Positions 1 through 64,000 of a DNA stretch of 64,000 nt are shown here, piece by piece (within the stretch, counting starts at the first letter, position 1; every line of letters begins with the position of its first letter). Made by a program: the position numbers and the translations under genes. Below the pieces are notes generated by a model. That model ran no database searches. It had not been told where the DNA came from and saw nothing but the letters and a program-made list of their open reading frames with translations. The DNA comes from Croceivirga radicis (lineage in GTDB: Bacteria > Bacteroidota > Bacteroidia > Flavobacteriales > Flavobacteriaceae), in assembly GCF_002072105.2 (NCBI RefSeq), contig NZ_MTBC01000001.1, positions 186,001 to 250,000 of the forward strand, read 5' to 3'.

Positions 1-352
1 TTATGCTAGGCATACTGGCAGAACTTGCCAAAACTAAGGTAAGTCCGTTAGCATGGTAGTCCTTAATCAGGTCTAGAACGCCAGGTATAAGTTCTAAATC
101 CGTATCTAGGGCAAAAAGCGACTTAAAATGTTTGCGCTTGCTGGCTACCAAATCTTTGGGCTGCGCATCTAGGTTAAATTCGGCCACCAGTTCTTCGCAA
201 ATAGCCAAGGTGGCCTTTCCGGTAAAACTTTCGTACAAAGCAGCAGATACATCCATACCAAATTCTTGAAACATGGCGTGGTAGGCTTTTGTATGCAGGG
301 GTTCAGAATCTATGATTACCCCATCCATATCAAACAAAACTGCTTTTATCAT
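1..352 (-). CDS. HAD-superfamily phosphatase / beta-phosphoglucomutase-like, C-terminus cut by window edge
   Basis: Translation of the reverse strand from the ATG at 352 gives 117 residues and is still open at base 1, so the gene is truncated by the window edge. It begins MIKAVLFDMDGVIIDSEPLH, which is HAD motif I (DxDG, nucleophile Asp8) followed by the start of the helical cap. A later LVLASSAS segment matches HAD motif II (catalytic Ser/Thr at the end of a hydrophobic strand). The architecture fits cap-type phosphatases such as beta-phosphoglucomutase or phosphoglycolate phosphatase. Substrate cannot be deduced. It is transcribed divergently from the gene at 473. Confidence 0.85.
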   Translation of the reverse strand, partial: MIKAVLFDMDGVIIDSEPLHTKAYHAMFQEFGMDVSAALYESFTGKATLAICEELVAEFNLDAQPKDLVASKRKHFKSLFALDTDLELIPGVLDLIKDYHANGLTLVLASSASMPSI

Positions 353-435
353 CTTACAACTATTTGGTGTAAAAATAATAGGAATACTAGAGGAAACCCT
401 CATTTAAGCTACATTATAAAAAGCGCGCCTTAATT

Positions 436-449
436 TGTGAATATTCACA
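436..449. promoter_or_regulatory. 14-bp perfect palindrome in the HAD / small-gene divergent region
   Basis: TGTGAATATTCACA is a perfect palindrome lying between the divergent starts at 352 and 473. It abuts TAATTCTG (451-458), a 7/8 match to the Bacteroidota -7 box TAnnTTTG for the rightward gene. The placement would suit a dimeric repressor or activator site. No cognate regulator is visible nearby. Confidence 0.35.
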
Positions 450-472
450 CTAATTCTGTTTAATTTTATGGC

Positions 473-775
473 GTGAATAATTCAACAATAAAAGAAGTCT
501 ATGAAAACCTACCCAATAGGTTGGTAGCGCAATATCCTGAATTGCCTTTTGAAAACCATTGCTATCTGCGTATTGCTTTAGATTGGCTGTTTAAGGCGAA
601 ATGGGATACAAAAATTAACAGACCTGCCTATAAACACCTAACCAACCAACAAAAGCTGCAATTACGGCAACTATTAAGGAGTTATTTATCCAATAAAAAA
701 TTGCTTTTAGCACATCATAAAGCGTCTCTAACATATAGAAAATCATGGAAAAAACAGCTAACATTACCATTATAG
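473..775 (+). CDS. Conserved small protein of unknown function, 100 aa
   Basis: The frame has a GTG start at 473 and no internal ATG that could serve instead; the ATG at 468 is followed at once by a stop in its own frame. The product is basic, probably cytoplasmic, with a PFENHCYLRIALDWLF segment and a Lys/Arg-rich C-terminus. It has no signal peptide or membrane helix. It overlaps the following FAD oxidoreductase gene by 31 nt, so the two are probably co-transcribed. I do not recognise a characterised family. The overlap and plausible codon use argue that it is real. Confidence 0.6.
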   Translation: MNNSTIKEVYENLPNRLVAQYPELPFENHCYLRIALDWLFKAKWDTKINRPAYKHLTNQQKLQLRQLLRSYLSNKKLLLAHHKASLTYRKSWKKQLTLPL

Positions 776-1941
776 GCGCTGGAGTAAGCGGACTGCTCGC
801 TGCCAAAACTTTGGAAGAAAAAGGCTATAGCCCAACCGTTGTGGAGGCTACGGAAGCAGTTGGCGGTAGAGTTAAAACTGATTTTATTGATAGTGTGCCT
901 TTAGACCACGGTTTTCAAGTACTACTTACGGCCTATCCTATGGTGCAAAAACACTTGAATTTAGAAGCGCTTAACCTCAACTATTTTAAACCTGGAGCCC
1001 TTTTGTTTTCTAACGGTAAAAGAGAACGTATTGGCGACCCACTGCGGGATTTTAGCGCTTTGTGGCCCACCTTGGTTTCTAAAGCGGGTACCTTTAAGGA
1101 CAAATGGAAAATATTTAAACTTTCACAGCAATTAAAACGTACTTCACTAAACGACATTTTTGCATCTAAAGAAACCACTACACTAGCTTTTTTACAAGAC
1201 TATGGTTTTACGGATAGCATAATCAATAACTTTTTTAAACCTTTTTTCACAGGCATTTTTTTAGAAGAAGAATTACGGACCTCATCCAGAATGTTTCAGT
1301 TTGTATTTAAGATGTTTGGCGAAGGCTATGCGGCTGTTCCTCAAAATGGTATTGGCGCTGTGGCCGAACAATTAAAAAACAGTTTAAAACAGACCACCTT
1401 CCAGTTTAATACCACAGTAAATTTTTCCGCAACGGGAAAAATCGCAACTGAAAAGGGCGAAACGATTACTACCGATGCAGTCCTCTGTAGCGCTCCGTTG
1501 CAAAGCGAAGTAGCCTGGAAAAGTTGCCATAATTTTTATTTTGAAACTGCAGAATGGGCTATTGAACCCGGTATCATAGGATTGCTTACGGCCCCAGAGA
1601 CCTATGCCAACAACATTAATTACTTGTTCCAAACCAAAACACCCATACTATCGGTTACCGTGGTGAAAGAAAGTACCCATGCTGTAACTGATTTAGAGCA
1701 ATTGGTTCGTAAAGAATTAAAACTACATTGTGCCATAGAAACGGGTAGGCTAGTGAAACACTACCACATTAAAAAAGCATTGCCCGATTTAGAAAACATA
1801 CGACAAGATTTTACACAGAAAGGGAACTCATCCAATAGCATTTCTATTGGGGATTATACTTTAAACGGCTCCTTAAATGCTGCCATGCAATCCGGAGAAG
1901 CAGGCGCCTGTGCAGTAATGAATCAACTACAACACACCTAA
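745..1941 (+). CDS. NAD(P)/FAD-dependent oxidoreductase, amine-oxidase / phytoene-desaturase-like
   Basis: The 398-residue protein opens with a dinucleotide-binding fold: GAGVSG at residues 11-16, ribose-binding Glu34 at the end of strand 2, then GGR (40-42). This is the signature of flavin amine oxidases and carotenoid desaturases. The C-terminus carries the second FAD contact (ISIGDY...GSLNAAMQSGEAGA). The middle substrate domain is too divergent to name a substrate. It follows the small gene at 473 with an overlap and ends tail-to-tail with the DUF2237 gene, sharing four bases. Protoporphyrinogen oxidase (HemY) is a distant relative, but the length and location do not support that call. 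Confidence 0.8.
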   Translation: MEKTANITIIGAGVSGLLAAKTLEEKGYSPTVVEATEAVGGRVKTDFIDSVPLDHGFQVLLTAYPMVQKHLNLEALNLNYFKPGALLFSNGKRERIGDPLRDFSALWPTLVSKAGTFKDKWKIFKLSQQLKRTSLNDIFASKETTTLAFLQDYGFTDSIINNFFKPFFTGIFLEEELRTSSRMFQFVFKMFGEGYAAVPQNGIGAVAEQLKNSLKQTTFQFNTTVNFSATGKIATEKGETITTDAVLCSAPLQSEVAWKSCHNFYFETAEWAIEPGIIGLLTAPETYANNINYLFQTKTPILSVTVVKESTHAVTDLEQLVRKELKLHCAIETGRLVKHYHIKKALPDLENIRQDFTQKGNSSNSISIGDYTLNGSLNAAMQSGEAGACAVMNQLQHT

Positions 1942-2300
1942 TGGGTATGCTTGTGTTCTAGCAACATATCAAAAGAAACTGTTTTTAAGGCTTTTTCATG
2001 GGTAGCCTCTAAAATTACTGGTGGTGCAACATGGGCATCGTAGGCTTCCTTCCAACGAGAAACACACAGACACCATTTATCACCAGGTATTAAACCTGGA
2101 AAATTATAATAGGGTATGGGTGTTATTAAATCATTGCCACGGCTTAATGAAAATGCTAAAAACTCTTTGGTCATTAGCGCACATACCACATGCGTACCCG
2201 TATCCATATCGCCCGTTTTGCAATAGCCATCCCGGTAAAATCCGGTTTTTGGTGCAAAACAACAAGGCTCTAAAGCAGTACCAAGAACGTTATTGGGCAT
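1938..2300 (-). CDS. DUF2237 family protein, 120 aa
   Basis: From the ATG at 2300 the product starts MPNNVLGTALEPCC and continues through GFYRDGYC and GDMDTGTHVVCALMT to PGDKWCLCVSRW. These are conserved blocks of DUF2237, a small cysteine-rich family of unknown biochemistry. The reading frame stays open to 2414, but those extra residues overlap the separate coupled gene at 2290-2439. The family also normally begins near the NVLG motif, so 2300 is the better start. Several Cys and the WCLC motif suggest metal or redox chemistry (inference). Confidence 0.85.
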   Translation of the reverse strand: MPNNVLGTALEPCCFAPKTGFYRDGYCKTGDMDTGTHVVCALMTKEFLAFSLSRGNDLITPIPYYNFPGLIPGDKWCLCVSRWKEAYDAHVAPPVILEATHEKALKTVSFDMLLEHKHTH

Positions 2301-2439
2301 TGTTTTCTTTTCGATACTTAGTTTCAGCAATGGTTTGCTGGTTTCGTAAGGCTTCAATAATGGATACATCAAAACGTACGCCATCGGCATGCATATCTGC
2401 CAAAGGACGCTCAATCATGTAAGGTGTTTTCTTTTTCAT
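2290..2439 (-). CDS. Small protein of 49 aa, translationally coupled to DUF2237
   Basis: The reverse strand from the ATG at 2439 encodes 49 residues beginning MKKKTPYMIERPLADMHADG and ending KYRKENNAQ, with stop TAA at 2292-2290. Its last 11 bases overlap the DUF2237 ATG (ATGCCCAATAA), a classic coupling arrangement. The peptide is well balanced in composition, with no long low-complexity run, and leaves only intergenic DNA upstream. I do not recognise the family. A fortuitous frame is possible, but the exact join with the next gene argues for a real gene. Confidence 0.6.
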   Translation of the reverse strand: MKKKTPYMIERPLADMHADGVRFDVSIIEALRNQQTIAETKYRKENNAQ

Positions 2440-2703
2440 AGCAATTCTTTTTCCTCTTCACCTTAAAAATAATCATTTTGTTTAATTTATTTACATATTT
2501 ATTAAACATTTAAGATTGGTTTAATAGTCAATCAATTAGAAGGTCTGTAACAATTAGTTATAATTTGCTACCTATCTAAAGTATAGCAAGGCAATTTTTG
2601 TTAGCTTTAAGGCAAGGCAAAGCCTATTATTTTAAACCGTACAAATAACCAAGAAACACCTTTAATACATTGTTGTTTCTACTATAAACCTAAACTCTAA
2701 AAC
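2440..2703. other. Divergent intergenic region with GTTTAAT repeats
   Basis: These 264 bases separate the leftward 49-aa/DUF2237 pair from the rightward SPFH gene and must hold both promoters. GTTTAAT occurs at 2480-2486 and 2519-2525 on the + strand and at 2501-2507 on the - strand. The last two form an inverted repeat with an 11-base spacer. TAGCTTTA (2602-2609) is a 7/8 -7 box candidate for the rightward gene. No RNA gene or further coding frame is evident. Confidence 0.4.
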
Positions 2704-3846
2704 ATGGATATCTTCGGAAAAATCAAGGAAAAGCTCAGTAATGAATTTATAGATATTATTGAGTGGCTAGACTACACGGACGACACCATTGCACACCGTT
2801 TTGAGCGGTATCAGAATGAAATTAAAAACGGCGCCAAACTCATCGTTAGAGAAGGGCAGACGGCAGTTTTTGTAAACGAAGGGCAACTTGCAGATGTTTT
2901 TACCCCCGGTACTTATGAGTTAACTACCCAAAACCTACCTATCCTTTCTACTTTAAAGGGTTGGAAATACGGTTTTAACTCCCCTTTTAAGGCCGAAGTT
3001 TATTTTGTGAACACCCATTTATTTACCGATGAAAAATGGGGCACTAAAAACCCAATTACCTTAAGTGACGACCGTTTTGGCTTGGTAGAGATACGTGCCT
3101 TTGGAACCTATGCCTTCCGTATTTCCGATGCAGGCAAATTTATTATTGATATTGTAGGTACGGATAACAACTTTACCAATTATGAAATTAACGAGCATTT
3201 AAAAAGTTTAATCGCTACCCGATTTACAGACACCGTTGGCGAGGCCAATTTACCCATTGAACTGTATGCCGCCAATACCACAGAACTTTCTGAAACGTGT
3301 AAGGAAGTAATGGCTCCCGAGTTCCAAAGTGTAGGTATTTCTTTAGAAAAATTCTACATAGAAAATGTTTCTATGCCAGAGGAACTTAAGAAAGAAATTT
3401 TTGAATACAGCCGCATAGACAAGTTAGATTTAGATAAGCTAACCAAGTTCAAAGCTGCCAAAGCTATTGAAGCAGCTGCCCAAAACGAAGGCGGAACCGC
3501 CGGTGCCGGTATGGGTATGGGTATGGGCTTTGTTTTGGCGCAACAAATGGGCGGTTTAATGAATCCGCAAATGGGCGGCCAACCTGGTTCACAGCAGCCT
3601 GCTACAACTGGCGCCGTACCCCCACCAATGCCGGTACAGGTACAATACTTTTATGCGGCCAACGGCGCACAACAAGGTCCGGTTACGTTTGACCAATTAA
3701 AAACCTTATTTGCCAACCGCACCATTAATAGGGAAAGTTTGGTGTGGAAACAGGGCATGAGCAATTGGGCGCAGTTACAAGAAGTAGAAGAATTAAAGTC
3801 CTTCTTAGGAGGCAACACACCTCCACCACTACCGCCAACAGCGTAA
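2704..3846 (+). CDS. SPFH-domain protein with C-terminal GYF_2 domain (YdjI / virion-core-like)
   Basis: The 380-residue protein begins MDIFGKIKEKLSNEFIDIIEW, the typical start of YdjI-type SPFH proteins, and the SPFH fold spans roughly residues 35-250. A Gly/Met-rich flexible linker (GAGMGMGMGF) and a Pro/Gln-rich stretch follow. The last ~65 residues (YFYAANGAQQGPVTFDQL...WKQGMSNWAQL) are a GYF_2 domain, which usually binds proline-rich or partner peptides. There is no signal peptide, so membrane association is probably peripheral. The next gene encodes a zinc-ribbon membrane protein like Bacillus YdjG, a known SPFH partner in phage-shock-type envelope-stress systems. Confidence 0.85.
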   Translation: MDIFGKIKEKLSNEFIDIIEWLDYTDDTIAHRFERYQNEIKNGAKLIVREGQTAVFVNEGQLADVFTPGTYELTTQNLPILSTLKGWKYGFNSPFKAEVYFVNTHLFTDEKWGTKNPITLSDDRFGLVEIRAFGTYAFRISDAGKFIIDIVGTDNNFTNYEINEHLKSLIATRFTDTVGEANLPIELYAANTTELSETCKEVMAPEFQSVGISLEKFYIENVSMPEELKKEIFEYSRIDKLDLDKLTKFKAAKAIEAAAQNEGGTAGAGMGMGMGFVLAQQMGGLMNPQMGGQPGSQQPATTGAVPPPMPVQVQYFYAANGAQQGPVTFDQLKTLFANRTINRESLVWKQGMSNWAQLQEVEELKSFLGGNTPPPLPPTA

Positions 3847-3872
3847 TTAGCACATTTATAAAACTAATTTAT

Positions 3873-3895
3873 GGGCAGCAGCAAAGCTGCTGCTC
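3873..3895 (+). other. Intercistronic stem-loop between SPFH and zinc-ribbon genes
   Basis: GCAGCAGC (3875-3882) and GCTGCTGC (3886-3893) form a perfect 8-bp GC-rich hairpin with an AAA loop, extendable by flanking G and C. No T-run follows, so it is a poor intrinsic terminator. It could protect mRNA ends or set the ratio of the two products (inference). Confidence 0.5.
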
Positions 3896-3924
3896 ACTTA
3901 TAAACACCAAAGCATACCCAGCTC

Positions 3925-5016
3925 ATGGAAGCGGTGAATACCCAACAAACCGAACTTAAAAAACCCTGCATAAACTGTGGTGCAGAAATGAAATATAGCC
4001 CGGGCACTAAAACTGTCTTGTGCGAATATTGTGGCCATACCGAAGAAATTCATTTAGACGAAAATGGTTTTGAAGAGCTAGAGCTGTATCCCTACCTTAA
4101 GGAAATGGGGGCGCAACGCCACTCCGAAGAAATTTCCATGCTCAATTGTAAAAATTGTGGTGCTACCCAGCATGTAGAAGAAAACTACAAATCGCTACAC
4201 TGTGTGTACTGTAGCATGCCTTTGGTTTTAGAAGACCAGTATAAAGAAGAATGGATTTTGCCGGGTGCCGTATTGCCTTTTCAAATAGATAAACAAAAGT
4301 CTTTTCAAATCTTTAAAAAATGGGTTAATTCACTTTGGTTTGCACCAGACAACTTAAAAAAAGCGGCATTAGACCCGCAATTTACCAAAGGATTGTATTT
4401 ACCCTATTGGACGTTTGATGCCCAATTACAAGCCCAATATTCTGGTCAGCGTGGTGAATATTATTATGAAACCAAACGGGTACGTAACAGCAATGGTAAA
4501 ATGGTAAACCAGCGGGTACGGAAAACACGTTGGTACCCAGCCTCTGGCAGCGTAGCTGGTTTTGTAGACGATACTTTAGTGGAAGCTAGTAAGCAAAGAA
4601 AGGGCCGAGTTCCCAGTAAAATTGCTAGGTGGAATCTTAAATTACTACAACCTTTTAACAGCAGCTTTTTGCGTGGTTTTGTAACCGAAAAATATACCAT
4701 TCCCTTATCCCAAGGGCATTTGGCTGCCAAGGGCGAAGCTAAACGAATTGCAGAACGCTGGTGCAGACAAGATATTGGTGGAGATACCCAACGGGTAAGC
4801 AGTATGGATGTGCAATTATCAGAAGAAACGTTTAAGCACATCTTACTCCCAGTTTATGTAAGTTCTTACCGGTATAACGGCAAGGAATATAACTTTTTTG
4901 TTAATGGCGAAAACGGAACCATTTCTGGTTCTAGACCGTATAGTGCTTGGAAGATTTTCTTTGCCGTTTTAGTGGGTCTTATCATCATAGGAATTCTAGT
5001 GGTAGTTGGCAGATAG
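3925..5016 (+). CDS. TFIIB-type zinc-ribbon membrane protein (YdjG-like)
   Basis: The 363-residue protein has two consecutive zinc ribbons: C15-x2-C18 with C33-x2-C36, and C75-x2-C78 with C93-x2-C96. A large central domain of unknown fold (about 120-330) contains YLPYWTFDA. A single hydrophobic helix near 342-362 ends the protein, so it is a C-tail-anchored protein with the bulk in the cytoplasm. Such proteins are often mis-described as 'primosomal protein N'' because of the zinc ribbons; no helicase motifs are present. It lies 78 bp after the SPFH gene on the same strand, which supports a joint membrane complex. Confidence 0.8.
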   Translation: MEAVNTQQTELKKPCINCGAEMKYSPGTKTVLCEYCGHTEEIHLDENGFEELELYPYLKEMGAQRHSEEISMLNCKNCGATQHVEENYKSLHCVYCSMPLVLEDQYKEEWILPGAVLPFQIDKQKSFQIFKKWVNSLWFAPDNLKKAALDPQFTKGLYLPYWTFDAQLQAQYSGQRGEYYYETKRVRNSNGKMVNQRVRKTRWYPASGSVAGFVDDTLVEASKQRKGRVPSKIARWNLKLLQPFNSSFLRGFVTEKYTIPLSQGHLAAKGEAKRIAERWCRQDIGGDTQRVSSMDVQLSEETFKHILLPVYVSSYRYNGKEYNFFVNGENGTISGSRPYSAWKIFFAVLVGLIIIGILVVVGR

Positions 5017-5061
5017 CTTTCCATTTATTTAATTAGATTAGACCATCTTTTGAAAGCGTTA

Positions 5062-5105
5062 CCTACAATAACAAAGCCGATTACTTTGTAATGTAGGTTT
5101 TGACT
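5062..5105 (+). terminator. Probable intrinsic terminator after the zinc-ribbon gene
   Basis: CCTACA (5062-5067) pairs with TGTAGG (5092-5097), and inside it ACAAAG (5071-5076) pairs with CTTTGT (5084-5089). TTTTGACTTT follows. The structure overlaps the 3' end of the convergent VCBS gene and may serve both strands. Confidence 0.5.
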
Positions 5106-8100
5106 TTATCATTATTAGGAACCACAAAAATAACTTGGCGGCCAGCTTTCATTTTAATCGTAGTTATAAATGTAATTTGATTAGAAAATGGAGCGATACC
5201 GTAATCCTTGACTTGCTTATAGTTGTTAACACTTGATCCAATAATCCCCCCTAAGCTCATGTATTTACCATGATACGTATTTACCCTTTCACTATTTCCC
5301 GCCACCATAAAGAAAGTTTTATTATCAAGTTCTATTTGTTCAAACTGGGTTAGTGGTGCCAATTGAAAATGATTTGGCAGGGGCACAAACTCTTTAAAAG
5401 TACCATTATCATTCTTAATATAACCGGAAGCTAAATAATTGGATTCATATTTCTTTGCCCTACTTAATGTTCCTTTTTTAATTATGTCTTCAATAGATTT
5501 ACCTGCAAAATCTGCATGTTGTACATAGAGCTTACTTATAATGTTCATTTGGGCGGACATTTCCATCTTAGAATTTAAAGGATAGTAGGTTCCGTCTATG
5601 TTATAGGCTAAAAGGGTTTCATTACTACCGTTTAAATCGAAATCTGAGTGATACATTACCAAAGGCCCATCAAAATTTAAACTGTACTTAGTGTTTAAAC
5701 CCCAGTTACCGAGAACAATATCTTTATAACCATCATTATCCATGTCAAATAAATCTATCTCTTGCCATAAACCAGTTAAATTTTCCGGCAAATCTAACTT
5801 AACAAATCCGCGTTCTTTATTCAAATAGACGTTGGGGACATCCCATTCAGATGCTAACAATAAATCTGGCCTTTTGTCTCCATCTACATCTGCCCACTTA
5901 GCTTTATTTATATTAGATTTAACCCTTAACCTACTAGATTTGGTAAAAGTTCCCTTTCCATTATTCTCCAAAAGATAAGAATCTACTTGTGCACCAAAAT
6001 TATCTGCATCACATAAATTACCTATAAAGAGGTCCGTATCCCCATCTAAGTCAAAATCTACTGCGGTTACCGAGGTTGTTACCAAATCATTTACTGGGAT
6101 AGCATTTGTAGCCTTTATAAAATTTAAGTTGTTATTTATATATAGGCGATCAATTTCTAAGGTACCATCTCTGTTAGGGGCTATTCCGCTGCCAACGTAT
6201 AAGTCCAAATCACCATCTTGATCTGCATCCAAAAACACAGCTGTATTATCTTCAAAAAGGGCATCCTTTTCTATTTCAGGAATAGACATGGGTTTAAAAG
6301 TTTGCCCATTATTTAAATACAGTTTCGCCTCTTCCCCAGCTGCTGCTCCTATGAAAACATCTTCAAAACCGTTATTATCTATATCTGCTTTAGCTACCGC
6401 AGGACCAAGATTGGATATTCTATATGGAATTAATTTAATTTCTTTAAAATCATTGTAGTTATCTTCTTTGTGTTGAAAGTCAACACCTAAATCTACTTCC
6501 TCAAAACGGTAATTTCCTTGTTTAAGAAATAAATCTTCTTCTTTCTTTACTTCTAATGGATTATAATTTACCGTAAGCCTTACCGCGTCCAAATTGTTTT
6601 TTATAATTTGAGTAGTATTATCTGGCCATATAACTTTTATGGAATCTATAGGCTTACGGTCATTACCCAGACCAAAATGTAACTGATGGTCTACGCTAGA
6701 TAAAAAACCTCTAGAGGCATATAACTGTTTAAGCTGCTTACGTTCGCTTTGATACACTATGGCCTTAGTTCCAACCCCAAATTTATTCTGTCCCTTATAC
6801 CGAAAACCTAAAGCTATTGCTTTACCATTATTACTGGTGTTCTTGTAAACGGAAGGAAAATCATTAAAGTTATTAACTACAAGGTCTAAGTTTCCATCTA
6901 GGTCTAAATCTGCATAAACACTTCCATTACTATAACTTGGTTTTGCATTGAACCATTCTCCGGTTTTCTTAGAGAAACCGTTTTTACCGCCTTTAAAGAT
7001 TTGATTAGTAGCAATACCATTCGGCATTGCAGCTATTGAGTTATATAACCATTTCTGACCCTCTTCTGTAGACCTGCCCTTAAATGCATTAGAAACATAC
7101 CTTATGAAGTCCAATCCATTAGGGCGCCTCATTATACCATTAGATATAAAAAGATCTGCGTATCCATCGTTATCAAAATCTGCAAGTAACGGTGACCAAC
7201 TCCAGTCTGTGTCTGCCATTTTATTCATAATAGCATTCTCATAGAACCCATCTCCTTGTGAGTTCATATGAAGCATATTTCTAGAATATTGGTCTTTATA
7301 CCCTAATTCTCTTAGCTTATCTATCATATTAAGCATGGCATCATCCCCTTCGGTCTCTTTTAGAACCTTTTCGTTATCGGGCAACATATCCAAGGTAATC
7401 AAATCTTGAAAGCCATCGTTGTTGATGTCTCCAGCATCGCTTCCCATGGAAAACCTACTACTAATAACAAAATTTTGCCCATGTGCCTCGATAAAGGTCC
7501 CATCTTGATTGTTTAGGTAGTAGTAATCATCCTCATGAAAATCGTTACAAACATAGATATCGTCCCAGCCATCATTATTAAAATCAGCTAAAGAAGCACT
7601 TAATCCATAACCATTAGGACCCGCGAAAATTCCAGATTGCTTAGTTACATCTATAAATTTACCGTTTACATTTTGTAGTAAAACATCTCCCACTTTCGGA
7701 GTAATATTATTTCTTACGGATGCTTTACCATGTGCCCTTGTAGTATGTACGGCATGATTAACCAAAAACACGTCCAAATCATCGTCCTTGTCGTAATCAA
7801 AAAAATAGGCCTGTGTGTTATAACCTTCAAAATCTAAATTGTAGCCCTCTGCGTCTTCTGTAAACGTACCATCTCCATTATTGATAAATAGTTCGTTTTT
7901 ACCTTTAAAATCTAAGACATTACTTACCGCGCAAACATAAATATCTAACCAACCATCTGCATTAATATCTACCATGGTTACCCCAGTATTCCAAGATGCG
8001 TTCCCCGCAATGCCTGCCTTTTTCGCTATCTCTGTAAACTTAAAATTACCTTGGTTTAAAAAAAGTTTATTGGGCACCTGGTTGCCTACAAAAAATAGAT

Positions 8101-8359
8101 CTGGCAAGCTATCATTATTAACATCGCCAACGGCTACACCACCACCATTGTAGTAATAAATGTAGTTGAGTATATTATGTATTGAATCTTCTTTTACTAC
8201 GTTTCTAAAATCAATCCCAGTTTCTTTAGGCAACAACGCCTTAAACAAATATTCTTTTCTTTTTTCTACATGCTCTTTTTCTTGAATCTTATTAGTGCAA
8301 CTAATAAGTACTAAAATAATAGCAGTAAGTACAATACCTATTTGACTCTTCAATTTCAT
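5081..8359 (-). CDS. VCBS/FG-GAP repeat lipoprotein with ASPIC/UnbV domain (CRTAC1-like)
   Basis: This 1092-residue surface or periplasmic lipoprotein has a signal peptide ending in lipobox LISC, with Cys21 as the lipidated residue. Many calcium-binding FG-GAP/VCBS repeats follow (for example DVNNDSLPDLFF, DINADGWLDIYV, DLDLDGNLDLVV), predicting two beta-propellers. An ASPIC/UnbV segment near residues 535-600 (GVGTKAIVYQ...LHFGLG...IKVIWPDN) separates them. The family is abundant in Bacteroidota exoproteins, often tied to polysaccharide use or adhesion, and no catalytic site is known. It lies 7 bp downstream of the lactonase-fold lipoprotein gene, so the two form an operon. Confidence 0.9.
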   Translation of the reverse strand: MKLKSQIGIVLTAIILVLISCTNKIQEKEHVEKRKEYLFKALLPKETGIDFRNVVKEDSIHNILNYIYYYNGGGVAVGDVNNDSLPDLFFVGNQVPNKLFLNQGNFKFTEIAKKAGIAGNASWNTGVTMVDINADGWLDIYVCAVSNVLDFKGKNELFINNGDGTFTEDAEGYNLDFEGYNTQAYFFDYDKDDDLDVFLVNHAVHTTRAHGKASVRNNITPKVGDVLLQNVNGKFIDVTKQSGIFAGPNGYGLSASLADFNNDGWDDIYVCNDFHEDDYYYLNNQDGTFIEAHGQNFVISSRFSMGSDAGDINNDGFQDLITLDMLPDNEKVLKETEGDDAMLNMIDKLRELGYKDQYSRNMLHMNSQGDGFYENAIMNKMADTDWSWSPLLADFDNDGYADLFISNGIMRRPNGLDFIRYVSNAFKGRSTEEGQKWLYNSIAAMPNGIATNQIFKGGKNGFSKKTGEWFNAKPSYSNGSVYADLDLDGNLDLVVNNFNDFPSVYKNTSNNGKAIALGFRYKGQNKFGVGTKAIVYQSERKQLKQLYASRGFLSSVDHQLHFGLGNDRKPIDSIKVIWPDNTTQIIKNNLDAVRLTVNYNPLEVKKEEDLFLKQGNYRFEEVDLGVDFQHKEDNYNDFKEIKLIPYRISNLGPAVAKADIDNNGFEDVFIGAAAGEEAKLYLNNGQTFKPMSIPEIEKDALFEDNTAVFLDADQDGDLDLYVGSGIAPNRDGTLEIDRLYINNNLNFIKATNAIPVNDLVTTSVTAVDFDLDGDTDLFIGNLCDADNFGAQVDSYLLENNGKGTFTKSSRLRVKSNINKAKWADVDGDKRPDLLLASEWDVPNVYLNKERGFVKLDLPENLTGLWQEIDLFDMDNDGYKDIVLGNWGLNTKYSLNFDGPLVMYHSDFDLNGSNETLLAYNIDGTYYPLNSKMEMSAQMNIISKLYVQHADFAGKSIEDIIKKGTLSRAKKYESNYLASGYIKNDNGTFKEFVPLPNHFQLAPLTQFEQIELDNKTFFMVAGNSERVNTYHGKYMSLGGIIGSSVNNYKQVKDYGIAPFSNQITFITTIKMKAGRQVIFVVPNNDKVKTYITK

Positions 8360-8366
8360 CCATCAA

Positions 8367-9461
8367 TTATTCAAACACCAAACAAACGGGACTGTCCAAG
8401 GCTACCTCATGCAAAAAGTTTAAAGTGCCTTCTTTTTCATCTCGTTTAAACACGGTAATATTATTGCTCTTTTTATTCGCTACCAAAACAAACTTACCGT
8501 CTGGAGATAAGGTAAAATTTCTTGGCCAATCGCCTTCCACAGAAGTCCTGCCCACTAGACTAATTTTTCCAGTAGCTTTGTCAATTTTAAAAATTACCAA
8601 GGTGTTTTCTCCTCGGTTGCTCCCATACAAGAATTGCCCATCTGGACTCATATGGATATCCGCACAAGGGTGTGGACCAGCATAATTGGGGTCGATAGTG
8701 CTTTCTGTTTGCAAGGGCTGAAACTTACCTAATGCGTCTCTTTTAAATACCGTTAATGTTGCATTAAGTTCGTTAATAACGTACATAAAATTTCTGCTCT
8801 CATCAAACACAAAATGTCTTGGACCTGCACCTTTATCTAAAGTTAATGCCTCTTGCTCAGCAGGCACCCAACCATAAGGTTGTTTGGTATATCTTTTTAC
8901 TTGGTCTAACCCTAGATCCGCAGCAAATAATCCATCTGCATTAAAATGAGCCATATGTACATGGCTAATGCCTGTAGTGTCTGGCGGATTATGATTAATT
9001 ACTTGTCGGTCCCCTAATTGCCCATCTTCTAATAAATCAAAAATGGCCAAATTACCCCCAGAATAGTTGGAAACTGCCAATTGACCAGATGGCGAATAGG
9101 CCACATGGCACGGATTTGCTCCACCTGTTGCTTTCGCATTTACCTCTTTTAAACCATCTGACGTAACTTGGAGTGCCACAACCCCACCACTATTAGCGTC
9201 AAAGTCCGAGGTTTCCTCAACGGCATAAAGCATTTTACCATCATCAGACAATGTTAAAAAGGAAGGACTACTTAACTTAGCCTCAAGTTTTAAACTGTCT
9301 AGAGTACCCGTTAATGGATTAAACTGAATAGAATAAATACCTTCACTATTGCCATTGGTATAGGTGCCAATATATATTTTTTGCATCTCTTGTGGTTTTT
9401 CTTTTTTACAGGCGGTAAATAACAAAATTACTAAGGCTAAAATGTGGTATTGCATTTTCAT
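8367..9461 (-). CDS. Lactonase-family seven-bladed propeller lipoprotein (YbhE/Pgl-like)
   Basis: From the ATG at 9461 the product begins MKMQYHILALVILLFTACKK, a lipoprotein signal with lipidated Cys18; the frame is open to 9521 but that extension would disrupt the signal. The rest is a 7-bladed propeller of the 6-phosphogluconolactonase (Pgl/YbhE) family: YIGTYT, GGANPCHVAYSPSG, GAGPRHFVFDESRNFMYVINE, GPHPCADIHMSPDG and DWPRNFTLSPDGKFVLVANK. Being exported, it cannot serve the cytosolic pentose-phosphate pathway, so an extracellular sugar lactone is a more likely substrate (inference). The PQQ sugar dehydrogenase at 10.6 kb could produce such lactones. Confidence 0.85.
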   Translation of the reverse strand: MKMQYHILALVILLFTACKKEKPQEMQKIYIGTYTNGNSEGIYSIQFNPLTGTLDSLKLEAKLSSPSFLTLSDDGKMLYAVEETSDFDANSGGVVALQVTSDGLKEVNAKATGGANPCHVAYSPSGQLAVSNYSGGNLAIFDLLEDGQLGDRQVINHNPPDTTGISHVHMAHFNADGLFAADLGLDQVKRYTKQPYGWVPAEQEALTLDKGAGPRHFVFDESRNFMYVINELNATLTVFKRDALGKFQPLQTESTIDPNYAGPHPCADIHMSPDGQFLYGSNRGENTLVIFKIDKATGKISLVGRTSVEGDWPRNFTLSPDGKFVLVANKKSNNITVFKRDEKEGTLNFLHEVALDSPVCLVFE

Positions 9462-9483
9462 GTTTAGTGTGGTTTGTGGGCTT

Positions 9484-9513
9484 CTAAAGTAACTATTTCT
9501 AGCTAAAACCAAA
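9484..9513 (-). promoter_or_regulatory. Predicted promoter of the lactonase/VCBS operon
   Basis: On the reverse strand TTTG (9513-9510), an 18-base spacer and TACTTTAG (9491-9484) approximate the Bacteroidota sigma-A consensus TTTG-N19-TAnnTTTG, 23 bases before the ATG at 9461. Confidence 0.5.
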
Positions 9514-9543
9514 GCAACCATTAACGTTCTTTATCTTTACGCC

Positions 9544-10569
9544 GTGGATAAAGACAGTATCATCTTAATTCTATGTAGCCTTGGTATTGCGCAAGGCTTA
9601 TTTTTGTGTGGTTATTTACTCAGCCTTAAAAAAGGGAATGTACTTGGCAATCAACTCCTGTCTTTAATACTAATTGGTTTAATTCTACGTATTGGTAAGT
9701 CTATCTTACATGTTTACATAGACCTAAGCCCTTGGCAACGTAATATGGGTTTGGGCGGCATATTACTGGTGGGCCCTAGTCTTTGGTGGTATGGAAAGAT
9801 GCTCCTTTTAAAATTAAAAACATTACCCAAAAGTGCTTACCTGCATTTTATACCCTTTGGTCTATTTGAGTTATTTTGTTGGTTAATCCCCAACGATGGT
9901 CAACTATGGGCCTATCTAACGTATTACGCCGTATTTGTACATTTAGCCATCTATATAGTATTGGCGATTCGTATCTTAAAATTTGGTAGCCCTTTGGCTT
10001 CCAAAGTTGCCATACGATGGTTTAGAAACCTTGTAATTGGTGTAGGTCTAATTTGGTTCTTTTATATCGGTAATATTTTAGGTATTGTCCCTTTTTACAT
10101 TGGAGGTGCTCTTTTCTTTTCATTTTTGGTCTACGTGTTTTCTTTTTTAATGTTGAAACAGCACACCTTTACGCTAGAAAAATATGTGAACACAACTGTA
10201 GACCCTAAGGAGGTACGCCTTATCATCAATAAATTAGAACGGCTATTTACAACCGAAGCAACTTACCTACAACCCAACATGAATTTAGCTAGTGTTGCAG
10301 AACAATTACAGGTAACGCCTAGAGCATTGTCCCAAGCCATAAATGAAGTTTTGCACATGAATTTTTCGGAATATGTAAACTCCCATCGCATTAATAAAGC
10401 AAAACAACTTTTGGTACACCCTGATTATGCAGAAGAAAAAATTGCAACCATTGCTTACGATGTTGGTTTTAACAATCCTACTTCCTTTAATATTGCTTTT
10501 AAAGCAATAACCAAGATAACGCCCACACAATATAAGAAAGGGCACATTGCAGCGGTAAAATCATCTTAA
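9544..10569 (+). CDS. AraC-family regulator with N-terminal membrane sensor domain
   Basis: The 341-residue protein starts at a GTG (9544). Residues 1-205 are a bundle of about seven hydrophobic helices (SIILILCSLGIAQGLFLCGY and others), placing the sensor in the inner membrane. Residues ~225-335 form an AraC DNA-binding domain with two helix-turn-helix units (SVAEQLQVTPRALSQAIN and IATIAYDVGFNNPTSFNIAF). Membrane AraC regulators of this layout are common in Flavobacteriia. It is divergent from the lactonase/VCBS operon and precedes the PQQ dehydrogenase gene. Control of these neighbours is inferred from position only. Confidence 0.85.
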   Translation: MDKDSIILILCSLGIAQGLFLCGYLLSLKKGNVLGNQLLSLILIGLILRIGKSILHVYIDLSPWQRNMGLGGILLVGPSLWWYGKMLLLKLKTLPKSAYLHFIPFGLFELFCWLIPNDGQLWAYLTYYAVFVHLAIYIVLAIRILKFGSPLASKVAIRWFRNLVIGVGLIWFFYIGNILGIVPFYIGGALFFSFLVYVFSFLMLKQHTFTLEKYVNTTVDPKEVRLIINKLERLFTTEATYLQPNMNLASVAEQLQVTPRALSQAINEVLHMNFSEYVNSHRINKAKQLLVHPDYAEEKIATIAYDVGFNNPTSFNIAFKAITKITPTQYKKGHIAAVKSS

Positions 10570-10629
10570 AAATCATGATTTTTAAAGTTTAACCTTGCTA
10601 AAAAAGGCAGATTTGGCAAAAACAATTCT

Positions 10630-11796
10630 ATGCGTTATTTGCTATCATTGCTTTCCATTTTCTTTCTAAATTGCATTACCAAAGATGCCACACCCGTATT
10701 TAAACCTGTACCTATTCCCGTAAAGGAAGTAGTTGTTGAAGACTTAAACAAACCTTGGAGTATTGCCTTTTTATCAGAAGAAATAGCCTTGGTATCCGAG
10801 AAAAATGGTGATTTGGTAAAAGTGAACTTAACCTACCAAACAAAGACTAGCATCAAAGGTTTTCCATCGGATTTAAAAGATAGTATAGGAGCTGTAGATT
10901 TTGGTGACAATGCTGGTATTTTTGATGTATTAATAGACCCTAATTACAATCAAAATAAGCGAATCTTTATAGCCTATGCTGCTGAAAAACCTAATATAGG
11001 CAGCACTACGAAATTTATTTCCGCACGTTTGGCAAACGATTCGCTAACGGATATCCAGACTATTTTAGTCGCTGCTCCTTTTACTCAAGACAACTTTCAT
11101 TATGGTGGCGGTATGGCTATTGGTACGGACCAAAAATTATACCTAACGGTAGGAGAACGTTTGTATTGGGAAAATGATGAACCTACCACACCTATTGCGC
11201 AGGACTTAAACGACCCCAGAGGAAAAATGCATCGGTTTAACCTAGATGGCAGCATTCCAAAAGATAATCCCCTTATAGGTAAGGGTGCTATTGCCAGTAT
11301 TTACGCCTATGGAATAAGAAACGCACAAGGCATCGCTCTAAATCCAAGCACCCAATCTTTATGGTTTACAGAGCATGGCACCATACAAGGAGACGAGCTT
11401 AATCTTTTACAATCTGGTGGCAACTATGGCTGGCCTAGCAGAACCACCGGCAAATTACGGAGTAAGACCTATAAACCCCCTGTATTAGCAGACAGTAGTG
11501 TAGTTGAACCAGTCTGGTATTGGCAACACACGGTGGCTCCCACAGGCTTATGCTTTTATACAGGAACTACCTTTCCACAGTGGACCAACAGTCTGTTTGT
11601 CCCTGGACTTTCTAGAGGTAGTTTATGGCGATTTAAACTGGATGAGGATGTACCCATTTCTGCAGAAGAATTGTTCTTAGATAGTCGAGCACGTTCCCGT
11701 AAAATAGCTCAAAGCCCTGCAGGTAAACTATACCTACTTACAGATGAAGAAAACGGGAAAATCATTGAAATAAAACCTAAAACAAACGAATTATGA
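10630..11796 (+). CDS. PQQ-dependent sugar dehydrogenase (soluble glucose/sorbosone dehydrogenase family), lipoprotein
   Basis: The 388-residue protein has a short signal ending FLNC (Cys15), suggesting a lipoprotein. It has the GSDH six-bladed propeller blocks: NKPWSIAFLSEE, the conserved active-site-region motif HYGGGMAIGTDQKLYLTVGE, DPRGKMHRFNLDGSIPKDNP, GIRNAQGIALNP, LWFTEHG...GDELNLLQSGGNYGWP and the C-terminal WRFKL blade. Family members oxidise aldoses to lactones with PQQ and calcium in the periplasm. No PQQ biosynthesis genes are in the window, so the cofactor may be imported or made elsewhere. Its stop overlaps the next ATG by four bases. Confidence 0.85.
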   Translation: MRYLLSLLSIFFLNCITKDATPVFKPVPIPVKEVVVEDLNKPWSIAFLSEEIALVSEKNGDLVKVNLTYQTKTSIKGFPSDLKDSIGAVDFGDNAGIFDVLIDPNYNQNKRIFIAYAAEKPNIGSTTKFISARLANDSLTDIQTILVAAPFTQDNFHYGGGMAIGTDQKLYLTVGERLYWENDEPTTPIAQDLNDPRGKMHRFNLDGSIPKDNPLIGKGAIASIYAYGIRNAQGIALNPSTQSLWFTEHGTIQGDELNLLQSGGNYGWPSRTTGKLRSKTYKPPVLADSSVVEPVWYWQHTVAPTGLCFYTGTTFPQWTNSLFVPGLSRGSLWRFKLDEDVPISAEELFLDSRARSRKIAQSPAGKLYLLTDEENGKIIEIKPKTNEL

Positions 11797-12221
11797 AAAA
11801 AGTATGTATCGTCTTAACCCTATTCATTTCAATACTAAGTTTCGGCCAGAACGAGGTTGCTGCCATAACCACAACGCTAAATTTATACTTAGAAGGTTCT
11901 TCTTATAATTATCCAGAAAAAATCACTGAAGCTTTTTATAAGGATGCGCCTCTATTCTTATCCAAACCAGACCAAGAAATATGGCTTGTTAGTCCGGAAG
12001 CGTATGCTGGTTTTTACGAAAACAAAGAAAAAGGAGCATATAACGGCAGGGCTACAAAAGTGCTTTCTATAGAAGTATTAAATGATATTGCCCTAGCAAA
12101 AGCGGAAATATATTTTGAAAAAACAAAAGATATTTATGTGGATATATTCTTGCTTAAAAAGCTATCAGGGACTTGGAAGATTATTAGTAAGGCAGCTTCC
12201 AACACCACTCGAAGCGAGTAA
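11793..12221 (+). CDS. Exported NTF2-like / lumazine-binding-like protein
   Basis: The 142-residue protein has a signal peptide (MKKVCIVLTLFISILSFGQ) and a compact cone-shaped NTF2-like domain of the Lumazine_bd_2 type. It shows YLEGSSYNYPEKITEAFY near the N-terminus and a final ...DIFLLKKLSGTWKIISKA strand. This group includes snoaL/DUF4440-like proteins; no active site is recognisable. It overlaps the PQQ dehydrogenase by ATGA and is probably coupled to it. Its stop TAA (12219-12221) abuts the stop of the convergent MATE gene with no spacer. Confidence 0.8.
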   Translation: MKKVCIVLTLFISILSFGQNEVAAITTTLNLYLEGSSYNYPEKITEAFYKDAPLFLSKPDQEIWLVSPEAYAGFYENKEKGAYNGRATKVLSIEVLNDIALAKAEIYFEKTKDIYVDIFLLKKLSGTWKIISKAASNTTRSE

Positions 12222-13598
12222 TTAGTGCAATGTTCTTTTCACTTCTTTATATAAATAGATACCGGTGACAATTGTAGCAAGTACATCTGCTATAGAAAAA
12301 GACATCCACACTCCCAATTCTCCATAGATGGATGGCAACATTAAAATTAGCGGTATAAAAAAAATGCCTTGTCTGGTAAGCGTTAAAATTAATGCAGGAA
12401 CAGCCTTACCAATTGCCTGAAAATAAGCGGCGCCTATTAACTGCAAAGCAATTATAGGTGTAGCCAAAAATACCAAACGCATTGCTAGCGGTATGTGCTC
12501 CAAAACATAGGCGTTGATGGCCAAGGCTTGTTCATCTAAATCTGGCCTATCACTTAAAAATAACTGGGCAATTTCTTTGGGAAAAACCGTTAGAATCACA
12601 AAAACCAATGTGGCAACCAAAGCGGCATATTTAATAGCGGTAATTATTGTTTTCTTTACCCGATCATATTTTTCTGCACCATAATTAAAGCCAGCAATTG
12701 GTAAAAAGCCCTGTGTAACCCCAAAAACAGGAAATAAGGCAAACATGAGCATACGCCCAATTATGGCATAAACCGCAACTAATGGCTCACCACCTAGATT
12801 AAAGAGAATATTATTCATTAAAAGGTAGGTAATACTGGTAACGGCTTGCCTTGCCAAGGTAACGAAACCCAGTGAACCAATTTCCTTTAATACCGAGCCA
12901 TTAAGTTTAAAATGCTGAAAATTAATTTTAAGTTCGGAATTGGGCGAAAGAAAAAAATAAAAGACGTAACCAAAACAAAGTAAATAACCTGCCGTGGTAG
13001 CCCATGCCGCCCCGTGCATTCCCCAATCCAACACATAAATAAAAAGGTAATCCAACACCAAATTTCCAATAGACGGGATAATCATTGCCGTCATAGCATA
13101 TTTTGGTTTGCCCTCTGCCCTAATTACGGCATTGCCCATCATACACAGTGCTAAAAACGGCACACCGTATAATACAATTACGTAGTAAATTTTTGCTAAA
13201 TCAAAAATTGCACCTTTACCTCCAAAAGCAGGAATAAGCGTATCTACATAAAGTAACCCCAGTATTACCATGCTTATGGTTACTAATAAGGTTAAGCTTA
13301 TTTGATTGCCAAAGGTGAGCAAGGCCTTTTCTTTTTGGTTAGAACCTAAAGCCCTAGAAATAATACTTGCCCCTCCAATACCTATGGCCATACCTAGGGC
13401 GGCTATAAAAAAAGAAACCGGCAAAACTACATTTATGGCAGCAATGGCTATGGGTCCTATCCAATTGCCAACAAATATGGTGTCTACCAAAATATTTAAG
13501 GACATGACCAAAATACCAATAGATGCTGGCACAGCTTGTTTTACCAATAATTTACCTATTGGTTCTGTGCCCAATGCTTCAGAAGATACGTTGGCCAT
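12222..13598 (-). CDS. MATE-family multidrug/sodium efflux transporter
   Basis: The 458-residue integral membrane protein has about 12 helices in two homologous halves. Typical MATE features near the N-terminus are PIGKLLVKQAVPASIGILVMSLN, NILVDTIFVGNW and GMAIGIGGASIISRALGS, with the matching second-half motif GVTQGFLPIAGFNYGAEKY. The family exports cationic drugs or metabolites coupled to Na+ or H+. No regulator is adjacent. The 28-bp gap to the upstream DUF3050 gene on the same strand makes co-transcription with hemH-DUF3050 possible. Confidence 0.92.
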   Translation of the reverse strand: MANVSSEALGTEPIGKLLVKQAVPASIGILVMSLNILVDTIFVGNWIGPIAIAAINVVLPVSFFIAALGMAIGIGGASIISRALGSNQKEKALLTFGNQISLTLLVTISMVILGLLYVDTLIPAFGGKGAIFDLAKIYYVIVLYGVPFLALCMMGNAVIRAEGKPKYAMTAMIIPSIGNLVLDYLFIYVLDWGMHGAAWATTAGYLLCFGYVFYFFLSPNSELKINFQHFKLNGSVLKEIGSLGFVTLARQAVTSITYLLMNNILFNLGGEPLVAVYAIIGRMLMFALFPVFGVTQGFLPIAGFNYGAEKYDRVKKTIITAIKYAALVATLVFVILTVFPKEIAQLFLSDRPDLDEQALAINAYVLEHIPLAMRLVFLATPIIALQLIGAAYFQAIGKAVPALILTLTRQGIFFIPLILMLPSIYGELGVWMSFSIADVLATIVTGIYLYKEVKRTLH

Positions 13599-13626
13599 GT
13601 TTTCCTATTTCATTATAACCCTCAAG

Positions 13627-14418
13627 TTATACTAGTGTAGACTGTTCTTTGTTCAACATTATGGTATTGGCGATACTGCTCCACAAAGCTACACGCTTCT
13701 CCAAGGCCAGTTTGGAATATTCCAATACTTCTTCCCACTTAACAACATCTTCACCGCAAAGCTCAGCAATCATTTTTAAGGCAAGGGGTCCATGCTCATC
13801 CCCATCCAATTCTATATGCCTTTTTAGATAGTAGGTTAATTTTGGATAATTGCCCTCTCCAGTTTTTTCTGCACCTTCCACTATTTTTAAGAACATATCT
13901 GGTATAACATCTTCCCTTCCAAAGGTAAAGGCTGCGGCAATGATGTGCGGCTTTTGGGTTTTAATTACATCAAAAGTAAAGCCAACAAAACCTTTTTCAG
14001 CTTCGTTCAGATAAGAAGCTTGGATTTGCTCGCCAATATCTTCTAAGTCCTTTACGTTAGAAATGAAATTTAGCACGTTGTCCGTATTGGCACCAACTTC
14101 TTTCATTGCATCTAAATACATGGAAAAGTGGCTTTTGTACTCCCCTTTTTCATTAACGTCTGTTTCTTCTTCTAGCACAATCTCATTGATAAACCTTGCG
14201 GTGGCATTATTTACCACAGGTTTCCAAGGTAAGGTGGTGCAAGTAAGCTTAGTTTGTAACGCTTTTAACAAAGACATAAAATCCCAAACCGCATATACAT
14301 GGCTTTCCATGAAAAGTTGTACATCCGTTACGGTATTTAAACAGGAATATAATTGGTGATTGTTAAGCGTTTCTCTCAACGGAGCCAATGCTAATTCTAT
14401 TTCTTTTGCTTTGGTCAT
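13627..14418 (-). CDS. DUF3050 protein, haem-oxygenase-like fold, candidate diiron enzyme
   Basis: The 263-residue protein matches DUF3050 throughout: LYSCLNTVTDVQLFMESHVYAVWDFMSLLKALQ near the N-terminus, then CTTLPWKP and ARFINEIVLEEETD. A metal-ligand-like motif, H201-x3-D205-x3-H209 (RHIELDGDEHG), lies near the C-terminus. Together with Glu38, His40 and the EEETD acidic patch, this resembles the helix-borne ligand set of haem-oxygenase-like diiron oxygenases (inference from motif). The gene is 21 bp downstream of ferrochelatase on the same strand, so a role linked to haem or iron is plausible. No function is established to my knowledge. Confidence 0.8.
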   Translation of the reverse strand: MTKAKEIELALAPLRETLNNHQLYSCLNTVTDVQLFMESHVYAVWDFMSLLKALQTKLTCTTLPWKPVVNNATARFINEIVLEEETDVNEKGEYKSHFSMYLDAMKEVGANTDNVLNFISNVKDLEDIGEQIQASYLNEAEKGFVGFTFDVIKTQKPHIIAAAFTFGREDVIPDMFLKIVEGAEKTGEGNYPKLTYYLKRHIELDGDEHGPLALKMIAELCGEDVVKWEEVLEYSKLALEKRVALWSSIANTIMLNKEQSTLV

Positions 14419-14439
14419 TTTTTTAAGTATTTACGGGGG

Positions 14440-15486
14440 TTACCTTATATGGGTTTGTGGTAATGCATCTGTTTCTTGCCATTCTTTAAGCCAACTCACC
14501 ATAACGGATACCCAATCGTCTCTATCATTTAAACAAGGTATGTGTATGTAGTCCGTTCCACCAGCTTCCATAAATTCTTCCTTGCCCTCCATGGCAATTT
14601 CTTCCAAGGTTTCTAAACAATCACTTACAAAGGCAGGGGTAATAACGGCCAATTTGGTCTTGCCCTCTTTTGCCAAACGTTCAAATTCAAAATCGGTATA
14701 CGGTTTTAGCCAAGGATCGTTAGGTAATCTAGATTGAAAGGAAGAACTTACCTTGTCTCTTGGCAAACCTAGTTCCTTAATTACCAATTCCGTTGTGTCA
14801 TAACATTGGTGTCTATAGCAGGTATGGTGTGCCACGGAGTTGGTTTTACAACAACTACCATCTATTTTACAATGAAACTTTGTTGGATCAGACTTACGTA
14901 TATGTCGCTCAGGAATTCCATGATAGGAAAACAGCACATGATCGTATTCAAAAGTATCTAAATGCTCTTTTATACTCTTAGAGAGCACTTTAACATAGGC
15001 AGGATTACTATAAAAAGCCGGCATGGTAGTTAATTGCATCTCTGGAAAAAAGGCATCTTTATCTTCCATGGCTTTTACCACTACCGTTTCATAAGAAGAC
15101 ATGGCATAATGTGGATATAAAGGAACCAAGTACACGTGTTCTACCCCTTGATTCTTTAACTCTTGCAAACCCTCTTTTATGCTTCCGCTACCATAACGCA
15201 TACCTAGTGCAACCGGAATATCAAGTTGTGCAGCCACTTTTTCCTTAAAGCGCTCTGAAAGGATAATTAAAGGGGAACCCTCTTCCCACCAGATTTTAGA
15301 ATAGGCTTTTGCAGACTTTTTAGGTCTTGTTTGTAATATAATACCTCTTACAATTAGATTTCTAAGTATTGGATTTACATCAATTACCCTTTCGTCCATC
15401 AAAAATTCATCCAAATACGGTTTTACGTCTTTTGGGGTTGGACTATCTGGAGAACCAAGATTTACCAGAAGTACGCCTTTTTTCAT
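14440..15486 (-). CDS. hemH: Ferrochelatase
   Basis: HemH inserts Fe2+ into protoporphyrin (or coproporphyrin) in the last steps of haem synthesis. From the ATG at 15486 the protein (348 aa) opens MKKGVLLVNLGSPDSP, the family signature; an open frame to 15516 is not conserved-looking. The catalytic His lies in FSYHGIPERH, and the metal-site acid region is FVSDCLETLEEI. Between them is a cysteine-rich stretch with pattern C-x5-CC-x9-C-x4-C. It is separate from the main hem operon but 4 kb away, and it leads into DUF3050. Confidence 0.95.
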   Translation of the reverse strand: MKKGVLLVNLGSPDSPTPKDVKPYLDEFLMDERVIDVNPILRNLIVRGIILQTRPKKSAKAYSKIWWEEGSPLIILSERFKEKVAAQLDIPVALGMRYGSGSIKEGLQELKNQGVEHVYLVPLYPHYAMSSYETVVVKAMEDKDAFFPEMQLTTMPAFYSNPAYVKVLSKSIKEHLDTFEYDHVLFSYHGIPERHIRKSDPTKFHCKIDGSCCKTNSVAHHTCYRHQCYDTTELVIKELGLPRDKVSSSFQSRLPNDPWLKPYTDFEFERLAKEGKTKLAVITPAFVSDCLETLEEIAMEGKEEFMEAGGTDYIHIPCLNDRDDWVSVMVSWLKEWQETDALPQTHIR

Positions 15487-15505
15487 AGTTGCATTTTTAG
15501 GAATA

Positions 15506-15513
15506 CAAAAATA
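15506..15513 (-). promoter_or_regulatory. Predicted -7 box of hemH
   Basis: Reverse strand TATTTTTG fits TAnnTTTG exactly and lies 19 bases upstream of the chosen hemH ATG. A TATCGTTAA motif (15528-15536) sits just upstream. Confidence 0.45.
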
Positions 15514-15622
15514 CAACTTGCAACGCTTATCGTTAATACTGGGTTAAATTGTTTTCTTATGGTATATAAGTAAATACTATATGAAGAGAATACAGTATCT
15601 TGAAAAAAGCTAAATAGTACCT

Positions 15623-16699
15623 ATGAACAACTTTTTAAATTCCGTACAAAAAGAATCTTTGGTGTTTTTTGTATGTACACTCCTAGGTTTATTCCTTGCA
15701 TACCTATTAAGCCGTCTTATTTTAAAACGATTGGGCAAGAACCCAAAATATCTTTTACCAAAAGGCACGTTTAAGAGGCTTTCTTATCCTATTTTTCTAA
15801 TTCTGCTTTCCTTTTTAATACGGTCCTCGTCTTTACGCGAACTATTAACGCTAGAAGCGTATGCGTATTGGTTTAGAAAAATTAGCACCTTACTTTTTAT
15901 TTTTTCCTTTACCTGGCTAATTGTTGCTATTCTAAAAATCACTAAGAAAATAGTGCTCTTGCGGTACGATGTAGGCGTAAGCAATAACCTAAAAGCCAGA
16001 AAGGTGTACACCCAATTCAATATTTTAGAACGCATTGTCATTTTTGTGGTCATTATTTTGGCAATGGGCGCCGCACTTATGACGTTTGAAGAAATTAGAA
16101 AAATTGGTCTAAGTGTCTTTGCATCGGCAGGTGTAGCGGGTATTATCATTGGTTTTTCTGCCCAAAAGTTTATAGGAACCATTATCGCTGGCATACAAAT
16201 AGCCATTGCGCAACCCATAAAACTAGACGATGTGGTTATTGTTGAAGGTGAGTGGGGCCGTATTGAAGAAATAACCCTGACCTATGTGGTGGTAAAAATT
16301 TGGGATAAACGCCGATTAATTGTACCTACACCTTATTTTATTGATAAACCTTTTCAAAATTGGACCAAGACATCTTCTGATATTTTGGGCACTGTTTTTT
16401 TATATACTGATTACAATGTACCCTTTGATAAGCTTAGAGAAGAACTCACCCGTATTTTAGAGGATACCGATTTATGGGACAAGGAAGTAAATGTCTTACA
16501 AGTAACCGATTCTAAGGCAAACTACGTGGAAATTCGTGCTTTAATGAGCGCTAAAGATTCACCTACCGCTTGGGACCTACGCGTACATGTACGGGAACAA
16601 TTAATAGCCTATCTGCAAAAAAACTACCCTGAAAGCATTGCTAGAAATCGTGTATTATTGTGGGACGAATCCAAAAACAAACCTTCAGATGAAGCATAG
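15623..16699 (+). CDS. Mechanosensitive ion channel, MscS family
   Basis: The 358-residue inner-membrane protein has about four to five helices before the MscS core. The pore-lining helix is seen as LSVFASAGVAGIIIGFSAQKFIGTIIAG, followed by the beta domain (QPIKLDDVVIVEGEWGRIEEI), as in MscS pores with Gly/Ala packing. Such channels open on membrane tension and release solutes on osmotic downshift. The gene starts a rightward unit divergent from hemH, and its end overlaps the DUF1460 start by 11 bases. Confidence 0.92.
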   Translation: MNNFLNSVQKESLVFFVCTLLGLFLAYLLSRLILKRLGKNPKYLLPKGTFKRLSYPIFLILLSFLIRSSSLRELLTLEAYAYWFRKISTLLFIFSFTWLIVAILKITKKIVLLRYDVGVSNNLKARKVYTQFNILERIVIFVVIILAMGAALMTFEEIRKIGLSVFASAGVAGIIIGFSAQKFIGTIIAGIQIAIAQPIKLDDVVIVEGEWGRIEEITLTYVVVKIWDKRRLIVPTPYFIDKPFQNWTKTSSDILGTVFLYTDYNVPFDKLREELTRILEDTDLWDKEVNVLQVTDSKANYVEIRALMSAKDSPTAWDLRVHVREQLIAYLQKNYPESIARNRVLLWDESKNKPSDEA

Positions 16700-17528
16700 C
16701 CTGTTTTTTGCATTTCTTATAGGCGTTAACATCCTTAACGCGCAATTGGTGTATAACAAAAAAGACAGCTTACTTGTCTTGGATAAATTGGAAAGGTTAA
16801 AAAATATTGACAAACACACTTCAGGGGAAGCTATAGTTGCCGTTGGCCAATGGTATTTGGGAACGCCTTATGTAGAAAAGACGTTAGAAGTAGCTGCCAC
16901 GGAACCTCTGGTAATTAATCAGTCTGGTTTGGATTGCACCACTTTTGTAGAAAATGCATTGGCCTTGAGCCTACTTGCCCAAAAAAAAGAAATCTCTTGG
17001 AACAACTTTATAAAAAACTTAGAAACCATTAGGTATAGAAATGGTATTCGCAGCGGTTACCCATCAAGATTACATTATTTTTCAGAGTGGATAAAAGACA
17101 ACGAAAAAAAAGGCTTGGTAAAAGACATTACTGCAGATTTGGGTGGCGTGCCGCTAACAAAACCCATCAATTTTATGGGCACGCATCGCCAGTTGTATCC
17201 ACATTTAAAAGATAATGACGCCAACTACCAGCAGTTACTTGCTATAGAGCAAAAATTGGCCAAAGAAGACCTATGCTATATACCCCAATCAGAAATCAAA
17301 GCAGCAGAAAAATTCATTAACACGGGGGATATAGTAGCACTTGCAACCAACATAAAAGGTTTGGATGTTACCCACACCGGAATATTGGTAAAAAAACCAA
17401 ACGGACGGGTTTATTTATTACATGCTTCTAGCTCACAAAAGAAAGTGGTACTTAGCAAAGAGCCTTTAGTAGACTATCTAAAAAAGATAAAAAGCAATAT
17501 AGGTATTATAGTTGCTAGACCCCAGTAA
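16689..17528 (+). CDS. DUF1460 exported protein, NlpC/P60-like amidase
   Basis: From the ATG at 16689 the product (279 aa) starts with a signal peptide MKHSLFFAFLIGVNILNAQ; the in-frame start at 16638 would bury it. The NlpC/P60-like catalytic dyad is visible: Cys in SGLDCTTFVENALAL and His in VTHTGILVKK. DUF1460 proteins from Bacteroides are periplasmic N-acetylmuramoyl-L-alanine amidases acting on peptidoglycan fragments. The gene overlaps the MscS gene by 11 bases, linking an osmotic valve with cell-wall turnover, and it ends 4 bp from the convergent ThuA gene. Confidence 0.88.
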   Translation: MKHSLFFAFLIGVNILNAQLVYNKKDSLLVLDKLERLKNIDKHTSGEAIVAVGQWYLGTPYVEKTLEVAATEPLVINQSGLDCTTFVENALALSLLAQKKEISWNNFIKNLETIRYRNGIRSGYPSRLHYFSEWIKDNEKKGLVKDITADLGGVPLTKPINFMGTHRQLYPHLKDNDANYQQLLAIEQKLAKEDLCYIPQSEIKAAEKFINTGDIVALATNIKGLDVTHTGILVKKPNGRVYLLHASSSQKKVVLSKEPLVDYLKKIKSNIGIIVARPQ

Positions 17529-17532
17529 ATTA

Positions 17533-18297
17533 TTATTCTGAATCTCTTTTAAAACACCAAAGCATTGCTTTAAGTAAATGCGTTCTAAAAAGTGGTTCAT
17601 CGTAAGATTCTATGGTGTGCCCGCCTCCAGTGTAAAAGGCCCTTCCTCCAAGGTTTTCGTGATACCAAGCTATAGGATGGTAATTGCCATTTGTCCCTCC
17701 TTCGTAACTACCTTCGTCTAACGTAACCAACACCTTAATGTTCGGGTCTATACTTTTAAAATTATACCATTCGTCTGTACGCTCCCAACTTTTGGGCAAG
17801 TGTGCCGTAGCTGGGTGTGTAGCATCTGTTACCGTTAAAGTGGCTTTTCTAACATTTGGGTCGTTTGGGTGGCCATTAAAATAGGCGCCCACCAATTTAT
17901 TGTACCAAGGCCAATCAAATTCGGTATCCGTTGCTGCATGTATACCCAAAAAAGCCCCACCACCGGCTATATAGTTTTTAAATGCAGCCTGCTCTTGGGT
18001 GTTTAATACATTTCCTGTGGTATTTAAAAAAACAACCAACTTATAATTCTTTAAATTTTCTGGGTTAAAATCGGCAGCCGTTTCGGTTTGTAGTACAATA
18101 AAACCATTTTCCCTACCCAGTTCTCGTAAGGTTTTTACACCCTTCTCTATACTCTTATGGCGCCAACCTTCGGTTTTGGTAAAAGCAAGAACCAACTCAG
18201 GAATCCTAGTAGATTCCCAAGCATCTTTGCCATCTTGTGCAAAAGAGACCATTGCAGAAAAACAAAACAAGAAACAAATAAGGGCCTTCACATTCAT
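17533..18297 (-). CDS. ThuA-domain exported protein
   Basis: The 254-residue product from the ATG at 18297 has a signal peptide (MNVKALICFLFCFSAMVSFA) and a class-I amidotransferase-like ThuA fold: LVLAFTKTEGWRHKSIEKG, NYIAGGGAFLGIHAATDTEFDW, YFNGHPNDPNVRKATL and PIAWYHENLGGRAFYTGGGH. ThuA proteins occur in disaccharide catabolism (trehalose, sucrose 3-keto metabolism) and in Bacteroidota exoproteins; the reaction is unclear. An alternative ATG at 18315 overlaps the upstream AraC gene. The gene is directly downstream of that regulator. Confidence 0.88.
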   Translation of the reverse strand: MNVKALICFLFCFSAMVSFAQDGKDAWESTRIPELVLAFTKTEGWRHKSIEKGVKTLRELGRENGFIVLQTETAADFNPENLKNYKLVVFLNTTGNVLNTQEQAAFKNYIAGGGAFLGIHAATDTEFDWPWYNKLVGAYFNGHPNDPNVRKATLTVTDATHPATAHLPKSWERTDEWYNFKSIDPNIKVLVTLDEGSYEGGTNGNYHPIAWYHENLGGRAFYTGGGHTIESYDEPLFRTHLLKAMLWCFKRDSE

Positions 18298-18301
18298 GGT
18301 T

Positions 18302-19189
18302 TTACGTTTTAACAATGGAAGTTAAATATTTTTTTGGCGTAGTGCCATATTTCTTTTTAAAAGCCGCTATAAAATGACTAGCCGTGCTGTACCCTACTTT
18401 TAAACCCACCTCGTTAACATTATGCTTTCCAGATTCTAACATTTGCCGTGCTAAATCCATTTTGTGGTCCAGCAAAAAACCATATACACTATCGCCATAA
18501 ATTTGCTTAAATCCTTCTTTTAATTTTTTAAGGCTCAAATCTATCTCATCGGAAAGCTCTTGCAAGGTTGGTGGTTCTACCATGCGTTCTAAAATTATAT
18601 CTTTTGCCTTTTTAATTTTACGTACGTTGTCTTCATCTGCCAAAAACGGGCATTGCTCTAAATCCGCATCTTCCGTTCTATTAAAATATAAAGCGATCAG
18701 TTCATAAACCTTACCTTTTATATACAATCTTTTTATGGACGGGTGCAGGTTATAATTCATTAACTGACTCAATACTACAGCCATACCAGGCGTTAACATT
18801 TCTTGCGCGTAATACTTTTTCTCACTAAAACTTTCACTTAAAAATGGAATAGCATTGGCATCTTGTGAGAAAAGTGAATGAAACTTTTGTATGCTCATAA
18901 TTACGGAAAACACCCAACTATCTGGCTGTAAACTTAAATGTATGGGCAAATCTTTCTGTGTGTTGTATAGTAAAAGCGAATTTTCTTCGGAAACGTTTAA
19001 ACGATAATTACCTTGATTGAATAGGAACTGACCACTACCCTTTAACGAAAAATGAAATTGTATGTAGCTACTATCCAACTCATGATATATTTCTTTGGCA
19101 GCATCCGTATCGTTCTGAATCTTAAGCACATAAAAACCAGGTTCTACAAAAACTTGGTCATAGGAACCCATAGCGTTATTTTCTTCCAT
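18302..19189 (-). CDS. AraC-family transcriptional regulator next to the hem operon
   Basis: The 295-residue cytoplasmic protein has an N-terminal sensing domain (about 1-185). The C-terminal AraC domain shows PTLQELSDEIDLSLKKLKEGF and NEVGLKVGYSTASHFIAAFKKKYGTTPKKYL, the two helix-turn-helix units. The overall pattern resembles PchR-type regulators, which sense siderophores or iron state. It is divergently transcribed from hemA across 212 bp, so control of haem synthesis is a reasonable inference. It could instead or also control the downstream ThuA gene. Confidence 0.88.
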   Translation of the reverse strand: MEENNAMGSYDQVFVEPGFYVLKIQNDTDAAKEIYHELDSSYIQFHFSLKGSGQFLFNQGNYRLNVSEENSLLLYNTQKDLPIHLSLQPDSWVFSVIMSIQKFHSLFSQDANAIPFLSESFSEKKYYAQEMLTPGMAVVLSQLMNYNLHPSIKRLYIKGKVYELIALYFNRTEDADLEQCPFLADEDNVRKIKKAKDIILERMVEPPTLQELSDEIDLSLKKLKEGFKQIYGDSVYGFLLDHKMDLARQMLESGKHNVNEVGLKVGYSTASHFIAAFKKKYGTTPKKYLTSIVKT

Positions 19190-19239
19190 AATAAATTGGT
19201 TTAAGCACCCTCTTTTTTATTATTTAGAATGACTCTAAA

Positions 19240-19247
19240 CAAATATA
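19240..19247 (-). promoter_or_regulatory. Predicted -7 box of the AraC regulator gene
   Basis: Reverse strand TATATTTG exactly matches TAnnTTTG, 50 bases before the regulator's ATG at 19189, leaving room for a short leader. Confidence 0.4.
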
Positions 19248-19372
19248 AATTAATCACAAATTGCCAGTAAAATCGGCTATTTCATCAAAAATAACGATAA
19301 ACCAAATCAATAAGAAACAGCAACCGACAAAAATGGTACCGATAGCGTTATTTTTTTTGGAACAAGGCATAG

Positions 19373-19380
19373 TACTTTTG
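19373..19380 (+). promoter_or_regulatory. Predicted -7 box of the hem operon
   Basis: TACTTTTG matches TAnnTTTG exactly and lies 21 bases upstream of the hemA ATG. No TTTG sits at the usual -33 spacing, which would fit an activator-dependent promoter such as one driven by the adjacent AraC protein. AACGATAA (19293-19300) and other A/T-rich motifs occur upstream. Confidence 0.45.
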
Positions 19381-19401
19381 TAATTCAGGTTTAGAGCAAG
19401 A

Positions 19402-20658
19402 ATGAAGAATTACCATCTATCCAGACATAGTTCTTTTTATGCGGTTGGTTTAAGTTATAAAAAAGCAGATGCCAGCATACGAGGAAAATTTAGTTTGGAC
19501 GTACCAAAAATTGATGCTGTTACCCTAGATGCAAAAGCACAAGGGGTAGATGGTTTGTTGGTGATTTCTACCTGTAACCGCACAGAGATGTATGGTTTTG
19601 CCCAGCACCCTTTTCAATTAATCAAGATTTTATGTGAGCATACCAAAGGCACTATAGAAGAGTTCCAGGAAGTTGCTTATGTACATAAGAACCATGATGC
19701 CATAAGCCATCTGTTCAAGGTAGGCACCGGATTGGACAGTCAAATCTTGGGCGATTTTGAAATAATAAGTCAGATCAAACAAAGTTTTTATCGTGCCAAG
19801 AAGTTAGAAATGAGCAATCCATTTTTAGAACGCTTGTGCAACTCGGTTATACAAGCCAGTAAACGTATTAAAAATGAGACCGAAATTTCTTCTGGAGCCA
19901 CATCTGTAGCTTTTGCTTCCGTGAGATACATTCTGGACCATATCCCAGAAATTGCCCATAAGAATATTCTTTTATTTGGAACAGGCAAAATTGGTCGTAA
20001 CACCTGCGAAAATCTAATAAAGCATACGGGTAATGAGCACATTACGCTAATTAACCGAACCAAAGAAAAGGCAGAAAAAATAGGTGGTAAATTTCAGCTT
20101 ACCGTGAAGGATTTTGGCGATTTACAATCCGAAATTCGAAAAACGGATGTATTGGTCGTTGCAACCGGGGCACAATTACCTACTGTATCCAAAGCACTCA
20201 TCCACAATAAAAAACCATTATGGATTTTGGACCTATCCATTCCTAAAAATGTGTCTGATGATGTGTTGGATTTACAAAACGTAACCATGGTTCACCTAGA
20301 CCAACTGTCTAAAATAACGGACGAGACCTTGGAAAAAAGGAAAAAATATGTGCCTAAAGCGCAACAAATTATCGCTGAAATACAGTCAGAATTTGTAGCC
20401 TGGTTAGAAACCAGAAAATTTGCGCCCGTTATTAAAGCCCTAAAGAATAAGCTTAAGACCATTAAGGAAGAAGAACTGGATTTTCAATCTAAAAAACTTA
20501 ACGATTTTAATGAAAAACAAGCTGATTTGGTTTCGGATCGTATTATTCAAAAAATTACCAAACAGTTTGCCAACCACCTTAAAAACGATGCTGTAGATAC
20601 CGAAGAAAGTCTGCAACTCATACAACAGGTATTCCAATTAGAAATAGATACCAAATGA
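19402..20658 (+). CDS. hemA: Glutamyl-tRNA reductase
   Basis: HemA reduces glutamyl-tRNA to glutamate-1-semialdehyde with NADPH, the committed step of C5-pathway tetrapyrrole synthesis. The 418-residue protein has the catalytic Cys58 in ISTCNRTEMYG and the SQILGDFEIISQIKQ substrate region. The NADPH fold is at LLFGTGKIGRNTCENL, and the C-terminal helical dimerisation domain is present. It is the first gene of the operon and overlaps hemC by four bases (ATGA). Confidence 0.97.
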   Translation: MKNYHLSRHSSFYAVGLSYKKADASIRGKFSLDVPKIDAVTLDAKAQGVDGLLVISTCNRTEMYGFAQHPFQLIKILCEHTKGTIEEFQEVAYVHKNHDAISHLFKVGTGLDSQILGDFEIISQIKQSFYRAKKLEMSNPFLERLCNSVIQASKRIKNETEISSGATSVAFASVRYILDHIPEIAHKNILLFGTGKIGRNTCENLIKHTGNEHITLINRTKEKAEKIGGKFQLTVKDFGDLQSEIRKTDVLVVATGAQLPTVSKALIHNKKPLWILDLSIPKNVSDDVLDLQNVTMVHLDQLSKITDETLEKRKKYVPKAQQIIAEIQSEFVAWLETRKFAPVIKALKNKLKTIKEEELDFQSKKLNDFNEKQADLVSDRIIQKITKQFANHLKNDAVDTEESLQLIQQVFQLEIDTK

Positions 20659-21587
20659 ACAAACCCCTAAGAATTGGCACCCGTGACAGTGAACTGGCCA
20701 TGTGGCAGGCAGAAACGGTACAAGCGCAATTGGCGCGTTTAGGTGTTGATAGTGTTCTGCATCCGGTAAAATCTACAGGCGATATAATTTTAGATAAACC
20801 GCTCTATGAGCTAGGCATCACCGGCATTTTTACCAAAACATTAGATATTGCCCTTATCAATGGAGAAATAGACATTGCGGTACATTCTATGAAAGATGTT
20901 CCTACGGCTTTGCCAAAGGGAATGGTACAAACTGCCGTTTTAGAAAGAGAAGTTACCAATGATGTACTTATACACAAAGGCGACCATTTTTTACTAGATG
21001 AGAATGGCAAAGCAACTATTGCTACGGGTAGCCTTAGAAGAAAAGCCCAATGGCTGCATCGTTATAAAAATCATACCGTTACAGATTTAAGGGGCAACGT
21101 AAATACACGCCTTATTAAATTGATAGAAAATGATTGGCAAGGAGCAATCTTTGCGCAGGCAGGCTTAAAACGTATTAAACTTTTACCTAAAGACGCCATG
21201 GAACTAGACTGGATGGTTCCAGCCCCGGCACAAGGTGCAATGGTAATAGTTGCAATGCAAGAAAACCAAGAGGCCGTTAATGCTTCTAGCCAATTAAACC
21301 ATCTGCCAAGTGAGCAAGCTACCACAATTGAGCGTGAATTTTTGCGTACCCTTGAAGGTGGTTGCACAGCACCAATTGGTGCATTGGCCACAATAAAAGA
21401 CCAAACAGTATATTTTAAGGGTTGTTTACATGCCCTAGATGGTTCTAAAGAATTGGTCATTGAAAAAGAAACTACCTTAGCACAGATAGCCAATTTTGGT
21501 AAAAGATGCGCACAAGAGATTTTAGACAATGGTGGCAAGGAATTGATGCAAAACATAAAAGATGAGCAAAACAATCCTGTCAACTAA
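20655..21587 (+). CDS. hemC: Porphobilinogen deaminase (hydroxymethylbilane synthase)
   Basis: HemC polymerises four porphobilinogens to hydroxymethylbilane in the cytosol. The 310-residue protein starts RIGTRDSELAMWQAE and has VHSMKDVPT, GSLRRKAQWL and TDLRGNVNTRL substrate-binding loops. The dipyrromethane-cofactor cysteine is Cys237 in EGGCTAPIGA. Length and motifs are standard. Its 3' end overlaps hemD by 26 bases. Confidence 0.97.
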   Translation: MNKPLRIGTRDSELAMWQAETVQAQLARLGVDSVLHPVKSTGDIILDKPLYELGITGIFTKTLDIALINGEIDIAVHSMKDVPTALPKGMVQTAVLEREVTNDVLIHKGDHFLLDENGKATIATGSLRRKAQWLHRYKNHTVTDLRGNVNTRLIKLIENDWQGAIFAQAGLKRIKLLPKDAMELDWMVPAPAQGAMVIVAMQENQEAVNASSQLNHLPSEQATTIEREFLRTLEGGCTAPIGALATIKDQTVYFKGCLHALDGSKELVIEKETTLAQIANFGKRCAQEILDNGGKELMQNIKDEQNNPVN

Positions 21588-22239
21588 AACCTTAAAACCG
21601 CATCAAAAAGAATTGGTATTGAATTCTGGACTTGGTTTAGTTTCTTATGATGCTATAGCTATTCAGTTTACACCATTTACCTTAGATTTAAATACCGATT
21701 ATTTTATCATTACCAGCAAGAATAGCGCAAAAGCACTTTTAAACTATCTGAATCTAAACCCACATAAAAAAGTAGCTTTTTCTATTCCTATTTGCTGCGT
21801 AGGCACAAAAACCAGCGGTTATCTATCAGATAACGGTTTTACAATAGCCCACATGGCCCATTATGGAAAGGAATTGGCCACTTACATCACCACAAATTTA
21901 AAAGATAAGCGTTTTACCTTTCTAGCTGGAAATTTAAGACGAAATGAAATTCCCGAATTATTGGCAGAAGCTAATGTTAGCTTAAATGAGATTATCTGTT
22001 ACCACACGATAGCACAGCCAAAACTTTTTGAACGAAATTTTGATGGTATCTTACTTTTTAGTCCTTCTGGGGTTGATAGTTTTACCACTAAGAACAGCTT
22101 TGATGGTGCGGTTGCCTTTTGTATTGGCAATACCACGGCAACTGAGGCCAAAAAATATACCGATAAGATTATTATTGCGAACAAGCCTACGGTAGAAAAC
22201 GTACTAGTACAGGCAATTAAAACTTTAAACTATGCTTAA
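21562..22239 (+). CDS. hemD: Uroporphyrinogen-III synthase
   Basis: HemD closes and inverts ring D of hydroxymethylbilane. The family is poorly conserved, but the 225-residue length, bilobal alternation and short motifs support the call. These motifs are [50 protein letters not shown] and [13 protein letters not shown]. The position between hemC and hemE is decisive. It begins inside hemC (26-base overlap) and overlaps hemE by eight bases, implying tight coupling. Confidence 0.92.
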
Positions 22240-23257
22240 AAACGATTTATTCCTTAGAGCCTTAAAAGGTGAAACCGTAGATAGACCACCCGTTTGGATG
22301 ATGCGCCAAGCAGGCCGCTATTTGCCAGAATTTATGGAGTTAAAGCATAAATATGATTTCTTTACACGCTGCCAAACACCGGAATTAGCTTCGGAAATAA
22401 CCGTACAACCCATACGCAGATACGGCATGGATGCAGCTATTTTGTTCAGTGATATCTTGGTTATACCACAAGCCATGAACATTGAGGTAGAAATGAAACC
22501 AAACTTTGGTCCTTACCTTCCAAAGCCTATTAGAACGGCAAAAGATTTAGAACATGTTGTTGTTCCAGATATACACGATAGTCTTGGTTATGTTTTGGAT
22601 GCTATAAAAATGACCAAAGAAAAACTGAATGACGAAGTACCCTTAATCGGTTTTGCCGGTTCCCCTTGGACCATTTTATGCTACTGCGTTCAAGGACAAG
22701 GGAGCAAAAGTTTTGATTTGGCCAAGGGCCTATGTTTTTCAGACCCTAAAACCGCACATATCTTACTTCAAAAAATTACGGACACCACTATTGCCTATCT
22801 AAAAGAGAAAGTAAAAGCGGGTTGTAATGCCGTTCAAGTATTCGATTCTTGGGGCGGTATGCTATCTCCAGTAGACTATCAAGAATTCTCTTTTAATTAT
22901 ATTCAACAGATTGTAGATGCGCTAAAGGATATGGCCCCGGTTATTGTCTTTGGTAAAGGTTGTTGGTTCGCTTTAAAAGAAATGGCCAACTCCGGAGCTG
23001 CTGCACTAGGCGTAGATTGGACCTGTTCTGCACAAAACGCTCGGTATTTAACCGGAGGTAACATTACCCTACAAGGTAATTTTGACCCGGCCAGATTACT
23101 ATCGCCACCTGTAGAAATAAAACGAATGGTTACCCAAATGATACGCGAGTTTGGCAAGGACAAATACGTAGTTAACCTGGGCCACGGTATTTTACCGCAC
23201 ATTCCGTTAGAAAACGCGGGTGCGTTTATAGAAGCCGTAAAAGAGTACAAGGAATAA
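22232..23257 (+). CDS. hemE: Uroporphyrinogen decarboxylase
   Basis: HemE removes four acetate carboxyls to yield coproporphyrinogen III. The 341-residue protein has the signature [15 protein letters not shown] near the N-terminus, then the catalytic Asp region [13 protein letters not shown]. Further family blocks are [25 protein letters not shown] and [13 protein letters not shown]. Length is normal. It is followed after 9 bp by trkH. Confidence 0.97.
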
Positions 23258-23266
23258 AGCAATAGA

Positions 23267-24616
23267 GTGGAAAAGCTAAAGCGTATAAACAAGCGCTACC
23301 AAAAATTTAAATTAGGCATTAGCCCACAGCAAAATCTGCTATACGGCTTTCTAAGCTACGTATTTATAGGTACTTTACTATTGGCTTTACCCATTTTCCA
23401 AAAAGCACCCATAGCTTTTTTGGACAGTTTATTCATGGCTACAAGTGCCGTATCCACAACTGGTTTGGTTACCGTTCCCCTTGCCGAAAGCTATAACCTT
23501 GGTGGGCAACTAATACTGCTCTCCTTGTTTCAATTGGGAGGTATTGGTTACTTAACCTTTACCACGTTTGTAATACTCTCTACTACGCGAAAAATTACCC
23601 ATTGGCATCAAAAAATATTAAAAACGGAATTCGCACTACCCAAGACCATAACTATTGGTATATTTTTAAAATCTGTGATTCTTTTTACCGTAATTATGGA
23701 GTTTTTGGGAACGGTGTTGTTAACCGTTGTATTTACGCAAGAAGGGCAACCCTTTTGGACCGCACTTTATAACGGATTTTTTCATTCTATAAGTGCCTTT
23801 TGTACGGCGGGCTTTAGCTTGTTTGGTGATGGATTCATGAGTTACACTGCAAATGGTTGGGTCAATGTAATTATTAGCTTACTAGCCATATCCGGATCCC
23901 TTGGTTTTATTGTAATTACAGACTTCTATTTGCTGTTACGTTATAAGGCTCACAAATTAAGTTTCACAACCAAAATAATACTATTTGGTTTTTTATTCCT
24001 ATTGACTTCAGGTACCATTTTAGTATTTGCTCTAGAACCTACAATCAATCAATTAGAAGGAAAAGAACGCTTTTTAGCTGCATTTTTCCAAACCATGTCC
24101 GCAATGACCACGGTTGGTTTTAACTCGGTAGATTTTGGTAATTTTTCGCAAGCTATTTTATTGGTAATTATATTTTTGATGTACGTTGGTGCTTCACCAT
24201 CTGGGACCGCTGGAGGAATTAAGATTACAACATTGACCGCCCTAATAGCCATATTAAAAAGCAGAATACAAGGAAACCAACAAGTAACCTTTCTAGGAAA
24301 AGCCATACCACAAGAAAGATTAAGTATTGCTACTTCTTCCTTCATATTTTATTCCTCTATTTTAGTTCTAGGTTGTTTTGTTATCACCCTTACCAACCAT
24401 CACAAGTTCGAAAACCTCTTTTTTGAAGTTGCATCTGCACTAGGCACTGTTGGTTTAAGTACCGGCATAACTAGCCAATTGGATGTATTGGGAAAATTAA
24501 CTCTTATTGTTTTAATGTTTATAGGACGTTTGGGCGTACTCACGTTTGGATTCGCCTTATGGCATAGAAACAATAAACTATTTGAGCCTTGTGAGGAAGA
24601 AGATATTGCACTTTAG
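23267..24616 (+). CDS. trkH: TrkH-family potassium uptake channel subunit
   Basis: The 449-residue membrane protein starts at a GTG 9 bp after hemE. All four pore-loop filter segments are visible in order: STTGLV, CTAGFS, TTVGFN and GTVGLS, each with the filter glycine, embedded in repeated M1-P-M2 units. TrkH moves K+ inward and normally works with a TrkA RCK subunit, which is not in the window. Placement inside a haem operon is unexpected, although gene packing indicates co-transcription. Confidence 0.9.
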   Translation: MEKLKRINKRYQKFKLGISPQQNLLYGFLSYVFIGTLLLALPIFQKAPIAFLDSLFMATSAVSTTGLVTVPLAESYNLGGQLILLSLFQLGGIGYLTFTTFVILSTTRKITHWHQKILKTEFALPKTITIGIFLKSVILFTVIMEFLGTVLLTVVFTQEGQPFWTALYNGFFHSISAFCTAGFSLFGDGFMSYTANGWVNVIISLLAISGSLGFIVITDFYLLLRYKAHKLSFTTKIILFGFLFLLTSGTILVFALEPTINQLEGKERFLAAFFQTMSAMTTVGFNSVDFGNFSQAILLVIIFLMYVGASPSGTAGGIKITTLTALIAILKSRIQGNQQVTFLGKAIPQERLSIATSSFIFYSSILVLGCFVITLTNHHKFENLFFEVASALGTVGLSTGITSQLDVLGKLTLIVLMFIGRLGVLTFGFALWHRNNKLFEPCEEEDIAL

Positions 24617-24618
24617 TT

Positions 24619-25113
24619 ATGAGATTACTTCAAATATTTACTAAAATTTCATTATCGGCATTTTTTGCGCTATTCAAAATAGGTTTTAAACATCCATTAT
24701 TTATACTTCCAACGGCAAAGGCCACCAGAAAATGCATAGCGCTATCTAATAGTTATTTTGGGCACAAACACCACGAAAACGGTCCTGCTAATGCATTTAG
24801 GCATGCCTTATGGAACTTTTTAATAGCCAAATATTGCTCCAAAAGAAGTAAAAACAATGATTCCGTGCTCGCCTATACACAAAGCATTACAGATTGGCAT
24901 GAAAGCGCTTTTCCAAACCGAGAATTGGCTAAAAAGATGGATTTACACAACAATGCAGTGGGCAGGCATTTATTTAAAATCCATGGGGCTATTGCAGTTA
25001 GCGATTTTGTTGATATCTTACTACAGGAGACAAAAAAGTCAACTTACATTACCCAAATTGATGGATTTACAAACTACAAAAACCAATTGGTACATATAAA
25101 AAATGAAGCTTAA
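24619..25113 (+). CDS. DUF6973-like protein with NAFRHALW motif
   Basis: The 164-residue protein carries GPANAFRHALWNFL followed by DWHESAFPNRELAKKMDLHNNAVGR. This His/Asn/Asp-rich pattern is typical of a widespread small domain of unknown function (DUF6973-like; family name from memory). A hydrophobic N-terminal segment (ISLSAFFALFKIGF) may be a membrane anchor. The conserved His and Asp residues suggest a hydrolase or metal site (inference). It is 2 bp after trkH and overlaps hemF by 11 bases. Confidence 0.65.
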   Translation: MRLLQIFTKISLSAFFALFKIGFKHPLFILPTAKATRKCIALSNSYFGHKHHENGPANAFRHALWNFLIAKYCSKRSKNNDSVLAYTQSITDWHESAFPNRELAKKMDLHNNAVGRHLFKIHGAIAVSDFVDILLQETKKSTYITQIDGFTNYKNQLVHIKNEA

Positions 25114-26014
25114 AGACCAATTTTATCAATACATACAACAATTGCAAGATAGCATTACCCATAAACTGGAAACTATTGATGGGAAAGCTAAATTTAAAGA
25201 GGATTTATGGGAGCGGCCCGAAGGGGGAGGTGGCAGAACCCGAGTAATACAAGAAGGAAATGTTTTTGAAAAAGGAGGCGTTAACATTTCTGCGGTACAT
25301 GGGGCCTTGCCAGATTCCATGCAAAATTATTTTGGCGTACAAGATGCCGATTTCTTTGCCTGTGGTTTAAGTTTGGTATTACACCCTAAAAACCCTTTTG
25401 TGCCAACCGTGCATGCCAACTGGCGCTATTTTGAAATGTATGATAAACAAGGGAACATTGTAGACCAGTGGTTTGGTGGTGGGCAAGACCTTACCCCCTA
25501 TTATTTGTTTTCTGAAGATGCCGTTCATTTTCATGAAACGTGCAAAAAAGCCTGCGATGCACACCATCCCGATTTTTATACCACTTACAAGGAACGTTGT
25601 GATACCTACTTTTGGAACGCGCATAGAAATGAAGCACGCGGTATAGGTGGTTTGTTTTTTGACTATTGCAAAGCGAATGAAGAAATGAACATGAACGATT
25701 GGTATAATTTTGTAACCGAGGTGGGAGATAGCTTTTTAGACGCCTACATACCCATAGTAGAAAAGCGAAAAGCTACGCCATTTACCGATCAACATAGAAA
25801 TTGGCAAGAAATAAGACGTGGCCGTTATGTAGAATTTAATCTGGTTCATGATAAGGGCACGCTATTTGGCCTAAAAACAAATGGTAGAATAGAAAGTATT
25901 TTAATGAGTTTACCGCCACACGTGCAATGGGTTTATGACCATACCCCAGAACCTGGCAGTGAGGAAGAACAATTAATTTTAGTGCTGCAACAACCAAAAC
26001 AGTGGATATCTTAG
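25103..26014 (+). CDS. hemF: Oxygen-dependent coproporphyrinogen III oxidase
   Basis: HemF uses O2 to convert coproporphyrinogen III to protoporphyrinogen IX. The 303-residue protein has family blocks HANWRYFEMYD, WFGGGQDLTPYYLF, RGIGGLFFDY and RGRYVEFNLVHDKGTLFGL. No oxygen-independent HemN is in the window, so this operon is suited to aerobic growth. It overlaps the upstream DUF6973-like gene and precedes the AAA/TPR gene by 16 bp. Confidence 0.97.
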   Translation: MKLKDQFYQYIQQLQDSITHKLETIDGKAKFKEDLWERPEGGGGRTRVIQEGNVFEKGGVNISAVHGALPDSMQNYFGVQDADFFACGLSLVLHPKNPFVPTVHANWRYFEMYDKQGNIVDQWFGGGQDLTPYYLFSEDAVHFHETCKKACDAHHPDFYTTYKERCDTYFWNAHRNEARGIGGLFFDYCKANEEMNMNDWYNFVTEVGDSFLDAYIPIVEKRKATPFTDQHRNWQEIRRGRYVEFNLVHDKGTLFGLKTNGRIESILMSLPPHVQWVYDHTPEPGSEEEQLILVLQQPKQWIS

Positions 26015-26030
26015 AATCAAATACAGACTT

Positions 26031-27323
26031 ATGTTAGAAAGTTTATTAGAGGCCCTAAAACACTCGCCAGATAATGTTCCACTTAAACTACAGGTGGCAA
26101 AACTCTATTTAGAAGAGCTGGATTATCTTATGGCCGAAGAACACCTTACCGGTATTCTTGCTCTGCAACCAAAACATGAAGAAGCCAAATATTTATTGGC
26201 CAGTTGCTTTTTAAAACTAGGTAAACAGGCTGCTGCGGAAATCATTGCGGAAGAACTTTCCCAACAAAGTACTAATATACAATATTTAGAATTGTTATGT
26301 GAGTGCCAACTAGCACAAGATAACTATAGCGAGGCTCAAAATACGTATCGGTATATTACAGAATTACAGCCTGGGTACCAAAATCATAAATTTGACCAAG
26401 TTTTAAAAAACCCAGTCCTCACCAACGAAGATGATTTTACCGAAGATGTAGTAAGTTTTATGTCCAAACCCAATATCACTTTTAAAGATGTGGGTGGTAT
26501 GGAACAGGTAAAAAACGAAATAGACCTTAAAATTATAAAACCCCTACAACACCAAGAAGTCTATAAGGCCTATGGTAAAAAAATTGGCGGAGGTATTCTT
26601 TTATACGGCCCCCCAGGTTGTGGTAAAACCTATTTGGCAAAAGCAACCGCAGGCCAAATAGATGCCAACTTTATCAACGTAGGTATTAATGACATTCTTG
26701 ATATATGGCTGGGAAGTTCTGAAAAAAACCTGCATGAAATTTTTGAGAAAGCCCGGGCCAATACCCCATGCGTCATATTCATAGATGAGATAGACGCACT
26801 TGGTGCCAACCGTAATGACATGAACAAAACAGCAGGACGTACGGTAATCAACCAATTTTTATCTGAATTGGATGGGGTAGATTCCAACAACGATGGAATT
26901 CTAATCATAGGGGCAACCAATGCTCCTTGGTATTTAGACCCTGCCTTTAGAAGACCAGGAAGGTTTGATCGTATTGTATTTGTTTCCCCACCAGACACCA
27001 CCTCAAGAGAAGCCATTTTTGATGTGCAGTTAAAGAACAAGCCTACAGATAGTATTGACCTTAAAGAACTTGCAAAAAAAACAAAAGAATTTTCTGGGGC
27101 AGACATTAATGCTGCTATTGATCTTGCCATAGAAGACAAATTACAATCGGCCTTTGTAGACGGCATTCCTAAGCCACTAACAACTAAAGATATACTCAAA
27201 GGTATAAAAAAGACCAAGCCCAGCACCAAAGATTGGTTTAGTTCTGCAAGAAATTATGCCTTGTACGCCAACGATTCTGGTTTGTATGATGATATACTAA
27301 CCTACCTGAACATTAAGAAATAA
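26031..27323 (+). CDS. TPR-AAA+ ATPase of the Cdc48/katanin/Vps4-like type
   Basis: The 430-residue soluble protein has about three TPR repeats in residues 1-115, a linker and a single AAA+ module from ~150. It has FKDVGGMEQVKNEI, Walker A GPPGCGKT (193-200), Walker B CVIFIDEID (247-255), sensor-1 IIGATN and the RRPGRFDR arginine-finger motif. The C-terminal tail KDWFSSARNYALYAND recalls the meiotic-clade AAA helix. There is no protease domain and no membrane helix, unlike FtsH. Its stop overlaps the next start by one base (TAATG), suggesting a complex with the TPR membrane protein. Substrate is unknown. Confidence 0.85.
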   Translation: MLESLLEALKHSPDNVPLKLQVAKLYLEELDYLMAEEHLTGILALQPKHEEAKYLLASCFLKLGKQAAAEIIAEELSQQSTNIQYLELLCECQLAQDNYSEAQNTYRYITELQPGYQNHKFDQVLKNPVLTNEDDFTEDVVSFMSKPNITFKDVGGMEQVKNEIDLKIIKPLQHQEVYKAYGKKIGGGILLYGPPGCGKTYLAKATAGQIDANFINVGINDILDIWLGSSEKNLHEIFEKARANTPCVIFIDEIDALGANRNDMNKTAGRTVINQFLSELDGVDSNNDGILIIGATNAPWYLDPAFRRPGRFDRIVFVSPPDTTSREAIFDVQLKNKPTDSIDLKELAKKTKEFSGADINAAIDLAIEDKLQSAFVDGIPKPLTTKDILKGIKKTKPSTKDWFSSARNYALYANDSGLYDDILTYLNIKK

Positions 27324-28555
27324 TGGAAAACCAGAACGAAGAACGCGCTTTGCAGCTTTTTGAGTTAGGACGCTACGAGGCAGCCATCCCCTATTTTGAA
27401 CGGGCACTAGCGGAAGAACCAGATAATTTTAACGCAAAATACTATATAGCGCTATCCTTTATTCATTTAAATGATATGGATAAAGCCGAAACCATCTGCA
27501 ATAATTTGTTGGGAACCCATCCAGACAGTGCTAATGTGTTCTATCTTAAAGCTATTATTTCCTTTAACAAAGACAAAATAAAACAAGCATTTTCAGAAAT
27601 TGAACACGCCATACGCCTGGCGCCTTATATTGCCAGTTATTTTGGTCTAAAAGCTTCCATTTTATTAGCTCAAAAAAAATACGAAGATGCTTTGCTAGCA
27701 ACTGACCAAGGTTTACAAATAGACGCAAAAGACAGCCTTTGCTTAAATAACCGTGCTAAAATTCTAACCAAATTAAACCGTAAGGAAGAGGCAAATAGTA
27801 CCATACAAGATATTCTTCAAGACAATCCAGAAGATGAGTATTCACATGCAAATGTTGGCTGGGTAGCCTTAGAACAAGGCAAAATACAAAAGGCCTTGCT
27901 ACATTTTAAAGAGGCGCTAACGTTTAACCCAAATTTTGAATATGCCAGACAAGGTATGGCCACGGCCTTAAAATCTAAAAATCCAATTTATGCCCTCTAC
28001 TTAAAGTACTCTTTTTGGATGGCGAAGCAAAGCACAAAATACCAATGGATTTTTATCATTGGCCTGTATTTGGCGTACCGTTTTTTAGTTAGTGTATTAT
28101 CTGCAAATGGATTAAGTTATTTAGCTATTCCACTTATCGTTTTGTATTTAATATTTGCTTTGGGCGGTTGGATAATGGAAGCGTTGTCTGACACTATTTT
28201 ACTCTTTGATAAGCATGGAAAATATTTATTGGACCGTTCCCAAAAACAAAGTGGCTATGTTTTTGGTTTAGCTTTGGTTTCTGCAATACTATTTGGTATA
28301 TTATATTATGTACTCAAAGAACCTATTTTGGGAGTATTTGCCATAACCTTTTTATGCCTTTTATTGCCCTTACCACGTGCATTTCATCAAGAAGTCCCAA
28401 ATAATAGAATATTCGTATTCACTTATGCTGCTATTATGGCTACAGTTGGCTTAATTGGCAGTTTCTTTATTTCTCCCCTAATGGCTGGTTCCGGGGTGTT
28501 AATTTTGTTGGTAGCCTATACTTGGCTTGGTAATTTTATAGAAGATAAAAATTAA
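27323..28555 (+). CDS. TPR membrane protein, partner of the AAA+ ATPase
   Basis: The 410-residue protein has around six TPR repeats in residues 1-215 (for example LFELGRYEAAIPYFERALAE, ALEQGKIQKALLHFKEAL). These are followed by five or six membrane helices from ~230 to the end. TPRs at the N-terminus without a signal peptide suggest a cytoplasmic scaffold attached to the inner membrane. It starts on the last base of the AAA gene and lies 4 bp before hemB. A role as membrane receptor or adaptor for the ATPase is inferred from coupling and the shared TPR type. Confidence 0.75.
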   Translation: MENQNEERALQLFELGRYEAAIPYFERALAEEPDNFNAKYYIALSFIHLNDMDKAETICNNLLGTHPDSANVFYLKAIISFNKDKIKQAFSEIEHAIRLAPYIASYFGLKASILLAQKKYEDALLATDQGLQIDAKDSLCLNNRAKILTKLNRKEEANSTIQDILQDNPEDEYSHANVGWVALEQGKIQKALLHFKEALTFNPNFEYARQGMATALKSKNPIYALYLKYSFWMAKQSTKYQWIFIIGLYLAYRFLVSVLSANGLSYLAIPLIVLYLIFALGGWIMEALSDTILLFDKHGKYLLDRSQKQSGYVFGLALVSAILFGILYYVLKEPILGVFAITFLCLLLPLPRAFHQEVPNNRIFVFTYAAIMATVGLIGSFFISPLMAGSGVLILLVAYTWLGNFIEDKN

Positions 28556-28559
28556 ATAT

Positions 28560-29549
28560 ATGTATCCACTTATACGAAATAGAAGATTAAGACAAAACGA
28601 TTCCATTCGCAGATTGGTTAGGGAAACCTATCTTAATCCCAATGATTTTTTGGTACCGCTCTTTGTAGTAGAAGGTAAGAACGTCAAAGAAGAAATTGCT
28701 TCTATGCCCAACTATTTCCGCTATAGTTTAGACATTCTTGCAAAGGAGGTTAAAGAACTTTGGAACATGGGTCTATGTTCCGTTTTGCTTTTTGCAAAAG
28801 TACCAGACCATTTAAAAGATAATGAAGGTACAGAAGCCTTAAATGCTAATGGATTGATGCAACGGGCAATAAAAACCGTAAAAGATGCGTGCCCAGAAAT
28901 GTACGTAATGACGGATGTGGCCATGGATCCGTATTCCTCTTACGGCCATGACGGAATTGTTGCGGAAGGTAAAATTTTAAATGATGAAACCACGGATATT
29001 CTTGCACAGATGAGCGTGAGCCATGCCCAAGCTGGTGCTGACATGGTAGCGCCCAGTGATATGATGGATGGTAGAATCTTGGCCATTCGTGAGGCCCTAG
29101 AAGATGAAGGTTTTACGGATACCGGTATCATGAGCTATTCTGCCAAATATGCAAGCGCTTTTTATGGTCCTTTTAGAGATGCATTGGATTCTGCACCAGT
29201 GGCTATAAAAGATGTGCCTAAAGACAAGCAAACCTATCAAATGGATCCGGCAAACCGAAAAGAGGCCATAAAAGAAACCGAGATGGATATTGATGAGGGC
29301 GCCGATATAGTAATGGTAAAACCAGGGCTATGTTATCTAGATATTGTTAGAGACATAAAAAATGCTGTAGAAGTGCCTGTTGCAGTATACCAAGTTTCCG
29401 GAGAGTATGCCATGCTAAAAGCGGCTTCAGAAAAAGGTTGGTTAAACCACGATGCCGTAATGTTAGAGCAATTAACGGCAATTAAAAGAGCAGGTGCCGA
29501 TATAATCGCAAGTTATTTTGCAAAAGATGCGGTAAAATTGTTAGGTTAA
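28560..29549 (+). CDS. hemB: Delta-aminolevulinic acid dehydratase (porphobilinogen synthase), Mg-type
   Basis: HemB condenses two 5-aminolevulinates to porphobilinogen. The 329-residue enzyme has both Schiff-base lysines: K196 in SYSAKYASAFYGPF and K254 in MVKPGLCYLD. The metal loop starting at Asp119 reads DVAMDPYSSYGHDG, lacking the cysteines that bind catalytic zinc, so it belongs to the magnesium/alkali-metal-dependent class. It is the last gene of the hem operon and ends tail-to-tail with the small gene at 29546, sharing TTAA. Confidence 0.97.
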   Translation: MYPLIRNRRLRQNDSIRRLVRETYLNPNDFLVPLFVVEGKNVKEEIASMPNYFRYSLDILAKEVKELWNMGLCSVLLFAKVPDHLKDNEGTEALNANGLMQRAIKTVKDACPEMYVMTDVAMDPYSSYGHDGIVAEGKILNDETTDILAQMSVSHAQAGADMVAPSDMMDGRILAIREALEDEGFTDTGIMSYSAKYASAFYGPFRDALDSAPVAIKDVPKDKQTYQMDPANRKEAIKETEMDIDEGADIVMVKPGLCYLDIVRDIKNAVEVPVAVYQVSGEYAMLKAASEKGWLNHDAVMLEQLTAIKRAGADIIASYFAKDAVKLLG

Positions 29550-29761
29550 AATAATTCTATACAGCAAAATCCTAACCGTTTTAAGGTTTGTATTATTTTA
29601 AACCCATTGGTATAATTACCAACAACACGTAATACATTATCTTGATCCTCAAGATCAAAATTCCATTTGCCGTCATTCTGGATCAACCTATTAAGATGCG
29701 GCGCAACATACCGTATGTTGCGCCTTTTTCTTACCGTTGTTTTAAAGAGTAAAACAACCAT
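29546..29761 (-). CDS. Small protein of 71 aa, possible HMA-like fold
   Basis: The protein begins MVVLLFKTTVRKRRNIRYVAPHL, then NRLIQNDGKWNFDLEDQDNVLRV and a Phe/Cys-containing end (LGFCCIELF). The alternation of strand-helix-strand and the DxDNVLRV centre resemble small ferredoxin-like (HMA-type) domains common in flavobacteria. The CxxC metal motif of true HMA proteins is absent. The ATG directly follows the DinB stop (TAGATG), so the two are coupled. Function unknown. Confidence 0.6.
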   Translation of the reverse strand: MVVLLFKTTVRKRRNIRYVAPHLNRLIQNDGKWNFDLEDQDNVLRVVGNYTNGFKIIQTLKRLGFCCIELF

Positions 29762-30250
29762 CTACCTATCATAAAAAAATGGTGGTTCTACATCCAAGGC
29801 TCGTAAATACACATAACCTTGCCCCCTGTGGTGTATTTCGTTATCCAAAAAGTAGAACAAAGCAGATTGCACCGTACCCGGAAATTGTCCAAATGATAAG
29901 TGCTCTTGTTGAAAATCTACCTTGCCCATTTGGTCCCAATACTTGTTAATAGCTACTGTAGCCAAATCCCACAACCTGAGCATCTCGCGTTTACTATTTT
30001 TAAAATCTATAGCTTCGTTCAAAACGGCCTTTTTACCTGTAGCTATTTCTCCTAGGCCTGGTGCGGCAATAGCCAATAATTCACCTACCATATCCGCAAA
30101 GGTTCGCATTGTACCAATTTTAAACGTAAACAATTCCTTCTCTGGAAACGCTTCTATTACTTTTCTGGTTAAGCTTCTATGACCCTGCCAATGATCAAAA
30201 AATTGCGCTCTGTTAATTACTTCTTGTGTGGTTGCCAAAGTTGTTTCCAT
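29762..30250 (-). CDS. DinB-family protein
   Basis: From the ATG at 30250 (162 aa) the product starts METTLATTQEVINRAQFFDHW; the open frame upstream to 30280 is not needed. It is a DinB/YfiT four-helix bundle with metal-binding His residues expected near ...HLSFGQFPGTVQSALFYFLDNEIHHRGQGYVYLRALD. The EIHHRGQ motif is characteristic. Members are metal-dependent thiol transferases or unknown stress proteins. It is divergent from the WYL regulator at 30394, a common pairing in which the regulator controls DinB. Confidence 0.88.
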   Translation of the reverse strand: METTLATTQEVINRAQFFDHWQGHRSLTRKVIEAFPEKELFTFKIGTMRTFADMVGELLAIAAPGLGEIATGKKAVLNEAIDFKNSKREMLRLWDLATVAINKYWDQMGKVDFQQEHLSFGQFPGTVQSALFYFLDNEIHHRGQGYVYLRALDVEPPFFYDR

Positions 30251-30277
30251 AATAACTGATTTTTGGTTTCTATACTT

Positions 30278-30285
30278 CAAAACTA
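30278..30285 (-). promoter_or_regulatory. Predicted -7 box of the DinB gene
   Basis: Reverse strand TAGTTTTG is an exact TAnnTTTG match 27 bases upstream of the ATG at 30250, within the 143-bp divergent region. Confidence 0.4.
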
Positions 30286-30362
30286 AAACCCAATGGTGAC
30301 AGCCCTATGTCAACAGTGATTTATAGTATCTAAAAAATCAGAACTTTCTTTTAAAAAGCCTT

Positions 30363-30370
30363 TATCTTTG
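30363..30370 (+). promoter_or_regulatory. Predicted -7 box of the WYL regulator
   Basis: TATCTTTG matches TAnnTTTG exactly, 23 bases before the ATG at 30394. Confidence 0.4.
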
Positions 30371-30393
30371 ATAGGAAAGCAACCCAACCACCC

Positions 30394-31353
30394 ATGGAAT
30401 CCGTTAATCGATTTGATCGTATCGTAGCCATTTTGGTACAATTACAAAGCAAGCGTGTGGTTAAGGCCCAAGAGTTGGCAGATCGTTTTCAAATTAGTCT
30501 ACGCACGGTCTACAGGGATATTCGTTCTTTAGAAACTGCCGGGGTTCCTATTGTAAGTGAAGCAGGGGTTGGTTATTCCATTATGGAGGGCTATCGTTTG
30601 CCACCCGTTATGTTTACCCAAGAAGAAGCCGCAAGTTTTGTGGCCGCACAAAAGCTGATGCAAAACTTTACAGATAAAACATTGGGCAAACATTATGAAA
30701 CGGCCATGTATAAAATTAAATCGGTTTTACGCGGAAAAGAAAAAGATTGGGTAGAATCTTTAGAAAAACATATTCGCTTTTTCCCAACCCAAGAAATATT
30801 TAATCCAAATGTTGCCAATGCCATGGAAATTATTTTAAGTAGCATAGCAGAGCAACAACAGGTTTTTTTAAAATATACTTCCATACAAATAGACCATGCA
30901 GTTGATCGTGTTATAGAACCAGTTGGTATTTTTAATGAAAATAATTTTTGGTATGTACTTGCCTATTGTCATTTGCGTAAAGATTACAGACAATTTAGAA
31001 CTGACCGTATACAAGCCATAAAACGAACCGCAATTCCATATAAAAAGAAACATAGCTCTTTGGAAGAACTACGATCAAAGGATGCCCGAACTAAGTTGAA
31101 GGTTAAAATTATAGTGGATAAAACCATAGCCAAATTTTTAGGCAACAAAAAAAATTACGGTTTAATTGATGAAAAATCTGTAGCTAAAGGTATAGAGATG
31201 ACGTTTCTAGTAGACGATTTAGATAACGGTTTTGCTAGATGGTATCTTATGTATGGCGATTTTGCCCAAATTCTAGAACCCCCAGAACTTAAAGAGCGCA
31301 TGCGCTATCTTTTAAACAAGCAATTAAACCAATTAAAAAACAGCACAGATTGA
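30394..31353 (+). CDS. YafY-type transcriptional regulator (HTH_11 + WYL)
   Basis: The 319-residue protein has an N-terminal winged helix (VKAQELADRFQISLRTVYRDI, residues ~20-45) with the wing GVPIVSEAGVGYSI. A WYL-type ligand-binding domain (from ~145; FWYVLAYCHLRKDYRQFRTDRI) and a C-terminal WCX-like extension follow. Regulators of this kind bind nucleic acid or small ligands through the WYL domain. It overlaps the serine hydrolase gene by four bases (TTGA), and it is divergent from DinB. Confidence 0.92.
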   Translation: MESVNRFDRIVAILVQLQSKRVVKAQELADRFQISLRTVYRDIRSLETAGVPIVSEAGVGYSIMEGYRLPPVMFTQEEAASFVAAQKLMQNFTDKTLGKHYETAMYKIKSVLRGKEKDWVESLEKHIRFFPTQEIFNPNVANAMEIILSSIAEQQQVFLKYTSIQIDHAVDRVIEPVGIFNENNFWYVLAYCHLRKDYRQFRTDRIQAIKRTAIPYKKKHSSLEELRSKDARTKLKVKIIVDKTIAKFLGNKKNYGLIDEKSVAKGIEMTFLVDDLDNGFARWYLMYGDFAQILEPPELKERMRYLLNKQLNQLKNSTD

Positions 31354-32603
31354 AACCATTTCAATTTACATACCTATTGGTATTCTCTTTTTTCATGGCC
31401 TTTGGCCAATCCTACGAAGAAAAAATTGATAGCCTAATAAAAGATGCTATTGTGCAACAAGCATTTCCTGGTGCCACGATTTTGGTTAAAAAAAATGGAA
31501 AAGACTTGTTCCACAAAACCTACGGTTATTTTACCTATGATAGTTTACTTCCCGTTTCAACAAACACGTTATACGATCTAGCTTCGGTAACCAAAATAGC
31601 GGCCGGTTTGCCCGTAGTGATGAAATTGGTACAAGATGGAAAATTAACCTTGGATGATCCCTTTTCTAACTATTGGCATCCATGGAAAAGAAAAAAAGAT
31701 AAGAAAGCAATTACACTAAGAGAAATTTTAGCACACCAAGCAGGCTTGGAACCTTACATTGTTTTTCTTTCAAAAGTGCGGAAAAAGAACGGTAATCTTA
31801 AAAAACGCTTGGTAAGGAACCAACCTTCTAAACGCTTTGCAAAGCAAGCTTATAACAATCGCTACATTAAAACAGGGTTTTACAAAAAAATGTACCGCAC
31901 CATCAATCGTTCACCCGTTAGCAAAGAAAAAACCTATCGGTATTCTGGGTTGTTTTTTCTTTTACTACCAGAACTGGTGCAACAACTTACAGGGGTTGAC
32001 TTTGAGACCTACCTTAACCAAGAAATTTATGAACCTTTAGAAATTACAAATCTTGTTTTTAATCCTTCCTTAAAGCAAAGTAACCTGTCCATTATTCCCA
32101 CAGAAAGCGATTCCATTTTTAGAAATGATGTTACAGTAGGTTGGGTACATGATGAAAATGCAGCCCTACTAGGTGGTGTTTCCGGTAATGCAGGGCTATT
32201 TGGAACGGCAGAAGATTTGGCAAAGCTCATGGAATTTTATAGAAATCTTGGCAAATACAAGGGTCGTCAAATTATAGATAAAGAAATCGTACGTTCGTTT
32301 ATTAAAATTCAATATCCAGAAAACCATAACAGACGGGGATTAGGTTTTGATAAACCATTAATTGGCAATGATACCTTAAGTATCTTCGAGGCCTATCCGT
32401 CTCCTCATGTAAGTAAGGAAAGTTTTGGACATGCTGGTTTTACGGGAACATTTGTCTGGGCAGACCCAAAAGAACAATTGGTATATATTTTTCTTTCTAA
32501 CCGGGTTTACCCATCTAGGACACACAGAAAAATATATGATCTAAAAATTAGAGAAAAAGTACAAGATGTTTTTTATAACTTACCCAAAATTCAAAAGCAA
32601 TAA
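31350..32603 (+). CDS. Serine hydrolase, class-C beta-lactamase-like, exported
   Basis: The 417-residue protein uses a TTG start overlapping the previous stop (TTGA) and begins with a signal peptide (MKPFQFTYLLVFSFFMAFGQ). Catalytic Ser79-x-x-Lys82 is in LASVTKIAAG. The Tyr motif is RYSGLFF (YSG rather than YxN), and the third motif is represented by GHAGFTGTF. Such penicillin-binding-like hydrolases act on peptidoglycan peptides or esters; antibiotic hydrolysis is not implied. Confidence 0.88.
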   Translation: MKPFQFTYLLVFSFFMAFGQSYEEKIDSLIKDAIVQQAFPGATILVKKNGKDLFHKTYGYFTYDSLLPVSTNTLYDLASVTKIAAGLPVVMKLVQDGKLTLDDPFSNYWHPWKRKKDKKAITLREILAHQAGLEPYIVFLSKVRKKNGNLKKRLVRNQPSKRFAKQAYNNRYIKTGFYKKMYRTINRSPVSKEKTYRYSGLFFLLLPELVQQLTGVDFETYLNQEIYEPLEITNLVFNPSLKQSNLSIIPTESDSIFRNDVTVGWVHDENAALLGGVSGNAGLFGTAEDLAKLMEFYRNLGKYKGRQIIDKEIVRSFIKIQYPENHNRRGLGFDKPLIGNDTLSIFEAYPSPHVSKESFGHAGFTGTFVWADPKEQLVYIFLSNRVYPSRTHRKIYDLKIREKVQDVFYNLPKIQKQ

Positions 32604-32609
32604 CATCCA

Positions 32610-33713
32610 ATGGGATTATTAATATTTTACGCGTTAATTTCCATATTCTTTTCCTTCTTATGTTCAATTTTGGAGGCCGTACTCTTAAGTATAACCCCAA
32701 CATTTTTAAACGTTAAAAAACAAGAAGGTAAGGTATACGCCACAACACTAGAACAGCATAAGAAAGACATAGACAAACCCTTAATTGCTATTCTAACCTT
32801 AAACACTATTGCCCATACCGTTGGTGCTATTTTAGTAGGTGGCCAAGCAGAGGTTTTATATGGTGAAGAAGGTGGTTACGGTGTATTTATCATCTCTGCC
32901 GTAATGACCATTTTAATTTTGGTTGCTTCAGAAATAATACCAAAAACTATTGGTGCAACTTACTGGAAACAATTGGCCAACTTTACCGCCAAAACCCTAA
33001 CCATTATGGTCTTTATTATGAAATGGACGGGTCTACTTTGGATTTTACAGCTTTTTACCAAGCTAATTGGTAAAAAAGGTGCTCATGGTAGTGTACTTAG
33101 CAGGGAGGACTTTTCTGCCATGACGGATATTGCAGAGGAAGAGGGGGTTTTCCAGGCTTCCGAATCAAAAGTTATTAGAAATCTATTGTCTTTTGATGAA
33201 ATACAGGCTAAAGATGTGATGACTCCACGTACGGTGATGAAGATAGCATCTGAAGACCTGACCGTATCTGAATTTTACCATAAAAACAAACCCTTACAAT
33301 TTTCTAGGATTCCTGTTTTTAAAGAACGTATGGATAACATAACGGGCTTTATTTTGAAAGACGAACTTTTGGAAAACATCGTAAACGAAAAAGGGGATAC
33401 CAAGCTGGGAAGCATTAAAAGAGAGATTTTGGTTACCAATAGAAATAAACCCATACCTCAACTTTTGGAAAAATTTGTAGAAAAAAACGAACATATTTCT
33501 TTGGTTGTGGACGAGTATGGCTCTGTGAGTGGATTGGTAACCATGGAGGATGTTATAGAAACCTTATTGGGACTAGAAATTATGGACGAAAGTGATAATG
33601 TGGAAAACCTACAGCTTTTGGCGCGCAAAAATTGGGAGAGCAGAGCGCAACGCTTGGGTATAATAGATGTACCCATAAAAGAAGTTGAATCCCCAGAAGG
33701 TCCTAAAAAATAA
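32610..33713 (+). CDS. CNNM/DUF21 transporter-like protein with CBS pair
   Basis: The 367-residue membrane protein has a four-helix DUF21/CNNM domain (to ~175). A pair of CBS domains follows (VMTPRTVMKIASEDLTV and LVVDEYGSVSGLVTMEDVIETLLG). This is the core of the hemolysin/CorC/MpfA family involved in Mg2+ or Co2+ export. The usual C-terminal CorC_HlyC domain is missing; the protein ends ~40 residues after the CBS pair. The stop is immediately followed by the next ATG. Confidence 0.9.
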   Translation: MGLLIFYALISIFFSFLCSILEAVLLSITPTFLNVKKQEGKVYATTLEQHKKDIDKPLIAILTLNTIAHTVGAILVGGQAEVLYGEEGGYGVFIISAVMTILILVASEIIPKTIGATYWKQLANFTAKTLTIMVFIMKWTGLLWILQLFTKLIGKKGAHGSVLSREDFSAMTDIAEEEGVFQASESKVIRNLLSFDEIQAKDVMTPRTVMKIASEDLTVSEFYHKNKPLQFSRIPVFKERMDNITGFILKDELLENIVNEKGDTKLGSIKREILVTNRNKPIPQLLEKFVEKNEHISLVVDEYGSVSGLVTMEDVIETLLGLEIMDESDNVENLQLLARKNWESRAQRLGIIDVPIKEVESPEGPKK

Positions 33714-34187
33714 ATGGAAGAGGCCTTTGTACATACTCCCTTGGGAACAGCCGTTTTAAAAGGAGACTCAGATGGCCTAAAGTCAATAACCGTACTAGAC
33801 CAAAATTTAACTTCTACAACACTTATACCAGAGGTTTTAGAAGAAGCCGTTACACAATTAAAGGAGTATTTTGATGGTAACAGAACCCAATTTAACTTAC
33901 TTTTAAATCCAGACGGCACGCCTTTTCAGCATAAAGTATGGTTAGCCTTACAAGAAATACCATATGGCAAGACCGTTTCTTACCTAGCATTGTCTAAAGA
34001 ATTGGGAGATACTAAAGCCATACGTGCCGTAGCTGCCGCTAACGGAAAAAACCCACTTTGGATCGTTGTTCCCTGCCATAGGGTAATTGGTAGTAATGGA
34101 GATTTAGTGGGGTATGCAGGCGGGCTACACCGAAAAAAATGGCTTTTAGAGCACGAGAGTCCAGTGACCCAAACAAGTTTATTTTAA
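33714..34187 (+). CDS. ogt: Methylated-DNA-protein-cysteine S-methyltransferase
   Basis: This 157-residue suicide repair enzyme accepts the alkyl group from O6-alkylguanine. The reactive Cys121 lies in IVVPCHRVIGSNG, preceded by the helix-turn-helix with the arginine finger (RAVAAANGKNP). LVGYAGGLHRKKWLLEHE follows. The short N-terminal domain lacks Ada's regulatory cysteines, so this is the constitutive Ogt type. It is joined without spacer to the CNNM gene. Confidence 0.95.
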   Translation: MEEAFVHTPLGTAVLKGDSDGLKSITVLDQNLTSTTLIPEVLEEAVTQLKEYFDGNRTQFNLLLNPDGTPFQHKVWLALQEIPYGKTVSYLALSKELGDTKAIRAVAAANGKNPLWIVVPCHRVIGSNGDLVGYAGGLHRKKWLLEHESPVTQTSLF

Positions 34188-34251
34188 TTTCCCTATTTTC
34201 AGGGTAGTCCAATTTTGGTCTAAAAATTAACTTTAGCTCCAAATTTTTACG

Positions 34252-36060
34252 ATGAAACTACCTTCTATACAAGAAGTTCTAGACCGTGGTCTAGAGGCTT
34301 TTAAACGCTTTCCCCTGACCCTTATTTGGGCTATAACGGGAACAATATATGTAATGTATCTAATTGGAAGTGATAGGGTAAATAATACGTTTGATGAGAA
34401 TTTAGATATTGTTTTAACCCTTATATTGGGGGTAAGTTGGTTTATTGGGGCCCAGTTTTTTATAGAGCAGCAAGCTAAACACAAAACATGGCAACTACTT
34501 AAAATCCTAATTTTAATAGGGTTGGGCGGCTTCTATTTTTACCTATCCAATACCCCATTCTTAGAAGACAATCCTATCTACCTTGCACATTTTTTTATAT
34601 TTCTTATTGCCGGCCATTTATTTGTATTATTTGCGCCATTTTTAAAAGAATGGAATACCCATGCGTATTGGAATTATCTTAAATGCGTGGGTATAGCGTT
34701 AACCAGGAGCCTCCTATATAGTTTTGTCTTGTATTTGGGCTTGGTACTTGCGCTCTTGGCCATAGATGCTTTGTTTGAAATTACTATTAGAGGAGAACGT
34801 TACGGGCAATTGTTCGTCTTTAGCTTAGGTATTGTAAATACTTGGATTTATCTATCGGATTTTCCTGCTCAAGTAAGGAAAAATAGTATTGTTCAATTTG
34901 AACGTGCGCTAGAGGTTTTGGTAAAGTTTATTTTAATACCGCTAATCATGCTTTATCTGATAATTCTCTACGCCTACTTTGGTAAAATACTTTTGGAATG
35001 GGAATTACCTAAAGGCTGGGTAAGCTATTTGGTTACCGTTTTAGCCCTGTTGGGTTTTATGGTACACATAATCATAAACCCTATTATAAAGACTTCCAAA
35101 GCTTGGACCATAAAGCGTTTTTATCCTTGGTTTTACTATTTATTATTGCCCTTGTTGGTACTCTTATTTGTAGCCATCTATAGGCGTGTAAGTGATTATG
35201 GAATAACAGAAAATAGGTATTATGTTTTACTCGCTGCCTTCTGGATTTTGGGTATTAGTCTCTACATGCTATGTATAAAAAAGGCAAAACTTATAGTCTT
35301 GCCCATTTCACTATTTCTTATTCTAATGATTACTGCTGTAGGACCTTGGGGAGCTTTTAGCATTTCTAAGAAGGCACAGGCAAAAGAATTCAAAGAAGTG
35401 TATAACCAAGTGTTGTTGCAAGATACGCTTGCCAATTATGAGCAATACCAAAGGCTAGAATCTATATTAAAGTACTTGGATAAAAGAGAAAGCTTGGATA
35501 AACTGAGCAAGGTTACACAAATAGATTTTAATGCAGTCATTTTGGATTCTACCAACAACTGGAAAAATTACCGTTGGTTAGATACACGCTTAGTACTAGA
35601 TTCATTACATATAAAAATGGATTCTACCACGCAAAGCATCAAAAGAAATTACAATCAATACCATATGTATGATTATGGCACGGACAAAACAGTTTTTCCC
35701 ATTAAAGATTACGACTATTTTATATCCTTACGATTTAACCGACATACCAATAATTTGGTAACCATTGACAGTTGCACCCTTAGCTATACCAATAAACACT
35801 TGGGTATAATGATAAAAAACCAGGAAGAAGATTCTTTGGCCATAATTCCACTTAAGGGCAAACTTTTAGCGTTGACCAAATACGGTAACAATCTAGATAA
35901 TCTTCCTTTAGAGGAAAAAACAATTACAGTTGAAAACAATGTTTTGAAGGTTAAATTAGTCCCAACCAATCTATCTTACAGCCTTATAGAAAAAGACAGC
36001 ATACAACTAAACAATATAGATGGTTATCTATTTTTAAAATGGAAGCAAGATGTTAAATAG
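34252..36060 (+). CDS. DUF4153 membrane protein
   Basis: The 602-residue protein has about twelve hydrophobic helices through residue ~375. A soluble C-terminal region of ~225 residues follows, rich in short beta strands and containing repeated SxDSxxxxKxDSTT-like stretches. The first cytoplasmic segment (IQEVLDRGLEAFKRFPLTLIW) and the helix pattern fit DUF4153, a Bacteroidota-enriched family of unknown function. It overlaps the exonuclease gene by 11 bases. Confidence 0.8.
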   Translation: MKLPSIQEVLDRGLEAFKRFPLTLIWAITGTIYVMYLIGSDRVNNTFDENLDIVLTLILGVSWFIGAQFFIEQQAKHKTWQLLKILILIGLGGFYFYLSNTPFLEDNPIYLAHFFIFLIAGHLFVLFAPFLKEWNTHAYWNYLKCVGIALTRSLLYSFVLYLGLVLALLAIDALFEITIRGERYGQLFVFSLGIVNTWIYLSDFPAQVRKNSIVQFERALEVLVKFILIPLIMLYLIILYAYFGKILLEWELPKGWVSYLVTVLALLGFMVHIIINPIIKTSKAWTIKRFYPWFYYLLLPLLVLLFVAIYRRVSDYGITENRYYVLLAAFWILGISLYMLCIKKAKLIVLPISLFLILMITAVGPWGAFSISKKAQAKEFKEVYNQVLLQDTLANYEQYQRLESILKYLDKRESLDKLSKVTQIDFNAVILDSTNNWKNYRWLDTRLVLDSLHIKMDSTTQSIKRNYNQYHMYDYGTDKTVFPIKDYDYFISLRFNRHTNNLVTIDSCTLSYTNKHLGIMIKNQEEDSLAIIPLKGKLLALTKYGNNLDNLPLEEKTITVENNVLKVKLVPTNLSYSLIEKDSIQLNNIDGYLFLKWKQDVK

Positions 36061-36763
36061 AATTCCTTTGGACAGTATTCTATTCTTGGATATTGAAACC
36101 GTACCGGAAACAGCAGACTATAATGAGCTAAACGAAGAAAAACAAGAGCTTTGGGCCCATAAAACGGCGTACCAACGAAAAGAAGAACACACCCCGGAAG
36201 CCTTTTACGAACGAGCAGGAATTTGGGCAGAATTTGGGCTAATTGTTTGTATCTCTGTAGGCTATTTTGTGAACAAAGGAAGTGAGCCCCTATTTAGGGT
36301 GACCAGTTTTCACGGGAATGAACCAACCTTATTAAAAGACTTTAAAAACCTTTTAAACGACCATTTTAATCAGGCTAGGCATGTATTATGTGCACATAAT
36401 GGTAAAGAATTTGATTTTCCATACATAGCAAGGCGAATGTTAATTAATGGGATTACGTTACCTTACAAGCTAGATTTATTTGGCAAAAAACCTTGGGAGG
36501 TACCTCATCTGGATACTATGGAGCTTTGGAAGTTTGGCGATTATAAGCATTATACCTCCTTAAAGCTAATGGCCAATGTATTGGGAATACCCTCACCAAA
36601 AGAAGATATGGACGGTAGCATGGTACGCAGTGTATATTATGAAGAAAAAGATATGGACCGAATAATAAAATATTGCGAATTGGATGTGGTTACCACCGCT
36701 CAAGTGTTCTTAAGATTAAAGTGCGAACCACTACTAGAAGCGCATCAAATTAAAACCGTATAA
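36050..36763 (+). CDS. 3'-5' exonuclease, DnaQ-like / PolB exonuclease fold
   Basis: The 237-residue protein has exonuclease motif I FLDIETVPE, motif II HNGKEFDFPYIARRM and motif III YCELDVVTTAQVFLRL, supplying the Asp/Glu metal ligands of DEDD nucleases. The family (predicted PolB-type stand-alone exonuclease) probably degrades single-stranded DNA or RNA ends; a polymerase domain is absent. The last codons lead directly into an intrinsic terminator. Confidence 0.9.
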   Translation: MLNRIPLDSILFLDIETVPETADYNELNEEKQELWAHKTAYQRKEEHTPEAFYERAGIWAEFGLIVCISVGYFVNKGSEPLFRVTSFHGNEPTLLKDFKNLLNDHFNQARHVLCAHNGKEFDFPYIARRMLINGITLPYKLDLFGKKPWEVPHLDTMELWKFGDYKHYTSLKLMANVLGIPSPKEDMDGSMVRSVYYEEKDMDRIIKYCELDVVTTAQVFLRLKCEPLLEAHQIKTV

Positions 36764-36793
36764 AAAAGACCCTAAATGAACAGGGCCTTTTTT
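36762..36793 (+). terminator. Intrinsic terminator after the exonuclease gene
   Basis: A-rich arm and CCCT (36762-36773) pair with AGGG and CTTTTTT (36782-36793) around an eight-base loop, with one A-C mismatch. A- and T-runs on either side make it usable on both strands. It starts within the stop codon. Confidence 0.85.
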
Positions 36794-36897
36794 GGGATAC
36801 TTACAACAATAGTGTCCACAGTATCTTATTTTGTGTAACCTAGGCCACATATTGGGGTGTAATGTTTACTAGCTACTACAAGCTAGCATATGAATAA

Positions 36898-39096
36898 TTA
36901 ACTCTTATAAAATTTTGTGCTTTTTGTTCCTTCGTAGTCTTGAACTAATATGATATAGATTCCACTTTCCAAATTGGTCACATCTATGGTATTGTTCGCA
37001 TTTCCATTTTTAATGGTTCCACCTGCGGTGTTTATGATAGAATATTGTGCGTCTTTAGACATCTTAGTGTTTACCTCTAAGTAATTTACCGCTGGGTTTG
37101 GGTACACGACCAAATCAATATTATCAGAAGTTTTTCTTACTTCAGGCTGCTCGGCCTGGGTAGCATCGCCTTGAAAAACAAAGGTTATGGTTTCTGAATA
37201 TCCGGAAGCAATATTTGCCGTACAAACCGATTGAACTTTAACTTCATACTTGGTTCCTGATGCTAAGTTCTCCAATGCTATTTCTGCCTCCCAAGTAGAA
37301 AGTGTTGACCACTGCATTTCGTCTGCAGCCTTGTATTGAACCTCATATAAATTATCTTCAGAAAGGGCATCCCATTTTACAGAAACTCCTGTTGCAGCTA
37401 CCTGGCTTAAATCTAAACCTTTTGGAGCTTCTAATTTACAGCTAGAAACAGCTACACCACTAACAATTAAACTAACATCTTGTGCACCATGCATCAACGT
37501 ACCTTTGTGAGAAATGGTTATAGCATAGGAACCAGAAGCATTTTCTATTTCTATCTTTTCAAAAGGGTCTACTGTATTGTCTCCTTTAGTAGCTGGCTCA
37601 CTTGCTTTTGCTGGATTTAGTTTCCATGGAAAATAGGTTTCTCCATTCTTGGTAACCCTTACATCAATATCATTGACCAAAGCAGCTTTCATTTCGTTCA
37701 ACGTACCTCTATTTACCACTCCACTTTCTGGATCGGTCCAAGAAACGGACACCATTAAAGGGTCTACACCATTACTATCGTACACAAAGGTTTTGGTTTC
37801 GCCACTGGTTAAAGTCAATTCTTTTACTACAGAACTATAATCTACGCTTTGCAATACTTTGGCCGCCTTTGCAGTATTGATCAAGCCCCATCCAATTTTA
37901 TAATCCGGACCTGGATTTTCTATATCATCCGCTGTGTGTAAAGCCAAACCTTTTAAGGTAGCCGCCTTCATAAAATTACCGTACAAACTTTCGTGATATT
38001 GTTGTAATAAAATTAAAGAACCCGTTACACCAGGTGCGGCCATAGAAGTACCCATTGCCGTTTTATAGGCGTTATTAGAAGCAGAACCGGTAGTATACAC
38101 CATAGTACCGTTACCAGCTAAATCTGGCTTAATTCTACCATCATCTGTAGGCCCATAACTACTATAACCACTAACATTGGCCTTTTTAACTGTACCATCA
38201 TTACCTATTCTGGCATCTACACCGGCAACTACCAAATTATTTTTAGCTGTTGTGAACCCTAGTAATAAATCAAAACCATCTTGTGTTTTACCATAGTTAG
38301 GGGTTGCATTATCAAAAGAGTTTTGTGCGTTACCGGCTGCCGCAACCATTAAATAGTAAGGTGCGTTGTACATAATTTTATCCCAATCTTGAGAAACTTT
38401 AATATAAGCCCCAAAATACCAATCTGGAACTTGTGAAGATGTAATACCGTAAGAATGATTGGACACCAAAAGACCTTCTGCTGCAGCTTCTGCCACTTCC
38501 ACTTTATCTCTAGACCAACTGTGGGTCAAAGCTTCTGCTCCATAAGCAACCCCTCTAGCTTTTGAGTCTATACCAGCAGCAACTATATTACCGGTTACCA
38601 TGGTTGTATGGTTATCTATCTCTGTGGTATTATCGGCATTAGATACCCTACCACCAAACTCTTTATGGCTGGTTAAGGCCACACCGGCATCCCATACGCC
38701 TACTTTCATTCCGGTACCGTCTATATTGGCATTTAAAAAACCATCTGCATATAAAGCATCTGCCCTGCAAATATTAGCGGTCATATCTGCATGTGTAGTA
38801 TAATATAAAGGAGTACCATCTTGTCCAAATCCATTTAAAGCTACTACAGTCCCATCTTTTTCCATTCTGGTAGCCTCTAAACCTCCCACTAGTTTTTGAG
38901 TCGCAATACGTTGTGTAGTTATTTGATACTCTTTTTTAAAGCTATTTGCTAATTCTTGTAACTTAGCAGTGTTGGTATTTGCTTTAATTGCTTCTAATTG
39001 TACTTGCTGTTGAGCTTTAGTTGCAACGCTAAATACGAAGCTGGTAGCAACCAAAAACATGGCCTTTTTTGCGGGAAGTTTTATATTGTAGTCCAT
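36898..39096 (-). CDS. S8 subtilisin-like serine protease with FN3 and T9SS type A sorting domain
   Basis: The 732-residue secreted protease has a signal peptide ending near ATKAQ and a pro-region with QKLVGGLEATR. The catalytic triad is Asp in KVGVWDAGV, His in DNHTTMVTGNI and Ser in GTSMAAPGVTG, with the oxyanion Asn in AAAGNAQ. A jelly-roll P-like domain, a fibronectin type III domain (~545-625) and a C-terminal sorting domain beginning VVYPNPAVNYLEV follow. It is predicted to cross the outer membrane by the type IX system and act outside the cell on proteins. It is monocistronic. Confidence 0.93.
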   Translation of the reverse strand: MDYNIKLPAKKAMFLVATSFVFSVATKAQQQVQLEAIKANTNTAKLQELANSFKKEYQITTQRIATQKLVGGLEATRMEKDGTVVALNGFGQDGTPLYYTTHADMTANICRADALYADGFLNANIDGTGMKVGVWDAGVALTSHKEFGGRVSNADNTTEIDNHTTMVTGNIVAAGIDSKARGVAYGAEALTHSWSRDKVEVAEAAAEGLLVSNHSYGITSSQVPDWYFGAYIKVSQDWDKIMYNAPYYLMVAAAGNAQNSFDNATPNYGKTQDGFDLLLGFTTAKNNLVVAGVDARIGNDGTVKKANVSGYSSYGPTDDGRIKPDLAGNGTMVYTTGSASNNAYKTAMGTSMAAPGVTGSLILLQQYHESLYGNFMKAATLKGLALHTADDIENPGPDYKIGWGLINTAKAAKVLQSVDYSSVVKELTLTSGETKTFVYDSNGVDPLMVSVSWTDPESGVVNRGTLNEMKAALVNDIDVRVTKNGETYFPWKLNPAKASEPATKGDNTVDPFEKIEIENASGSYAITISHKGTLMHGAQDVSLIVSGVAVSSCKLEAPKGLDLSQVAATGVSVKWDALSEDNLYEVQYKAADEMQWSTLSTWEAEIALENLASGTKYEVKVQSVCTANIASGYSETITFVFQGDATQAEQPEVRKTSDNIDLVVYPNPAVNYLEVNTKMSKDAQYSIINTAGGTIKNGNANNTIDVTNLESGIYIILVQDYEGTKSTKFYKS

Positions 39097-39123
39097 AACG
39101 TAGGTTAAGTAAGATTTGGACTA

Positions 39124-39131
39124 CAAATATA
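39124..39131 (-). promoter_or_regulatory. Predicted -7 box of the S8 protease gene
   Basis: Reverse strand TATATTTG matches TAnnTTTG, 27 bases before the ATG at 39096. TATCGTTAA lies at 39149-39157, a motif also seen upstream of hemH. Confidence 0.45.
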
Positions 39132-39247
39132 GATGAGAACTAATTATCTATCGTTAAGTTGCAAATTTAAATCGACGAATTACACACTCAGGTACACATG
39201 TTTGTTGTGAAACTTACAAAAAGTGTTGTAAGAATTTTCTCAATCTT

Positions 39248-40189
39248 TTAATTTTGTTTCAAAATCAGGTAAACGGGAAAATGATCACTATAACCACCAA
39301 GGTATTTTTTACCGCCAAATGTTCTAAATGGTGTTCCTTTATACCTCCCTTTCCATTCTTGTAGAAAATGAGGAGCAAAAATCTTAGCCTTGGAAAAGCT
39401 GTGAGCGCCCGGCTCATGATTTAAAAAAGAATGAGAAACTATTATTTGATCAAACAGACTCCATTTACCCCTATAATTGGCACTGCCTAGCGTTGGGGAA
39501 AGTAATTTTTGCATCGGATTGATGAACCAACCTGTTTGCATTAACGTTTTTATACTTTCAGAATTTGGGTCATCATTAAAATCTCCCATAATCAATACGT
39601 GGGGTTCTTCTTCTACCAGCCTAATTTGTTCTAATTTTTCAATAATGGTGTGGGCAGCGGCAATCCGTTTGTATGCGGTAAGCTTGGCACCATCTCTACG
39701 AGAGGGCCAATGATTTACAAATACATGCACAACCTCTCCATTAAGCCTACCTTTTACATATAGAATATCCCTAGTAAAATCACGGTCACCAAATTCATTG
39801 TTCACTAAAAGCGCCAAGGTTTCACTTTCCATTACTTCAAAATTTTCCTTACGGTAAAACAATGCGGTATCTATACCGCGCTCGTCTGGAGAATCATAAT
39901 GTACATAACCATAATCCAAGTGCTTCAAGGCATCTTCCCCTAACAATCGTTCTATTACCCTTTTGTTTTCAATCTCAGCAACACCCACGAGTACGGGTGG
40001 GGCAAGCCCTTCATCTTCTCCAATTTTAGCTATAGCATTCGCTAATTTTCTAGTTTTGGCCAGGTAACGCTTATTCTTCCATTTTTTAAAACCTTTTTTG
40101 GTAAAATCGTCATCAAGAATATGTGCATCGTCAATGGTATCGAACAGATTTTCTAGATTATAAAAAGCAATTACGTGTTGGTTTTCCAT
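39248..40189 (-). CDS. Endonuclease/exonuclease/phosphatase family protein
   Basis: The 313-residue cytoplasmic protein has the EEP fold signatures: FYNLENLFDTIDD (metal Asn/Glu), VGVAEIENKRVIERLL, FVNHWPSRRDGAKL, VLIMGDFNDDPNSES and the terminal GGYSDHFPVYLIL (Asp-His pair). Substrates in the family range from DNA to phospholipids, and without a signal peptide a nucleic acid or inositol-phosphate substrate inside the cell is likely. It is divergent from hflX. Confidence 0.88.
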   Translation of the reverse strand: MENQHVIAFYNLENLFDTIDDAHILDDDFTKKGFKKWKNKRYLAKTRKLANAIAKIGEDEGLAPPVLVGVAEIENKRVIERLLGEDALKHLDYGYVHYDSPDERGIDTALFYRKENFEVMESETLALLVNNEFGDRDFTRDILYVKGRLNGEVVHVFVNHWPSRRDGAKLTAYKRIAAAHTIIEKLEQIRLVEEEPHVLIMGDFNDDPNSESIKTLMQTGWFINPMQKLLSPTLGSANYRGKWSLFDQIIVSHSFLNHEPGAHSFSKAKIFAPHFLQEWKGRYKGTPFRTFGGKKYLGGYSDHFPVYLILKQN

Positions 40190-40272
40190 AATTTTTTAGA
40201 ATAGCGCTACAAAAATTTACATAAGGGTTAAGTAGAAGGGGCAAAATACAAAAACAGAACGGAAACATTATG

Positions 40273-40280
40273 TAGCTTTG
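40273..40280 (+). promoter_or_regulatory. Predicted -7 box of hflX
   Basis: TAGCTTTG is an exact TAnnTTTG match, 15 bases before the chosen ATG at 40296. This also argues against the upstream in-frame TTG at 40278. Confidence 0.45.
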
Positions 40281-40295
40281 CATTTTGCTTTATAT

Positions 40296-41525
40296 ATGAT
40301 TGAAAAGAAGTCTATTGAATATGAAAAGGCCGTATTGGTTGGTGTCATCAATCAATTACAAAATGCTGAAAAAGTAGAAGAATATCTGGATGAGCTAGAA
40401 TTCTTAACCTATACTGCTGGTGGCGAAGTAACCAAACGCTTTGTACAAAAGATGGATGTGCCCAATCCTAAAACTTATATAGGAACGGGTAAGATGGAAG
40501 AAGTACATGCATACGTTAAGGAAAATGACATTAGCTCGGTTATTTTTGATGACGAACTTACCCCTGCCCAACAGAATAACATAGAAAAATTATTGAAGTG
40601 TAAGGTAATGGATAGAACCAGCCTTATCCTAGATATTTTTGCGCAACGTGCAAAGACCAGTTATGCCCGTACACAGGTAGAATTGGCACAGTACGAATAT
40701 CTTTTGCCTAGACTTACTGGTCTATGGACGCACTTAGAACGCCAACGTGGTGGAATTGGTATGCGTGGACCCGGGGAAACAGAGATTGAGACCGATAGGC
40801 GAATTGTTAGGGACCGTATTGCTTTGCTTAAAAAGAAACTTTCTAAAATAGACCGCCAAATGGAAACCCAAAGGGGTAACCGGGGCGCTCTTGTAAGGGT
40901 AGCTTTGGTGGGCTATACCAATGTGGGTAAATCTACCTTAATGAACGTAATTAGTAAAAGTGATGTATTTGCAGAAAATAAGTTGTTTGCCACTTTAGAT
41001 ACAACTGTAAGAAAGGTAGTTATTGGCAACCTGCCTTTTCTCCTCAGCGATACGGTTGGATTTATACGCAAGTTGCCTACACAATTGGTAGAAAGTTTTA
41101 AAAGTACCTTAGACGAGGTGAGGGAAGCAGATTTGCTTTTACATGTGGTAGACATCTCACACCCAAATTTTGAAGAGCATATTGCTTCTGTAAATCAAAT
41201 TTTAGATGAAATTGACAGTACGGACAAGGAAACCATTATGGTTTTTAATAAAATAGACCAATACGTGCCAGAGGTTATTGAGGAAGATGATTTAGAGACC
41301 GAAAAAACGTCGGTACACTTTACACTGGAAGAATGGCAAAAAACCTGGTTTAACAAAATTGGGGATAATGCTTTGTTCATCTCGGCATTGAACAAAGAAA
41401 ATTTAGATGAGTTTAGGCAAAGGGTTTATCGCGAAGTTAGAGAAATACACGTAACCCGTTTTCCTTATAACAATTTCCTTTATCCAGAAAACCTTGATGA
41501 ATACTCGCAAACTGAGGAAGAATAG
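40296..41525 (+). CDS. hflX: Ribosome-splitting GTPase HflX
   Basis: The 409-residue protein from ATG 40296 has the HflX N-terminal domain (PKTYIGTGKMEEV) and the hallmark GPGETEIETDRR linker. The G domain has G1 GYTNVGKSTL (from ~206), G2 FATLDTTVRK, G3 DTVGFIRKLP and G4 FNKID. HflX dissociates stalled or hibernating 70S ribosomes, especially in heat or antibiotic stress. An extended open frame to a TTG at 40278 overlaps the predicted promoter and is not used here. Confidence 0.95.
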   Translation: MIEKKSIEYEKAVLVGVINQLQNAEKVEEYLDELEFLTYTAGGEVTKRFVQKMDVPNPKTYIGTGKMEEVHAYVKENDISSVIFDDELTPAQQNNIEKLLKCKVMDRTSLILDIFAQRAKTSYARTQVELAQYEYLLPRLTGLWTHLERQRGGIGMRGPGETEIETDRRIVRDRIALLKKKLSKIDRQMETQRGNRGALVRVALVGYTNVGKSTLMNVISKSDVFAENKLFATLDTTVRKVVIGNLPFLLSDTVGFIRKLPTQLVESFKSTLDEVREADLLLHVVDISHPNFEEHIASVNQILDEIDSTDKETIMVFNKIDQYVPEVIEEDDLETEKTSVHFTLEEWQKTWFNKIGDNALFISALNKENLDEFRQRVYREVREIHVTRFPYNNFLYPENLDEYSQTEEE

Positions 41526-41590
41526 TTTTTCTGTCAGAAAAATGAATTTTTAGCGAAAACCACAAAAAAAATACGGTTTACATCAAAAAG

Positions 41591-41621
41591 TTTGGGCATA
41601 GGTAAGACTTGAGTACTTTAG
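41591..41621 (+). promoter_or_regulatory. Predicted promoter of an intergenic small RNA
   Basis: TTTG (41591-41594), a 19-base spacer and TACTTTAG (41614-41621) fit the Bacteroidota sigma-A consensus. No gene follows on this strand; the next element is the terminator at 41692. Confidence 0.45.
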
Positions 41622-41627
41622 TACTGT

Positions 41628-41727
41628 TCTTAATAACTAGCCCCAAGGTTATTACTAACACCAATAACAAGTATGAACTAACCTATCCAATCAAAAAAAG
41701 CCCGAACAACTTGTTCGGGCTTTTTTT
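41628..41727 (+). ncRNA. Candidate small RNA of about 100 nt between hflX and DUF3078
   Basis: The predicted transcript starts ~7 bases after the TACTTTAG box and ends in the strong terminator at 41692-41727. Within it TAATAAC (41631-41637) and GTTATTA (41648-41654) form a 7-bp stem with a ten-base loop, followed by a single-stranded A/C-rich segment. The only ATG is followed by AAC and a stop, so it is unlikely to encode protein. The boundaries are estimated. It could be a regulatory RNA, a 6S-like RNA or an unused stretch before hflX termination. Confidence 0.4.
41692..41727. terminator. Strong bidirectional intrinsic terminator
   Basis: GCCCGAAC (41700-41707) pairs with GTTCGGGC (41713-41720), extended by an A7 run before and a T7 run after. 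It can end rightward transcripts (hflX or the small RNA) and leftward DUF3078 transcription. Confidence 0.93.
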
Positions 41728-41745
41728 ATAAAGTATGTTTTAAAC

Positions 41746-42678
41746 TTAGAAAGAGTAGCTAAGACCTAATGTCCAGTACGTTTGTAAGTCGTTATCTATA
41801 GAATCAAAAGTAGCCGTAGCATCTGGTGTAGCAGCTAAATTTCTCACGTAGTTCAACGTCTCCTGCTTGTTGTTTCTTAGACCAAAGTCAAACCCAACAC
41901 CAATCATCTTCCAAAGGGTGTAAGAGAAAGAGTTAGTCCACGTCCAGTTACTTAAATCACCACTCTCGTAACTTTGGAAAGCAGATAGGTTACTTTTAAA
42001 ACCAACAGCTCCTATTTTACGGGTATAGTCCGCAACAATTTTAGCACCCAAAGAGGAGTTAAAAATGGTATCATCATCCGCAAAAACAAAGTTGTAGTTT
42101 AAAGGATGTATAACCACCACTAAATTCTGAATTGGTGTCCACGTAGCACCCACACCCAAATCTAGGTAGCCTGGGTCATTAAAATTGTTTAGAATAGTTG
42201 TTCTGTATTCCATTAAACCAGATACCGCGAACTTATCACTTAATTTTCTACCGTAAAGGGAAGATAAGTTGAATACATCTGTAGCTTCTCTAAAGCTATC
42301 ATCATCGGTTGGATCATTCTTGTCATCAAACTTAACCCAAGAAAGGTTTGTCGTTAATGCGTTTCTCCAAAAGAACTTCTCTTCCTGTAAATTGGCAAAC
42401 GCATTGAACGAAAAACCAATGTTTCCGCTAGAGTTATCTGGAAAACCCTGAGCATACCAATTATTGAACTGAGAAATACTACCACCTATAGTACCAAACG
42501 CCCCTAATTTCCAGCCAGGAAGCGCATCAATTTTAGCTTGGATAGCATTTGCCCTACCTTGAATGGCAGCAATAGAATCTTTCTTTTCGGCCAATGTAGC
42601 CTTTAACTCTTCTTCTGTCTGTGCTTGGCCCATCCAAACTCCAGCTACCGTAAGAACGGCGAAAAGTATTTTTTTCAT
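41746..42678 (-). CDS. DUF3078 outer-membrane-type beta protein
   Basis: The 310-residue protein has a signal peptide (MKKILFAVLTVAGVWMGQAQ), a short coiled segment (EEELKATLAEKKDSIAAIQ) and then DUF3078 strands: GGSISQFNNWYAQG, SLYGRKLSDKFAVSGLMEY, LDLGVGATWTP. It ends in aromatic-terminated YWTLGLSYSF, a typical outer-membrane beta-barrel end (final Phe). The family is restricted largely to Bacteroidota and its function is unknown. It follows the suf cluster but has its own promoter. Confidence 0.88.
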   Translation of the reverse strand: MKKILFAVLTVAGVWMGQAQTEEELKATLAEKKDSIAAIQGRANAIQAKIDALPGWKLGAFGTIGGSISQFNNWYAQGFPDNSSGNIGFSFNAFANLQEEKFFWRNALTTNLSWVKFDDKNDPTDDDSFREATDVFNLSSLYGRKLSDKFAVSGLMEYRTTILNNFNDPGYLDLGVGATWTPIQNLVVVIHPLNYNFVFADDDTIFNSSLGAKIVADYTRKIGAVGFKSNLSAFQSYESGDLSNWTWTNSFSYTLWKMIGVGFDFGLRNNKQETLNYVRNLAATPDATATFDSIDNDLQTYWTLGLSYSF

Positions 42679-42707
42679 AATGATTTGTGTTTATAGTTTT
42701 AGAAACG

Positions 42708-42739
42708 CAAAAGTAAGAATAGTCACACTTGCCTTACAA
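42708..42739 (-). promoter_or_regulatory. Predicted promoter of the DUF3078 gene
   Basis: Reverse strand TTG (42739-42737), a 21-base spacer and TACTTTTG (42715-42708) fit the flavobacterial consensus, 29 bases before the ATG at 42678. Confidence 0.5.
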
Positions 42740-42745
42740 GGAAAA

Positions 42746-43252
42746 TTACTTTTTCTTGTACAAAGGCACCGCAGAACAGGCTTCTCCGTACATAACACTC
42801 TTAGCCACAGGCTGTATTTTCAACATAGCCTGTAGATAAGCGTTTTGTGGCACTGGTTTATGGCTACAACCTTTAATAATTACCGGTTTATCTTGGAAAG
42901 GACTAACGTCTAAATTAGCTAGAATTGATTGATACAGGCTGGTTTCTAAATCTTCTAAGGTACCAACCACTACTTGTTTGGCATAGGGTTGTAATTTGCT
43001 TACTAAAAGCATATATGCCCAACCTGGAACTATAGCATCTGTACTACAATTTAGGGCTACATAGGCATCTTTGTATTGTTCCCAATCATGGGTGTCTGCT
43101 AGACTTCTAAATTCTTTTTCCTTAAGGATCAGTTCTTCCCAAAGCCAATCTTTAATATCCAAAACGGTTCTTTCCCCTACAGGATAGTAATCTTCCAAAT
43201 CAAAGACCTGTAACTTGCTTTGCGCAACCCTATTTACAATTTCTTCTGCCAT
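42746..43252 (-). CDS. DUF2480 family protein
   Basis: The 168-residue cytoplasmic protein starts MAEEIVNRVAQSKLQVFDLE and has DIKDWLWEELILKEKEFR, VALNCSTDAIVPGWAYMLL and VIIKGCSHKPVP, the conserved blocks of DUF2480. This family is found almost only in Bacteroidota. Its position directly after sufE and the sufT-like gene (11-bp gap) is the main clue, suggesting a part in Fe-S assembly or delivery (inference). Two conserved Cys could be relevant. Confidence 0.85.
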   Translation of the reverse strand: MAEEIVNRVAQSKLQVFDLEDYYPVGERTVLDIKDWLWEELILKEKEFRSLADTHDWEQYKDAYVALNCSTDAIVPGWAYMLLVSKLQPYAKQVVVGTLEDLETSLYQSILANLDVSPFQDKPVIIKGCSHKPVPQNAYLQAMLKIQPVAKSVMYGEACSAVPLYKKK

Positions 43253-43263
43253 TTTTGTGATGC

Positions 43264-43593
43264 TTACAGTAAGCCCAGTTCCAATTTAGCTTCTTCGCTC
43301 ATCAAGTCTTGCGTCCAAGGCGGATCAAAGGTAATTTCTACCTCGGCATCTTTAATTTCGTCAATAGACTTTACTTTTTCTTCTACTTCTGCAGGTAAAC
43401 TTTCCGCTACCGGGCAGTTAGGAGATGTTAGAGTCATTAGAATCTTAACCTCATTATCTTCGTTTACCAAAACATCATAAATAAGTCCTAATTCGTATAT
43501 GTCTACTGGAATTTCTGGGTCAAAAATGGTTTTTAAAACCAATACGATTTTCTCTCCTAATTCTGCTGTATCTAGTGTTGTTTCTTCGCTCAT
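43264..43593 (-). CDS. SUF-associated DUF59 / MIP18-like protein (SufT-like)
   Basis: The 109-residue protein is a single DUF59 domain: FDPEIPVDIYELGLIYDV and MTLTSPNCPVAESLPAEVEE with the conserved Cys. It ends VEITFDPPWTQDLMSEEAKLELGLL, the tail typical of the SUF-linked subgroup. SufT proteins help mature Fe-S proteins. It overlaps sufE by four bases and precedes DUF2480 by 11 bp. Confidence 0.92.
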   Translation of the reverse strand: MSEETTLDTAELGEKIVLVLKTIFDPEIPVDIYELGLIYDVLVNEDNEVKILMTLTSPNCPVAESLPAEVEEKVKSIDEIKDAEVEITFDPPWTQDLMSEEAKLELGLL

Positions 43594-44012
43594 TTTATTT
43601 GTGTTTGATAGGCCACGGCATACAATTTCATCTGTTTAATCATACTCACCAATCCATTGGCCCTTGTGGGTGATAAATGTTCTTTAAGTCCAATTTCATC
43701 TATAAATTGGGTATCTGCCTCCATGATGTCTTTAGGCTTTTGATTGCTAAAGACTCTAATTAGAAGGGCAATAATTCCTTTAGTGATGATTGCATCACTA
43801 TCTGCCGTAAAAAGCAATTTATCATCTTCTAATTCTGCGTGCACCCAAACCTTACTTTGGCAACCTTTGATGATATTGTCATCGGTTTTATATTGCTCAT
43901 CTATTAAGGGGAGGGATTTGCCCAGTTCTATCATGTATTCATAACGCTGCATCCAGTCATCGAACATGCTGAACTCCTCTATGATTTCTTCTTGTATGGC
44001 CTGTATGGTCAT
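43590..44012 (-). CDS. sufE: SufE cysteine-desulfurase activator
   Basis: The 140-residue protein accepts persulfide sulfur from SufS. The active Cys is in NIIKGCQSKVWVHAEL; other family blocks are FSMFDDWMQRYEYMIELGKSLP and LSPTRANGLVSMIKQMK. It is separated from sufS by a protease and a lipoprotein gene, and it overlaps the DUF59 gene by ATGA. Confidence 0.95.
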   Translation of the reverse strand: MTIQAIQEEIIEEFSMFDDWMQRYEYMIELGKSLPLIDEQYKTDDNIIKGCQSKVWVHAELEDDKLLFTADSDAIITKGIIALLIRVFSNQKPKDIMEADTQFIDEIGLKEHLSPTRANGLVSMIKQMKLYAVAYQTQIK

Positions 44013-44054
44013 GTAATTTGCAATTTGTGTACAAAATTAGTGGATTTTAATCCC

Positions 44055-44462
44055 TTACTCAACTTTTTCAGAAAGTGTTAAGAGCTTGGTCATCAATTCT
44101 TCTAGTTCTTTGGGTGGGTGTCCATGGTCAAATTCGTATGAATAGGCCACCCCGTCAATCAATAATTCAAGACTTGCCAAAGCGGCGGCATCTATCATAG
44201 ATTTACTTTGGTCTGGCTCTGAAATGTTATTAGGATCAATAGTTTTTAATACCGTTTCTAAAGATTCTTGCTCTTTTGCCCTTAAATTGCGGGTTTTAAA
44301 TGTTCCTTGTCTCGCACTTCTATGTTTTAGGGTTATTCCATCACAAACCAGTTCTTTGTAAAAACCGCGACTTTCTGCCCTGTAATTTAAAGCCCAAGTA
44401 GTTTCTTGATTACAATTTTGTTGTAGCATCAAAAGGGTTAAAATAGCAATAATTGTTTTCAT
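44055..44462 (-). CDS. Small exported protein, probable lipoprotein
   Basis: From the ATG at 44462 the product (135 aa) begins MKTIIAILTLLMLQQNCNQE, a hydrophobic signal with Cys17, although QQNC is an atypical lipobox. The mature part has KELVCDGITLKHRSARQG and LELLIDGVAYSYEFDHGHP, consistent with a small beta-rich domain. No family is recognised. It sits between the M43 protease terminator and sufE, 42 bp before sufE, so it might share the sufE transcript. Confidence 0.65.
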   Translation of the reverse strand: MKTIIAILTLLMLQQNCNQETTWALNYRAESRGFYKELVCDGITLKHRSARQGTFKTRNLRAKEQESLETVLKTIDPNNISEPDQSKSMIDAAALASLELLIDGVAYSYEFDHGHPPKELEELMTKLLTLSEKVE

Positions 44463-44474
44463 ATTTAAAGCTAA

Positions 44475-44510
44475 CAAAAAAGGCATCTACCAACGTAGAT
44501 GCCTTTGATT
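44475..44510 (-). terminator. Intrinsic terminator downstream of the M43 protease gene
   Basis: AGGCATCTAC (44481-44490) and GTAGATGCCT (44495-44504) form a perfect 10-bp stem with a four-base loop. On the reverse strand a T-run (complement of 44475-44481) follows. It ends M43 transcription before the lipoprotein and sufE genes. Confidence 0.88.
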
Positions 44511-44526
44511 ATTTTAATGTATTGGG

Positions 44527-45612
44527 TTATGGTAACATAGCTTCTCTGGCACCACCAGCAGCAAAAAGTGCTCTCATACGTTCTTTTTGTCCATTACTGA
44601 ACATATACATACATTCATCATCTACATAATCCATATAGTTCATAGTCATATCCGTAGTTCTACAGTGGGTAGTTGGAAAATTAGGACATCCGTAATTAGG
44701 ACGGTCAGAAGTTGGTGTATCAGAAACAAAATCGTCTCTATTACATCTACCGTCTCCCCAGATATGTCTTAGGTTTAACCAATGGCCCACTTCATGGGTT
44801 GTAGTTCTACCACCATCAAAAGGAGCCGTTGCCGTACCGGTTGTTCCAAAATATTGTGGCGAAACCACCACTCCATCCGTAGAGGAGCTACCCCCAGGAA
44901 ATTGCGCGTATCCTAAGATACCACCACCAATATTACCTACCCAAATATTTAAATGAGTGCTAGGTGTTACCACATTAGAGCCGCCTTGTGCATCAAACTT
45001 AATAGCATCACCTGTTCCAAAAGAAGTCTGGGAGGTTTGTTTTCTGATAACTTGATCTAAAGTAAACTGGATATCTGAATCTGCAACTACTGGACTAAAC
45101 AAGGAAGGCACTTGGTTAATGTCGTTGTTAGTAGCGTTAAAATCATCATTTAATACAGCTATTTGCGAAGCAATTTGAGCATCTGAAATGTTCTGACTGG
45201 CATTGTTGTACAAAACGTGAACAATTACTGGAATGGTAATAGTGCCTAGGTTGTCTTCAACGGGAGTATCGCCTCCTCCGCCGTTGCCACCACCACCATT
45301 GCCGTTACCTTTACCTTTTTTGGCAGCAAGATATTGCCTGGTGTGCTTTTCTATATTATACATTTTTTGCTCTAAACCAGGATTGCTCTTAAGCTTCTGG
45401 TTCAACACTTTCATAGTGGAGCAATTTTTACCAGCATTTCCTTTACCCGCACTGGTGTCTTCTGATTCAACATCATCTGTATACACAAAAAAGTCGCTCA
45501 TATCTACTTGAACTTCTTGCGTAGCTAAAACATCACTTTCGGGGGATTGCTCCTTTTCACAGGAGTAAAGGACAACTGCCATTGCAGACAAAGTCAAAAT
45601 CGTCTTTTTCAT
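44527..45612 (-). CDS. M43-family zinc metalloprotease, lipoprotein
   Basis: The 361-residue protein has a lipoprotein signal (MKKTILTLSAMAVVLYSC) and a Gly/Asn-rich linker. The pappalysin-type catalytic domain carries the zinc motif HEVGHWLNLRH and a downstream Met-turn segment MTMNYMDYVDD. A cysteine-bearing GDGRCNRDDFVSDTPTSDRP loop is typical of M43B. It acts at the cell surface on proteins. It lies between sufS and sufE, 106 bp after sufS, and ends in its own terminator, so it divides the suf cluster. Confidence 0.92.
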   Translation of the reverse strand: MKKTILTLSAMAVVLYSCEKEQSPESDVLATQEVQVDMSDFFVYTDDVESEDTSAGKGNAGKNCSTMKVLNQKLKSNPGLEQKMYNIEKHTRQYLAAKKGKGNGNGGGGNGGGGDTPVEDNLGTITIPVIVHVLYNNASQNISDAQIASQIAVLNDDFNATNNDINQVPSLFSPVVADSDIQFTLDQVIRKQTSQTSFGTGDAIKFDAQGGSNVVTPSTHLNIWVGNIGGGILGYAQFPGGSSSTDGVVVSPQYFGTTGTATAPFDGGRTTTHEVGHWLNLRHIWGDGRCNRDDFVSDTPTSDRPNYGCPNFPTTHCRTTDMTMNYMDYVDDECMYMFSNGQKERMRALFAAGGAREAMLP

Positions 45613-45718
45613 AAATAAATGGGTGTATAATGGTTACTATTTGCTACAGAAGATACAAATAATTAACACTATCCCAATATTTTGTTAAAAATAAATATGA
45701 AATCTTAAAGCGAAGTTG

Positions 45719-46948
45719 TTACCCTACCAACATATTCTTAGCGCGTTCTACCCCGGCTACAAGCGCATCTACCTCTTCTTTTGTATTGTAAAAACAAAAG
45801 CTTGCTCTTACCGTACCAGGAATTTTGTAAAAATCCATTATGGGTTGGGCACAATGATGTCCCGTACGTACGGCAATACCCAATTTATCCAGAATGGTAC
45901 CAATATCATATGGGTGAACACCTTCTATATTAAAAGAAATTACCGAAGTTTTGTTCTGTGCCGTACCATAAATTTTTAAACCATCAATCTTAGACAATTC
46001 TGTGGTAGCATAATCCAATAGTTGATGCTCATAGGCCGCTATTGCTTCAAAACCTATGGTATTCATATAATCTAAAGCGGCGCCAAAGGCAATACCACCA
46101 CAAATATTGGGTGTACCTGCCTCAAATTTATGCGGTAATTCTGCGTAGGTAGTTTTTTCAAAGGTAACCTCTGCTATCATTTCGCCACCGCCTTGGTAGG
46201 GAGGTAATTTTTTTAACCATTCCTCTTTGCCATACAGCATACCTACCCCTGTGGGTCCACATATTTTATGAGCAGAAACCACATAAAAATCCACATCTAA
46301 AGCTTGTACATCTGCTTTAATATGCGGGGCAGCCTGTGCTCCGTCTATTAATACTGCGGCTCCTACCTCATGAGCAGCATTGATAATTTCTTCAATAGGG
46401 TTTATGGTGCCCAGAGCATTGGAAATATGGTTACAAAAAACCAATTTTGTTTTACTAGAGAGCAAATTTTGATAGGTTTCCATAACTAACTCTCCCTGCT
46501 CGTTCATCGGAATTACCTTAAGTATAGCTCCTGTACGCTCACAAAGCATTTGCCAGGGCACAATATTACTGTGGTGCTCCATGGCAGAAACCAATACCTC
46601 ATCTCCCTTTTGTAACAAAGAAGAAAAACCGTTTGCTACTAAGTTTATTCCATGAGTGGTGCCCGACGTGAATATGATTTCGTGGACTTTGGCGGCATTA
46701 AAATGCTGCTGAATTTTTTGTCTTGCTTGCTCATATTTATCCGTGGCCTCTTGCGATAAAGCATGGACGCCACGGTGAATATTTGCATTGTAATTTTGGT
46801 AATAGTCTACTATTGCATTTATGACCTGTTGTGGTGTTTGTGAGGTAGCCGCGTTGTCTAGGTATACTAAAGGCTTACCGTTGACTTCCCTATTTAAAAT
46901 TGGAAAATCTTTGCGTATTTGTACTACATCAAAATCCACTTCTGTCAT
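45719..46948 (-). CDS. sufS: Cysteine desulfurase SufS
   Basis: This 409-residue PLP enzyme takes sulfur from cysteine for Fe-S cluster building. It has YLDNAATSQTPQQVI, the TSGTTHGINLVA cofactor-phosphate loop and the Schiff-base Lys in VSAHKICGPTGVGMLYG. The persulfide Cys is in RTGHHCAQPIM, with the short group-II loop. It follows sufD by 14 bp in the leftward operon. Confidence 0.96.
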   Translation of the reverse strand: MTEVDFDVVQIRKDFPILNREVNGKPLVYLDNAATSQTPQQVINAIVDYYQNYNANIHRGVHALSQEATDKYEQARQKIQQHFNAAKVHEIIFTSGTTHGINLVANGFSSLLQKGDEVLVSAMEHHSNIVPWQMLCERTGAILKVIPMNEQGELVMETYQNLLSSKTKLVFCNHISNALGTINPIEEIINAAHEVGAAVLIDGAQAAPHIKADVQALDVDFYVVSAHKICGPTGVGMLYGKEEWLKKLPPYQGGGEMIAEVTFEKTTYAELPHKFEAGTPNICGGIAFGAALDYMNTIGFEAIAAYEHQLLDYATTELSKIDGLKIYGTAQNKTSVISFNIEGVHPYDIGTILDKLGIAVRTGHHCAQPIMDFYKIPGTVRASFCFYNTKEEVDALVAGVERAKNMLVG

Positions 46949-46962
46949 AAAAAACTATTATC

Positions 46963-48279
46963 CTATAAATCGAAACCAAGATTTACTCCCAGCTTACTGG
47001 CAATAAGTTTGTTGATTCTTACTTTCAATTCTGGTATACGTACACTTTCTAATACGTTATTGGCAAAAGCATACATCATTAAAGCTCTGGCCTCTTTCTT
47101 AGGAATACCTCTAGATTGCAAATAAAATAAGGCATCCTCGTCTAATTGACCTATGGTACAACCGTGAGAACACTTAACATCATCTGCAAAAATCTCTAAC
47201 TGAGGTTTGGTATTTACCGTTGCTTTATCAGATATAAGAATATTATTGTTTTGCTGAAACGCATTGGTCTTCTGTGCAATTTTATCTACAATAATTTTTC
47301 CATTGAAAACACCAGTAGAACTATCCCCATAGATACCTTTATAATCTTGGTGGCTTTCGCAATTAGGTTGCGCATGGTGCACCAAAGTGTAATGGTCTAC
47401 GTGTTGCTTTTCGCCTAAAATGGTTACTCCCTTCAGGGTAGAGTCTATATGCTCCCCGTTCTGGTAATAATTCAAGTTATTACGGGTTAGTTTACCTCCA
47501 AAAGAGAAGGTATGCACACGTACTTGACTATTGGTTTTTTGGTCTATATAGGTATTGTCCACCAAAGATGCGGTAGGCGCATCGTTCTGTACTTTATAAT
47601 AATCTACACGAGCATCTTTAGCCGCAAAAATTTCGGTCACCGCATTGGTAAACACTTCATTTGTGGTTAAACTTTGGTGACGCTCTATGATTTGCACTTC
47701 TGCATTTTCTTCTACTACAATCAAATTTCTTGGTTGCAACATTAAAGCGGCTTCGTTACCCGTAGCCAAGTGCAAAATTTGAATAGGTTTTCTAGGGGCC
47801 TTACTTTTAGGTATGTAAATGTATGCTCCTTCCCTACTAAATGCGGTATTCAATGTGGTTAATGATTCGTCTTTAGACGCTACCTTGTTAAAGTATTTTT
47901 CTATAACCTCTTTGTACATTGGCTTACTAAACGCAGCACTCATCAAACAAACATCCACACCATCATGTGTGGTTTCTGATAAGTAAGACGAATACACGCC
48001 GTCTACAAATACAATTTTGTACGTATCTATTTCGTGTAAAAAGAACTTCTTTACATCTTTGTACTCCAATGCATTGGTTTCTTTTGGAAAAATGCTGAAG
48101 TCTACCTTTTCTATACTCTTTAGCGAGGTGTATTTCCACGCTTCTTCCTTTTTGCTAGGAAAACCTTTTGCTTCAAAATTCTTAATAGCCTCGGAACGCA
48201 CCTCATGTACGGGATGGTCAAGGTCTACTTGGTTTTCAAAGGCCAAAAAAGAAGAAATCAATTTATCTTTCAACTCCAT
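46963..48279 (-). CDS. sufD: Fe-S assembly scaffold subunit SufD
   Basis: The 438-residue protein has the SufB/SufD beta-helix core and end segment (DDVKCSHGCTIGQLDEDALFYLQSRGI) with the conserved HGCTIG. The N-terminal part (KKEEAWKYTSLKSIEKVDF) marks it as SufD rather than SufB. It forms the SufBC2D scaffold complex. It lies between sufC (10 bp) and sufS. Confidence 0.96.
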   Translation of the reverse strand: MELKDKLISSFLAFENQVDLDHPVHEVRSEAIKNFEAKGFPSKKEEAWKYTSLKSIEKVDFSIFPKETNALEYKDVKKFFLHEIDTYKIVFVDGVYSSYLSETTHDGVDVCLMSAAFSKPMYKEVIEKYFNKVASKDESLTTLNTAFSREGAYIYIPKSKAPRKPIQILHLATGNEAALMLQPRNLIVVEENAEVQIIERHQSLTTNEVFTNAVTEIFAAKDARVDYYKVQNDAPTASLVDNTYIDQKTNSQVRVHTFSFGGKLTRNNLNYYQNGEHIDSTLKGVTILGEKQHVDHYTLVHHAQPNCESHQDYKGIYGDSSTGVFNGKIIVDKIAQKTNAFQQNNNILISDKATVNTKPQLEIFADDVKCSHGCTIGQLDEDALFYLQSRGIPKKEARALMMYAFANNVLESVRIPELKVRINKLIASKLGVNLGFDL

Positions 48280-48289
48280 CTTCTACTGC

Positions 48290-49042
48290 TTATACCGTTT
48301 CTTCTTGTTTGATCCAGTCGTATCCTTTTTCTTCTAGCTCCATGGCTAGTTCTTTACCACCAGACTTTACAATTTTACCATTGTACAATACGTGCACATA
48401 ATCTGGAACTATATAGTCTAACAAACGCTGATAGTGGGTAATTACCACAATGGCGTTGTCTTTACTTTTTAATTTGTTAACCCCATTGGCTACAATACGC
48501 AAGGCATCAATATCCAAACCAGAGTCAGTCTCATCCAAGATAGCCAACTTAGGTTCTAACATGGCCATTTGAAAAATCTCGTTACGCTTTTTCTCGCCTC
48601 CAGAGAAGCCTTCGTTAAGGGAACGAGATAAGAATTTACGGTCTATCTCTAGCAATTCTGATTTTTCGCGAATCAGTTTCAACATTTCATTAGCAGGCAT
48701 GTCTTCTAAACCACGTGCCTTTCTAGACTCGTTGATTGCTGTTTTCATGAAGTTGGTTACTGATACACCTGGGATTTCAACAGGATATTGGAAAGAAAGA
48801 AAGACGCCCTTATGCGCTCTTTCTTCTGGAGAGGCATCTTCTAAATCTTCACCATCTAAAACGATGCTTCCTTTTTCTACCTCAAAATTTTCATTACCAG
48901 CAATTACGGAAGCCAAAGTACTTTTACCAGAACCGTTTGGCCCCATGATGGCATGTACCTCTCCTGGTTTAACATCTAGGTTAATACCCTTTAAAATGGC
49001 TTTATCTTCTACACTTGCGTGTAAATCTTTAATTGTTAACAT
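48290..49042 (-). CDS. sufC: Fe-S assembly ATPase SufC
   Basis: The 250-residue ABC-type ATPase has Walker [11 protein letters not shown]-loop [10 protein letters not shown], signature [10 protein letters not shown] and Walker [17 protein letters not shown] with an H-loop VITHYQRLL. SufC drives conformational change in SufBD; it is soluble and not a transporter. It sits in the order B-C-D typical of suf operons. Confidence 0.97.
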
Positions 49043-49057
49043 TCTTGCTTTTTATTT

Positions 49058-50503
49058 TTATCCTACTGATCCTTCTAAACTAATTTCTAATAACTTCTGT
49101 GCCTCCACGGCAAACTCCATTGGTAATTTGTTCAACACCTCTTTACTAAAGCCATTAACAATAAGTGCAATTGCCTTTTCTGTGTCTATACCACGTTGGT
49201 TGCAATAGAAAATTTGGTCTTCACCAATTTTACTGGTCGTGGCCTCGTGCTCTATTTGTGCCGATTTGTTTTTGGTTTCTATGTAAGGAAAGGTATGCGC
49301 CCCACACTCATTACCCATCAACAAAGAATCGCACTGCGAAAAGTTACGCGCATTTTCTGCCCTACTGTTCACTTGCACCAAACCACGATAACTATTCTGG
49401 GATTTACCGGCAGAAATACCTTTAGAGATTATAGTACTCTTGGTGTTTTTACCCAAGTGAACCATTTTAGTACCAGTATCTGCTTGCTGATAGTTGTTGG
49501 TTACGGCTATAGAATAAAACTCCCCGATTGAATTATCGCCTTTTAGAATACACGATGGATACTTCCACGTTACCGCAGAACCTGTTTCTACCTGTGTCCA
49601 AGAGATTTTTGCATTTTTTTCGCAAAGTCCTCTTTTGGTCACAAAGTTGAATACACCACCTTTACCTTCCTTATCTCCAGGGAACCAGTTTTGTACGGTG
49701 CTATATTTAATTTCTGCATCGTCTAGGGCAATAAGCTCCACAACGGCAGCGTGCAATTGATTTTCATCTCTAGAAGGTGCGGTACATCCTTCTAAATAGC
49801 TTACATAACTTCCTTCGTCGGCAACCACCAAAGTACGCTCAAACTGGCCGGTACCTGCTTGGTTAATTCTAAAATAGGTAGATAATTCCATTGGGCAACG
49901 CACGCCTTTTGGAATGTAACAAAAGCTGCCATCAGAAAAAACGGCAGAGTTTAATGCGGCATAAAAGTTATCTTTTTGCGGCACCACGGAACCTATGTGT
50001 TTTCTTACCAATTCTGGGTGCTCTTGTATAGCTTCAGAAATAGAACAGAATATAATTCCTTTTTCTGCTAATGTCTTTTTAAACGTTGTAGCCACGGAAA
50101 CAGAATCCATAACAACATCTACCGCCACACCAGCTAATTTTTTTTGCTCATCTAAAGAAATCCCCAAGCGTTTAAAGGTGTCTAGCAATTCTGGATCTAC
50201 CTCATCTAGACTTTCGTACTTTGGCTTCTTGTTTGGTGCGGAGTAGTATGATATATCTTGAAAATCGGGTTTTTCATAATGCACATTGGCCCACTCTGGC
50301 TCTTCCATCTGTTTCCAGATTTTAAAAGCCTCTAAACGCCATTGCGTCATCCAATCTGGCTCATTCTTCTTTTTAGAAAGCGCAACAACCACTTCCTCAT
50401 TCAACCCTTTAGGAAAGGTTTCAGATTCTATGTCTGTATAGAAACCATATTCATACTCCTTGGTTTCTAATTCTTTTTTTAATTCCTCTTCTGTATACGC
50501 CAT
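49058..50503 (-). CDS. sufB: Fe-S assembly scaffold SufB
   Basis: The 481-residue scaffold has [62 protein letters not shown] and the terminal [21 protein letters not shown], all conserved in SufB. Conserved Cys and Glu/His residues in the core bind the nascent cluster. It is 38 bp downstream of the IscA-type gene. Confidence 0.97.
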
Positions 50504-50541
50504 AACAATCTTACTGTTCTCTTTTTGGTATTTATCTGGAT

Positions 50542-50871
50542 TTAAAGTGAAAAGCTTTCACCACAACCACAGGTTCTCTGGGCATTGGGATTGTTAAAAA
50601 CAAAGCCTTTACCATTTAAGCCTCCAGAATATTCTAATGTGGTACCCACCAAGTATAAAAAACTCTTTTTATCTACCACAATTTTTATGTCATTATCTTC
50701 AAACACCTTATCGGTGTCTCCTACGCTATGGTCAAATTTTAGTTCATAGGACAATCCACTACAACCACCACTCTTTACCCCAACACGTACGTAGTCCGAA
50801 CCAGCTTCAAAGCCTTCCTCTGACATCAATGCGGCAACTTTTGCCTTTGCAGTATCTGATACTTTGATCAT
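50542..50871 (-). CDS. sufA: A-type Fe-S carrier protein (SufA/IscA/HesB family)
   Basis: The 109-residue protein has three conserved cysteines: one in [12 protein letters not shown] and two in [12 protein letters not shown]. These bind and pass on Fe-S clusters. It is the first gene of the leftward suf operon and is preceded by a good -7 box. No IscR/SufR-type regulator is adjacent. Confidence 0.95.
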
Positions 50872-50901
50872 GTTACAATTAGATTAATTATAAATAGCTT
50901 A

Positions 50902-50909
50902 CAAATATA
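50902..50909 (-). promoter_or_regulatory. Predicted -7 box of the suf operon
   Basis: Reverse strand TATATTTG exactly matches TAnnTTTG, 30 bases before the sufA ATG. A TTG at the -33 distance is not evident. Confidence 0.5.
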
Positions 50910-51039
50910 GTGGTTAAGACGCATTTTAACAGGATTCATAACATTATTATAACGAATATTTCCATAAGGGTTTTCTATGGGTCTAAAGACAAGGCCAACA
51001 AAGTTAAAGGCATTTAATTTTTGGCATTTTTTTAAAAAC

Positions 51040-51067
51040 TTGTTTTGGATAATTCCTCCTACTTTTG
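51040..51067 (+). promoter_or_regulatory. Predicted thiL promoter, very close to the start codon
   Basis: TTG (51040-51042), a 17-base spacer and TACTTTTG (51060-51067) fit the consensus. The box ends only four bases before the ATG at 51072, predicting a transcript with little or no leader. Confidence 0.5.
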
Positions 51068-51071
51068 CAGC

Positions 51072-52118
51072 ATGCTAGAAGACAAAAACACACCCAGGAC
51101 CAAGTTAGAGGAATTAGGAGAATTTGGCTTAATAGACCACTTAACCAAAAACTTTGAAATTAAACACAAATCTACCGTAAAAGGAATTGGTGATGATGCC
51201 GCCATATTGGATTATAACCAAGAAAAAATGGTGGTAACCACAGATTTGTTGGTAGAAGGCGTACATTTTGACCTTAGCTACATGCCTTTAAAGCATTTGG
51301 GCTACAAAGCGGTTATGGTTAACCTATCCGATGTATATGCCATGAATGCCACGGCAAAACAAATAACAGTTTCAATAGCCGTATCTAATCGTTTTCCGCT
51401 AGAAGCACTAGAGGAATTTTATGATGGCGTTGCCACGGCTTGTAAGATTTATAATGTTGATTTAATTGGTGGCGATACCACCTCCTCTACCAAAGGCATG
51501 CTAATTAGCATAACAGCTTTGGGTGCGGCCGTAACCGAAAAGATAACCCAACGATCTGGTGCTAAAGAAAATGATTTATTGGTTGTTTCTGGCGATTTGG
51601 GCGGGGCCTATCTTGGCTTACAAGTGCTAGAACGAGAAAAAGAGGTTTTTAAGGTTAACCCTAATAACCAACCAGATTTAGAACCTTATAGCTACATTGT
51701 AGAGAGGCAATTAAAGCCAGAAGCGAGAAAGGATATCATAGAATTGTTGGAAAAGCTAGATGTTACCCCAACGGCAATGATAGATATAAGCGATGGCCTA
51801 TCTTCTGAAATACTTCATATCTGCAAAGCAAGTAAAGTAGGATGTAATTTATTTGAAGACAAAATTCCCTTAGACCCAACAGTAATTAGTGCTGCAGAAG
51901 AATTTAAAATGGACGGCACCATGATTGCCCTAAGTGGAGGAGAAGACTATGAGCTTCTATTCACTGTAGACCAAAAAGATTTTCCAAAGATTAAAGCAAA
52001 CCCAAACCTCACGGTAATTGGCCATATGACCGATAAAAGCAACGGACAACATTTAATTGCCAGAGATGGCTCTCAAATTCCGTTAAAAGCTCAAGGTTGG
52101 AACTCGTTTGAAAATTAA
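51072..52118 (+). CDS. thiL: Thiamine-monophosphate kinase
   Basis: ThiL phosphorylates thiamine monophosphate to the active diphosphate. From ATG 51072 the 348-residue protein starts MLEDKNTPRTKLEELGEFGL; an in-frame TTG at 51045 lies within the predicted promoter. It has the family blocks GIGDDAAILDY, VEGVHFDLSYMPLKHLGYKAV, NLSDVYAMNATAKQ, VDLIGGDTTSS and ALSGGEDYELLFTV. No TPP riboswitch-like structure is evident upstream. It ends tail-to-tail with the small gene at 52115, sharing TTAA. Confidence 0.95.
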   Translation: MLEDKNTPRTKLEELGEFGLIDHLTKNFEIKHKSTVKGIGDDAAILDYNQEKMVVTTDLLVEGVHFDLSYMPLKHLGYKAVMVNLSDVYAMNATAKQITVSIAVSNRFPLEALEEFYDGVATACKIYNVDLIGGDTTSSTKGMLISITALGAAVTEKITQRSGAKENDLLVVSGDLGGAYLGLQVLEREKEVFKVNPNNQPDLEPYSYIVERQLKPEARKDIIELLEKLDVTPTAMIDISDGLSSEILHICKASKVGCNLFEDKIPLDPTVISAAEEFKMDGTMIALSGGEDYELLFTVDQKDFPKIKANPNLTVIGHMTDKSNGQHLIARDGSQIPLKAQGWNSFEN

Positions 52119-52387
52119 GCAACTCGTTTACGCTCTATTCTTTTTCTAGAAGCACGACGATTTCTTTTTTGGTACATTTCCTCTAGGGTCTTGTTAATTT
52201 CTTTTAGCTTATCTGTTAACGCAGTTAATTTTCCACGTTCGTCCGTGGTAACTTGCGTTTGGCAATGAATACATTTGTATTCTTTAATGTGGTGGGTCAC
52301 CTTCTTAGAAACAACAAAGTGATGTCCGAATAAGCTACAGAACAAACCAGTGATTTTGCTACCTGTTGGGGTAATAGTTTGACTCAT
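52115..52387 (-). CDS. Small basic Cys/His protein with CxxC, unknown function
   Basis: The 90-residue protein carries CSLFGHHFVV and KCIHCQTQV, i.e. Cys-x3-Gly-His-His and Cys-x2-Cys, arranged like a small zinc-binding domain. A predicted coiled coil (KLTALTDKLKEINKTLEEMYQ) and a very basic tail (RNRRASRKRIERKRVA) follow. These features suggest nucleic-acid binding (inference). The gene stands alone, overlapping the thiL stop by four bases. Confidence 0.65.
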   Translation of the reverse strand: MSQTITPTGSKITGLFCSLFGHHFVVSKKVTHHIKEYKCIHCQTQVTTDERGKLTALTDKLKEINKTLEEMYQKRNRRASRKRIERKRVA

Positions 52388-52662
52388 AAACTAGGTTTTT
52401 GGGGCACGTAAGCTTGGGGCTTGATATGCGTTTTACTTTATTAAGTTTAGTTTGGCTAGAAACATAATTATCAACAATTGTTAATAACTTGCTGTCTATA
52501 AAATAGCAACGTCACGCCTAATTGGTTTAGTATACCGTGTTCTCGGATTTTCACTAAAAAATCGATAAACGGCGTTTTTTCGACCAAATACACCAAAAAA
52601 TCGTTAAGCGTTACGCATTCAATTTACAAATAAGTTGTAGCTATGCAAACAAATAGCCTAGA
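52388..52662. other. Intergenic region with long direct repeats upstream of brnQ
   Basis: These 275 bases separate the leftward small gene from brnQ. AAAAAATCGATAAACG (52556-52571) and AAAAAATCGTTAAGCG (52595-52610) are 14/16 identical, spaced by 39 bases start to start. TAGCTATG (52638-52645) is a 7/8 candidate -7 box for brnQ. No RNA gene or coding frame is evident. Confidence 0.45.
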
Positions 52663-53946
52663 ATGTTACGTAAAAAAGACACTTTCCTAGTCGGTTTTGC
52701 CCTATTTTCCCTTTTTTTTGGTGCTGGCAACCTAATATTACCTCCATTTTTAGGTTTAAATGCAAGTAGGGATTGGTGGTTGGTTACAATTGGATTTGTT
52801 GTAACAGGTGTAATTATTCCTATTCTGGGAATATGGGCCCATGCAAGATTACAAGGCACCTTATTTGATGTGGCCAAAAAAGTTTCTCCTCTTTTCAGTA
52901 TAATTTATTGCTACCTAATTTATGCCATTGCTGTTTTGTTACCGGCACCAAGAACTGCCGCGGTAACACATGAAATTGGTATTCTACCAGTGTGGGATGT
53001 TTCGTCCTGGATAACAAGCTGTGTCTACTTTTTATTGGTTTTTTTATTTGCCATTAATCGCTCTAAGGTATTAGGTATTATTGGTAAATTCTTAACACCA
53101 ACCATATTATTGATTTTGTTTGGCTTAATAGTTATGGCTATTTTTAATTTTCCGTTAGATTTTAACGCCAAACAAGTATATACACACGCGTTAAGCCATG
53201 GTTTTCTTGAGGGATACCAAACCTTTGATGCTATTGCTGCTGTTGTTGTAGGCGGCGTTATTATAATTTCAATCAATTTTGATTATAAACATTTAGCATA
53301 TAGTCAAAAAAAGAAATTAATAGCAAGAGCTGGCGTAATTGCTGGTTTAGGTTTAGCACTCATCTATGCCGGTCTTATTTTAACAGGTGCATTGGTACAG
53401 CCAGAATTTGAGTCGTCTATTGACCGTACCAGTTTATTAAAAGGAATAAGCTTATTAACATTGGGCAAAAGTGGCTCGCTATTTTTAAGTATACTGGTAA
53501 GCCTTGCCTGTTTTACAACGGCAGTAGGCATAGTAACCGGTACGGCAGATTTTATAAGAGGCCGTTTTAACAACTCAAACTATGCCTACGTTCTAACAGC
53601 CGGAATATGTAGCTTGCTTGGTATTCTTATAGGTCAATTTAAGGTAGACTTTATAATTGCGGTTGCCATACCCTCATTAATGTTTATATACCCATTAACC
53701 ATTATCTTAATACTCCTAAACTCGGTGCCCGAAAAATATGGTAGTAAATTGGTTTTTAGATGGGTGGTAGGCACAACCTTACTATTTAGTATACCAGATT
53801 TTTTAAATTCTTTGGGTTTTACGGTATTGAGCCAAAACACCTTTAATTGGCTGCCACTTGCTAAATATCAAATGGGTTGGATTTTACCTGCTACACTTAC
53901 CTTTTTAGCTACAAACCTTTATTACATTAAACGCTCTTTAAACTAG
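52663..53946 (+). CDS. brnQ: Branched-chain amino acid transporter (LIVCS family)
   Basis: The 427-residue inner-membrane protein has about 12 helices and the LIVCS start FLVGFALFSLFFGAGNLILPPFLG. The conserved PAPRTAAVTHEIG and EGYQTFDAIAAVVVGGVII segments are present. It imports leucine, isoleucine and valine with Na+ or H+. It is monocistronic; its stop codon is part of a large inverted repeat. Confidence 0.93.
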   Translation: MLRKKDTFLVGFALFSLFFGAGNLILPPFLGLNASRDWWLVTIGFVVTGVIIPILGIWAHARLQGTLFDVAKKVSPLFSIIYCYLIYAIAVLLPAPRTAAVTHEIGILPVWDVSSWITSCVYFLLVFLFAINRSKVLGIIGKFLTPTILLILFGLIVMAIFNFPLDFNAKQVYTHALSHGFLEGYQTFDAIAAVVVGGVIIISINFDYKHLAYSQKKKLIARAGVIAGLGLALIYAGLILTGALVQPEFESSIDRTSLLKGISLLTLGKSGSLFLSILVSLACFTTAVGIVTGTADFIRGRFNNSNYAYVLTAGICSLLGILIGQFKVDFIIAVAIPSLMFIYPLTIILILLNSVPEKYGSKLVFRWVVGTTLLFSIPDFLNSLGFTVLSQNTFNWLPLAKYQMGWILPATLTFLATNLYYIKRSLN

Positions 53947-53976
53947 AATAGTTAGCCTTAACCCTAACTATTCTAG
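53943..53976. terminator. 13-bp inverted repeat containing the brnQ stop codon
   Basis: CTAGAATAGTTAG (53943-53955) and CTAACTATTCTAG (53964-53976) are perfectly complementary around an eight-base loop. The TAG stop is inside the first arm. There is no T-run, so it may act in mRNA end protection or as an inefficient terminator between brnQ and the convergent peptidase gene. Confidence 0.55.
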
Positions 53977-53999
53977 CAAACTATAACCTCAAATATTTT

Positions 54000-55292
54000 T
54001 TAGGAATTCATCCATTCTTCAATCTCTTCTGCTAGAATGGGTATGTTACGCATTAAATTAAATGGTGCTCCACTTTCTTTAATCACTACATCATCTTCCA
54101 AACGAATACCAAAACCTTCTTCTGGAATATAAATACCCGGTTCTACCGTAAATACCATATTGGCCTCCATTGGTGTTTTTAAAGCACCGTAGTCATGTGT
54201 GTTTAACCCAATATGATGGCTAGTTCCGTGCATAAAGTACTTTTTATAAGCTGGCCAATCTGGGTTTTCGTTTTGCACATCTGCCTTATCCAACAAACCT
54301 AACCCTAATAATTCAGCGGTCATTAATTTACCAACTTCTTTGTGGTATTCTGCCCATAATGTTCCCGGAACCAACATAGAAGTAGCCATGTCTTTAACAC
54401 GTAGTACCGCGTCATAAACCGCTCTCTGGCGTTGGGTAAACCTACCATTTACCGGTATTGTACGCGTCATATCACTAGAATAGTTTGCATACTCTGCTGC
54501 CAAATCCATTAAGATTAGATCGCCGTCTTTACACTCTTTATTGTTTTCCAGATAATGTAGAACGTTGGCATTGTTACCAGATGCTATAATTGGGCTATAG
54601 GCAAATCCTTTAGAACGATTTCTAACAAATTCATGTAGAAATTCTGCTTCAATTTCGTACTCAAAAACGCCTGGCTTAACAAAACCAAGCACCCTTTTAA
54701 AGCCTTTTTCGGTTATATCACAAGCCGTCTGCATTATCTCAATTTCTTCTGGCTCTTTTACCCCTCTTATCTTCTGTAAAATTGGGTTACTCTTAGCGTA
54801 GGTATGTGCAGGATATTCTTTTTTGCATTTTATTACAAAACGATCTTCACGTGTTTGTGTCTCTACTGCCTGCCTGTAGTGTTCATTGGTATTAAAATAG
54901 ATGGTTTCTGCCTCTGTCATTAAATCAAAAAACACCTTGTCAAAATCAGTTAACCAATATATAGTTTGTATTCCAGAGACCTTTGTGGCCGCTTCTTTTG
55001 TTAATTTTTCTCCTTCCCAAATAGCAATATGCGCATTAGTTTCCCTTACAAACAATACCTCTTTATGCTTTGGGTCTAAAGCATCTGGAAAAAGTACAAG
55101 AATAGTTTCTTCTTGATCTGCTCCAGATAAGTAAAAAAGATCTCGATCTTGCTCAAACGGCAAGGTGCTATCTGCCCCAATGGGATAAATGTCATTAGCA
55201 TTAAAAACAGCAATGCTTTTAGGCTTCATTTGCGCCATGAATTTCTTTCTGTTTTTTACAAATAACTTACTGTCTATTGGGTGGTATTTCAT
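54000..55292 (-). CDS. Aminopeptidase P family M24 metallopeptidase
   Basis: From the ATG at 55292 the protein (430 aa) starts MKYHPIDSKLFVKNRKKFM; the frame is open to 55331 but the promoter lies there. It has the AMP_N domain, then a pita-bread M24 fold with metal ligands Asp in LILMDLAAEYANYSSDMTRT, His in HGTSHHIGLNTHD, and Glu in VFTVEPGIYI and GIRLEDDVVI. It probably removes N-terminal residues next to proline (Xaa-Pro) in the cytoplasm. Confidence 0.93.
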   Translation of the reverse strand: MKYHPIDSKLFVKNRKKFMAQMKPKSIAVFNANDIYPIGADSTLPFEQDRDLFYLSGADQEETILVLFPDALDPKHKEVLFVRETNAHIAIWEGEKLTKEAATKVSGIQTIYWLTDFDKVFFDLMTEAETIYFNTNEHYRQAVETQTREDRFVIKCKKEYPAHTYAKSNPILQKIRGVKEPEEIEIMQTACDITEKGFKRVLGFVKPGVFEYEIEAEFLHEFVRNRSKGFAYSPIIASGNNANVLHYLENNKECKDGDLILMDLAAEYANYSSDMTRTIPVNGRFTQRQRAVYDAVLRVKDMATSMLVPGTLWAEYHKEVGKLMTAELLGLGLLDKADVQNENPDWPAYKKYFMHGTSHHIGLNTHDYGALKTPMEANMVFTVEPGIYIPEEGFGIRLEDDVVIKESGAPFNLMRNIPILAEEIEEWMNS

Positions 55293-55306
55293 ATATCCTG
55301 TTTTTT

Positions 55307-55314
55307 CAAAATTA
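55307..55314 (-). promoter_or_regulatory. Predicted -7 box of the M24 peptidase gene
   Basis: Reverse strand TAATTTTG matches TAnnTTTG, 14 bases before the ATG at 55292. This supports that start. Confidence 0.45.
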
Positions 55315-55386
55315 CGGAATGCCCGGCCCATAGAAAAACCAATGACATTTTAAAAAGTAATAGAAACAACGAAAACATTGTCCTAC

Positions 55387-55417
55387 TTGCGGCTAAACGG
55401 ACTTATTACTACCTTTC
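55387..55417 (+). promoter_or_regulatory. Predicted promoter of the BNR-repeat gene
   Basis: TTG (55387-55389), a 20-base spacer and TACCTTTC (55410-55417, 7/8) fit the consensus 24 bases before the ATG at 55442. Confidence 0.45.
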
Positions 55418-55441
55418 TACAGACTAATTCAACCAGAAAAA

Positions 55442-58291
55442 ATGAACAGATTTTATTTGCTTTTCGCCCTTTTCTTAACAACGCTTGTTCAAGCGCAACT
55501 TAGATCAACCTCAGAAGAAAAAACAATTGAAGCATTACAACTAAAAGCAAAGTTGGATTCCACTTCACTATTAAAGAATTTAAAATTACAGAATATAGGT
55601 CCTTCCATAATGAGTGGCAGGGTTGTAGATTTGGCCGTTAACCCAGCAGACCCAACAGAATTTTACGTAGCATACGCCTCTGGCGGACTCTGGCATACTA
55701 CGGATAATGGTATTTCTTTTACACCAATAATGGATAATTCCCCAACCCAAAATCTGGGGGATATTGCCGTACATTGGCCAACCCGAACTATTTGGGTGGG
55801 CACGGGAGAAAACAATGCCTCTAGATCTAGTTATGCCGGTATTGGACTATTAAAGACAACCGATAACGGTAAAAATTGGGATTTTGCCGGTTTAGCGGAT
55901 AGTCATCATATAGGTAGAATATTAATTAACCCAAACAATCCAAACCATGTGGTAGTTGGTGTTACGGGACACCTATATTCCACAAATGACCAAAGAGGGG
56001 TTTATAGTACAAAAGATGGGGGTAAAACATGGAACAGAACCCTATTTATTAATGACCAAACGGGTATTATAGATCTAGCAAGTGCCAGCAACAATTTTAA
56101 TGTGTTGTATGCCGCCGCATGGCAAAAAGACAGAAAAGCTTGGAATTTTGACGGAAACGGAACCGGATCAGGAATTTATAAAAGCACGGATGCCGGGGAA
56201 AACTGGGAATTAATTAGCACTGCCAATAGCGGTTTCCCAACGGGTAACGGTGTGGGTAGAATTGGTCTTTCGGTTTATAACGATTCTATAGTTTACGCGG
56301 TATTGGACAATCAAAACCGAAGAGAAAAAGAGCTAAAAACCGTTGTTGATGGTGATAAACTGGTAAAAGACGATTTTAAAACCATGAACAAGCGTAACTT
56401 TTTAAAACTGGACAATAAAAAGCTAAATACCTTTTTAAAAACTAACGGATTTCAAGAAAAATATAGGGCAGAAAACGTAAAAGCTTTAGTAAGAGACGAT
56501 GTTGTTGAACCCATAGATTTAGCCAAATACCTAGAGGATGCCAATTCCCTTTTGTTTGACACTCCAGTTATTGGCGCAGAAGTCTATAAAAGCACCAATG
56601 CAGGTAAAACTTGGGTAAAAACGAACACAGACTACATAGACGACCTTTTTTATAGTTACGGGTACTATTTTGCCCAAGTAAATGTAGACCCAAATAACCC
56701 AGATGTTATCTATCTAGCAGGGGTTCCTTTGATACAATCAAAAGACGGTGGTAAAACGTTTGAGTCTATAGATAAGAACAATGTACATTCTGACCACCAT
56801 GCATTGTGGATAAACCCAAATAAGCCAGGGCATTTAATTAATGGTAACGACGGTGGTATTAACATAACGTACAATGATGGTAAGGTATGGAGCAAAAACA
56901 ACGCACCAAGCGTGGGGCAATTTTATGCTATAGCCGTGGACAATGAACAACCTTATAACGTTTATGGCGGATTACAAGATAATGGCGTTTGGAAAGCACC
57001 GCATACCTCAGAAAACAATAATGATTGGTTGGCATCTGGTAAAAACCCATGGGAAATGCTTATGGGCGGTGACGGTATGCAAGTAGAAATTGATGCAAGA
57101 AATACCAACATTGTTTATACCGGATTTCAATTTGGAAATTATTTTCGTCTTAATCTAGAAACTGGGGACAGAAAATACATTCAACCAAAACACGAATTGG
57201 GAGAAGCGCCCTATCGTTTTAACTGGCAAACCCCCATTAGACTTTCGCATCACAATCAGGACATACTTTATCTAGGAAGCAACAAATTGCACCGATCCAT
57301 GGATAAGGGGGAAACTTGGACCAGCATTTCGGACGATTTAACAAGGGGCGGAAAAAAAGGGAATGTGGCCTATGGTACTATTACTACAATTTCAGAATCC
57401 CCATTTCAGTTCGGCTTATTGTACGTAGGTACGGACGACGGATTAATACACGTGAGTAAAGATGGTGGTGCCAACTGGACCAATGTGGCGAACCCTTTGC
57501 CTAAAGATCTTTGGGTAACGGAAATTATGGCATCCAAACATAAAAAAGAACGAGTTTATGCTACTCTAAACGGATACCGTTGGGATAATTTTACCACTTA
57601 TATCTATGTAAGTGACGATTATGGAGTAAGCTGGAAAAACATTGGTGAAACCCTACCCTTATCTCCTGTGAACGCCATTGTAGAAGACCCTGTAAACGAA
57701 AGTCTATTATTTGTAGGTACAGATAATGGGTTATATGCCAGTTTAGACGCTGGCAACCATTGGCAATCCATAACCAACGGCCTACCCAATGTTGCCGTTC
57801 ACGATCTTGTGATACAAAAAAGAGATAAACACTTAGTAGTTGGCACTCATGGTAGAAGTATTTATAAATTAAATATTGCCAGCCTACAAAAAGTAGATTT
57901 TGACCTTAATAGAGAAAGCTTAATACTTTTTGACGTAGCTGATATAAAACATTCTAGAAGATGGGGAAATAGCTGGAGTTCTTGGGGTACCCCAAATACA
58001 CCTGGCCTTAATGTAGACCTATACACCAATACCGAAACAACTTTTAAAACCAAGATTAAAACTACAGATGGTATTGTGGTAAGCTCTGGAGAATTAAATG
58101 CCGATAAAGGTTTTAACACCTTACACTATGATGTTGCTTTTGACAAGGAAGGTAAGGCCAACTACCTATCTAAAAACAAAACAAAATTAGAAACGGCCAA
58201 AAATGGCAAGACCTATTTGCCCAAAGGCGAATACATAATAGAGGTTAGCGGTAACGGGGCCACCAAAAGCACGAATTTTAAAATAGAATAA
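55442..58291 (+). CDS. Exported BNR/sortilin-like beta-propeller protein
   Basis: The 949-residue protein has a signal peptide (MNRFYLLFALFLTTLVQAQ). Many BNR/Asp-box repeats follow (SxDxGxxW type: STKDGGKTWNRT, STDAGENWELI, SKDGGANWTNV, SDDYGVSWKNI, SLDAGNHWQSI), forming two large propellers of the sortilin/VPS10 kind. NDGGINITYNDGK and GLQDNGVW are typical of the Bacteroidota subgroup often labelled glycosyl hydrolase. No catalytic residues can be assigned, so sialidase activity should not be assumed. It is the first of a three-gene unit with DUF2721 and a cupin, sharing one base with the next gene. Confidence 0.88.
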   Translation: MNRFYLLFALFLTTLVQAQLRSTSEEKTIEALQLKAKLDSTSLLKNLKLQNIGPSIMSGRVVDLAVNPADPTEFYVAYASGGLWHTTDNGISFTPIMDNSPTQNLGDIAVHWPTRTIWVGTGENNASRSSYAGIGLLKTTDNGKNWDFAGLADSHHIGRILINPNNPNHVVVGVTGHLYSTNDQRGVYSTKDGGKTWNRTLFINDQTGIIDLASASNNFNVLYAAAWQKDRKAWNFDGNGTGSGIYKSTDAGENWELISTANSGFPTGNGVGRIGLSVYNDSIVYAVLDNQNRREKELKTVVDGDKLVKDDFKTMNKRNFLKLDNKKLNTFLKTNGFQEKYRAENVKALVRDDVVEPIDLAKYLEDANSLLFDTPVIGAEVYKSTNAGKTWVKTNTDYIDDLFYSYGYYFAQVNVDPNNPDVIYLAGVPLIQSKDGGKTFESIDKNNVHSDHHALWINPNKPGHLINGNDGGINITYNDGKVWSKNNAPSVGQFYAIAVDNEQPYNVYGGLQDNGVWKAPHTSENNNDWLASGKNPWEMLMGGDGMQVEIDARNTNIVYTGFQFGNYFRLNLETGDRKYIQPKHELGEAPYRFNWQTPIRLSHHNQDILYLGSNKLHRSMDKGETWTSISDDLTRGGKKGNVAYGTITTISESPFQFGLLYVGTDDGLIHVSKDGGANWTNVANPLPKDLWVTEIMASKHKKERVYATLNGYRWDNFTTYIYVSDDYGVSWKNIGETLPLSPVNAIVEDPVNESLLFVGTDNGLYASLDAGNHWQSITNGLPNVAVHDLVIQKRDKHLVVGTHGRSIYKLNIASLQKVDFDLNRESLILFDVADIKHSRRWGNSWSSWGTPNTPGLNVDLYTNTETTFKTKIKTTDGIVVSSGELNADKGFNTLHYDVAFDKEGKANYLSKNKTKLETAKNGKTYLPKGEYIIEVSGNGATKSTNFKIE

Positions 58292-58680
58292 TGAATTTAA
58301 CCCTTAGCATACCTGCCTTATTATTTCCTGCAATTTCTTTAACCATGCTTGCTTACAATGCAAGATATTTGGCAATAGCAGGATTAATAAGGCAATTGCA
58401 TGGGCAGTTTATTGAAACAAAAGCATCTCCTTTAAAAAAACAAATTTCATCTCTAAAGAAACGTTTAGAAATCATAAAAGGAATGCAGGCAACAGCCATT
58501 GCAAGTTTTCTGTTAGCTGCGGTGACCATGTTCCTAATTTACATTGAACTTGTAGTTTGGGCCAATATAATTTTTGGAGTAAGTCTAGTTCTTTTGATGA
58601 TTTCTTTGGTTCTATCTTTTGTAGAGGTACAACTCTCTACCAAAGCATTGGGTATACAATTAAAAAGTATGGAAGAATGA
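58291..58680 (+). CDS. DUF2721 membrane protein
   Basis: The 129-residue protein has three hydrophobic helices (residues ~5-30, ~68-90, ~92-115) with a basic coiled segment between the first and second (KKQISSLKKRLEIIKG). The start MNLTLSIPALLFPAISLTMLAYNARY is the DUF2721 signature. Function unknown. Its ATG uses the last base of the upstream stop, and its own stop overlaps the cupin gene by ATGA. Confidence 0.85.
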   Translation: MNLTLSIPALLFPAISLTMLAYNARYLAIAGLIRQLHGQFIETKASPLKKQISSLKKRLEIIKGMQATAIASFLLAAVTMFLIYIELVVWANIIFGVSLVLLMISLVLSFVEVQLSTKALGIQLKSMEE

Positions 58681-59015
58681 AAATTGTTGACCAAAATACG
58701 ATACAAGCGGTTGGTGTTACCCATGATCCAGATATAAAAAAAAAGGTACTCATAAGTAAAGGGGAAATTCACAAATTAATGATGTTTGGATCTGCCACCC
58801 TAAAGCCAGGACAGAAAGTTACTCCGCATAGTCATGAAACCATGACCGAGGTATTTTATATACAACAAGGCAAAGCACTTTTTACAGTAAACGGTGAAGA
58901 TCATATTTTAGAAAAAGGGCATTGTATAACAATTGAAGCAAAAGAGCTGCATAGCCAAGAAAATCCTTTTAAAGAACCTGTGGAATGGCTATATTTTGGC
59001 ATCGCTTTGGATTAA
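58677..59015 (+). CDS. Cupin-domain protein
   Basis: From the ATG at 58677 (112 aa) the product starts MKIVDQNTIQAVGVTHDPD. Cupin motif 1 is PGQKVTPHSHETMTEVFYIQQG, with the metal-binding HSHE...E. Motif 2 is GHCITIEAKELHSQENP, with the His. The frame is open upstream to 58557, but those 40 residues lie inside DUF2721 in another frame and are not part of a cupin. Substrate is unknown; small single-domain cupins often bind metal and small acids or sugars. Confidence 0.88.
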   Translation: MKIVDQNTIQAVGVTHDPDIKKKVLISKGEIHKLMMFGSATLKPGQKVTPHSHETMTEVFYIQQGKALFTVNGEDHILEKGHCITIEAKELHSQENPFKEPVEWLYFGIALD

Positions 59016-59095
59016 ATCCATAGTTTACTGGGGTTTTTATCGTGTTTTCTTGTGGTTTTCATCTATTTTTTAAGATTTAATTAATAGTCCTGTTG

Positions 59096-59103
59096 TATGT
59101 TTG
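59096..59103 (+). promoter_or_regulatory. Predicted -7 box of the SpoIIAA-like gene
   Basis: TATGTTTG matches TAnnTTTG exactly, 24 bases before the ATG at 59128. Confidence 0.4.
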
Positions 59104-59127
59104 TAGTCCATCTTAAACGAACAACCT

Positions 59128-59559
59128 ATGGAAAGGGTGACAGACATCGCTTTTTTCAATAATATTAGAGAAATAAGGGAGTATAATTTTGGAAAATTCT
59201 ACTTCTTTGATAAGCTTGTTATATCTGAAATTAAAGAGGGGGTAACCTTTAATTGGGTTATGGCAGAACGTGTAATAGAAGCAGCTTACGAAGTTTATGA
59301 TGTTGACAAATTACCTGTGGTTTATCTTTCTAACAGAATAAACCGTTATCAAATTGTTCCTAAAGACTGGCTAAAATTCTACAAAAACAGACATAGTTTA
59401 AAGTGCTATGGTGTGGTTGCAAAAAACAAGTCAACCTATGCCAATGTAGTTTTAGAACGTATGTTCTTTAAAAATGCCATTAGGCAATTTACCAATTTAG
59501 AAGATGCCATTGCTTGGGCACAAGAACGAATTTTGGAAGAAAACAATACTACAATTTAA
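59128..59559 (+). CDS. SpoIIAA-like / STAS-fold small protein
   Basis: The 143-residue cytoplasmic protein alternates short strands and helices (FYFFDKLVISEIKEGVTFNW, AERVIEAAYEVYDVDKLPVVYLSNRI, YGVVAKNKSTYANVVLERMFF, FTNLEDAIAWAQERIL). This resembles the SpoIIAA-like STAS fold widespread in Bacteroidota as a stand-alone protein. The family may regulate signalling or bind lipids or nucleotides, but no role is known. The stop shares TTAA with the convergent gene. Confidence 0.6.
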   Translation: MERVTDIAFFNNIREIREYNFGKFYFFDKLVISEIKEGVTFNWVMAERVIEAAYEVYDVDKLPVVYLSNRINRYQIVPKDWLKFYKNRHSLKCYGVVAKNKSTYANVVLERMFFKNAIRQFTNLEDAIAWAQERILEENNTTI

Positions 59560-60515
59560 TGCCCAATGTGGTATAATGCATCACCTTGATTAACTACCGC
59601 TTGGTTGTTAATACAAAAGACATACCCATCAAAAGGTGCTTTAATCCTTTTTATTTTTTGGTCGTTGGTATCCGTTATATAGCCTAAAGGCTGCCCTTTT
59701 TCAATTTTACTACCATTAGCAATTTCAGATAAAAACATACCTGCTCTTGGGGCACGTATCCATCTTCTTTTGGTCAAAGCAATACTTTTGGTTTTTAGTG
59801 GTTCATCGTTCGTTTTTATCATTTGCAAATAATTTAAAACGTTTAAAATTCCCATTTTGGCTATCCGCATAGCTTCTGCACTAAAACGCATGCTTTCTCC
59901 TGCTTCATAGACCAACACTGTTTTGCCCAACTTAAAGGCTTCATTCCTAAAACTTCCTCTAATAAGACTGGACGGAAAATTAAATGGTGCGTTGAAAACT
60001 TCCGCTAGGGTTTTGCCTCCTAAATCTTCGGCCGTATAGCGTATCTGCGGATAATTATAACGTTGTCCACCTCCGGTATGCAAATCAATAGCAATATCTG
60101 CCAATGGTAAAACCTCTTGTGCATAGGTATAGGCTATTCTACTTGCCAAAGAGCCTTTGTTACTACCAGGAAAACTACGATTGACATCTTTACCATCTGG
60201 CACATCTCTAGAAAAGTGAATAAAACCAAAAAGGTTAAGTATTGGTACAACAATCAGCGCACCTCTTTTTAATTTTATTTTCTTGTCTACCAATAATTTT
60301 CGCAGAACTTCTACCCCATTAATTTCATCGCCATGCAAACCAGCTTGCAACAAAACAACCGGCCCTTTCTTTGATGCGTTAAAAACATGAACTGGTAAAT
60401 CTATTACTGTACCCGTTGGGAGTTTGGCTATCTCTATTTTTACCAATTGCTGTGCCCCGGGAACAATAGTTTGCCCGTTTAGCTTTAGGTCTGCATTACC
60501 TTTTCCTTCCCACAT
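59556..60515 (-). CDS. Succinylglutamate desuccinylase / aspartoacylase-like zinc carboxypeptidase
   Basis: The 319-residue M14-like enzyme has zinc ligands His61 and Glu64 in LHGDEINGVEVL, a third His in AIDLHTGG, and the catalytic Glu in LVYEAGESMRF. The C-terminal barrel-like domain ends APFDGYVFCINNQAVV. It starts within the rimK 3' end (20-base overlap), and this pairing suggests it cleaves or trims amino-acid chains related to RimK's products (inference). It is not the AstE of arginine catabolism. Confidence 0.88.
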   Translation of the reverse strand: MWEGKGNADLKLNGQTIVPGAQQLVKIEIAKLPTGTVIDLPVHVFNASKKGPVVLLQAGLHGDEINGVEVLRKLLVDKKIKLKRGALIVVPILNLFGFIHFSRDVPDGKDVNRSFPGSNKGSLASRIAYTYAQEVLPLADIAIDLHTGGGQRYNYPQIRYTAEDLGGKTLAEVFNAPFNFPSSLIRGSFRNEAFKLGKTVLVYEAGESMRFSAEAMRIAKMGILNVLNYLQMIKTNDEPLKTKSIALTKRRWIRAPRAGMFLSEIANGSKIEKGQPLGYITDTNDQKIKRIKAPFDGYVFCINNQAVVNQGDALYHIGH

Positions 60516-61380
60516 TTTTCTCTATGTACTGTATTATCTGCTTAGAAACGTTAATATCCGTAGCTGCCTCTATACCTTTAAGACCCGGAGAAGCGTTTAC
60601 TTCTAACAATAGGGGCCCTTTTCTAGACCTAATTAAATCTACCCCGGCTACACCCAAACCTAAAAATTTGGTGGCTTGCAAGGCAATATATTTTTCTCTT
60701 GGCGTAAGAACAACCCGCTCTCCTATACCTCCCCTATGAATATTAGACCGAAATTCGTCAATATCACTAGTACGTTTCATGCCAGCAACAACCTTTTTAC
60801 CTACAACTATTATTCGAATATCCGTACCGTTTGCTTCTTCTATGAATTTTTGAACCAAAATGCTGGTATCCATTTTATAAAAAGTGTCTATGATGGATTT
60901 AGCAGATTTTTTGCTTTCTGCCAATATAACACCTAGACCCTGAGTACCTTCTTGCAGCTTAATTATTACTGGAGGCCCACCCAATAAGCGGAGTTGCTCC
61001 TCTATGTTATTTGGATTAATAGAGAATAAAGTTTCTGGTATTGGCAAACCTTGTTGCGCCAATAATTGCAAGGTACGCACCTTATTCCTTGCATTGGAAA
61101 TAGCTACCGCACTAGCTGTAGTAAACACCCCATTATCTTCAAACTGTTGCACTATAGCCGCGCCATGTCTGGTAACCTTTGTGCCAATTCTTGGAATTAT
61201 GGCATCAAACTCGTGGGTTACGTCTTCTTCTATAAATATTTTTGGCTTTTCTGCTCCAAGTTTTACGGTACACTTGGTATGGTCTATTAACTCTACATAA
61301 TGGCCGGCGGCCTGTGCTTCCTCTACTAATCTGCGTGTAGAGTGCACATGTAAGCTAACAGAAAGAATGGCTATATCCAT
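60496..61380 (-). CDS. rimK: RimK-type alpha-L-glutamate ligase
   Basis: The 294-residue ATP-grasp protein begins MDIAILSVSLHVHSTRRLVE and has the ATP-binding loop GGPPVIIKLQEGTQGLGVIL. Further RimK blocks are EANGTDIRIIVVGKKVVAGM and LLEVNASPGLKGIEAATDINV. RimK adds glutamates to the C-terminus of ribosomal protein S6 and alters translation. It is divergent from sdhC and overlaps the aspartoacylase-like gene. Confidence 0.95.
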   Translation of the reverse strand: MDIAILSVSLHVHSTRRLVEEAQAAGHYVELIDHTKCTVKLGAEKPKIFIEEDVTHEFDAIIPRIGTKVTRHGAAIVQQFEDNGVFTTASAVAISNARNKVRTLQLLAQQGLPIPETLFSINPNNIEEQLRLLGGPPVIIKLQEGTQGLGVILAESKKSAKSIIDTFYKMDTSILVQKFIEEANGTDIRIIVVGKKVVAGMKRTSDIDEFRSNIHRGGIGERVVLTPREKYIALQATKFLGLGVAGVDLIRSRKGPLLLEVNASPGLKGIEAATDINVSKQIIQYIEKNVGRKR

Positions 61381-61634
61381 CTAAATAATCATGTGTTGTA
61401 AAATTAAATTCAATATCGTTTAAAAAAAACAAATGGCAGGGTAAATCCTATATTAAATAAAGTTTAACAACTCACTTTGTTCAATTTATAGACAGGCCAG
61501 CAACTAAAATTGGCAGAAATTATCAAACGTTTTCGACAATAGCTTAAAACGTTTCTAAATAAGGTGTTTTGCGTTGTTTAAAGCTTGTTAAAATCTTGAT
61601 CCTGCCGTAAATTTGCTAGTAAAACTAATAACTA
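61381..61634. other. rimK-sdhC divergent region with paired AAACGTTT sites
   Basis: These 254 bases hold both promoters. AAACGTTT, itself palindromic, occurs at 61525-61532 and 61547-61554. The 22-base spacing is two helical turns, and the pair lies 31-60 bases upstream of the sdhC -33 element. No gene or RNA structure is seen otherwise. Confidence 0.4.
61585..61615 (+). promoter_or_regulatory. Predicted promoter of the sdh operon
   Basis: TTG (61585-61587), a 20-base spacer and TAAATTTG (61608-61615) match the Bacteroidota consensus, 19 bases before the sdhC ATG. Confidence 0.6.
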
Positions 61635-62303
61635 ATGAGTGGATTGATAAAATCTTCAATTGCCAGAAAGCTAGTGATGGCCCTTTCTGGACTTTTTCTT
61701 GTGGTTTTTCTTACCCAACACTTTGTCATCAATTTTACTTCTGTTATAGCGCCAGAAACTTTTAACCAGTGGTCTCACTTTATGGGTTACAACCCTTTAG
61801 TGCAGTTTGTATTGCAACCGATCTTGATTGCCGGTGTTGTTATTCACTTTGTGATGGGCTTTATATTGGAAGCACAGAATAAAAGTGCCCGCGGGGTTTC
61901 TTACGTTAAATACAACGGGGGCGCCAACGCATCTTGGATGTCTAGGAACATGATTTACACGGGCTTAGTGGTATTAGCTTTCTTAGGCTTGCATTTTTAT
62001 GACTTTTGGGTTCATGAGATGGCCTACAAGTACGTAGAAGTTAAAGCGGAAGACCCTACAAGATACCATGCGGAAACAGTTGAAAAATTTGCGCCAATTT
62101 GGAGAACGTTACTTTATGTAGTTTCTTTTGTACTACTTAGTCTTCACCTATGGCACGGGTTTGCTTCTTCTTTCCAGTCTATGGGAGTAAACAACAAGTA
62201 CAGCCCGGTTATTCAAAAAATTGCTAAAATATTTGCGGTGGTAATTCCATTGGGCTTTGCCTTTATTGCTATTTACCACCATCTTAACCCAATAACACAT
62301 TAA
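61635..62303 (+). CDS. sdhC: Succinate dehydrogenase cytochrome b subunit
   Basis: This 222-residue membrane anchor has five helices of the Bacteroidota/epsilon-type single-subunit B558 family. His residues positioned for two b haems lie in [47 protein letters not shown] and AIYHHLNP. It links the catalytic subunits to menaquinone. It consumes haem, made by the hem genes here. It is followed after 4 bp by sdhA. Confidence 0.94.
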
Positions 62304-62307
62304 TCAT

Positions 62308-64000
62308 ATGGGAGTATTGGATTCCAAAATTCCATCTGGGCCGTTGGCCGAAAAATGGACAAAACATAAAAATGATATTAATCTGGTTAACCCAGCCAAC
62401 AAGCGTAACATTGATGTTATTGTTGTAGGTACTGGTCTTGCCGGAGGTTCTGCCGCAGCTACTTTGGCAGAACTTGGTTATAATGTAAAAACTTTTTGCT
62501 ACCAAGATTCGCCAAGACGCGCGCACTCTATTGCCGCCCAAGGTGGTATTAACGCAGCAAAAAATTACCAAGGTGATGGGGATAGTCCTTATCGCTTGTT
62601 CTATGACACCATTAAAGGGGGTGACTACCGTTCTAGGGAGGCAAATGTTTACCGTTTGGCAGAAGAATCTGCCAACATTATTGACCAATGTGTGGCGCAA
62701 GGGGTACCTTTTGCACGTGAGTACGGTGGTTTGTTAGACAACCGTTCTTTTGGTGGTGTATTGGTATCTAGAACTTTCTACGCTAAAGGACAAACAGGAC
62801 AACAATTATTGTTAGGTGCTTACGCGGCCATGAATCGCCAAATTAACCGTGGCAAGATAAAGTCTTACACTCGTCATGAAATGATGGATTTGGTTTTAGT
62901 AGACGGCAAAGCAAGAGGTATCATAGCAAGAAATTTGGTAACTGGAGAAATAGAAAGGCATTCTGCACACGCAGTGGTATTAGCAACTGGTGGTTACGGT
63001 AATGTGTTCTTTTTATCTACCAATGCTATGGGTAGCAATGTAATGGCAGCTTGGAGAGCACACCGTAGAGGAGCTTTCTTTGCCAACCCTTGTTTTACGC
63101 AAATTCACCCAACCTGTATTCCGGTATCTGGAGAACATCAGTCTAAATTGACTCTGATGTCTGAGTCTTTAAGAAACGATGGTAGAATTTGGGTGCCAAA
63201 GAAAAAAGAAGATGCAATTGCTATACGTGAGGGTAGACTAAAGCCAACACAGTTAGCAGAAGAAGATAGAGACTATTACTTAGAGAGAAGGTATCCTGCA
63301 TTTGGTAACCTTGTACCTAGAGATGTTGCTTCTAGAGCTGCTAAAGAGCGTTGCGATGCTGGTTTTGGAGTAAATAAAACTGGCGAAGCAGTATATTTAG
63401 ATTTTGCAGCTGCTATACAACGTTACGGTAAAGAAAAAGCGTTGACTTCTGGTATTAAAAATCCAGATGCTGCAACTATTACTAAGTTAGGAGAAGAAGT
63501 TGTGGAAGCCAAATATGGCAACCTATTTCAGATGTACGAGAAAATCGTTGACGAGAATCCATATAAAACTCCGATGATGATTTACCCAGCGGTGCATTAC
63601 ACCATGGGCGGTCTTTGGGTAGATTATAATTTGCAAACCACCATTCCGGGTTGTTATGCCGCGGGTGAAGCTAACTTTAGCGATCACGGTGCCAACAGAT
63701 TAGGTGCTTCTGCCCTAATGCAAGGTTTAGCAGATGGTTATTTTGTATTGCCTTATACCATTGGAGATTATTTATCTAATGATATTAGAACGGGAGCTAT
63801 CCCAACAGATTTACCAGAATTTGAAGCAACAGAAAAGGCCGTACGTGAACGTTTAGAGAAACTTAAAGCTGGATCAGGACAAAATTCCGTTGATTACTAC
63901 CACAAGAAATTGGGTAAAATCATGTGGAACAAATGCGGTATGGCTCGTAACGAACAAGGCCTTAAAGAAGCTATAGAAGAGATTTCTGCCTTGAGAAAAG
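62308..64000 (+). CDS. sdhA: Succinate dehydrogenase flavoprotein subunit, 3' end cut by window edge
   Basis: From the ATG at 62308 the frame is open to base 64000 (564 residues visible). GTGLAG (41-46) binds FAD. His73 in [13 protein letters not shown] carries the covalent [28 protein letters not shown] and [15 protein letters not shown] are substrate- and FAD-site blocks. The subunit oxidises succinate to fumarate, or the reverse, in complex with SdhB and SdhC. The remaining C-terminus and sdhB should lie just outside the window. Confidence 0.95.

Follow-up and report, generated by a model that had tools for sequence, protein, structure and literature searches.

Does the short interval 3' of hflX in Croceivirga radicis carry a small RNA gene of its own, or does it hold only the end of the hflX transcript? 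The small RNAs of marine flavobacteria, which are major degraders of algal polysaccharides, have been little charted, and a preliminary description of the 64-kb window (the whole stretch of DNA analysed here) had proposed an independent small RNA at this place. The site corresponds to the intergenic region between hflX and the convergent DUF3078 gene, and the layout given for it, i.e., TTTG, a 19-nt spacer, TACTTTAG, a hairpin, and a terminator, is present as described (Table 1). The claim that no coding frame lies inside also held: among the six frames of positions 41600-41735, the longest Met-started stretch comprises 2 codons, and the longest stop-free stretch, which is without a Met start, comprises 41. 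By comparison with related genomes, the site next to hflX very probably encodes a short regulatory RNA, a member of a family that recurs around the genomes of many marine flavobacteria.

Promoter boxes and conservation beside hflX

The preliminary description had assigned the site to the Bacteroidota promoter consensus. This was correct insofar as TTTG-N19-TACTTTAG is present, but TACTTTAG matches only five of the six fixed letters of TAnnTTTG. A search for TTTG-N17-23-TAnnTTTR returned 11 occurrences in the window versus 14.5 expected, and a match to the promoter consensus alone is no evidence because such occurrences stand at chance level. A sigma-70-type promoter scan of positions 36000-47000, the model of which does not cover this phylum, yielded 35 sites versus 33.2 expected. 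The TTTG, read as the -33 element, is not conserved in the relatives; the conserved boxes sit 2 to 65 nt farther upstream. The transcript start was placed at position 41626 by taking TAnnTTTG to span -12 to -5, as stated in a portion of the Flavobacterium psychrophilum small RNA survey (PMC9723704).

The region 3' of hflX was compared in 91 loci: the window's genus contributed 11, and named genomes supplied the other 80, among them three that repeat genus genomes. The order hflX, unit, and convergent DUF3078 gene occurs in 8 of the 11 genus genomes, and the other three carry a different sequence after hflX. Units 3' of hflX are also found in loci of Muricauda/Allomuricauda/Flagellimonas, Croceitalea, Zobellia, Maribacter, Arenibacter, Muriicola, and Robiginitalea. 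In 32 loci picked by hand from the 91 (three anchored by hand), 45 units were annotated by promoter pattern, and 37 of these entered alignment A1, from which near-duplicates and weak units were left out.

Three upstream boxes stand out in A1. Box A reads TTcATCGgagA in most other genera and TTTTTCTGTCAGA in the window's genus; its T10 is present in all 37 units, A19 in 36, and T13 and C14 in 35 each. In box B, the letters C, A, C, and A of ACxACA are identical in 37/37 units. Box C has the form TTCACA(A/T)CAAAAATTT, lies 21 columns 3' of box B, and is followed by approximately 20 variable nucleotides and then TAnnTT. Boxes A and B lay outside the regular expression that collected the units, which demanded ACA(A/T)CA (in most units) and TA..TT, so that the invariance of the latter two is partly by construction.

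BLASTN of the intergenic region against 40 relatives retrieved the genus mate G010 (83% over 204 nt) and beyond it only short pieces within the terminator part of the query. To avoid circularity, a leave-out promoter model was built from the 30 rows that remained once six genus units and L130 had been dropped. Across the 64-kb window, this model ranks 41559-41633 first (E 1.7e-4); at E<=1, it recovers four of the eight genus units (L025-L028 are missed) and has matches in 31 of the 91 hflX loci. A lack of conservation beyond the terminator would, according to the preliminary description, have spoken against a small RNA; such conservation was found, with the upstream boxes, the -7 box, and the C-loop hairpin recurring across genera. 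A unit that is conserved between genera, and in which the stems differ yet pair, points to an independent small RNA 3' of hflX, and a predicted small RNA gene with a conserved promoter, a terminator, and no coding frame is what the locus offers.

Several relatives hold more than one unit in the hflX-DUF3078 interval, namely, three each in Zobellia L070 and L078, two nearly identical ones in Maribacter L071, and four by pattern in L075. These tandem arrangements bear on a simpler reading that dispenses with a separate small RNA: the stretch would be the 3' UTR of hflX, its terminator would act in both directions and serve DUF3078 as well, and the hairpin would be a decoration of the mRNA. Such a reading accommodates the symmetry of the terminator, the chance-level match to TTTG/TAnnTTTG, and the fact that neither the sequence nor the terminator scan revealed a terminator of hflX itself between its stop codon and position 41693; read-through from hflX could also supply the 41626-41727 RNA. 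We nevertheless regard it as quite improbable, given that these boxes and the -7 motif are also present elsewhere in the genome, away from hflX, that the model built outside the genus recovers the site, and that the tandem units possess boxes and terminators of their own (both copies in L071, at least two of three in L070 and L078).

Table 1. Features of the hflX-DUF3078 interval and of the second promoter-model match (positions in the window)
Feature	Position	Strand	Basis
hflX, upstream neighbour	40278..41525	+	ORF; Pfam GTP-bdg_N, GTP-bdg_M, MMR_HSR1
Upstream box A-like, TTTTTCTGTCAGAAAAA, immediately 3' of hflX stop	41526..41542	+	A1 alignment columns 9-19
Upstream box B, ACCACA	41559..41564	+	ACxACA pattern in A1
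Upstream box C, TTTACATCAAAAA; TTCACAACAAAAA elsewhere	41577..41589	+	21 columns downstream of box B
TTTG, -33 element of the preliminary description	41591..41594	+	Sequence; not conserved among relatives
-7 box, TACTTTAG	41614..41621	+	TAnnTT in aligned units
Predicted small RNA, ~102 nt	41626..41727	+	Inferred from -7 box and terminator
Hairpin TAATAACT-AGCCCCAA-GGTTATTA, loop 41639-41646	41631..41654	+	Folding, pairing tests
A/C-rich unpaired linker with AACCTATCC (ACCTACTT in long-type relatives)	41655..41692	+	Folding, comparison
Intrinsic terminator AAAAAAA-GCCCGAACAACTTGTTCGGGC-TTTTTTT, usable on both strands	41693..41727	+	Sequence and fold
DUF3078 gene, convergent	41746..42678	-	ORF; Pfam PF11276
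Second promoter-model match, upstream of subtilase gene	39160..39257	-	R1, 19.9 bits
Secreted subtilase gene	36898-39096	-	Pfam Peptidase_S8, Por_Secre_tail

Hairpin, linker, and terminator of the predicted RNA

The stem TAATAAC...GTTATTA noted previously is present and comprises 8 pairs, counting a closing U-G. The strong terminator with its A7 and T7 flanks was recovered as well, but it proves little by itself because one is expected between two convergent genes, and owing to its symmetry it can also serve the DUF3078 gene. A simple terminator scan of positions 36000-47000 (11 sites versus 8.3 expected) did not list it, because the A/T flanks pair and join the stem. The folding-energy z of the whole RNA is -7.1, versus -1.7 without the terminator; whole-RNA z was rejected as evidence for a small RNA, since the terminator dominates it.

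The hairpin was judged by its loop and stem in the relatives, for which 82 candidates were available. In the short-type RNAs, the stem sequence varies between species, yet it still closes a loop around CCCC. Against shuffled flanks, the hairpins of seven short-type RNAs, which were tested separately, attained p values of 0.0017 to 0.20 (5.5e-7 when combined by Fisher's method; 3.8e-6 once L024 and L130 are excluded), those of L025 (p 0.20) and L130 (p 0.10) being not significant singly. Among the long-type RNAs, which come from other genera, 19 of 80 non-redundant loop modules reached p<0.05 versus 1 of 53 control sites from the same RNA set. In a fixed-register test of 56 modules, 4.38 of 8 positions were paired versus 3.53 (sd 0.17) in the shuffles, 0 of 2000 of which reached the observed value; slid registers of the same modules gave 2.7-3.2 of 7 positions paired versus 3.93. 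The mean folding z was -1.44 over 71 bodies without terminator, some of which are near-duplicates. The 56-module test omitted L039, L067, L074, L094, L099, and one L102 row, all judged to lie within genes, and kept a few non-RNA modules, e.g., L204 and a terminator loop of L071. The 71-body set further omitted L140, L204, one row each of L163 and L076, and bodies of >180 nt, and the loop-module p tests further omitted L190. RNAalifold predicted zero pairs on a MAFFT alignment (A3) of 26 long-type RNAs, a result that probably stems from the variable stems being unaligned. The C-rich motif sits in a hairpin loop, as in the C-loop RNAs LhrC and sX13.

Long-type relatives often hold at least two (C)CCAAA motifs in one RNA, with several genes in a row, and the repeated (C)CCCAAA loops could accordingly titrate an RNA-binding protein in the way that CsrB or RsmY/Z act on CsrA, with copy number and two-component control setting the dosage. 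We know of no protein that recognises CCCAAA loops. The window RNA itself offers one CCCC loop; a search of this genome revealed no CsrA, and one for RRM proteins (RRM_1, E<=0.001) that gave matches in a Bacteroides control gave none here. Although the Gac/Rsm system follows the same logic (mentioned in a portion of PMC4132741), we consider a protein sponge unlikely and base-pairing with mRNAs the preferable function.

Genes under the same boxes and a candidate LytTR regulator

A sequence-only model of the boxes and the -7 motif (R1) was derived from A1. At E<=0.01, it matches 14 places in this genome (G000), 19 in G251, and 20 in G260. Among the sites inspected are further C-loop sRNA-like genes, approximately five in G260 and as many in G251; one of those in G260 has CCCGAA in place of CCCAAA. 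R1 sites also precede two other kinds of sRNA-like gene, one highly conserved around the core TTTTCATTTTCATATAGTGTTCTCG and the other short, with CCCAAATCTTA, as well as protein genes for TPR-like and PAS-type histidine kinases, a sigma factor, an RNase R-like protein, and secreted proteins (functions assigned mostly by eye).

Some of these loci deserve mention in their own right. The second C-loop sRNA-like gene of this genome, L212 (G000:C1:416216-416286, minus strand), lies between convergent genes; like that of L221 in G251, it adjoins the end of an MFS-type gene (by eye), apparently the same context in two genera. The second sRNA-like type consists of an almost invariant core, AATTTTTTCATTTTCATATAGTGTTCTCGTAAA, followed by a terminator and occurs under the same boxes, single or in tandem, in L189 (G000:C15:35903 and 36108), L190, L206, L207, L208, L214-L217, L222, L224, L227, and L244-L250; its core is complementary to start regions like AUAUGAAAAUGAAAAA. 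L148, L151, L153, and L190 contain the third, short sRNA-like type, which carries CCCAAATCTTA and a terminator resembling GACTGT(A/G)C; in the regulator locus described below, it adjoins the second. In L219 and L223, which represent two genera, the boxes lie several hundred bases 5' of an RNase R-like gene (function by eye), and in L205, L204, and L213, from three genera, they lie 5' of a tiny protein gene of 33-37 codons that ends in RKLFML or KKLFML.

LytTR binding sites are usually spaced about 21 bp apart, and boxes B and C (ACMACA and ACAWCA), 21 columns apart in A1, form the direct repeat looked for in a LytTR-regulated gene. The boxes agree only in part with the published LytTR consensus. 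This genome encodes 12 LytTR domains. One LytTR response regulator (Response_reg plus LytTR; C15:196143-196898 in G000) is followed by two sRNA-like genes with boxes and then by a histidine kinase (HisKA_2, HATPase_c), the front part of which is TPR-like, its TPR match falling under the Pfam cut-off. The order of regulator, sRNA-like gene(s), and kinase recurs in 11/11 genomes inspected (G000-G003, G005, and G007-G010 of the genus, G251, and G260), which had been chosen for their promoter matches; most of the regulator loci were picked after the first LytTR gene had been seen, and the genus genomes G004 and G006 stand outside the set. Identity of the regulator to the copy of this genome is 84-95% across the inspected genomes. 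Examples of the locus are L211 1544-4899 (G000:C15), L242-L250, L153, L235, and L236.

The boxes and the regulator also occur together on a larger scale. With nine candidates scored per genome, 101 of 397 family genomes match the promoter model at E<=0.001, 81 of them at least twice, and 82 of the 397 hold a match to the LytTR regulator (E<=1e-60). All 81 genomes with at least two promoter matches hold the regulator, versus 315 of the 316 others without it; the 82nd regulator genome, G366, has one promoter match, and the other 19 single-match genomes are without the regulator. As a control, one different LytTR gene of the same genome was found in 67 of the 397 genomes, i.e., 34 of the 81 and 33 others. 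The association between promoter boxes and regulator is specific, with the proviso that it counts boxes rather than C-loop RNAs and that co-occurrence follows clades, so that the 397 genomes are not independent. Of the 237 genera drawn, 49 contain the regulator, which makes a wide distribution of the circuit probable. When 296 genomes were drawn from the whole order, 9 matched at E<=1e-5, all from the same family (the family's share of the 296 is not listed).

Another regulator might bind the boxes, with the LytTR/kinase pair being just one more member of its regulon. The partial likeness of the boxes to the LytTR consensus would fit this, and LytTR binding is a prediction here. Its near one-to-one co-occurrence with the boxes, unlike that of the one other LytTR gene tested, and the position of the LytTR gene beside sister sRNA-like genes in 11/11 loci examined make a different regulator distinctly unlikely, and one conserved two-component system seems to control the promoters of the family.

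Proposed mechanism and relation to known small RNAs

The earlier suggestion of a 6S-like RNA was not borne out. The single 6S-Flavo (RF01685) match of this genome lies on another contig (G000:C18:114675-114781, 110 bits), none falls in the window, and this identity was rejected. The Rfam covariance check that had been proposed, run against Rfam 15, gave 0 matches at gathering score in the 64-kb window, and a permissive scan of six related loci gave 36 matches at E<=1, all under the gathering scores. A length of about 100 nt and a flavobacterial host would suit 6S-Flavo or another Rfam family, but in view of these scans membership in a known class is extremely improbable. The literature, as covered by titles and abstract openings, with subscription journals thinly represented, contained no description of this C-loop family or of a link between LytTR and small RNAs, and the best reading is that the family is undescribed so far.

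We favour, with moderate confidence, the interpretation that the 41626-41727 RNA is an independent trans-acting small RNA of a two-component-controlled C-loop family, that its boxes are bound by the LytTR regulator, and that it pairs with mRNAs; transcription, direct LytTR binding, activation rather than repression, and base-pairing with mRNA are what we infer. The phased boxes (TTcATCG, ACxACA, and TTCACA(A/T)CA) would be putative binding sites of one LytTR response regulator, which would pair with the TPR-like histidine kinase of the HisKA_2 type. Once the two-component system is active, the regulator would turn on this RNA together with other small RNA and protein genes. The promoter boxes would end just 5' of the -33 region, and the RNA would extend for approximately 102 nt to the terminator, presenting a CCCCAA loop on a hairpin, then an unpaired C-containing linker, and then the terminator. 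Loop and linker would, by analogy, pair with G-rich stretches near the starts of target mRNAs. To our knowledge, flavobacteria are mostly without Shine-Dalgarno sequences, and because of this the G-rich targets of C-loop analogues need not apply; Hfq-type small RNA models are, as far as we know, mostly not applicable in this phylum either.

A broader proposal, which we advance tentatively, is that Flavobacteriaceae possess a LytTR-kinase circuit with largely non-coding output, in which one regulator governs several multicopy small RNA families and acts as a global post-transcriptional switch. Its families would include the C-loop RNAs, in which (C)CCCAAA hairpins are repeated, and the almost invariant RNA whose core is UUUUCAUUUUCAUAUAGUGUUCUCG; this core is complementary to AUAUGAAAAUGAAAAA-type start regions, such as an MKK-type exported protein would presumably have. 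With a sequence-defined small RNA family, a candidate regulator, a candidate kinase, and countable sites, post-transcriptional control becomes directly testable in these bacteria.

Regulation of a C-rich RNA by a LytTR protein is known from Staphylococcus aureus, where RNAIII, which is far longer than the window RNA and encodes a peptide, is controlled by the LytTR regulator AgrA. The following comparisons draw on portions of the cited articles. In RNAIII and other UCCC small RNAs of S. aureus, the C-rich motif serves target binding (PMC4132741). LhrC1-5 of Listeria monocytogenes resemble the present family in being multicopy, 111-114 nt long, equipped with UCCC motifs in loops and linker, and dependent on a two-component system for expression, and LhrC blocks mRNA translation (PMC4132741); they differ in their unrelated sequence and phylum and in the system itself, which is LisRK rather than a LytTR system. 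The sX13 RNA of Xanthomonas likewise has apical C-rich loops, for which pairing with G-rich motifs near start codons has been proposed, whereas its structure and phylum are different, and the portion of the article used describes no promoter-sharing family (PMC3771888).

The nearest published work found, again by portions of the articles, is the F. psychrophilum small RNA survey (PMC9723704) and that on FopS/GibS of Bacteroides thetaiotaomicron (PMC11697453). FopS/GibS also form a multicopy family in the same phylum, but FopS has an unstructured 5' seed followed by a terminator, whereas the 5' part of the window RNA folds as a hairpin; moreover, FopS associates with the RRM protein RbpB (PMC11697453), whereas the search of the present genome gave no RRM protein. 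Rfp18 of F. psychrophilum, which is conserved within its genus, is a small RNA with several stem-loops from the same family and was compared by description only (PMC9723704).

Within the window, the boxes are associated with one further gene. The second match of the leave-out model (39234-39198, minus strand, E 0.002) precedes the gene of the secreted subtilase, and the leader of this gene also holds CCAAATCTTACTTAACCTACG, which resembles the linker of the small RNA.
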